IMG/VR virus record: IMGVR_UViG_3300023229_000066
Span: 1-28,187 of that record
Length of the DNA: 28,187 nt
Source: a virus
Direction: 5' to 3' (one strand)
The position numbers were made by a program, and so were the translations under genes. The notes beneath the pieces are model-generated. The model saw only the letters and a list, made by a program, of their open reading frames with translations. It did no database searches and was not told where the DNA came from. Below, in pieces: positions 1-28,187 of this stretch (position 1 is its first letter; each line of letters begins with the position of its first letter).

Positions 1-8
1 TAAAGGTT

Positions 9-398
9 ATGAAATATACAAAATCAGAATGTGAGAATAAAATAGCTAAATGGCAGAAACGTTTGGCAGAGTTAAAAGAGGATTTAATTGTTGGGGAGTG
101 GTATCATGTTAAAGGAATAGGTCTTTTAGTGTACAATAACAACAAATCAACTTATGGTTTTTGGAATGGGTTGTTTTATGAAGGTTACTTGCTTACTAAA
201 GGAACTAATACAACTTTAGCAACTGTTACAGAAGTAGAAGAAGTATTAACAAAAGAAGCAAAACACAGAGGGTTTGATTTTGATAATTATTATTATCACA
301 AAGGAGTTCTTAGAGGTGGTTCAATTGGGCCTTCGGGACATTGGATCATAAAAGTTCTATTTGATAACGGTAAATGGGTAGATAACCCACCAACATAA
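9..398 (+). CDS. Hypothetical phage protein with N-terminal helix
   Basis: I do not recognise this 129-residue protein. Residues 1-28 are charged and probably form a helix or short coiled coil (KIAKWQKRLAELKEDL). Residues 29-65 (VGEWYHVKGIGLLVYNNN, then GLFYEGYLL) look like a small beta-barrel, as in SH3-like folds; this is inference from the residue pattern. No catalytic motif or signal peptide is visible. The start is supported by the AAAGGTTATG context found at many other starts in this half of the window. The promoter must lie left of the window. It is followed by a long non-coding stretch, so it probably ends a transcription unit. Confidence 0.7.
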   Translation: MKYTKSECENKIAKWQKRLAELKEDLIVGEWYHVKGIGLLVYNNNKSTYGFWNGLFYEGYLLTKGTNTTLATVTEVEEVLTKEAKHRGFDFDNYYYHKGVLRGGSIGPSGHWIIKVLFDNGKWVDNPPT

Positions 399-640
399 AC
401 GCACAAAGAGTTGGTTGATTTATTTGACTTAGTTTTTGATAATAATTGATAATGAGTAAACCACCCTATGGGCAGAGTGATCCTTAGATGTGGTGGGGTG
501 ATGCTTATAGCCCAAATACAAACATAAGCTAAAACATATAAAATCATCTGTAAGATAGATGACACCTCCGATAGATTGGTGCTGATGTGTTGGATTAACA
601 AACAGTAATAAATATAAGTGTCTCTTTTATGGGCGAGGTT

Positions 641-698
641 AAGATTTGCGGTTAAAATTCCGTAATTCTTAATAGTGGTTCAAGTCCATTGCATTTAT
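641..698 (+). ncRNA. tRNA-like 3' end (T-arm plus long hairpin), identity uncertain
   Basis: Bases 674-690 form a canonical T-arm: AGTGG and CCATT pair (one G-U) around the loop TTCAAGT, and the whole reads GGTTCAAGTCC as in many tRNAs. Just before it, 641-651 pairs with 660-670 (11 positions, one mismatch, one G-U) around the 8-base loop TTAAAATT. The 3' acceptor strand GCATTTA (691-697) pairs imperfectly with TAAATAT at 609-615. I could not fold a D-arm or a normal 7-base anticodon loop, so this is not a standard tRNA. It may be a degenerate tRNA, the 3' part of a split tRNA, or a tRNA mimic. Confidence 0.22.
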
Positions 699-706
699 AT
701 TTATAT
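698..706 (+). promoter_or_regulatory. Late-promoter-like TATTTATAT
   Basis: This motif differs at one base from the TATTTATAA seen upstream of virion genes. It lies 16 bases before an ATG at 723 that has the GAAGGTTATG start context. Confidence 0.25.
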
Positions 707-722
707 TAATAAAATGAAGGTT

Positions 723-767
723 ATGGTATTAGTAGTAGGTGGGTGGTGGGCTTATGACGGTGGGTAA
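723..767 (+). CDS. Possible 14-residue leader peptide
   Basis: A 14-codon frame (MVLVVGGWWAYDGG) starts in the context GAAGGTTATG, which matches genuine starts elsewhere in this half of the window, and has a TATTTATAT motif upstream. It is very short and rich in G and W. It could be a leader peptide, the 5' remnant of a lost gene, or chance. Its coding sequence overlaps a G-run cluster (738-764). Confidence 0.2.
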   Translation: MVLVVGGWWAYDGG

Positions 768-1139
768 ACGATCCGTGTTCGTACCTCATATAATAATACA
801 TCCTCTATACACATATAATTTATCGTACGTAATACCTAGGCATATATATAGGTTGTGGGCGGTACGCCGTACGCCATACATTATAATGACCCACCGCGCG
901 TCGCCGTCCATCGATGGGCGTACCGCGTAAAAAAGGGTTTATGGGTACAAATGGGTCTCTTACAACCTTCCACCATCGATTGATATATACAAATATATTA
1001 TATGTTAAATAATACACCTCAGCAAAAACCCATAAAATTATATAAAAGTACATATAGGATAATTTTTGGAAAGTTACATGGATGTTAATTAAATCTTCTT
1101 GACGATTTTTGGGGTACCGACAAAGTATATACGAGTTAA
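768..1139. other. CpG-rich intergenic block with dyad symmetries
   Basis: No gene is supported here. From about 755 to 930 the sequence carries roughly 19 CpG dinucleotides, far denser than the flanking genes. It contains a tandem GTACGCC pair (862-875), the palindrome CCATCGATGG (908-917), a CGTACG palindrome near 824, and a 10-bp inverted repeat (859-868 with 917-926). Bases 960-1080 return to AT-rich sequence. It may be a control or replication region, or DNA of other origin. Confidence 0.45.
859..926. repeat. Perfect 10-bp inverted repeat
   Basis: GCGGTACGCC (859-868) is the exact reverse complement of GGCGTACCGC (917-926), with 48 bases between them. The spacer holds a second GTACGCC copy and the CCATCGATGG palindrome. 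The pattern suits a protein-binding site array or a cruciform. Function is unknown. Confidence 0.6.
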
Positions 1140-1172
1140 TTAGGCTACCGCGACAGGCGTTCGTATATTTAC
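1140..1172 (+). promoter_or_regulatory. Bacteroidota-like promoter of the DUF932 gene
   Basis: TTAG (1140-1143), 20 bases, then TATATTTAC (1164-1172) within TTCGTATATTTACG. Spacing and -7 box are identical to those at 2624-2656 and 6269-6301. The layout matches the Bacteroidota -33 TTTG / -7 TAnnTTTG pattern. Confidence 0.6.
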
Positions 1173-1222
1173 GGGGTAATAAAGGGTTAATGTTGACCCG
1201 GATAATAAAAATAAAAGTTATG
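1160..1222 (+). repeat. 63-bp promoter-leader cassette, copy 1
   Basis: This runs from TTCG of the promoter through the ATG of the DUF932 gene. It matches 6289-6351 at 59 of 63 bases by eye, although the genes that follow are unrelated. It includes the -7 box, an inverted repeat and the AAAAGTTATG start context. Confidence 0.8.
1184..1199 (+). promoter_or_regulatory. Inverted repeat in the DUF932 leader
   Basis: GGGTTAA and TTGACCC flank TG. In RNA all seven pairs form if one G-U is allowed; in DNA it is a near-perfect dyad. It lies about 20 bases after the -7 box, just past the expected transcription start, so it could be an operator or a 5' leader hairpin. Confidence 0.5.
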
Positions 1223-2035
1223 AGTGATATGGTTAATTTAAGTAATGAGGATTTTTTAACGGATGAGCAAATTAGAGAAAAAGCACCCGCAGTTTTTACC
1301 CTAAACCCAAGTGGTGAAGTTTCAAAACATTATACACACATCTCAACCTCAAAAGTAATTAATGACATGAGAACTTTAGGATGGGATGTTACCGATGTTA
1401 AGGAAGTTAAAGCCCGAAAAGCAACCACAAGAGGTGTTCAAAAACACTTAGTTGTATTTCGTAACCCAGAAGTCCTTATTGAGGGGGAGGATGGTGATAC
1501 AGTTTTTCCACAAATTCTTCTAACGAATTCTCACGATGGTAAAAACGCGTTTACCTTCACAGCAGGGTTGTTTCGCATGATTTGTGCTAATGGATTAGTT
1601 ATTGCAACTCAACAATTCGAAGACGTTAAAATACGCCATATGGGTTATACGTTTGAGGATCTTCAATTAAATATCAGAGCGATGGTAGAGCGTTTACCCC
1701 TAACAGTTGATTCTATGAATAAAATGAAAGCAATTGAGATGGGAGAAGAGGAAGCTTTAGTTTTTGCTAAAAAATGTTTAACCTCAAGATTTGGTGATGA
1801 CAAAATGAAAATGCTTAAAGTTGATTTAAAAAAGATGATTACCCCAATCCGTAGAGAAGATTTTGGAACGGATGTTTGGTCTCGATTTAATGTAATTCAA
1901 GAAAAGTTATTAGATGGTGAATTTACCTACACAGTAGGTGGTAGATCTCGTAAAGCTAGAAAGGTTAAAAACTTCAAGCAAGATCAAAAAATAAATAAAG
2001 AAATATTTTCATTAGCTTTAGATTATGTTGTATAG
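1220..2035 (+). CDS. DUF932-family phage/plasmid protein
   Basis: The 271-residue product carries the DUF932 hallmark at about residues 103-128 (NSHDGKNAFTFTAGLF, then RMICANGLVI). This family is common on phages and plasmids; its biochemical role is not established as far as I know. The open frame extends back to 1109, but those 37 codons read through the promoter and leader. The ATG at 1220 is chosen because it has the AAAAGTTATG context and lies at the same place in the 63-bp cassette as the next cassette gene's ATG. The 3' end overlaps the next gene by 11 bases, suggesting co-translation. No membrane segment or signal peptide is visible. Confidence 0.8.
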   Translation: MSDMVNLSNEDFLTDEQIREKAPAVFTLNPSGEVSKHYTHISTSKVINDMRTLGWDVTDVKEVKARKATTRGVQKHLVVFRNPEVLIEGEDGDTVFPQILLTNSHDGKNAFTFTAGLFRMICANGLVIATQQFEDVKIRHMGYTFEDLQLNIRAMVERLPLTVDSMNKMKAIEMGEEEALVFAKKCLTSRFGDDKMKMLKVDLKKMITPIRREDFGTDVWSRFNVIQEKLLDGEFTYTVGGRSRKARKVKNFKQDQKINKEIFSLALDYVV

Positions 2036-2444
2036 TAATATAGTATGGTTAAGTGGGATGTTTGATGTGCTCCATAAGGAGCATATCAAACTCTTCAAAC
2101 GTGCGAGCGAAACCCTCCTCCCAGTTATGGTTGCAGTTGCAGAAGATGAGCAGGTGAGGCGAGTTAAAGGTGCTAACCACCCTCAACTAACCTTCAATGA
2201 TAGGATTCGTGCTTTAGAGGCACTAAAATTAATTGATGGTATTCATCCATTTTCAACAGATGATGAATTGTATGCCTTACTTAAAGCCAATCGACCCCAA
2301 TTAATGTTAGTTGATGAAAGCTTGAGGGGAGAAAGGGTGTTGGGTAGTGCTTTTGTAAAGCAGATTATCTACATTCGAACCCCTGATGGAGGTATAAGTC
2401 GTCCTACGATTGTGGGTGGAACCCACACCTCATTATGTTTATAA
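2025..2444 (+). CDS. Cytidylyltransferase-fold nucleotidyltransferase
   Basis: A 139-residue protein with the signature SGMFDVLHKEHIKLFKRA (residues 10-27), equivalent to GxFDxxHxGHxxLL of the HIGH-type nucleotidyltransferases (glycerol-3-phosphate cytidylyltransferase, HldE/RfaE C-domain, NadM relatives). The second half of the HxGH motif reads HKEH, so the usual glycine is glutamate. Near the C-terminus GGISRPTIVGG resembles the ISSTxI nucleotide-binding loop. The length suits a stand-alone catalytic domain. It would transfer a nucleotide to a small phosphorylated substrate in the cytoplasm; the substrate cannot be read from sequence. It overlaps the DUF932 gene by 11 bases and is followed by a 257-base gap. 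Confidence 0.78.
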   Translation: MLYSNIVWLSGMFDVLHKEHIKLFKRASETLLPVMVAVAEDEQVRRVKGANHPQLTFNDRIRALEALKLIDGIHPFSTDDELYALLKANRPQLMLVDESLRGERVLGSAFVKQIIYIRTPDGGISRPTIVGGTHTSLCL

Positions 2445-2545
2445 CAAATGATAAATATGCCAACCAAGGTATTTGGTATTTAATCAATAATATATACGTA
2501 TTTATGGAGGTTACATTGTTAAGGGAAAAAATTAGAGGATAATTT

Positions 2546-2689
2546 ATGAAAATGTATTTAGGTGAAGCAAAAGATGCTATATCTGAACTTGGTGGGGGTA
2601 TCTTTAAGACTTATACTACAGGACTTGGGGAAGCCAAATATTGTTCGTATATTTACGCGTATAATTGGAGCCAATACCGGTTTCAATAA
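2546..2689 (+). CDS. Possible small protein overlapping a promoter
   Basis: A 47-codon frame begins MKMYLGEAKDAISELGGGIF and ends just before the helicase gene. The N-terminal half looks protein-like (an amphipathic helix). An AGAGGA sequence lies 6 bases before the ATG, unusual here because other genes lack Shine-Dalgarno sites. The 3' third (from about 2624) coincides with the promoter of the next gene, so part of the frame is constrained for another reason. It could be a real small gene, a 5' remnant, or chance. Confidence 0.33.
   Translation: MKMYLGEAKDAISELGGGIFKTYTTGLGEAKYCSYIYAYNWSQYRFQ
2624..2656 (+). promoter_or_regulatory. Promoter of the UvrB-like helicase gene
   Basis: CTTG (2624-2627), 20 bases, TATATTTAC (2648-2656). 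It shares TTGTTCGTATATTTACG with the promoter at 6269-6301 and has the same -33/-7 spacing. Confidence 0.6.
2664..2675 (+). promoter_or_regulatory. Inverted repeat in the helicase leader
   Basis: ATTGG and CCAAT flank AG, a perfect 5-bp dyad 16 bases after the start of the -7 box. It is in the same relative place as the GGGTTAA/TTGACCC dyad of the cassette promoters, but with a different sequence. Confidence 0.4.
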
Positions 2690-2701
2690 AAAATAAGAGT
2701 T

Positions 2702-4156
2702 ATGCAAAATGGATTTAATTTAAAATCCGATTTCACTCCTACTAAAGATCAATATAATTCAATTGATGGTTTATTAGATGGAATTGGTAAGTACAAACAA
2801 CAAACTTTAAAAGGAATAACAGGTTCAGGAAAAACATTTGTATTAGGGAATGTTATCGATAGGGAAAATAAACCCGCGATTGTTTTAGCACCTAATAAGG
2901 TATTAGCATATCAGCTATATAATGAATTAGTAGCAATGTTCCCCGATAACTTTGTTGGATATTATGTATCTAACTATGATATTTACATACCACCATATTT
3001 TCATAACATTCTTAATAAGAAAGTAGAAGGTACAGTAGTTGTTAATCAAGAAAATAAGGATTTACGTTACGCAGTTAAAGATTTCTTAGATTATTCCGAT
3101 AAAGCTATTTTAATATGCTCCAGTACTATTTTATTTCCAACTTTTGAAAAACAATTGCCCGAGTTAATTACTGAACATAAAAGTTTCATCATCCGGAGAT
3201 TGAATGAAGAGATGGTTAAACAAGTTAGAGATTTTAATAGGGAAGGTAGATTGGAAGAAGCTGAACGATTAGAAAATCATATAGATCATACCATTAATAT
3301 GTTGTTACCTTCAGATAGTGAATATTACAATACTGATGTGATTGCACTTTTAGGGGAAAAATTAGGAGATTTTTATTTAACAGATTATTTCAAAAAATCC
3401 AAACCAAATTTATTTATTGATGAATCCCATTTAACACTATTACAATTAAAGGCGTTACCTAGTGCTAATAAAGCTAGATTAACAAAGTTAGTAGATAAAG
3501 GATTTTATATAAGTAATGTTATCAAAAACAATGTATTAAATTTTGATGATTTAAAAGATAGAGTAAACACAATAACTTATATATCCGCTACTCCATCAAA
3601 ATTTGAATTAGATAACAGTGAATATGTTTCGGAGTTAATGACACGTCCTAATAATATAGTAGATCCAAAACTTACTATTAAAACAGATGAATATTTTGGT
3701 GGTAAAAAAATGATTGATGACGTTAGAGATATAATTCAAAAAGGGGAAACCGTTTTTATAAACTGTATATCCCGAAAATCAGTTAGTGATATTCATACTT
3801 TACTCTCACACAACAATATTGAAAGTGAAGTTATACATTTCAAAATAAAACAAGATAAACGCAAGGAAATTTTAAGAGATTTACGTAGTGGTAAAATTAA
3901 TGTTATTATTGGTATTAATATGTTACGTGAAGGGCTTGATGTAAAACAATGTTCCTTAGTAATTGTTGAACAAGCTAGTAGGAATAATTTTTTACGTACT
4001 AAATCATGTTTAATCCAAGTATCAGGAAGAGCTGCTAGAAATGTAAATGGTGAAGTTTTTATGTGTTGTAATCATATATCATCATCATTAGCGGGAGCTA
4101 TTGAAGAAATAGATTATAGGAGGGAAAAACAATTAAGTTTAATAGGTAGTATTTAA
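2702..4156 (+). CDS. UvrB-like superfamily 2 helicase lacking the UvrA-binding and C-terminal domains
   Basis: This 484-residue protein follows UvrB along its helicase core. Walker A is GITGSGKT (38-45), followed by VLAPNKVLAYQLY (61-73). YYVSNYDIYIPP (87-98) matches the UvrB beta-hairpin base, although some of its tyrosines are replaced. The DEAD-box equivalent is IDESHLT (239-245), motif III is SATP (295-298), then GINMLREGLD (404-413) and LIQVSGRAARN (437-447). UvrB is usually about 670 residues. Here the stretch between SSTILF (140-145) and RRLNEEM (165-171) is too short to hold UvrB domain 2, the UvrA-binding domain. The protein also ends soon after motif VI, without the UvrC-binding UVR domain. 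It probably remodels DNA with ATP but is unlikely to work with host UvrA in the normal way. The SprT-like gene follows directly. Start context is AAGAGTTATG. Confidence 0.88.
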   Translation: MQNGFNLKSDFTPTKDQYNSIDGLLDGIGKYKQQTLKGITGSGKTFVLGNVIDRENKPAIVLAPNKVLAYQLYNELVAMFPDNFVGYYVSNYDIYIPPYFHNILNKKVEGTVVVNQENKDLRYAVKDFLDYSDKAILICSSTILFPTFEKQLPELITEHKSFIIRRLNEEMVKQVRDFNREGRLEEAERLENHIDHTINMLLPSDSEYYNTDVIALLGEKLGDFYLTDYFKKSKPNLFIDESHLTLLQLKALPSANKARLTKLVDKGFYISNVIKNNVLNFDDLKDRVNTITYISATPSKFELDNSEYVSELMTRPNNIVDPKLTIKTDEYFGGKKMIDDVRDIIQKGETVFINCISRKSVSDIHTLLSHNNIESEVIHFKIKQDKRKEILRDLRSGKINVIIGINMLREGLDVKQCSLVIVEQASRNNFLRTKSCLIQVSGRAARNVNGEVFMCCNHISSSLAGAIEEIDYRREKQLSLIGSI

Positions 4157-4167
4157 AAATGAAAGTT

Positions 4168-4713
4168 ATGGAAAATATATTATTAGAAAAATTAAACACC
4201 AAAATATCAGATGGTTTAGGTGTTGAGAAACTTAAGATTAAATACGAGGTATCTACAAAAGCAAAATCAAAATTTGGGCATTGTAAATATATTGAACCAA
4301 ACCACTATTTAATTAATTTATCATCTTTTATATTGGGGACCGAATTGGAAAAAGATACCATAGCACATGAGCTTTGCCACGCTTATGACCATCACTATTT
4401 TAAATTAGGACCGGAAACGGCTGGATGTGATCCCAAACCACATGGTGATGCTTGGAAAATGTTGATGGATAAGATTTTTGGTTATAAAGATGTAAAATCA
4501 CAAGGAATCCATAAATCAAACCCTAAATATAATAAATTTATAGATAAAGGAGATGGTGGATATGATCTATATGTGAAAGGTTATAAAAAAGCAGTATTTT
4601 CTATTGATGGAGATAATTTTTCTATTAAAACACCATCAAATAAATATTTTGAAAATGAGATAGAGGAAGGGAGATATATGCAATTATTTGGTGAATTTTT
4701 AACTAGAGAATAA
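4168..4713 (+). CDS. SprT-like zinc metalloprotease
   Basis: A 181-residue protein with the zinc-protease motif HELCH (67-71) and a third likely ligand, His92, in PHGDAWKMLM. This is the SprT/SPRTN arrangement (HExxH plus HGxxW/F). The family includes proteases that cleave proteins cross-linked to DNA, but bacterial and phage members are poorly characterised. The C-terminal part after about 110 may hold a small beta domain; no clear four-cysteine zinc ribbon is seen. An ATG at 4159 is also in frame, but the ATG at 4168 has the GAAAGTTATG context and is preferred. It follows the UvrB-like helicase with no promoter between them, so the two are probably one operon. Confidence 0.83.
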   Translation: MENILLEKLNTKISDGLGVEKLKIKYEVSTKAKSKFGHCKYIEPNHYLINLSSFILGTELEKDTIAHELCHAYDHHYFKLGPETAGCDPKPHGDAWKMLMDKIFGYKDVKSQGIHKSNPKYNKFIDKGDGGYDLYVKGYKKAVFSIDGDNFSIKTPSNKYFENEIEEGRYMQLFGEFLTRE

Positions 4714-4732
4714 AAGAAATTATTGATACTAA

Positions 4733-4765
4733 CTTCACTCATTAAGGAATTGTTAATATGTTTAC
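4733..4765 (+). promoter_or_regulatory. Probable promoter of the lipoprotein gene
   Basis: TATGTTTAC (4757-4765) with CTTC exactly 20 bases upstream (4733-4736). This is the same spacing as the three stronger promoters, with one change in the -7 box. It is 18 bases before the ATG at 4783. Confidence 0.4.
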
Positions 4766-4782
4766 TGTATAAAATAAAGGTT

Positions 4783-5427
4783 ATGATTAAAAAAATTCAA
4801 CAAATAATTGTTCTGCTTCTTCTTCTTACTTCATGTGAGAAGGAGAGAATATATCCACCTACTTGTCCTAATGGGTGTGATGTTAAATATACTATTTCAT
4901 ATGGTTCGAATATTATATCCCCCACCCCTGATGGGTATTATAGAATTAAGTGGGAGGGGTTAAATTATTTCCAAATAATGGGGAGAATGACTGAACTTGA
5001 CCCTCACTACGTTATTAATGGAGTTCCATTGGTTAGTGCTAATTTTGACTCAGATTATTGGATTTTGATTGATAGTATTAGATTTACTACCCCAATGTAC
5101 TCTTATTTAGGTTGGTTTAATGATAATAATTTTAATAACCCCATCCCTATTGGGAATATGACTTATACTATGGTAGGTTTATCAAAAAACCATTCCCCCT
5201 TAAATATTGTTGGATACCAGGTTCCTAAGTTTTTTTGTTTTTCATGCCCCTACGCTCCTACTATAATAGGAACCCATTCAAGTTACAACTACCACCCAAC
5301 TCAAAATATATTAATTGATAATGAAATGGTTGGAGATACAATTACTCTTTTTGTTGAAACTGTTTTCAATACTGACTTGGGTGAACGTGTTGAGATAAAG
5401 AATGAATATAAAATAATAGTATTATGA
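4783..5427 (+). CDS. Predicted secreted lipoprotein
   Basis: The 214-residue protein begins MIKKIQQIIVLLLLLTSCEK: a basic start, a hydrophobic core, then lipobox LTSC, with lipidation expected at Cys18. Residues after the cysteine are acidic and basic (EKERIYPP). The mature part is rich in aromatic residues and beta-prone, with CPNGC near the start and CFSCP at about residues 154-158, so disulphides are possible. The open frame extends to 4723, but the ATG at 4783 has the AAAGGTTATG context and gives a proper signal peptide. A lipoprotein made from an early or middle phage promoter would reach the host envelope. Superinfection exclusion is one possible role, but nothing in the sequence proves it. 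Confidence 0.75.
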   Translation: MIKKIQQIIVLLLLLTSCEKERIYPPTCPNGCDVKYTISYGSNIISPTPDGYYRIKWEGLNYFQIMGRMTELDPHYVINGVPLVSANFDSDYWILIDSIRFTTPMYSYLGWFNDNNFNNPIPIGNMTYTMVGLSKNHSPLNIVGYQVPKFFCFSCPYAPTIIGTHSSYNYHPTQNILIDNEMVGDTITLFVETVFNTDLGERVEIKNEYKIIVL

Positions 5428-5441
5428 TTAGACTTAATTCG

Positions 5442-5452
5442 TATATTTATAA
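5442..5452 (+). promoter_or_regulatory. Promoter of the repeat-protein gene
   Basis: TTCGTATATTTATAA combines the early-type TTCGTATATTTA with the late-type TATTTATAA (5444-5452), 11 bases before the ATG. The -33 region is weak. This gene may be read by both forms of polymerase, or the two motifs may be variants of one. Confidence 0.45.
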
Positions 5453-5463
5453 ATAAATAAAAA

Positions 5464-5556
5464 ATGGAAGATAACATAAGAGAAAATTGGAAAAAATTCT
5501 TAAATGAAGAAATGACTAAAGCTCAAGAATTGGGTGTAACAGAATTTCCATATAAA
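5464..5556 (+). repeat. 93-bp direct repeat, copy 1
   Basis: This encodes the 31-residue head module. By eye it differs from 5887-5979 at one base, a silent change in a proline codon. Confidence 0.9.
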
Positions 5557-6246
5557 ATTAAGGATGAAAATGATAATCAAATCTATTACGAAACTTCAAA
5601 TGGGTATTGGCAGAAAAGAGAATTTGATAAAAATGATAATGAAATCTATTTTGAAGATTCAGATGGTTATTGGCAGAAAAGAGAATATGATGAAAATAGT
5701 AATGAAATCTATTATGAAATTTCAAATGGTACTTGGTTTAAAAGAGAATTTGATAAAAATGGTAATGAAATCTATTTTGAAGATTCAGAGGGTTATTGGT
5801 ATAAAAAAGAATTTGATAAAAATGGTAATCAAATCTATTTTGAAAAGTCAAATGGTACAATCCAAGACGACAGACCAAGTAATGGGATGGAAGATAACAT
5901 AAGAGAAAATTGGAAAAAATTCTTAAATGAAGAAATGACTAAAGCTCAAGAATTGGGTGTAACAGAATTTCCTTATAAAGAATATGATGAAAAAAATAAT
6001 CAAATCTATTTTGAAGCTTCAAATGGGTTTTGGAGTAAAAGAGAATTTGATAAAAATGGTAATCGAATCTATTATGAAACTTCACATGGTTTTTGGGAGA
6101 AAATAGAATTTGATAAAAATGATAATCAAATCTATTATGAAACTTCAGAGGGTTTTTGGGAGAAAAGTGAATTTGATGAAAATAATAATGAAATCTATTA
6201 TGAAACTTCAGATGGTAGAATTAAAGACAACAGACCAAAACAATAA
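5464..6246 (+). CDS. Internally duplicated repeat protein (21-residue YD/MORN-like repeats)
   Basis: The 260-residue protein has two halves of the same design. Each opens with a 31-residue head (residues 1-31 and 142-172, identical), followed by tandem 21-residue repeats of the form FDKNGNEIYYETSxGxWxKRE. Five repeats lie in the first half (IY at 40, 61, 82, 103, 124) and four in the second (IY at 181, 202, 223, 244). The spacing is exactly 21 each time. Each half ends in a DxRP segment. The repeats recall Rhs YD and MORN-like beta-repeats, which often form elongated binding surfaces; that is an analogy. There is no signal peptide or membrane segment, so it is probably cytoplasmic. A 112-codon frame at 5564-5902 is only a shadow created by the repeats. 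Confidence 0.8.
   Translation: MEDNIRENWKKFLNEEMTKAQELGVTEFPYKIKDENDNQIYYETSNGYWQKREFDKNDNEIYFEDSDGYWQKREYDENSNEIYYEISNGTWFKREFDKNGNEIYFEDSEGYWYKKEFDKNGNQIYFEKSNGTIQDDRPSNGMEDNIRENWKKFLNEEMTKAQELGVTEFPYKEYDEKNNQIYFEASNGFWSKREFDKNGNRIYYETSHGFWEKIEFDKNDNQIYYETSEGFWEKSEFDENNNEIYYETSDGRIKDNRPKQ
5563..5865 (+). repeat. 63-bp tandem repeats, five units
   Basis: The unit is 63 bp (21 codons), recognisable by the recurring core AATCTATTnnGAA. Five units follow the first head copy. Confidence 0.8.
5887..5979 (+). repeat. 93-bp direct repeat, copy 2
   Basis: Second copy of the head module, starting with an internal in-frame ATG. Near-identity at silent sites shows that the duplication or its correction is recent. 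Confidence 0.9.
5980..6219 (+). repeat. 63-bp tandem repeats, four units
   Basis: Four further 63-bp units after the second head copy. They match each other about as well as they match the first block. Confidence 0.75.
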
Positions 6247-6268
6247 TTAAACGACTCCCGCGCTAACA

Positions 6269-6301
6269 TTTGGCTAATACAGATATTGTTCGTATATTTA
6301 C
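6269..6301 (+). promoter_or_regulatory. Promoter of the second cassette gene
   Basis: TTTG (6269-6272), 20 bases, TATATTTAC (6293-6301). This is the best match in the window to the Bacteroidota -33/-7 pattern. Confidence 0.65.
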
Positions 6302-6351
6302 GGGGTAATAAAGGGTTAAGGTTGACCCGAGTAATAAAAATAAAGGTTATG
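6289..6351 (+). repeat. 63-bp promoter-leader cassette, copy 2
   Basis: It matches 1160-1222 at 59 of 63 bases, from TTCG to the ATG. The sequences on either side are unrelated. Confidence 0.8.
6313..6328 (+). promoter_or_regulatory. Inverted repeat in the second cassette leader
   Basis: GGGTTAA and TTGACCC flank GG. The arms are identical to those at 1184-1199; only the two central bases differ (GG here, TG there). Confidence 0.5.
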
Positions 6352-6903
6352 AACGCATTAAATAGAATTTCAGAAGAAGCTAAAGTGATTGTTACAGATT
6401 TAGCTACTCAGCAAGTTAATGATATGAAAGCTTATTTTACTAAATACCAGGAATGGATTAAGGAGAATGGGGAAGTAATAAAATACGGCGAGTTATGTCA
6501 ACATACAGGTATACAGAAATTTGTTTATATGACCGAACATAAGATATGGGGTGGTAGCAGTTATGAATTACCTAATCACTATACCGAAGGGGATGCATAT
6601 AAAGCAATTAGAAATAATAAAACGTTAACATACTTCATCTCTAATTTAGGGAATCAATTACGTGTTAATTGGGAGGAAAAGTATATGGAGAGCTTTATAA
6701 CAGGTAATTTATTTAAGCTACAACGTGCTTTGGCAAAACACTTAACCAATGATATGGTTGCCAGTGATATTATAATTAGAAAAGGTAGTGATGGTGCGGA
6801 GGTAAATGCTATAGTTGATGGTAAGCAATTTGTTACATACGCTACATTATGTGGGGGTTATATTCAATGTTTACATTACAGGTATAGAAGTTCATTAAAA
6901 TAA
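6349..6903 (+). CDS. Hypothetical phage protein
   Basis: I do not recognise this 184-residue protein. It is soluble and mixed helical/beta, beginning MNALNRISEEAKVIVTDLA. No catalytic motif, signal or membrane segment is visible. The open frame extends to 6286 but would read through the -7 box and leader. The ATG at 6349 has the AAAGGTTATG context and the same position in the cassette as the DUF932 start, so it is chosen. It shares a promoter-leader cassette with the DUF932 gene, which suggests the two are expressed together. Confidence 0.72.
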   Translation: MNALNRISEEAKVIVTDLATQQVNDMKAYFTKYQEWIKENGEVIKYGELCQHTGIQKFVYMTEHKIWGGSSYELPNHYTEGDAYKAIRNNKTLTYFISNLGNQLRVNWEEKYMESFITGNLFKLQRALAKHLTNDMVASDIIIRKGSDGAEVNAIVDGKQFVTYATLCGGYIQCLHYRYRSSLK

Positions 6904-6917
6904 TTAAATAAAAAGTT

Positions 6918-7112
6918 ATGAAATTAAAAGAATACCTAATAGAAACTATAAAGGATAATCAAATAGAATTTTTAACACCATCCCGAGAATATACCAAAGA
7001 AGAAGTGGATTATATGAGAGGATATCAACAGGCACTACATGACATGCTTGATGATTTTACTAACGAATTAGACGCATCATTATGCGAAGAACACACATAC
7101 TCACTAAATTAA
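6918..7112 (+). CDS. Small hypothetical protein
   Basis: 64 residues (MKLKEYLIETIKDNQIEFL onwards), acidic and mostly helical. TKEEVDYMRGYQQALHDML is a probable amphipathic helix. The AAAAGTTATG context supports the start. It follows the previous gene after 14 bases and is probably co-transcribed with it. The family is not recognised. Confidence 0.65.
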   Translation: MKLKEYLIETIKDNQIEFLTPSREYTKEEVDYMRGYQQALHDMLDDFTNELDASLCEEHTYSLN

Positions 7113-7119
7113 TACACAT

Positions 7120-7317
7120 ATGAATTCTGTAAAAAATAAATTCCTAGAAATGTATAATTCAAAAGAAATTTTAGATATAACCCAATTAATAGTTAATGCT
7201 GAAAACTCAGGTTTATTAATTGAAGTAATCCATACAGCCTTAATGGATATGAAGGAAAACTCAAATTCCACCCCACTTCTTAGTTTACAGGTTGCAGTCA
7301 AAGATTGGGATGTTTAA
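7120..7317 (+). CDS. Small hypothetical protein
   Basis: 65 residues, helical (MNSVKNKFLEMYNSKEILD, then ITQLIVNAENSGLLIEVIHTA). It starts 7 bases after the preceding stop. The - strand frame at 7104-7301 covers the same bases, but operon context and amphipathic pattern favour the + strand. The family is not recognised. Confidence 0.62.
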   Translation: MNSVKNKFLEMYNSKEILDITQLIVNAENSGLLIEVIHTALMDMKENSNSTPLLSLQVAVKDWDV

Positions 7318-7330
7318 AAACTAATTAATG

Positions 7331-7339
7331 TATTTATAA
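7331..7339 (+). promoter_or_regulatory. Late-type motif TATTTATAA
   Basis: An exact match to the motif upstream of virion genes, but only 2 bases before the ATG at 7342. A transcript starting here would be nearly leaderless for this gene or would serve the next gene (ATG 7465). Confidence 0.4.
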
Positions 7340-7341
7340 TT

Positions 7342-7461
7342 ATGAAAAAGGTAGAATTTACATTAGAAGAGATAAAAATGGCAACCCGCCCCAATATCTA
7401 TAAAAATCCCAAGCTATATAGTCGTAAGAAAAAGCATAAAAGTAACAAATTAAATAAATAA
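7342..7461 (+). CDS. Very small basic protein (39 residues)
   Basis: The frame reads MKKVEFTLEEIKMATRPNIY and continues to a strongly basic tail (YSRKKKHK, then KLNK). The acidic-helix then basic-tail design looks protein-like, and it sits in line between two small genes, 3 bases before the next ATG. The basic tail suggests nucleic-acid or ribosome contact; that is inference. It is too short to be detected by length alone. Confidence 0.55.
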   Translation: MKKVEFTLEEIKMATRPNIYKNPKLYSRKKKHKSNKLNK

Positions 7462-7464
7462 GCT

Positions 7465-7659
7465 ATGTTAAAAACAGAAGAGGAATTAGTATTTTTAAAT
7501 GATTTAATCTTTCTAAATGGTATAGCCGAAAAGATGTGGTCATATCACCCAGAAAATCCAAACCAAATTGATGTTGAGGGTGAATATGATTCTATAATGG
7601 AGGAAATTACCACTATTGAAGGTAAAATGATAGATTTAAGATTAGGCGATTGCTTATAA
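7465..7659 (+). CDS. Small acidic hypothetical protein
   Basis: 64 residues (MLKTEEELVFLNDLIFLNGI onwards), acidic and helical. It starts in the context AAGCTATG, 3 bases after the 39-residue gene. It ends the small-gene run before the non-coding island. The family is not recognised. Confidence 0.6.
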   Translation: MLKTEEELVFLNDLIFLNGIAEKMWSYHPENPNQIDVEGEYDSIMEEITTIEGKMIDLRLGDCL

Positions 7660-7661
7660 CT

Positions 7662-7670
7662 TATTTATAT
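7662..7670 (+). promoter_or_regulatory. Late-type motif before a candidate RNA
   Basis: TATTTATAT, one base off TATTTATAA. It lies 8 bases before the GTGGGG stem that opens the candidate RNA at 7679. Transcription would be expected to begin at about that point. Confidence 0.35.
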
Positions 7671-7678
7671 ATGAAATG

Positions 7679-7767
7679 GTGGGGGAATTGGCTAACAGCT
7701 TTTGTAAGCGAGTGTACATAACTTACAATTAATGTCCTAGAGGCAAGAACAAACTCCCCACTTTTTT
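7679..7767 (+). ncRNA. Candidate small structured RNA with terminator-like end
   Basis: GTGGGG (7679-7684) pairs perfectly with CCCCAC (7756-7761), and a further G-U pair extends the stem inward. The closing strand is followed at once by six T residues (7762-7767), as at an intrinsic terminator. Inside, TTGTAAG (7702-7708) pairs perfectly with CTTACAA (7722-7728) around a 13-base loop. The 83-base span and 7-bp outer stem resemble a tRNA, but there is no T-loop consensus or 7-base anticodon loop. A late-type motif lies just upstream. No open frame fits. I know of no RNA family matching it. Confidence 0.4.
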
Positions 7768-7791
7768 ATATACACTATCTGTAGTAGTTTT

Positions 7792-7922
7792 ATGCCTTTT
7801 TGTTGAGGCCAACAACATGAACAGAATATGAGTAGTGCCAAGAAAAAAGGTTTGTAGTATCGAGTGAAAATCTGAAACCTTGAAATACCCATTAAGATCG
7901 ACAGTAAGCACTCTTTAGGCAT
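7792..7922. ncRNA. Candidate multi-branched RNA
   Basis: Four perfect complementary pairs nest without conflict: ATGCCT (7792-7797) with AGGCAT (7917-7922); TTGTTG (7800-7805) with CAACAA (7810-7815) around AGGC; AGTGC (7834-7838) with GCACT (7908-7912); and AAGGTTT (7847-7853) with AAACCTT (7875-7881). The strand is undecided: a TATTTATAA motif on the - strand (7946-7938) points into the element from the right. Overlapping - strand frames of about 60 codons are rich in cysteine and tryptophan and look non-coding. Confidence 0.3.
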
Positions 7923-7937
7923 TACTTATATTTTTGT

Positions 7938-7946
7938 TTATAAATA
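7938..7946 (-). promoter_or_regulatory. Late-type motif TATTTATAA on the - strand
   Basis: The + strand reads TTATAAATA, so the - strand reads TATTTATAA exactly. It would direct leftward transcription into the candidate RNA at 7792-7922. An ATG on the - strand begins 15 bases downstream, the same spacing as at 14063/14087. Confidence 0.3.
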
Positions 7947-7964
7947 GTTATAATATTTTATAAC
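7947..7964. repeat. 18-bp perfect dyad
   Basis: GTTATAA, four bases TATT, TTATAAC: perfect 7-bp arms. No T-run follows, so a protein-binding site is more likely than a terminator. Confidence 0.5.
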
Positions 7965-7978
7965 GAAAGTTATCCTCT

Positions 7979-7999
7979 CCCCACCCACACCCACACCCC
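7979..7999 (-). other. Perfect G-quadruplex motif on the - strand
   Basis: The + strand has runs CCCC (7979-7982), CCC (7984-7986), CCC (7990-7992) and CCCC (7996-7999), separated by 1, 3 and 3 bases. The - strand is therefore G4-N3-G3-N3-G3-N1-G4, a textbook three-tetrad quadruplex pattern and very unusual in so AT-rich a genome. Confidence 0.7.
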
Positions 8000-8027
8000 A
8001 AACCATATAAATATATTACATTTATAG

Positions 8028-8112
8028 CGCATATTAATGCGTTTTAATGCATTATCTCACCACAGTCACATACTTTATTGCATATCGCGATACGCAATAA
8101 AACCACGCATTA
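8028..8112. other. Cluster of TAATGC/GCATTA motifs: candidate origin or control region
   Basis: TAATGC occurs at 8035-8040 and 8045-8050 (10 bp apart, one helical turn). GCATTA is at 8049-8054 and CGCATTA at 8106-8112, with the related TTATTGC and GCAATAA in the palindrome between them. CGCAT (8028-8032) and ATGCG (8037-8041) form another dyad. Iteron-like repeats, AT-rich flanks, a quadruplex motif and a large palindrome are what replication origins often look like. That function is inferred. Confidence 0.4.
8074..8101. repeat. 28-bp near-perfect palindrome
   Basis: The outer arms TTTATTGC and GCAATAAA are complementary, and the core TATCGCGATA is itself palindromic. Only one position pair (A8082 with C8093) fails to match. 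The CpG-rich core stands out from the surroundings. It could be a dimer-binding operator, a recombination site or an origin element. Confidence 0.75.
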
Positions 8113-8205
8113 TTTGGAATTGTGTAAATTTGTGAGTGTTGGAAAATTCTTTGGAATATTAGAATTTAGGTCATACATTGACATATTAAACTAATATCTC
8201 TAACA

Positions 8206-8394
8206 ATGGGTTACTATGAAGATGCAATTAATGATGTTTATTATATAGTAGAAAAAGAGGGGTTGAGGGTTTTATTTGATAAACAAATTATCAAAATGAA
8301 AGACCAACCTAAAAATAAATATAAATCTGTTAAGGAAAAATATGAGTATGCTCTTTATAGAATTAAAGGTGGGAAATCTAAGGAGAAATATTAA
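8206..8394 (+). CDS. Small hypothetical protein
   Basis: 62 residues (MGYYEDAINDVYYIVEKEGL onwards), helical, with a very basic C-terminal half. The ATG lies in AACAATGG without the GTTATG context. It is the first gene after the non-coding island and is separated from the next gene by 2 bases, so they are probably co-transcribed. The family is not recognised. Confidence 0.62.
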   Translation: MGYYEDAINDVYYIVEKEGLRVLFDKQIIKMKDQPKNKYKSVKEKYEYALYRIKGGKSKEKY

Positions 8395-8396
8395 AT

Positions 8397-8837
8397 ATGT
8401 ATAATAAAATGATTAACTTAGATAATTTATTTAATCTCTTCCCTAATATAAAAAAGCAGGATAGTAATATAGAATCAACTTATATTAATTTTAAGGATTC
8501 TCCAATGTATTGGTTAGGAATGTATAAAAAACTTATACTTAACCATGTAAATTTTAATAAAAAGGTTATTAAATTTTTTAAAAAGGCTGATCCTGAATTA
8601 GATGTATATGATATGGAAGAAGCTGGAGAGTTTGTCACATATAGTAGGGCTTGGGTTTATATTAAAAAGATAGATATTGAAGATCCACAACATATTGAAG
8701 CTATAAAACAATATTCGGATGAATTTTTAGATATCTCTCTAGAATTAGGGATTTCATATTTTGAAGAATCAGAGGAATATGAAAAATGTGCATTACTCTA
8801 TAAACTCCTCAATAAATCTCAGGAATTTTTAATTTAG
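8397..8837 (+). CDS. Hypothetical protein, possibly with a frameshifted C-terminus
   Basis: 146 residues, soluble and helical. Aromatic and lysine-rich stretches (WLGMYKKLILNHVNFNKKVI) are followed by an acidic C-terminal half. An in-frame ATG at 8409 is an alternative start. The frame stops at 8837, but the -1 frame continues for 14 sense codons beyond that point in protein-like sequence (DLDVKDIVDNLDI) before stopping at 8878. The frames could join at the run GGAATTTTTAATTT. This may be a sequencing indel, a decayed end or a frameshift. The family is not recognised. Confidence 0.65.
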   Translation: MYNKMINLDNLFNLFPNIKKQDSNIESTYINFKDSPMYWLGMYKKLILNHVNFNKKVIKFFKKADPELDVYDMEEAGEFVTYSRAWVYIKKIDIEDPQHIEAIKQYSDEFLDISLELGISYFEESEEYEKCALLYKLLNKSQEFLI

Positions 8838-9004
8838 ACTTGGATGTTAAAGATATTGTGGATAACTTAGATATATAGGGTTTGAAAAAAGGGTTAAGAG
8901 AGAAAATAATAAGATGATTGATGATTGAGGATGATATTAATTATAGGTTGGAGTGGTTAGATGGAATTCATATATTGTATATAATAAATAATAAATAATA
9001 AATT

Positions 9005-9193
9005 ATGAGAAATAAAGAACTAATAGACCGGAGATTTATGCAAATTGATGGAAAATTAAAAACCCTCAAATTCCTAATGTCAAGGCAATCCACCCAAAAA
9101 GAATTTATGGATGAGATTAAATTACTATCAGAGGTTGTTGATGATTTAAAAGCAATTATTGAAAGAGAAGCATCACCATTAAGAAACGGTTAA
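9005..9193 (+). CDS. Small coiled-coil protein
   Basis: 62 residues, almost entirely helical with heptad-like spacing (IDGKLKTLKFLM, then EIKLLSEVVDDLKAIIE). The context is AATAAATTATG. It precedes the HD-domain gene by 18 bases and is probably transcribed with it. A 167-base AT-rich gap precedes it. The family is not recognised. Confidence 0.6.
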   Translation: MRNKELIDRRFMQIDGKLKTLKFLMSRQSTQKEFMDEIKLLSEVVDDLKAIIEREASPLRNG

Positions 9194-9211
9194 ATTTAAA
9201 AAATTAAAGTT

Positions 9212-9988
9212 ATGAAATTTACAGCAGAACAGATCCAAGATAATTGGGATATCCTTATGGGAAATATTGAAAAATATATTTCATACCCGCGTAAGGATGA
9301 ATTGATTAAATTCTACAAAAAATACCAAGAACGTATTATGTTTATGCCCGCGGCCCATAAAAAAGAATACCATTCAGCATTTCCCGGAGGTTATGTTGAT
9401 CATGTAAATCGTGTGGTTCGTTGTTCTCTTAAACAACTTAAATTATGGTCTAGTGAAGGTTGTGATATGACTACTTTTACTATTGAGGAATTAGTATTCT
9501 CAGCTATAAATCATGATTTGGGTAAAATGGGTGATTCGGAGTATGAATCATATATCCCTCAGACAGATAGTTGGAGGAGAGATAAATTGGGTGAGGATTA
9601 TATGTTTAATAAATCCATATCATTTGCATCAGTTCCCGATAGAGGGTTATTCCTACTACAGGAATATAATATCAAGTATACTTTTAATGAAATGGTAGCA
9701 ATCCAAACTCATGATGGTTTATATGATGAGGCTAATAAAAAATATCTTATGGGATATATGGTTGAACAGAAACCAAGAACATCCTTACCATTTATCCTCC
9801 ATCAAGCCGATCTAATGGCAGCTCGTATTGAATGGGAAGTTGAATGGTTGCCTAAATTTAAGGGTAAAGTGGATACTGTAAAAAAGAATTTTACATTAGA
9901 TGGTAATAAAAATAATTCTACATTAAAAAATAAAGCCTTAGGTTCTATTAAAAGTGAGAGTTTAAAAAATATGCTCGAAAAATTATGA
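9212..9988 (+). CDS. HD-domain metal-dependent phosphohydrolase
   Basis: A 258-residue protein with the HD signature in order: H54 and H64 in HSAFPGGYVDHVNRV, the metal pair H101-D102 in INHDLGK, H167 in QTHDG, and D200 in HQADLMAARIEWE. This is the HD phosphohydrolase layout; the GGYVDHV segment resembles the HD domain of YhaM-type nucleases and related nucleotidases. It probably cleaves phosphate esters of nucleotides or nucleic acids in the cytoplasm. The substrate is unknown. The TAAAGTTATG context supports the start. It overlaps the next gene by 4 bases (ATGA), which implies translational coupling. Confidence 0.85.
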   Translation: MKFTAEQIQDNWDILMGNIEKYISYPRKDELIKFYKKYQERIMFMPAAHKKEYHSAFPGGYVDHVNRVVRCSLKQLKLWSSEGCDMTTFTIEELVFSAINHDLGKMGDSEYESYIPQTDSWRRDKLGEDYMFNKSISFASVPDRGLFLLQEYNIKYTFNEMVAIQTHDGLYDEANKKYLMGYMVEQKPRTSLPFILHQADLMAARIEWEVEWLPKFKGKVDTVKKNFTLDGNKNNSTLKNKALGSIKSESLKNMLEKL

Positions 9989-10272
9989 TATATTTAATAA
10001 TAATTAGTATTCTTTCAATATTAATCCTTATTTTAGGATACACAACTTTTAACCTATTAAGGAAAAATGAAACTGCCGAAGATATTGTAGTTAATTACCT
10101 TCTATATCTAGATAAAATCTCAAAAGTAATAGAAATATCAGATGAAAGGCTTAAGAAGGTTGATAGTAAAGGAACATTTAAGAGTGATGATGAGGTAGGT
10201 TTTTTCTTTCAAGAAATCAAACAAATTCAAGATATCCTCAATGAATTTAAAATGAAAAAACACAAAGATTAA
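9985..10272 (+). CDS. Small membrane-anchored protein conserved beside late sigma genes
   Basis: 95 residues. Residues 1-24 (MIYLIIISILSILILILGYT onwards) form one membrane helix. The soluble tail has a coiled coil (LLYLDKISKVIEISDERLKK), then KVDSKGTFKSDDEVGFFFQE. A very similar RGxFExDDEVGxxF-type segment occurs, as I remember, in small proteins of many T4-like phages; the function is not known to me. It lies between the HD gene (4-base overlap) and the sigma factor (1-base overlap, TAATG), so all three form one operon. Confidence 0.75.
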   Translation: MIYLIIISILSILILILGYTTFNLLRKNETAEDIVVNYLLYLDKISKVIEISDERLKKVDSKGTFKSDDEVGFFFQEIKQIQDILNEFKMKKHKD

Positions 10273-11084
10273 TGGACCATATAATAAGGACTCATAAAGC
10301 CCAAAAGCAAAAAAGAGTATATTTTTCTAAAGATACCGAAGATGCAATTATTAAATATAATTACTCTTCTGATGACGAAGAGAGAAGTAAAATTTATGCT
10401 ACATCTATCCACTGGCCATTTTATAAATTAACAGAAAATATAATCCACACATTTAAGTTTTATTATACGGATGGTGTTGAGAATTTAGAGGATCTACAAC
10501 ATGAAATTATAACATTTCTTTTATCAAAAATTCATCTATTCAACCCTAAAAAAGGGGCTAAAGCTTATTCTTACTTCGGCACAATTGTTAAGAGGTGGTT
10601 AATAGCTTATAATCAAAAGAATTATAGTCAGAAGGTAAAAAACATTTCAATTATTGACCTTAATCATTACTCCCAATTAGATACAATGAACCCAGGAATG
10701 ATTTTATCTCAAAGGTCAGAGGATATTAATAATGTTATAGTAATAGAAGAAGATTTTAGTAGTAATGATAAATTTATTCCTAAGGATTATAAATACGAAG
10801 ATCGCTTATCGTTATTTATAGATAAGTATACTCAATATTGCACAGATAATGTTTATAAATTCTTCCCAAAAGGTAATGATGCTGCTATTGCAGATGCTAT
10901 ATTAGAGTTATTTAGAAAGAGAGACCACATTGATGTTTTTAATAAGAAGGCACTTTATATCTATATACGTGAGATGGTAGATGTTAAAACACCCAAAATA
11001 ACAAAAATCGCTAATAAATTATATACTATTTTTAAAGAAAAGTATTTATTTTATCTTGACCAAGGTTACTTCTTATCTAAATAG
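10272..11084 (+). CDS. T4 gp55-like late-transcription sigma factor
   Basis: A 270-residue protein whose sigma region-2 core is visible at residues 70-112: ENLEDLQHEIITFLLSKIHL, then FNPKKGAKAYSYFGTIVKRW. This matches gp55-type sigmas (DLVQE, FDPSKGxKAFSYF, KNWL). T4 gp55 redirects host RNA polymerase to TATAAATA late promoters with the sliding clamp. Here the candidate target is TATTTATAA, present at 11098, 14063 and 25638. The C-terminal part (residues 160-270) is longer than T4 gp55 (185 residues) and of unknown fold. It is placed directly before the virion module it would activate. Confidence 0.85.
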   Translation: MDHIIRTHKAQKQKRVYFSKDTEDAIIKYNYSSDDEERSKIYATSIHWPFYKLTENIIHTFKFYYTDGVENLEDLQHEIITFLLSKIHLFNPKKGAKAYSYFGTIVKRWLIAYNQKNYSQKVKNISIIDLNHYSQLDTMNPGMILSQRSEDINNVIVIEEDFSSNDKFIPKDYKYEDRLSLFIDKYTQYCTDNVYKFFPKGNDAAIADAILELFRKRDHIDVFNKKALYIYIREMVDVKTPKITKIANKLYTIFKEKYLFYLDQGYFLSK

Positions 11085-11097
11085 TTATTTTTATACA

Positions 11098-11106
11098 TAT
11101 TTATAA
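11098..11106 (+). promoter_or_regulatory. Candidate late promoter, tail module start
   Basis: TATTTATAA, 8 bases before the ATG of the first virion-module gene and 13 bases after the sigma stop codon. The leader is extremely short. Confidence 0.5.
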
Positions 11107-11114
11107 CTAAAAAT

Positions 11115-11459
11115 ATGGGACAATTAGAATCAACTGTTTTTGGTGGTAAAAAATTCTCGGACATACTAGAAGAAATTTATAATAATCAAAAGAGAAGAGA
11201 TGCACAAGTTGTAGCCCTCATTTCAGAATTAAAACCTTTAGTTCAAGAGATAGGAGATGCTACCCTCATTGTACCCCTTATTAAAGAGTACATGGAAATT
11301 GGGGTAAAAAATGATGAACAGCTCATTAAAATGGCTACTATAGTTCAAAGAGCATTATCTCGTACAGAAGACGAGGGTGGGTTAGGAATAACAGATGAAG
11401 AAAAAGATCAACTCTTAGCTGAAATGGAAAAACTTCAAATAAATGTAGATAAAAAATAA
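11115..11459 (+). CDS. Small conserved virion-module protein
   Basis: 114 residues, helical, beginning MGQLESTVFGGKKFSDILEE. Residues 10-65 look like helical bundles and the C-terminus is an acidic coiled coil. The opening STVFGGKKFSDILEEIYNN is familiar to me from T4-like phages in the same position, but no role is known to me. It is followed after one base by the gp5-like gene. It could be an assembly factor or a minor structural subunit. Confidence 0.7.
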   Translation: MGQLESTVFGGKKFSDILEEIYNNQKRRDAQVVALISELKPLVQEIGDATLIVPLIKEYMEIGVKNDEQLIKMATIVQRALSRTEDEGGLGITDEEKDQLLAEMEKLQINVDKK

Positions 11460-11460
11460 A

Positions 11461-12693
11461 ATGGTAACAAGCCCAACAGGTTTATCTTCATTAAACTCAC
11501 AAAAATCAATACCCTTAGCAAAATCAAATATCTTTCCTGCAAGGGTTAAATTTGCTATGATAGATGATAAACAAGAACCTCAAGCCTTTAAGGATTTTGG
11601 GGGGTGGAGTTCTTTAGGGTGTGTATTTTATACTAAATTAAACAACCCCAACCCCTCCCCATCATTTTCAACAGATAATTTTGCAGTACCTTTATTCCCA
11701 AACAATTCAAATATCCCTCTAAAGAATGAAATTATTTACATCATATCTTTACCTAACAATGGGGTGCAATCTGATGTTAATAATGAAACACAATATTATT
11801 TTCAATCTATAAATTTATGGAATAGTACCCACCATAACGCAATACCAGATCCAATTAATAATAATACATTACCACCTTCTCAACAGCAAGACTATGAGGA
11901 AACTTCAGCAGGTAGTGTAAGAAGAGTAACAGATGGGGGAACTGATATAGATTTAGGTTTAGGGTTTAAAGAAAGACTAAGTATAAGAAATTTACAACCC
12001 TATATTGGTGATTTAATATATCAAGGTAGATGGGGTCAATCCCTTAGGTTTGGTTCAACTCTAAAAGAGGCAGGATTACCTAACCCCTGGTCAAGTGTGG
12101 GGGAAGACGGAGATCCAATTACCATTATAAAAAATGGTCAACATGAAGAAGAAACAGACCCTTGGGTACCTCAAATCGAAGATATTAATACGGATGCTTC
12201 AAGTGTTTATTTAACTTCTACACAAGAGATACCGATAAAAGCAGCTTCAACTAATTATAAATCTTATGACGTAGCTCCAATATCACCTAATAAGTTTATA
12301 GAAAAACAAATAATACTAAACTCAGGACGTTTAATGTTTAATGCTAAGAGTGATTCAATTTTATTAAGTTCATTTGATAGTATTAGTTTAAATTCAATAA
12401 ATAGTTTAAATGTAGATACACCTAAAACAATCATTAGTTCAAAAGAAATATTTTTAGGTGATAAAAATGCAAAGGAATCCGTAATATTAGGGGATAAATT
12501 TTTAGGAGATTTACAAAAACTCCTTCTATCCTTAATTTCATTATCAACTGCTTTAGCAACACCTATAGGTACTGGGGTACCATTTGTACCAAACGCAGCA
12601 ATCCCAGCACCTGCCATAGATACACAGATTAAAGCCCAAAACATGCTTAACAAGATAGAGATATATAAATCAAAAGTCAGTAAAACCAAATAA
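11461..12693 (+). CDS. gp5-like baseplate hub/spike protein (candidate)
   Basis: 410 residues. An N-terminal beta-rich segment (residues 20-115, with KNEIIYIISLPN) suits an OB-fold. A central motif GDLIYQGRWGQSLRFGST (183-200) is, to my knowledge, typical of gp5-type hub proteins in T4-like phages. A C-terminal beta-repeat (QIILNSGRLMFNAKSDSILL, then SSFDSISLNSINSL) resembles the start of a beta-helix spike. No lysozyme domain, as carried by T4 gp5, is visible. A hydrophobic Ala/Pro stretch near residues 355-385 may mediate trimer or membrane contact. It overlaps the next gene by one base (TAATG). Hub identity is probable, not certain. Confidence 0.6.
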   Translation: MVTSPTGLSSLNSQKSIPLAKSNIFPARVKFAMIDDKQEPQAFKDFGGWSSLGCVFYTKLNNPNPSPSFSTDNFAVPLFPNNSNIPLKNEIIYIISLPNNGVQSDVNNETQYYFQSINLWNSTHHNAIPDPINNNTLPPSQQQDYEETSAGSVRRVTDGGTDIDLGLGFKERLSIRNLQPYIGDLIYQGRWGQSLRFGSTLKEAGLPNPWSSVGEDGDPITIIKNGQHEEETDPWVPQIEDINTDASSVYLTSTQEIPIKAASTNYKSYDVAPISPNKFIEKQIILNSGRLMFNAKSDSILLSSFDSISLNSINSLNVDTPKTIISSKEIFLGDKNAKESVILGDKFLGDLQKLLLSLISLSTALATPIGTGVPFVPNAAIPAPAIDTQIKAQNMLNKIEIYKSKVSKTK

Positions 12694-14042
12694 TGTCGGC
12701 AGCACTAGTAAAAATAATTATAAAAAGTATTACTAAAGTAATAAAGAATACATCAAAATTTGATCTTGCTGTAGATGATTTACTGGAAAAGTTTAAAGAT
12801 TCATGTCCCCCAAAGAATGAAATTTTACTTATTGTTAAACAAAAAAACCAAATACAATCGGCCTTAAGTAATGTATTAAATACAGTAAATACATTACAAA
12901 AAACAACTGAAACAGTTTCAAAAATCGTAAAGAGTGTTGATGTAGCCGTTAAAATTATTAAAAAAATACCAGCACCAACAGCAGTAGCAGGGGTAGGTAT
13001 ACCAATTAATATTCTTACTTTACTAGCAGATTCATTAGATTTATTAGGTGATTTGATAAAGGGGGCAAAGGGAGCCCTTTCTATAATACCAAAAGCCATA
13101 GGAACTATTAAAACTTCAGCCCAATCTATTATTTCCAAACTTTCTCTTTTAGATAATGTTTTAAATAAATGTATTGAGGAGTTATTAAATAGAGATAATA
13201 TGGAGTGGGTTGCTAATAAAATATATAAAACAGGAGATAATGTAATCTATAACGATCTATATTATAAATCAACAATAGATGATAACTTAAATGCCCCCCC
13301 ACCACCTCAATCATCCCCAAAATCCTGGGTATCTTCAACAGAAAAAGATGCATCGAATCAATTAATAAGTGAAATCGGAAACTCAGCAGCATCCTCTGGG
13401 GAGTTTGCTAATAGTAATGTTAATTTTGATGTTGAGAAATTGCTTTTAGATAAATTATCTCCCAACTCTAATAATCCTCTATTTTATAGAGGTTTCATTT
13501 TAACCTTAGAATCTAACTCCTCAAACACCTTTTCATTCCCTCAAAGAAGAGTAGTTGGGAATAGAACTTCAACACCATTCACTCCAAATGAATTTATAAT
13601 AATAACTAATTTACCAGATGGTGGCTATTCATATAGTACATCTGTACAAGTATTAATTGATGAAGTTAAATTTAGAATAGATGGGTATTTAAGTGTTAAC
13701 CCAAATGTAGATATAGTGCAGGTAGAGACTTTTGAAATTGGTAATGATTTATTATCACCTCCACCCCTAAGATACCCCCCATTTGGAGAGGCAGGATTTA
13801 TTGGTGAATCAAGAAGACAAGGTAATATATTTTACACATTTTTATCAAATGATATTTCTACACTAAACTCAAACGCAGAATCTATAAGTAATTGGAAGGA
13901 GTTTAAACCCGATACAAGACCCTTTAATATTATTGGTGGTTTAGATGGAGATGAAAGAGTAGAATTCAAACGGGGGTATAAGGAAATTTACAAATGGAGT
14001 AATAACTTAGTAAGGTGGGTATCTGACCGTAAAGAATACTGA
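12693..14042 (+). CDS. Tail/baseplate protein with chitin-binding-like module
   Basis: 449 residues. The N-terminal 165 residues are helical with a hydrophobic stretch (APTAVAGVGIPINILTLLAD). Residues 170-212 (MEWVANKIYKTGDNVIYNDL, then YYKS to SWVS) have the W-x-Y-xxGDxVxYxxxxYxS-x-W pattern of small carbohydrate-binding modules (CBM5/12, chitin-binding type 3). The C-terminal half is beta-rich and Pro/Asn/Ser-rich. It starts on the overlapping TAATG of the gp5-like gene. The layout suggests a hub or tail-tip component that can touch cell-surface glycans. The family is not otherwise recognised. Confidence 0.62.
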   Translation: MSAALVKIIIKSITKVIKNTSKFDLAVDDLLEKFKDSCPPKNEILLIVKQKNQIQSALSNVLNTVNTLQKTTETVSKIVKSVDVAVKIIKKIPAPTAVAGVGIPINILTLLADSLDLLGDLIKGAKGALSIIPKAIGTIKTSAQSIISKLSLLDNVLNKCIEELLNRDNMEWVANKIYKTGDNVIYNDLYYKSTIDDNLNAPPPPQSSPKSWVSSTEKDASNQLISEIGNSAASSGEFANSNVNFDVEKLLLDKLSPNSNNPLFYRGFILTLESNSSNTFSFPQRRVVGNRTSTPFTPNEFIIITNLPDGGYSYSTSVQVLIDEVKFRIDGYLSVNPNVDIVQVETFEIGNDLLSPPPLRYPPFGEAGFIGESRRQGNIFYTFLSNDISTLNSNAESISNWKEFKPDTRPFNIIGGLDGDERVEFKRGYKEIYKWSNNLVRWVSDRKEY

Positions 14043-14062
14043 TAAAAAACATTAATTTTTAA

Positions 14063-14071
14063 TATTTATAA
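14063..14071 (+). promoter_or_regulatory. Candidate late promoter before the gp25/gp6 unit
   Basis: TATTTATAA, 15 bases before the ATG at 14087, in the short gap after the preceding stop codon. Confidence 0.45.
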
Positions 14072-14086
14072 TAAATTCAACATAGA

Positions 14087-14437
14087 ATGAAATCATCAGA
14101 ATTAAAAAAACTAATTAAGGAAGCCGTAAAAGAAGCAATTCACGAAGAAATGAAAGATATTTTATTAGAAGCTATTCGTGCTCCCCAAATAAATAAGTTA
14201 AGTACACCTTCACCTGTTATGGAATCTAATACAACCTTAAATAAAGTTGATTCTACCCCTGCAATGAACTCAATCGAACAAAGAGAGGCATATCAAAACA
14301 TTTTAGGAGGTATGAGTAATGGTTTTACAACTAATAATATACCACAAAAATTTAACCCACAAGGAGGAGTACCTGGGGGTGACTTACCATCTGGTGAAGT
14401 AGATATGAGTCAGATAATGAATATAATGGGTAGGTAA
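14087..14437 (+). CDS. Small helical protein upstream of gp25
   Basis: 116 residues. Residues 1-30 are a strongly amphipathic charged helix (MKSSELKKLIKEAVKEAIHE). The rest is Asn/Pro/Gly-rich and probably disordered, ending in DMSQIMNIMGR. The stop overlaps the gp25 start by one base (TAATG). The design suggests an adaptor or assembly peptide; function is not known. Confidence 0.65.
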   Translation: MKSSELKKLIKEAVKEAIHEEMKDILLEAIRAPQINKLSTPSPVMESNTTLNKVDSTPAMNSIEQREAYQNILGGMSNGFTTNNIPQKFNPQGGVPGGDLPSGEVDMSQIMNIMGR

Positions 14438-14844
14438 TGGCAAAAATATTAGAAAATAGATATCCAATTGACTCCATAGGCCGAAAGGCTGTTGGGTTTA
14501 GTTTCCCTTTAAATGGATCTGCTGTTTTTATACCAACCTACACCACTAGAGAGCAATTAAAATCTAATTTAATTAATTACCTATTAACAAATAGAGGAGA
14601 AAGGATATTTAATCCTAATTTTGGTGCTGATTTAAGGAATTTAGTTTTTGAAAATATATCAGAGGCCACTTCAGATGAACTCCAAGAACGTATTCAAACT
14701 GATATTAATAACTATTTCCCCCAAATAATCATAAAAGAAATAAAATTTATCAATAACCCAGATAGTAATGAAATTAATTTTTCATTAACATATAATATAG
14801 CTGATTTTGGGGTAACGGATGAAATAAACATATTACTACAATAA
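14437..14844 (+). CDS. 25: Baseplate wedge protein gp25-like
   Basis: 135 residues, the usual length for the gp25/GpW-type baseplate family. The hallmark is INYLLTNRGERIFNPNFGAD at about residues 46-65. gp25 sits in the inner wedge and contacts the sheath initiator and gp6. It overlaps gp6 by one base (TAATG), and the order gp25-gp6 fits contractile tails. Confidence 0.9.
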   Translation: MAKILENRYPIDSIGRKAVGFSFPLNGSAVFIPTYTTREQLKSNLINYLLTNRGERIFNPNFGADLRNLVFENISEATSDELQERIQTDINNYFPQIIIKEIKFINNPDSNEINFSLTYNIADFGVTDEINILLQ

Positions 14845-16706
14845 TGGCTGATTTAAAAAGAGACATAAGATATATTGATAGGGATTTTAATGAATTTAGA
14901 AATGCATTAGTAAATTATTCTAAAACATACTTCCCAAACACTTATAATGATTTTACAGATACTTCTACAGGTATGCTGTTCATGGAAATGGCATCCTATG
15001 TTGGAGATGTATTATCGTTTTATTTGGATAATCAAATCCAAGAAACATTTATACAAAAAGCAAAGCAACAGGAGAATTTATACCAAATGGCTTACTTATT
15101 AGGTTATAAACCTAAAGTCACAACCGCTTCTACTGTAGAAATTGATTTTTATCAACAATTACCTGCAAAATTAGAAGGGGGAGAGTATGTTCCTGATTTT
15201 AACTATGCTTTAATCATACCTGAAAATACAACAATAACATCAAATTTAAGTTCAACCCAAAACTTTATAATTGAAGATGCTATTGATTTTTCAGCCTCTG
15301 GGTCTTTAAACCCTACAACTGTGTCAGTATATCAGATTATAGGTACTAACCCTTCATATTTTCTTTTAAAGAAATCAAGAAAAGCAATTTCATCTACAAT
15401 TAATTCAACACAATTTACATTTAATTCAGCTGTAAGATTTGATACTAGAACAATTTCAACAACTAATATTATAGGCGTATTAGATGTGGTAGATTCTGAT
15501 GGTAATACCTGGTATGAAGTACCAAATATGGCGCAGGAAAACGTGTTTGATACGATTAGAAACACAAACACCAGCGACCCTACATATAATCAAGAAGAAG
15601 ATGCTCCATATTTACTCCAATTGAAACAAGTACAAAGGAGATTCACAACCCGATTTATAAATTCAGGATCTTTAGAATTTGAGTTTGGAGCGGGGGCCAC
15701 AACTAGTAATGATGAGATGATAATTCCTAACCCTGATAATGTAGGTTTAGGTTTACCATTTGAAAGAGATCAACTTACAACAGCATTCTCACCACTTAAC
15801 TTTATATTTACAAATACCTATGGTATAGCACCTTACAATACAACTTTAACAGTAAGATATTTAACCGGTGGTGGTATTAAATCAAATGTAGAATCCGGAA
15901 CTTTAACAGTTTTAGATGATACTAATTTTAAATTTATAAACCCTAACCTCGCAAATACTTCACTAGCAAACCAAATATTTGCTTCTATTTCCTCTAATAA
16001 CCCATTAGCCGCTGATGGTGGACAAGATGGAGATACTATTGAAGAGTTAAGGTTAAATGCTCTTGGTAATTTTCAAAACCAACTACGTACTGTAACTAAA
16101 GAAGATTATTTAATTAGATCATTATCGATGCCTTCAAATTTAGGTGTAATTGCTAAAGCATATGCAGTTCCATCAAAAATTGAAAAATATCAACCTGGTG
16201 AATTACCTACAATGTTAGATTTATATGTTTTAACTTATAATTCTGATAAAAAATTAAAAATAGCCTCGAAATTAATAAAAAGAAACCTCCAAACTTACTT
16301 AGCTGAGTATAGGATGATTAATGATTCTGTTAAAATTAAAGATGCCTTTGTAATTAACATTGAAATAGTATTTGGTATAATTGTTTTACCAAACTATAAT
16401 AATAATGCAACTATAACTAAATGTATTTCTTCACTAACTAATTTATTCGACATAGACCAATGGCAGATTAATGAACCCATTTTGATGAAGGATTTATATA
16501 TTCTTTTAGATAAAGTAGAAGGAGTACAAACTGTGAAAAGTGTAATTATAAATAACTTAACAGGAGAAGATTTAGGTTATAGTAGTTATGCCTATGATGT
16601 ACAGGGTGCTACAATTGATGATGTAATTTACCCATCTCTAGATCCTATGATTTTTGAAGTTAAATTCCCTACTATAGACATTAAAGGTAGAGTAGTACCA
16701 CTATAA
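14844..16706 (+). CDS. 6: Baseplate wedge protein gp6-like (J family)
   Basis: 620 residues, close to T4 gp6 (660). The N-terminus matches the family: RDIRYIDRDFNEFRNALVNY, then YNDFTDTSTGMLFMEMASYV, DVLSFYLDNQIQETFIQKAK and YQMAYLLGYKPK. The middle has the family segment DTIEELRLNALGNFQNQLRT followed by VTKEDY (residues about 394-420). The C-terminal half is the conserved alpha/beta part. gp6 dimers form the ring that joins the wedges. It follows gp25 with a one-base overlap. Confidence 0.88.
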   Translation: MADLKRDIRYIDRDFNEFRNALVNYSKTYFPNTYNDFTDTSTGMLFMEMASYVGDVLSFYLDNQIQETFIQKAKQQENLYQMAYLLGYKPKVTTASTVEIDFYQQLPAKLEGGEYVPDFNYALIIPENTTITSNLSSTQNFIIEDAIDFSASGSLNPTTVSVYQIIGTNPSYFLLKKSRKAISSTINSTQFTFNSAVRFDTRTISTTNIIGVLDVVDSDGNTWYEVPNMAQENVFDTIRNTNTSDPTYNQEEDAPYLLQLKQVQRRFTTRFINSGSLEFEFGAGATTSNDEMIIPNPDNVGLGLPFERDQLTTAFSPLNFIFTNTYGIAPYNTTLTVRYLTGGGIKSNVESGTLTVLDDTNFKFINPNLANTSLANQIFASISSNNPLAADGGQDGDTIEELRLNALGNFQNQLRTVTKEDYLIRSLSMPSNLGVIAKAYAVPSKIEKYQPGELPTMLDLYVLTYNSDKKLKIASKLIKRNLQTYLAEYRMINDSVKIKDAFVINIEIVFGIIVLPNYNNNATITKCISSLTNLFDIDQWQINEPILMKDLYILLDKVEGVQTVKSVIINNLTGEDLGYSSYAYDVQGATIDDVIYPSLDPMIFEVKFPTIDIKGRVVPL

Positions 16707-16717
16707 TAATTTAAGAC

Positions 16718-17857
16718 ATGGCAATTTATAAACTATTTCCAACTAAAGATACTACATTATACTCAGATTCTCCTAATATGAATACGGGGTTAGATGAGAT
16801 TATAGAAGCGTCTACTTACATTAAAAATGCAAGTGGTCAAGTTAGTAGATATTTAGTTCAGTTTTCAACTAGTGAAATAAATAATATTATTTCAACTAAA
16901 ACCTCAAATGGGGAATGGACGGCTTATTTGAGGAATTTTAATTCTGTAGTAACAGGGTTAAATTTAGATACAAAACTACTATTTTACCCAATATCAGGAG
17001 AATGGGGTATGGGTACGGGAAGATTTGGGGATTCCCCTCAAGTTACAAACGGTGCAAGTTGGAACTTTATAGATTACTCAGGCTCAAATTCATGGGAGGG
17101 GAGTGGCTTTCCAACATATGTGACAGCATCATTCCCCGAATCACTAGTGGGTGGGGGTAACTGGTATACAGGTTCTAATCTTGGATTAAATATAACTCAA
17201 TCCCAAACCTTTACATATTCTGATACTAAAGATATAAATGTAAATGTTAAAAATACAGTTGAAACTTGGTATAGTTATTCATTAGACTCTTCTAATGGAT
17301 TTAAGAATGATGGGTTTATAATAAAACAAACAGATGATAATGAGTTTGTGAATAACCCTAACAACCAAAAAACATTTAGGTTTTTCTCAATAGATACAAA
17401 TACAATCTACCCCCCTCAATTAGAGTTTAGGTTTAATGATTTTATATTTAATACGGGTTCATCCACTAATGTAGTATTACCACAAGTAGAAAGTTTTATT
17501 TCTATATATAACAATGTTGGTATTTACTATTCCCAAAGTATTCCTAGATTAAGATTTGCGGCAATGCCTAAATACCCTGATGTAATATTCCAAACATCAT
17601 CTTTATACTCTACAAACTACTACCTACCGGAATCTCAATCACTATATGCTGTAAAAGATACAGAAACAAACGAATTTGTAATTGATTTTGATAATGATTA
17701 TACTAGAATTAGTGCTGATGCAACCTCAAGTTATTTTGATTTGTATATGAATGGTTTAGAACCTGAAAGATATTACACAGTATTAGTAAAAACCATAATA
17801 GATGGTACAACTACAATATTTAATGAAGATATTATATTCAAAGTAGCTAAAGGATAA
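16718..17857 (+). CDS. Virion protein with DNRLRE-like (CBM96-like) N-terminus
   Basis: 379 residues. The N-terminus KLFPTKDTTLYSDSPNMNTG, with later RYLVQF, follows the DNRLRE / CBM96 pattern of extracellular beta-sandwiches. The remainder is rich in Tyr, Asn and Ser and beta-prone, with a fibronectin-like C-terminus (MNGLEPERYYTVLVKTII). It lies between gp6 and the giant gene, where T4 carries outer wedge genes, so it is probably a wedge-attached or adhesive structural subunit. No enzymatic motif is seen. Confidence 0.68.
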   Translation: MAIYKLFPTKDTTLYSDSPNMNTGLDEIIEASTYIKNASGQVSRYLVQFSTSEINNIISTKTSNGEWTAYLRNFNSVVTGLNLDTKLLFYPISGEWGMGTGRFGDSPQVTNGASWNFIDYSGSNSWEGSGFPTYVTASFPESLVGGGNWYTGSNLGLNITQSQTFTYSDTKDINVNVKNTVETWYSYSLDSSNGFKNDGFIIKQTDDNEFVNNPNNQKTFRFFSIDTNTIYPPQLEFRFNDFIFNTGSSTNVVLPQVESFISIYNNVGIYYSQSIPRLRFAAMPKYPDVIFQTSSLYSTNYYLPESQSLYAVKDTETNEFVIDFDNDYTRISADATSSYFDLYMNGLEPERYYTVLVKTIIDGTTTIFNEDIIFKVAKG

Positions 17858-17859
17858 AT

Positions 17860-18231
17860 ATGAATAATATACAAAAAGTACAAATTTCAAGGCAGGTTTT
17901 TGATAAGAATAAATTTAATGAAACCATAGATACTACATTCTCACAGTTAGTACCTACAGTTGATCCTTCTTTCTTTGATATAAACTTGGCTACCATAGGA
18001 GATTTTTTTACATTATATAACAAGTTCTTTTATTTAATTCCTAAAGAGGGTGATGTGAATTCTCATTTATATTTGGTTGAAACAAGTGGGGCTTATATTA
18101 ATTATACCCCTAATGAAGAAGAAATACAAGCATTATTAGAAGAAATAGCAGAATTAAGAATTGAAAATTTAGAAGTAAGGCAAGAAATAGCAGATGTTAT
18201 TACTCAGTTTACAGAAACTCCTAACACATAA
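17860..18231 (+). CDS. Small structural protein with C-terminal coiled coil
   Basis: 123 residues. The conserved-looking core is FFTLYNKFFYLIPKEGDVNS at about residues 48-67. Residues 86-115 form an acidic coiled coil (EEEIQALLEEIAELRIENLE). It starts 2 bases after the preceding stop and ends 6 bases before the giant gene. It is likely a baseplate or fibre-attachment subunit that trimerises; not recognised by family. Confidence 0.65.
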   Translation: MNNIQKVQISRQVFDKNKFNETIDTTFSQLVPTVDPSFFDINLATIGDFFTLYNKFFYLIPKEGDVNSHLYLVETSGAYINYTPNEEEIQALLEEIAELRIENLEVRQEIADVITQFTETPNT

Positions 18232-18237
18232 ACATAA

Positions 18238-21200
18238 ATGGCCCAAACTCCTATTAATATTAACCCCGAAGAAGATTATATGATAAACCTTCCTTCACCA
18301 AACCAAACACCAACATATGTTGGTCTAAGTTCGGATCAGTTTGACTTCACCATTCCCATAAGTGCATCTACATCACAGGTTAATTCTAATACACTATCTA
18401 GTGATGGTTTTGAATTACAAGATCAAACCATTATACCTAATGAAATAATTTCATCATCATTCACCCCCGGGGAAAATTATGTTGAATTTTATATATATAG
18501 TGCCGAAAAGTCACTATTATCATCTACCTTATATTTTGAAAACTGGACTATAACAAATAACTCCAATAGGGAACAATTATCTGGATCTTATATAGATATC
18601 ACAACTGGGTTAAATGTAATCGAAAAAGCATCAACAACAGTTCCAACTGGTGAGATTACATTAAACCCTTCATCAAATATTTATAGTGAGGGATTTGAAA
18701 ATGGGACATTATATGCCTCTTATAATTTTGTAAATTATGAGTTAGGTTCAACACCAAATCTCCCATTCTATTTATCTAAAATTTCATCAGATAGAACAGA
18801 AATAGCCATAAAGTCAAATTTAATCCCCCAATCAAAATTAACTGAGGGGTATGTTGGTTTGGTAAATGCTATTAATAATAATGAATTTTTTGATGAATTT
18901 TATGTTAGTTTCTATAATAATAACTATGTAATTGCTATTAACTTACAATTAAGTAGTTCAATATCAACATCTCAAACCTCATCTTTAACATCAATAGTAT
19001 CTCCTGAGGATCCAATCTCAAATGATACTATTTTTATAAAACTATATGAACCTCTACCTCAACAATATCAATTAAAGGATGAATTATATATAGCCTCAAA
19101 GGTAGGTGAAAGTCAAGCATATAAAGTTGAATTCTTAGAAGATTTCAGTGAGTTAATTGAACAGGCTAATTTTATTCAAGGTCCTAATATTAACATTCCT
19201 TTAAAGGATTTAATAAATAATTCAACCGGCTTAAAATCCTATGAGGATCTAATGACAACACCATCATCAGAGTCCCTAAATAATTTACTTAACATATTAA
19301 ACAAGAAGGGTGTTACAATAACCCCAAACTACTCGTATAACACTTTTAATGAATTTATTAACTTTTCATCTGCAAAGGCTAGGATAAATAATTTTATTGA
19401 AAAGGTATCTCAAATACAATCTTATGAAGCTGATATTTCAATTATTGTAGGTGTTACAGGTTCTAACCCTAATGTAAAGGGAATATCATCTAGTTTAGCT
19501 AGTTTACAAACAAACATAACCAACCTTGTAACTAATTTTGATGGGTATGAAAGTTATTTATACAATAACTCATCCTCTTTTTCATATCCAAAAACAGGAT
19601 CATCATATCCCTATGCTTTACTCCCAACAAGTAGTGTTGAAGTATTAATATGGTTGGGTAGTGATGTAGAAAATGCTCAATATTATGGTGGATACGTATT
19701 ATCCGCGTCTTTATATGATGAAAATAACCAAAATTGGTTATATTATACAATCCCCAACTTTATAAAAGAAAATTCAAATAATAATGAGTATATTGAATTT
19801 TCAAATATGGTTGGTCAATCATTTGATGAAGTTTGGCTTTATACAAGAGCTTTAAGTGAAAGATACAATACGTCGAATTCACCTGATAGAGGTTTACCTT
19901 TAGGTTTAGCAGCAGAGGCTGTTAAAGGTTTAGGATTCGAAACATTCGGCAACAATTATGATAACCAAGATAACTTTATAGGTTTAACAGGTGAAGATAA
20001 TGGTAGTTATATCCCACCTACGGGGAGTGAATTAATTACACAATATATAGCTGTAAATAGTGGTAGTATAGTTAATTATTGGAGTGATGGTTATTCTTGG
20101 GTTGATTACGTTCAATCTATAACTGAACCTGGTTTCCCCTATGCCATTGATAAGGTAAGTAAAGAAATATTTAAACGCCTTTACCATAACATGGCTTACC
20201 TTACGAAAAAGAAAGGTACAATTAGTGGGTTAAGACAACTTATTAATATTTGGGGTATACCAAACACAATCCTTCGTATTAATGAGTTTGGGGGTAAAAA
20301 TAGAGATAATAGTAATGATTATGATTTATGGTATAATAGATTTAGTTATGCTTATACCCCTACAGCAAACTCATATGCTGCAAGTTCATCAGTAAAGGTC
20401 CCATGGATGCCTTTAGAAAGAAATTATATTGCTGAAGATAAAATAATAGTACCAGATGGTTTAGCTTTTAGATTTAAAACAACAGGATTCCCTTCATCAA
20501 GTTTTGGGGGATCATATTTTAGTCAATCTTTAGCAGTTAAAAAATCAAACGGAACTTATGACAATGATATGGATTGGGGAATTCAACTATCATACGAAAA
20601 CAAACCCTCAGGTTCATATTCAGGTTCAAGTAATAGTGATTATTATGAATATGGGAAAATGAAATTTGTAATGTCGGCATCTATTGAAGAAGGAGGCACT
20701 ATAGTATCAGATGACATATATCTTCCATTTTTTAATAAAGGATGGTGGAGTGTTTTACTTCAAAGAAATCAACACCCATCATCATCCGATAATAGTATAG
20801 GTACTATTTACACCCTACAAGTAGCAAATAATCAATACAATGGGGTTGATGGTAACATAATAGGTTGGACAGGCTCTGTTAGTATAGATACATCAGGCAC
20901 TCAAGGTTATGGTACTGGGAATTATGGTCAAGTCATATATGATCCCACTGGTCCTAATTTTGGGTATGGTGTAGGGACCTATGGATTATACCTCTATGGA
21001 TCTTTAAATGTAACACAATCTGCAAATGCAGCTTGGAATAGGTTCGGAGTAACAGAATTTGATGGTGTTTACGTAGGAGGTTACATATCAGGATCAAATA
21101 TAGCTACTGAATATTTAAGTGAAAATGGTAAAATATTTTCAGGATCACTTCAAGAATTTAGATATTATTCTAATAATATTCCAACAGAAGTATTTCATGA

Positions 21201-24200
21201 CTTTACAATGAATCCCGAATCTATTGAAGGTAATAGTATTACAGGATCTGAAAGTTCATTTGATATAGTAAATTTTAGAGCACCTTTGGGTAACGAGTTA
21301 GAATATGTTTTTACAGCATCTCAATATGGAGGTTATGTAGAAAATATTCTATCTACCCACCCCGCTATAACAGGATCATCAGATTTATTTATTACAGGTT
21401 CATTTAGAAACCCTTCAAACAGTACAATAACATCAAGCTATGAATTTATCCATTATTCTAGCTCAGTATTAAGAACATACAGTAAACCTAATACTGAGGT
21501 CTACCAAATGGATCAACCTTCCGTAGGTATTAGAAATAGGATATCAAATAAAATCCAAGTTGAAGATGGTAATACCTACGGTAATATATTATCAACTCAA
21601 ATTAGTATAGATCAAAACTATTTAATAAGTCAAAGCTATACCAAGGATATTGTAAATTTAGAAGTTGCATTTTCTCCTCAAGATGAGGTAAATGATGATA
21701 TTATTAATACATTTGGGTATGGTGTTATCTCAGACACATTAGCAGACCCCCGATTTGCATTTGATTCTAAGTTAAATTACTACCCAAAATTAAGAAGCGT
21801 AGCAATTGATTACTTTAAAAAATATACAGAAGGTAACGTTTACGATTATTTAAGATTAATTAAATATTTCGATAATTCATTATTTAAAGCTATTAAATCA
21901 TATGTACCAGCTCGCACAAGCGTGACTACGGGCGTTATAATCAAACAAAACCTACTAGAGCGTAACCGTCGCCCATCAGTTACTATTTCACCAAATACAA
22001 CGGTAGCTCTCACAGTTGAAACGGGCTCATTAGATAATATCCCCACAAGCGAAACAGGTTTAAATAGTGCAATTCAACTTATAAATCTAGAACTCACAGG
22101 TAGTATTTATGGTAATAATGGTGTGAGTGATATAGTATCTATAAAAGGTGGTACTGGTGGTTCTGTTAAACAATATAATGGTATCCAAACATACCCCTCT
22201 CAATCAACCGGAACTTTAAATCTTGAAAATTTAATACCTCTTATTACATTAAATACTCTTTCTGGAATAACTAATAATACAAATACAATATCTTTTTCAA
22301 CATCTGATGGAGGTATTTTAACAGTACAATTACAAGTAAATTCTGGGGCTACAAATAACATTCAAGCCCTTGAAGTTACAGATATTCAACCTTCTAACTA
22401 TAGTGGTTTTACTATAGGAGAAAAATTTACTATATTTGGTTTATTAGTTGGTCAAGGTGGTGGTAGCTTAGAATTTACATTAACTGAAGCTTCTCTATCA
22501 AACCTAACCCCAACAACCCCAATATCAAATATAAATGGTTTTGGTGTAACTCAAAGTTGGGCAGGTATTAATGAAACTATAAGTGGGTCGGTTCCATTTT
22601 TAGATTTTTCACAAACTGAATTTTATGATGGGGAGTATAGTGGTAGTATATTAGTAGTAACCACACAGTCACTATTAAATAACCCCTACTCAACATTTAC
22701 AGGGATAGATTCATCATATTATACTTTAATAACACAATCTGCTTTTGTAACTACAGGATCAGCTGTTGAGGGTGGTGGAACCCCACCTGCAAATCTAACA
22801 GTTAATCTAGCAGTTTTTGGTAGTGAAAACTACAACACTGCTAAAAATGCTTTAGATAATTTCGCAGGTACTCCCTCTAATGGTGCCATTTCACTCTTCC
22901 TACCACCATCACAATTTATTCCAGGTAATCCCGGTGACCCACCAGTAACTATACTACCCTATCAACAAATTGCCGCAATTTACCTTCCAAATAATTATGG
23001 AACAGTTTCAGATTATTCTGATATTTCATCTATTTTTACTGCAGCTTCTACAAATCAAAGATTCCCATACAATGAAAATAAGAGACTAACTACCCCAGCG
23101 GCCGATTATTCATTTTATAACCTGGCACCTTATTTTACCTTTCAACTTGGTAATGTACTTAGATCTGGTACTACAATAACTCTAACATACCCCAGTGATA
23201 GTAACACCCCAGGATTAAATATGGGTAAAGTAATAAGTCCCCTACTAGCTGGGGATAGTGGGATGGAATACATAAAAAAATCAGGTGGTCTTCTTATGAA
23301 GAGGGGAGGAAATAATTCAGGAGTTTTAGGAGATAATAGAAATCTTGGACTCCCCTCAGGGTCAGTCCAACATGGAGATTCATTTAATAATGTTGTTATT
23401 ACCTTGGGTAATTATAACTCTTCAAGAGATGATTTTGAAAATACATTTAGAATAGGAACAACATCCAACCTATTATCACCTGGAACAGCAAGTCTTCAAC
23501 TTTATGAAATAACCTACACAGGTTCAACCGGAGATTCTGGTGAATTTTACCCTACAGGATATGCTTTTAATAAAAAAAGTATAAATGATGATGGTGAGCT
23601 TATTGATAATTCTAACACAATAGCCAATAACCCAAATTGGAATGTTTCTTTAAATTTCACAGGCACCTCCCAAACCTCAGATTCATATAATGTTTTTGGT
23701 TCAGATTTCTACCAACAGTATAACCCCGGTGTAGTAGGTCCTAACTTTGACATAATAAATGGTACTAATTCCTACTGGTTATATGAGGGGATAAATAATA
23801 GACCTTTAACAGGCTCCTCAACATTTTTACCAACACTAACTCCATCTTTATATTATAATTTTGACCCACTTCTTCCCTCAATAACAAACTTCTACCAATC
23901 AGCTTACTACCCTTTAATTAATAACATTTCCGGAAGTGAATTAAATACCTATGTGGAACAGTTAGACTTTACAAATGGAATTGAGACACCTGTAAACTTG
24001 CAGGAAGTAATAAACAAAACAGCAGCAAAAGCAGAAGTTAATGATAGTTTCTATACTACCATAGCAAATATACTTCCAAGATATTTGGGGAGTAAATTAA
24101 GTAGTGCGGATTACAATAACTATACCCCACCAACATCTAATATCACATATTTAAATACCTTATCTGGTAGTAATAACTCACAATCATCTTGGCCTGGAGA

Positions 24201-25590
24201 TACGAGTTATGGTAATCAATCTGTTATTTCCCATTACCCAATATACTTTGCTCATTTTAGATCCTCATATAACAATTTAAATCTTGAGAATACTTACACA
24301 TTTGAAATTGATTCATTAATTATATCTCCACAAAATGATATAACAGGGGAAAATGCCCCAATCACACCTATAACTATAAAGGTAGATGGGAGTGGGAATA
24401 ATCTATATGAAATAAAAAGCACATTTGAGAGGGATAGAAAGGTAGCAATATCTTATGATTCTGTTACTTATAATAATATTAATTATGGTAACTTAGAGGT
24501 TGGAGATAATAAAATATTCCAAGGTGCCTTAGAAATGAATACTGTAGGTGCAACAACAAGTGGTAAAACAGGTCCTTTTAATCTCAACCGTTTCCCCAAT
24601 TTCACAACAACTATGTCTTTCCAAACTGCAAGTTGGACTGGGGGTTGGGATGGAAATGTAAAAGCATCCGCCTCTTCTGATGCTGGTTCTGATAAAAACT
24701 ACCTAATAACCGGTAGTAGTTGTTTTTACTTAGGGGGTGAAATAATTTCAATAAGTCAAAATTTAGGTTTATATGGAGAATCAGACCCACAAGACAATTA
24801 TTTTGATGTTAAGATAAAGGGTCCGGGTTTAGGGGTAGTAAATTCCCAAAATATAGCTGTAAGTCGATCTTTGGCGGGGAAGATGATAGAAGTATCGGGG
24901 TCTGAAAAGTTCTCTGGTGGTATACCCATAGCACTCTCAGCATCATTTACCCAAAACCCAACACTGATTAATGATAATGCTAACTATATAATTCAAGACT
25001 TTATATCAAGCAATCTTGGGGGATATAAAGAAGCAGAAGGTGGTTTACCTTTTATAATTAAAAAAGGGGATGAGATTGTAGTCTCATATAACAATCAGAT
25101 ATTCGAAACCTCTGGTTCTTCCAATTCCATAAACAACTATGAAACTCAAACATTCATAGTAACAGGAACTACAAGTTCTTTTACTAGTGAGGGGGGTGGT
25201 GATATGTCTAATCTTTACTCACAGTCTTACTGTATATCACCCTCGGATATATGTTATGATTTCCAAGGAATACCCTCCCCAGCAGATGAATATGGGAGAT
25301 TTGTAAATGATTGGCTCCAAAATCAAGTAAATGTTTACCCCAACCCACAAAATTCTGGCATTATAAATGGGCAAATTTCCCAATTTATATTGAGAAGAAG
25401 AATAAACTCTGATGATAGGGTTATCATATACCAATCACCCCCCTCAACATTTGGGATTAGTGAAACCACAGGTTCAGGTGGGGGATATTTAATACCTGGT
25501 GATTTCTCCCCCCAACAAAAAAGAAATACTTTAACTTTAATCAACCAATTAAAGCAGAAAAATGCATTTAAAGATGATTTAAATACGTAA
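18238..25590 (+). CDS. Giant baseplate/tail structural protein (2450 residues)
   Basis: One uninterrupted 2450-codon frame. Regions seen: residues about 520-570 (FDEVWLYTRALSERYN, LGLAAEAVKGLGFETFG); 646-690 (FKRLYHNMAYLTKKKGTISG, then LRQLINIWGIPNTILRINEF), a segment I associate with large baseplate proteins of Bacteroidota and T4-like phages; 830-1000, a LamG/concanavalin-like sandwich (GWWSVLLQRNQ, FSGSLQEFRYYSNNIPTEVF); and about 1207-1243 (NSLFKAIKSYVPARTSVTTG, then VIIKQNLLERNR). The second half is Ser/Thr/Asn/Gly-rich beta sequence without clear family. By position after gp6 it may stand in for the outer wedge (gp7/gp10-like), but I cannot show homology. The size is remarkable for one baseplate polypeptide. 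Confidence 0.8.
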   Translation: MAQTPININPEEDYMINLPSPNQTPTYVGLSSDQFDFTIPISASTSQVNSNTLSSDGFELQDQTIIPNEIISSSFTPGENYVEFYIYSAEKSLLSSTLYFENWTITNNSNREQLSGSYIDITTGLNVIEKASTTVPTGEITLNPSSNIYSEGFENGTLYASYNFVNYELGSTPNLPFYLSKISSDRTEIAIKSNLIPQSKLTEGYVGLVNAINNNEFFDEFYVSFYNNNYVIAINLQLSSSISTSQTSSLTSIVSPEDPISNDTIFIKLYEPLPQQYQLKDELYIASKVGESQAYKVEFLEDFSELIEQANFIQGPNINIPLKDLINNSTGLKSYEDLMTTPSSESLNNLLNILNKKGVTITPNYSYNTFNEFINFSSAKARINNFIEKVSQIQSYEADISIIVGVTGSNPNVKGISSSLASLQTNITNLVTNFDGYESYLYNNSSSFSYPKTGSSYPYALLPTSSVEVLIWLGSDVENAQYYGGYVLSASLYDENNQNWLYYTIPNFIKENSNNNEYIEFSNMVGQSFDEVWLYTRALSERYNTSNSPDRGLPLGLAAEAVKGLGFETFGNNYDNQDNFIGLTGEDNGSYIPPTGSELITQYIAVNSGSIVNYWSDGYSWVDYVQSITEPGFPYAIDKVSKEIFKRLYHNMAYLTKKKGTISGLRQLINIWGIPNTILRINEFGGKNRDNSNDYDLWYNRFSYAYTPTANSYAASSSVKVPWMPLERNYIAEDKIIVPDGLAFRFKTTGFPSSSFGGSYFSQSLAVKKSNGTYDNDMDWGIQLSYENKPSGSYSGSSNSDYYEYGKMKFVMSASIEEGGTIVSDDIYLPFFNKGWWSVLLQRNQHPSSSDNSIGTIYTLQVANNQYNGVDGNIIGWTGSVSIDTSGTQGYGTGNYGQVIYDPTGPNFGYGVGTYGLYLYGSLNVTQSANAAWNRFGVTEFDGVYVGGYISGSNIATEYLSENGKIFSGSLQEFRYYSNNIPTEVFHDFTMNPESIEGNSITGSESSFDIVNFRAPLGNELEYVFTASQYGGYVENILSTHPAITGSSDLFITGSFRNPSNSTITSSYEFIHYSSSVLRTYSKPNTEVYQMDQPSVGIRNRISNKIQVEDGNTYGNILSTQISIDQNYLISQSYTKDIVNLEVAFSPQDEVNDDIINTFGYGVISDTLADPRFAFDSKLNYYPKLRSVAIDYFKKYTEGNVYDYLRLIKYFDNSLFKAIKSYVPARTSVTTGVIIKQNLLERNRRPSVTISPNTTVALTVETGSLDNIPTSETGLNSAIQLINLELTGSIYGNNGVSDIVSIKGGTGGSVKQYNGIQTYPSQSTGTLNLENLIPLITLNTLSGITNNTNTISFSTSDGGILTVQLQVNSGATNNIQALEVTDIQPSNYSGFTIGEKFTIFGLLVGQGGGSLEFTLTEASLSNLTPTTPISNINGFGVTQSWAGINETISGSVPFLDFSQTEFYDGEYSGSILVVTTQSLLNNPYSTFTGIDSSYYTLITQSAFVTTGSAVEGGGTPPANLTVNLAVFGSENYNTAKNALDNFAGTPSNGAISLFLPPSQFIPGNPGDPPVTILPYQQIAAIYLPNNYGTVSDYSDISSIFTAASTNQRFPYNENKRLTTPAADYSFYNLAPYFTFQLGNVLRSGTTITLTYPSDSNTPGLNMGKVISPLLAGDSGMEYIKKSGGLLMKRGGNNSGVLGDNRNLGLPSGSVQHGDSFNNVVITLGNYNSSRDDFENTFRIGTTSNLLSPGTASLQLYEITYTGSTGDSGEFYPTGYAFNKKSINDDGELIDNSNTIANNPNWNVSLNFTGTSQTSDSYNVFGSDFYQQYNPGVVGPNFDIINGTNSYWLYEGINNRPLTGSSTFLPTLTPSLYYNFDPLLPSITNFYQSAYYPLINNISGSELNTYVEQLDFTNGIETPVNLQEVINKTAAKAEVNDSFYTTIANILPRYLGSKLSSADYNNYTPPTSNITYLNTLSGSNNSQSSWPGDTSYGNQSVISHYPIYFAHFRSSYNNLNLENTYTFEIDSLIISPQNDITGENAPITPITIKVDGSGNNLYEIKSTFERDRKVAISYDSVTYNNINYGNLEVGDNKIFQGALEMNTVGATTSGKTGPFNLNRFPNFTTTMSFQTASWTGGWDGNVKASASSDAGSDKNYLITGSSCFYLGGEIISISQNLGLYGESDPQDNYFDVKIKGPGLGVVNSQNIAVSRSLAGKMIEVSGSEKFSGGIPIALSASFTQNPTLINDNANYIIQDFISSNLGGYKEAEGGLPFIIKKGDEIVVSYNNQIFETSGSSNSINNYETQTFIVTGTTSSFTSEGGGDMSNLYSQSYCISPSDICYDFQGIPSPADEYGRFVNDWLQNQVNVYPNPQNSGIINGQISQFILRRRINSDDRVIIYQSPPSTFGISETTGSGGGYLIPGDFSPQQKRNTLTLINQLKQKNAFKDDLNT

Positions 25591-25595
25591 AACAT

Positions 25596-25612
25596 GCTAT
25601 AATAAAAATAGC
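25596..25612 (+). terminator. Weak hairpin after the giant gene
   Basis: GCTAT and ATAGC flank AATAAAA. There is no T-run, so this is at most a weak terminator or an RNA-processing or stability element. Confidence 0.2.
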
Positions 25613-25637
25613 TTGGAATAGAAATAAAAAGAATGTA

Positions 25638-25646
25638 TATTTATAA
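25638..25646 (+). promoter_or_regulatory. Candidate late promoter
   Basis: TATTTATAA in TGTATATTTATAAC, 12 bases before the ATG at 25659. The 68-base gap after the giant gene makes a new transcription start here plausible. Confidence 0.5.
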
Positions 25647-25658
25647 CAAAATAAAATA

Positions 25659-26315
25659 ATGGGATACTTAAATAATCAGATAGTAACAGTAGATGCTATT
25701 CTAACCACTAAAGGGAGAGAACTTTTAGCAAAGGGAGATGGTTCATTCAATATCACTCAATTTGCACTAGCAGATGATGAAATTGATTATACTCTCTACA
25801 ACCCAACAAATCCATCGGGTTCTGCGTATTATGGGGAAGCAATTGAAAACATGCCTTTATTGGAAGCCTTCCCAGATGAACTACAAATGATGAAGTATAA
25901 ATTAGTAACTCTTCCAAGAGATACAGCAAAAATGCCTACACTTGGTATAGGAAACCTTAACCCAACAATTGCCCAAACAGAACCATACGTTATCCAACCA
26001 ATAACATTAAATTATCTCGGAAACAATTCAACAGTAGAATCTGCGGGGTACGTATTTACTGTAAGTGATGTTCGGATGTTTAGTTCGGTAATAGCAACAG
26101 GAATTAGTACAAAAGCAGCTTTAGCATTAAATTCAACAACAACAAACGGTACAGATGTATCAAAAACAGTAATTGGAACATCTTTAACAATAACCGCAAC
26201 AGGTATTAATACTTTATTTGGAACTTCAAGAACAGCTTTATATGGTACCTTAACAGTTACAGGTAGATCATCAGGAGCAAGATTACAAATACCAATAACC
26301 GTAACGAAAACATAA
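25659..26315 (+). CDS. Virion structural protein (baseplate/tail)
   Basis: 218 residues. The N-terminal two thirds are VDAILTTKGRELLAKGDGSF, NITQFALADDEIDYTLYNPT and MPLLEAFPDELQMMKYKLVT, a set I associate with structural proteins of large Bacteroidota and T4-like myoviruses. The C-terminal third (residues 140-218) is Thr/Ser-rich and Ig-like (SLTITATGINTLFGTS, then TALYGTLTVTGRSSG). Ig-like additions often decorate virion proteins. It has its own candidate late promoter. The exact position in the virion is unknown. Confidence 0.7.
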   Translation: MGYLNNQIVTVDAILTTKGRELLAKGDGSFNITQFALADDEIDYTLYNPTNPSGSAYYGEAIENMPLLEAFPDELQMMKYKLVTLPRDTAKMPTLGIGNLNPTIAQTEPYVIQPITLNYLGNNSTVESAGYVFTVSDVRMFSSVIATGISTKAALALNSTTTNGTDVSKTVIGTSLTITATGINTLFGTSRTALYGTLTVTGRSSGARLQIPITVTKT

Positions 26316-26331
26316 TAAATAAAAACAAACC

Positions 26332-27378
26332 ATGGCAGGAGCATTCCAAACATTCGACCCTAGAGATTTAGTAATTAGTACAGATAGTGTAACTAACACT
26401 GTATGGGAAAACAATTCCCCAACTCTAACATCATATTATACATCATCAACACAAATAGCAAGTTCAACAGGTCAGTTCTATTATAATATATATGCTGATA
26501 TTAACACCACAGGATCTGTACAATTTGCAATGGCGTATTGTGATTCCAAGGGTAGTGGTAGTTTATTATATAACCCCAATGTAGATTATTTATCCCCAAC
26601 TAGAACAAACTATGGTCAATATAGATCATTAATCCTAGGAGATGAAGAAACTTCATTTGTTTTTGGTAATCAATCATCATCCTATTTTTATGCACTACCC
26701 ATAGAAAGGTCAGGATTTAAACAAGAATTACTTCCAGGAGTAATGACATTAAATATATCAGGTTCTGGTGCTGCAGACTCAAATTTATTTCTTACAGATG
26801 ATAGTAAGTTAGGGGGAGCAGCTATATTTACAGAAGCCGGTAGAGTTTACAACCTGGTATCAGGATCAGCTGGTAATGTTTTTACAGGGGTCAACACAAG
26901 TGGTTGGTCACTAGCATCAGGATCATATGGTTGGTTCTTACCAGATATAGGTTTAATCCTACTAAATGGTGAAGCCTTAGATGGGAGAATTGTTGATGGT
27001 GGTACTAATTTAGGCACAGTGAGAACAACAAACTCAACAGTAAATAACCAAGAAAAACTATTATCCCAATTCAATTTAGGAGGATTAGATGCAACATCCC
27101 CTGGATGGACATTAAATTCAAGTGAAACTCTATCTTCAGATTTTATATTTGCAAGAGCAAGAAACGATGAATTTAATTACTCAACAAACCCCTCATTCAT
27201 TTCAGGATCAACTGGGGCTGTATTATTTGATTCATTTATCAATGACCCCCAAGTATACATTACAACAGTAGGAATGTATAACAACAATCAAGAATTAGTA
27301 GCAGTAGCAAAATTATCTAGACCATTACTTAAAGACTTTACTAAGGAATTATTAGTAAGGATTAAGTTAGACTTCTAA
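26332..27378 (+). CDS. Virion structural protein
   Basis: 348 residues, beta-rich: MAGAFQTFDPRDLVISTDSV, YLSPTRTNYGQYRSLILGDE, and C-terminal MYNNNQELVAVAKLSRPLLK, then DFTKELLVRIKLDF. Its length is close to T4 gp8 (334 residues) and it sits among baseplate genes, but I see no diagnostic gp8 motif, so this remains a suggestion. It follows the previous gene by 16 bases and precedes the next by 3. Confidence 0.68.
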   Translation: MAGAFQTFDPRDLVISTDSVTNTVWENNSPTLTSYYTSSTQIASSTGQFYYNIYADINTTGSVQFAMAYCDSKGSGSLLYNPNVDYLSPTRTNYGQYRSLILGDEETSFVFGNQSSSYFYALPIERSGFKQELLPGVMTLNISGSGAADSNLFLTDDSKLGGAAIFTEAGRVYNLVSGSAGNVFTGVNTSGWSLASGSYGWFLPDIGLILLNGEALDGRIVDGGTNLGTVRTTNSTVNNQEKLLSQFNLGGLDATSPGWTLNSSETLSSDFIFARARNDEFNYSTNPSFISGSTGAVLFDSFINDPQVYITTVGMYNNNQELVAVAKLSRPLLKDFTKELLVRIKLDF

Positions 27379-27381
27379 TGA

Positions 27382-28187
27382 ATGACAGCATTCAAGCAAT
27401 TTACAAATAGGGAGGTTACTATAACCTCGTTTTTAGCCGATAAAGGATTTAATTTTATTGGAGGAGATATTACAGGATCTACAGTTGGTATTAATATATT
27501 TACGGGGGCGAATGTCAATTATACATCATCCTCTAACTTACAAACAGGATATGTATATTCCTCTTCAAAAAACTCAATATATAATAGCGTAAAACAGCTA
27601 TATTATACTAACTACATCTCCTCAAGTACAGGAGATTTAGGTGTCACATCTAGTGTTATACCCGGAGTAACTAGAGATGATGATTATTATTATGGTCCTA
27701 TTGAAGCACCTCTATATGAGAATTATTTACAATCAAGTTTACCACAGCAAAGATACTGGCCTACAGGTAGTGGGGACAAAATTACAGTATTAAATATCCC
27801 AACAAAATTATTTGGAGAAAAAATAGTACCAACAACATTTGAGTATCATTTTTCTTCATCTATTGGTGGTGATTTTGTAAATGGTTTACTCTTAACAGAT
27901 GATGGTGAGGGTAATATTATAAGTGGTTCTGACGTTGTAGGTCAAATATTTTATTCCCATGGAATGGTAGTTTTAACAACCCATAGTTGTGGAGGTATAT
28001 CTGATGAGATAATTTCAATTGGGGGGTTTGATAGTCAACAATTTAACTTTTCATCATCACTTACCATATACGAACAACAGTACAAATGTACTATCTTAGA
28101 AAATGAATTTGGCTCATCACTTAACCCTACTTTATTAACTTCATCAACCGCCGGAGAGATAAATACAGAATATTACCCATATACAAC
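27382..28187 (+). CDS. Virion structural protein, cut by window end
   Basis: The open frame starts at ATG 27382 (MTAFKQFTNREVTITSFLAD) and runs without a stop to the window end, 268 codons so far. Recognisable stretches are NSVKQLYYTNYISSSTGDLG, YENYLQSSLPQQRYWPTGSG and YKCTILENEFGSSLNPTLL. I associate these with tail or baseplate proteins of the same kind of phage. An ATG at 27378, overlapping the previous stop, stops after 10 codons and is not used. The C-terminus is outside the window. Confidence 0.75.
   Translation, partial: MTAFKQFTNREVTITSFLADKGFNFIGGDITGSTVGINIFTGANVNYTSSSNLQTGYVYSSSKNSIYNSVKQLYYTNYISSSTGDLGVTSSVIPGVTRDDDYYYGPIEAPLYENYLQSSLPQQRYWPTGSGDKITVLNIPTKLFGEKIVPTTFEYHFSSSIGGDFVNGLLLTDDGEGNIISGSDVVGQIFYSHGMVVLTTHSCGGISDEIISIGGFDSQQFNFSSSLTIYEQQYKCTILENEFGSSLNPTLLTSSTAGEINTEYYPYT

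What the first reader, a model, noticed from the sequence alone, without database searches (positions are those of the whole stretch)
2702..4713. A UvrB-like helicase without a UvrA-binding domain paired with a SprT-like protease
The helicase keeps all UvrB helicase motifs and part of the beta-hairpin, but has no room for domain 2 (UvrA contact) and lacks the UvrC-binding tail. It is followed directly by a SprT-type HELCH protease, the family that includes DNA-protein crosslink proteases. A helicase-protease pair acting on protein-blocked DNA, or on host DNA-bound proteins, would be a new phage system. The sequence shows the pairing; the joint function is inference.
Basis: partly seen in the sequence, partly recalled or inferred. 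Interest (0 to 1): 0.72.

Follow-up and report, generated by a model that had tools for sequence, protein, structure and literature searches.

The report
Phage UvrB-like helicase beside SprT protease
A group of uncultured phages carries a slimmed-down relative of the bacterial DNA-repair helicase UvrB that has lost the parts needed for DNA repair but kept its motor, and in three of five lineages with an intact gene it is followed directly by a Spartan-type protease gene; the stripped helicase is a new variant, but the pairing is loose and a joint function is unproven.

Summary
The gene at 2702-4156 encodes a 484-residue UvrB homologue with all SF2 helicase motifs. It lacks domain 2 (UvrA contact) and the C-terminal UvrC-binding part. 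All five distinct intact family members share this deletion; 96 other UvrBs read from viral and bacterial contigs are 92-110 residues longer there, with none in between. The AlphaFold2 model (pLDDT 88.7) matches UvrB crystal structures without domain 2.

A SprT-type HExxH protease follows (best start 4168), apparently in one transcription unit. The pair recurs in two further phage contigs, so it is not chance. But the two genes are separable: two helicase loci lack an adjacent SprT, most related SprTs lie next to a RecA-fold ATPase gene instead, and recombination has moved SprT as its own cassette.

Best reading: a repair-independent phage DNA translocase, possibly UvsW-like, co-expressed with a DNA-linked protease. 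A dedicated helicase-protease machine is not excluded but not shown. New variant of a known kind.

The parts
2644..2657 (+). Promoter-like motif TTCGTATATTTACG, 44 bp before the helicase start; the only copy upstream of the helicase-SprT pair
   Evidence: 3 exact copies and 2 copies with 2 mismatches in the window (0.93 expected, 0 of 100 shuffles reach 5), at 1160, 2644, 5438, 6289, 27491; none between 2657 and 5438. Copies at similar distance before the helicase in L001 (5936, 2 mismatches) and before the helicase N-half in L003 (5948, exact). Resemblance to Bacteroidetes-type promoters is from general knowledge.
2702..4156 (+). UvrB-like SF2 helicase without domain 2 and domain 4 (484 aa)
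2813..2836 (+). Helicase motif I (Walker A), GITGSGKT, residues 38-45
   Evidence: Sequence; invariant in the family; G38, T40, G43, K44 invariant across 47 UvrB-type proteins
2969..3052 (+). Degenerate beta-hairpin, residues ~90-117; UvrB Y92, Y95, Q97, E99, A100, Y108, K111, D112 replaced; Y93 and Y96 kept
3137..3181 (+). Short linker (residues ~146-160) where UvrB has domain 2
3419..3430 (+). Helicase motif II, DESH, residues 240-243
   Evidence: invariant across 47 sequences
4016..4042 (+). Helicase motif VI, QVSGRAARN, residues 439-447 (both arginines kept)
4168..4713 (+). SprT-type metalloprotease, likely true start 4168 (ORF opens at 4159)
   Evidence: Pfam SprT-like E 6e-12; start supported by the relative L003 and the AAAGTTATG context
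4366..4380 (+). HELCH zinc/catalytic motif
   Evidence: H, E and second H invariant in 13 relatives
4441..4446 (+). HG, probable third zinc ligand (H92 of the protein starting at 4168)
   Evidence: Invariant in 13 relatives; role inferred from the SprT/Spartan family

Best explanation
A repair-independent phage DNA translocase descended from UvrB, co-transcribed with a SprT-type protease. Shown: the helicase keeps the complete SF2 motor of UvrB but has lost the domain that lets UvrA load it, most residues of the lesion-sensing hairpin, and the domain that recruits UvrC. It is kept by purifying selection in several phage lineages, and the records searched encode no UvrA or UvrC. Inferred: it therefore does not work in nucleotide excision repair but moves on or unwinds DNA by itself during phage replication or recombination, plausibly filling the place that the helicase UvsW fills in T4-like phages. 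The neighbouring SprT protease, which in other phages of this group lies next to a RecA-fold ATPase gene, most likely cuts proteins bound to DNA (stalled or crosslinked proteins, or host DNA-binding proteins) in the same phase of infection. The link between the two is co-expression in one DNA-processing operon, not an obligate complex.
For: UvrB homology and motifs. Clean loss of domain 2: 5 distinct family members against 96 UvrBs, no intermediates. Hairpin residues replaced. Model matches UvrB minus domain 2. dN/dS 0.13-0.34. No UvrA or UvrC in 7 records including the 142-kb one, with controls ringing. No UvsW-type helicase other than this gene in the 142-kb record. Same-strand adjacency with 2-11 bp spacing in window, L001 and L032; one promoter-like motif before the pair and none inside it. 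SprT directly downstream of a RecA-fold ATPase gene in L025, L026, L033-L036.
Against: All records are fragments, so absence of UvsW, UvrA or UvrC is not proof. The helicase is broken in the 142-kb phage, which also shows no other UvsW-type helicase, so the helicase is dispensable there or works in pieces. No biochemical data. The SprT model is only moderately confident (pLDDT 73).
Confidence: 0.5

Rival explanations
1. Dedicated helicase-protease machine: the translocase recognises protein-blocked DNA and hands the obstacle to SprT, which degrades it.
For: Adjacency on the same strand in three contigs with divergent sequences; apparent co-transcription; SprT homologue SPRTN degrades DNA-protein crosslinks (PMC5128726).
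Against: Helicase without adjacent SprT in L002 and L037; SprT without the helicase in most records; near-identical SprT alleles behind helicases only ~70% identical at DNA level.
Confidence: 0.15
2. Host-attack cassette: SprT cleaves host proteins and its neighbourhood is incidental; helicase and SprT are accessory genes shuffled in a variable region.
For: Iyer et al. (PMC7824862) favour host targets for phage SprT-like peptidases because of patchy distribution. SprT moves as its own cassette and lies among variable small genes.
Against: SprT repeatedly sits beside genes for DNA-acting ATPases of two unrelated kinds, not beside arbitrary genes.
Confidence: 0.25
3. The helicase still serves nucleotide excision repair, or blocks it, by a different contact to host UvrA or UvrC.
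For: Clear UvrB ancestry.
Against: The UvrA- and UvrC-contacting regions are absent and invariant hairpin residues are replaced.
Confidence: 0.07
4. The deletion is a sequencing or assembly artefact or a decayed gene.
For: Metagenomic contigs; the gene is broken in one relative.
Against: Same deletion in five distinct contigs at 65-88% protein identity to each other or the window, with dN/dS 0.13-0.34.
Confidence: 0.01

Closest known systems
UvrB (bacterial excinuclease ABC subunit B)
   Same: 33-37% identity over the SF2 core, all helicase motifs, same predicted fold (best PDB match 1c4o, TM 0.88)
   Different: No domain 2, no domain 4, degenerate hairpin; forms a separate long branch outside all 42 UvrBs in a tree
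T4 UvsW / A18-type helicase of T4-like phages
   Same: SF2 helicase of a T4-type phage; could occupy the same role (inference)
   Different: Sequence is clearly UvrB, only weakly similar to phrog_16
SprT-like / SPRTN (Spartan) metalloproteases, including phage SprT-like peptidases noted in PMC7824862 and PMC1524935
   Same: SprT-like domain, HExxH and a downstream HG; weak fold match to human SPRTN
   Different: No cysteine zinc ribbon; C-terminal region of four strands with no conserved cysteine; no tblastn match in 50,697 phage records
Full-length phage or prophage UvrB (phrog_27849; hits in INPHARED and IMG/VR)
   Same: UvrB genes in phage-labelled records
   Different: Those keep domain 2 and are 30-39% identical to this protein

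Membership tests
UvrB (nucleotide excision repair) | SF2 helicase motifs I, II, III, V, VI of UvrB | tested here: met
UvrB (nucleotide excision repair) | Domain 2, the main UvrA contact | tested here: not met
UvrB (nucleotide excision repair) | Aromatic/charged beta-hairpin (Y92, Y93, Y95, Y96, E99, Y101, Y108, K111, D112) | tested here: not met
   Only Y93 and Y96 kept, Y101 is F; the rest replaced
UvrB (nucleotide excision repair) | C-terminal UvrC-binding domain 4 | tested here: not met
   Protein ends at the position of UvrB ~580
UvrB (nucleotide excision repair) | NCBIfam equivalog cut-off (743-750 bits) | tested here: not met
   351 and 342 bits
UvrB (nucleotide excision repair) | UvrA-dependent loading at lesions | not testable with these tools
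   Needs biochemistry
SprT-like / Spartan protease | SprT-like domain above the Pfam gathering score | tested here: met
   45.8 bits against 25.6
SprT-like / Spartan protease | HExxH and third histidine | tested here: met
   Invariant H67, E68, H71, H92 in 13 sequences
SprT-like / Spartan protease | C-terminal cysteine zinc ribbon of bacterial SprT | tested here: not met
   No conserved cysteine in the C-terminal part
SprT-like / Spartan protease | DNA-dependent proteolysis | not testable with these tools
   Needs biochemistry
T4 UvsW helicase | Sequence membership in the UvsW family (phrog_16) | tested here: not met
   Best family is UvrB-type (276.6 bits) against 60.9 bits for phrog_16, in motor motifs only

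The most novel reading that the evidence does not exclude
A phage helicase-protease module in which a UvrB motor, freed from UvrA and UvrC, finds protein-blocked DNA and activates a zinc-ribbon-less Spartan-like protease next door, with the RecA-fold ATPase playing the same part in sister phages: SprT as a protease that plugs into different DNA motors.
Probability: 0.15. Interest if true: 0.8.

Novelty: new variant of a known kind. Interest (0 to 1): 0.42.

Why it matters
If the helicase works without UvrA it shows that the UvrB motor can be detached from excision repair, and gives a natural minimal UvrB for studying what domain 2, the hairpin and domain 4 add. If the SprT protease is coupled to DNA motors, phages would offer a simple model of protease-assisted clearance of protein-blocked DNA, a problem central to Spartan biology. 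As it stands the pairing is loose, so the value lies mainly in the helicase variant and in a testable hypothesis for phage SprT proteases.

Tried and rejected
Direct database search for SprT in deposited phages: no match. Whole-window megablast to phages: no match. Group I intron or other known RNA at the split helicase in L003: no Rfam match except tRNAs in L001. Intein or trans-splicing as the cause of the split: set aside because the junctions fit a thioredoxin gene exactly. Defence-system membership: only weak generic helicase matches. A published phage helicase of this kind: not found in the paper library by the terms tried; the one 'UvrB-like' phage-related paper concerns a tiny mis-annotated ORF. 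The first alignment for structure prediction failed because L143 has stops in the matched stretch; it was left out.

Full report
Where the window lies. The window is a 28,187-base virus record with no near match among 50,697 phage records. Downstream genes match T4-type baseplate wedge families, so this is a tailed phage of T4-like build. The record is a fragment. A Bacteroidota host is an inference from AT-rich start contexts without obvious Shine-Dalgarno sequences and a promoter-like motif; it was not tested.

The helicase. The ORF at 2702-4156 is a UvrB homologue: NCBIfam UvrB E 1e-104 but 351 bits against a cut-off of 743, and PDB UvrBs down to E 5e-83 in two stretches separated by a jump in UvrB numbering from about 146 to 256. 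I aligned it with four family members and with full-length UvrBs. Across all fetched ORFs the net length difference is bimodal: 0-3 residues for the phage family (14 rows representing five distinct contigs) and 92-110 for 96 other UvrBs, with nothing in between. The missing piece is domain 2, the main UvrA contact (domain assignments from established UvrB structures). The protein also stops before the UvrC-binding domain 4.

Is it still a lesion detector? In 42 UvrBs the hairpin residues Q97, E99, A100 and K111 are invariant and Y92, Y95, Y108 and D112 nearly so or conservatively replaced. In all five phage proteins they are replaced: N, I/V, I/K, P/T, Y, K, G and T/K at Y92, Y95, Q97, E99, A100, Y108, K111 and D112. 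Only Y93 and Y96 remain, with F at Y101. The motor motifs are intact: GITGSGKT, DESH, SATP, GINMLREG, QxxGRAxRN. AlphaFold2 gives pLDDT 88.7 and pTM 0.86. The best solved structures are UvrBs, led by 1c4o with TM 0.88. Because the alignment contained UvrBs, the fold agreement is not independent of the homology. Selection is purifying: dN/dS 0.13-0.34 between family members. In a tree the family is one clade with a long stem outside all UvrBs sampled; long-branch attraction cannot be excluded.

The protease. The ORF opens at 4159, but the ATG at 4168 fits the relative L003 and the common AAAGTTATG start context. Pfam SprT-like scores 45.8 bits against 25.6. HExxH and a later HG are invariant in 13 relatives. 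The C-terminal part is predicted as four strands and a helix with no conserved cysteine, so the zinc ribbon of bacterial SprT is absent. The model (pLDDT 73) matches human SPRTN weakly but first (6mdw E 0.0025).

Are they a pair? The genes are neighbours on the same strand in the window, in L001 (35-kb contig, helicase 88% identical, SprT 60%) and in L032 (helicase 67%). A motif TTCGTATATTTACG, over-represented in the window, lies 44 bp before the helicase. No copy lies between it and 5438, so both genes probably share a transcript. A similar copy precedes the helicase in L001 and the helicase N-half in L003.

Are they a unit? Mostly not. L002 and L037 carry the helicase without SprT beside it. 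Nine other records carry SprT with a RecA-fold ATPase gene of about 265 residues in the same locus and no helicase in the stretch read; the ATPase gene is directly upstream in L025, L026, L033, L034, L035 and L036, while the part of the listing covering L027 to L029 was cut. L030 has SprT with neither. L001 and L032 are ~70% identical in DNA along the helicase, then about 100% from the last ~80 bp of the helicase to the end of SprT, then unrelated, so SprT travels as its own cassette between phages.

A broken relative. In a 142-kb contig (L003) and a 51-kb contig (L004) the helicase is split with its halves in swapped order; a third record (L005) holds the C-half junction. The C-half is fused in frame to a thioredoxin gene, and the N-half ends in YNNE, the expected thioredoxin tail. 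The exchange sits at the shared sequence ATTAAATTTT. An intact thioredoxin gene with a matching tail occurs in another record, G008. SprT is intact in between. The N-half is 99% identical to the window and the C-half 86%, so recombination between related phages was involved. Either the helicase is dispensable there or the pieces still work; this was not resolved.

Mechanism. I commit to a repair-independent DNA translocase, plausibly UvsW-like, in one operon with a DNA-linked protease. Supporting absence data: no UvrA or UvrC in seven records, and no UvsW-type helicase in the 142-kb record other than pieces of this gene. Absence in fragments is weak evidence.

Novelty. I found no published phage UvrB lacking domain 2 in the library by the terms tried. 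The library lacks most subscription journals. I class the helicase as a new variant of a known kind, and phage SprT as already noted in general, with this helicase-linked, ribbon-less subtype as a further variant.

Noticed in passing
L003:1929-2801 and L003:5971-6858 (142-kb contig), same in L004; C-half junction also in L005: UvrB-like helicase split in two with swapped order by recombination into a thioredoxin gene at the shared sequence ATTAAATTTT, giving a thioredoxin-helicase fusion ORF of 290 codons.
   Followed up: partly
L003:601-1862, also in L005:4433-5694: Thymidylate synthase gene interrupted by a ~190-bp insert with stops; the insert encodes a peptide similar to an insert elsewhere in the same protein (score 76, best of 2000 shuffles 44).
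   Followed up: partly
window 1160, 2644, 5438, 6289, 27491: Promoter-like motif TTCGTATATTTACG, over-represented (5 matches with up to 2 mismatches, 0.93 expected), mostly shortly before genes.
   Followed up: partly
window 5464-6246: 260-aa protein built of ~21-residue repeats (63-bp tandem units).
   Followed up: no
window 1211-2035, and loci L001, L025-L030, L033-L037: DUF932 protein conserved across nearly all these phage loci, often in the helicase or SprT neighbourhood.
   Followed up: no
L025:4128-4994 and the same gene cluster in L026-L029 and L033-L036: RecA-fold ATPase of ~265 aa, weakly like KaiC, DnaB-C and Sak4 families, in SprT loci of sister phages (directly upstream where the listing was complete).
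   Followed up: partly
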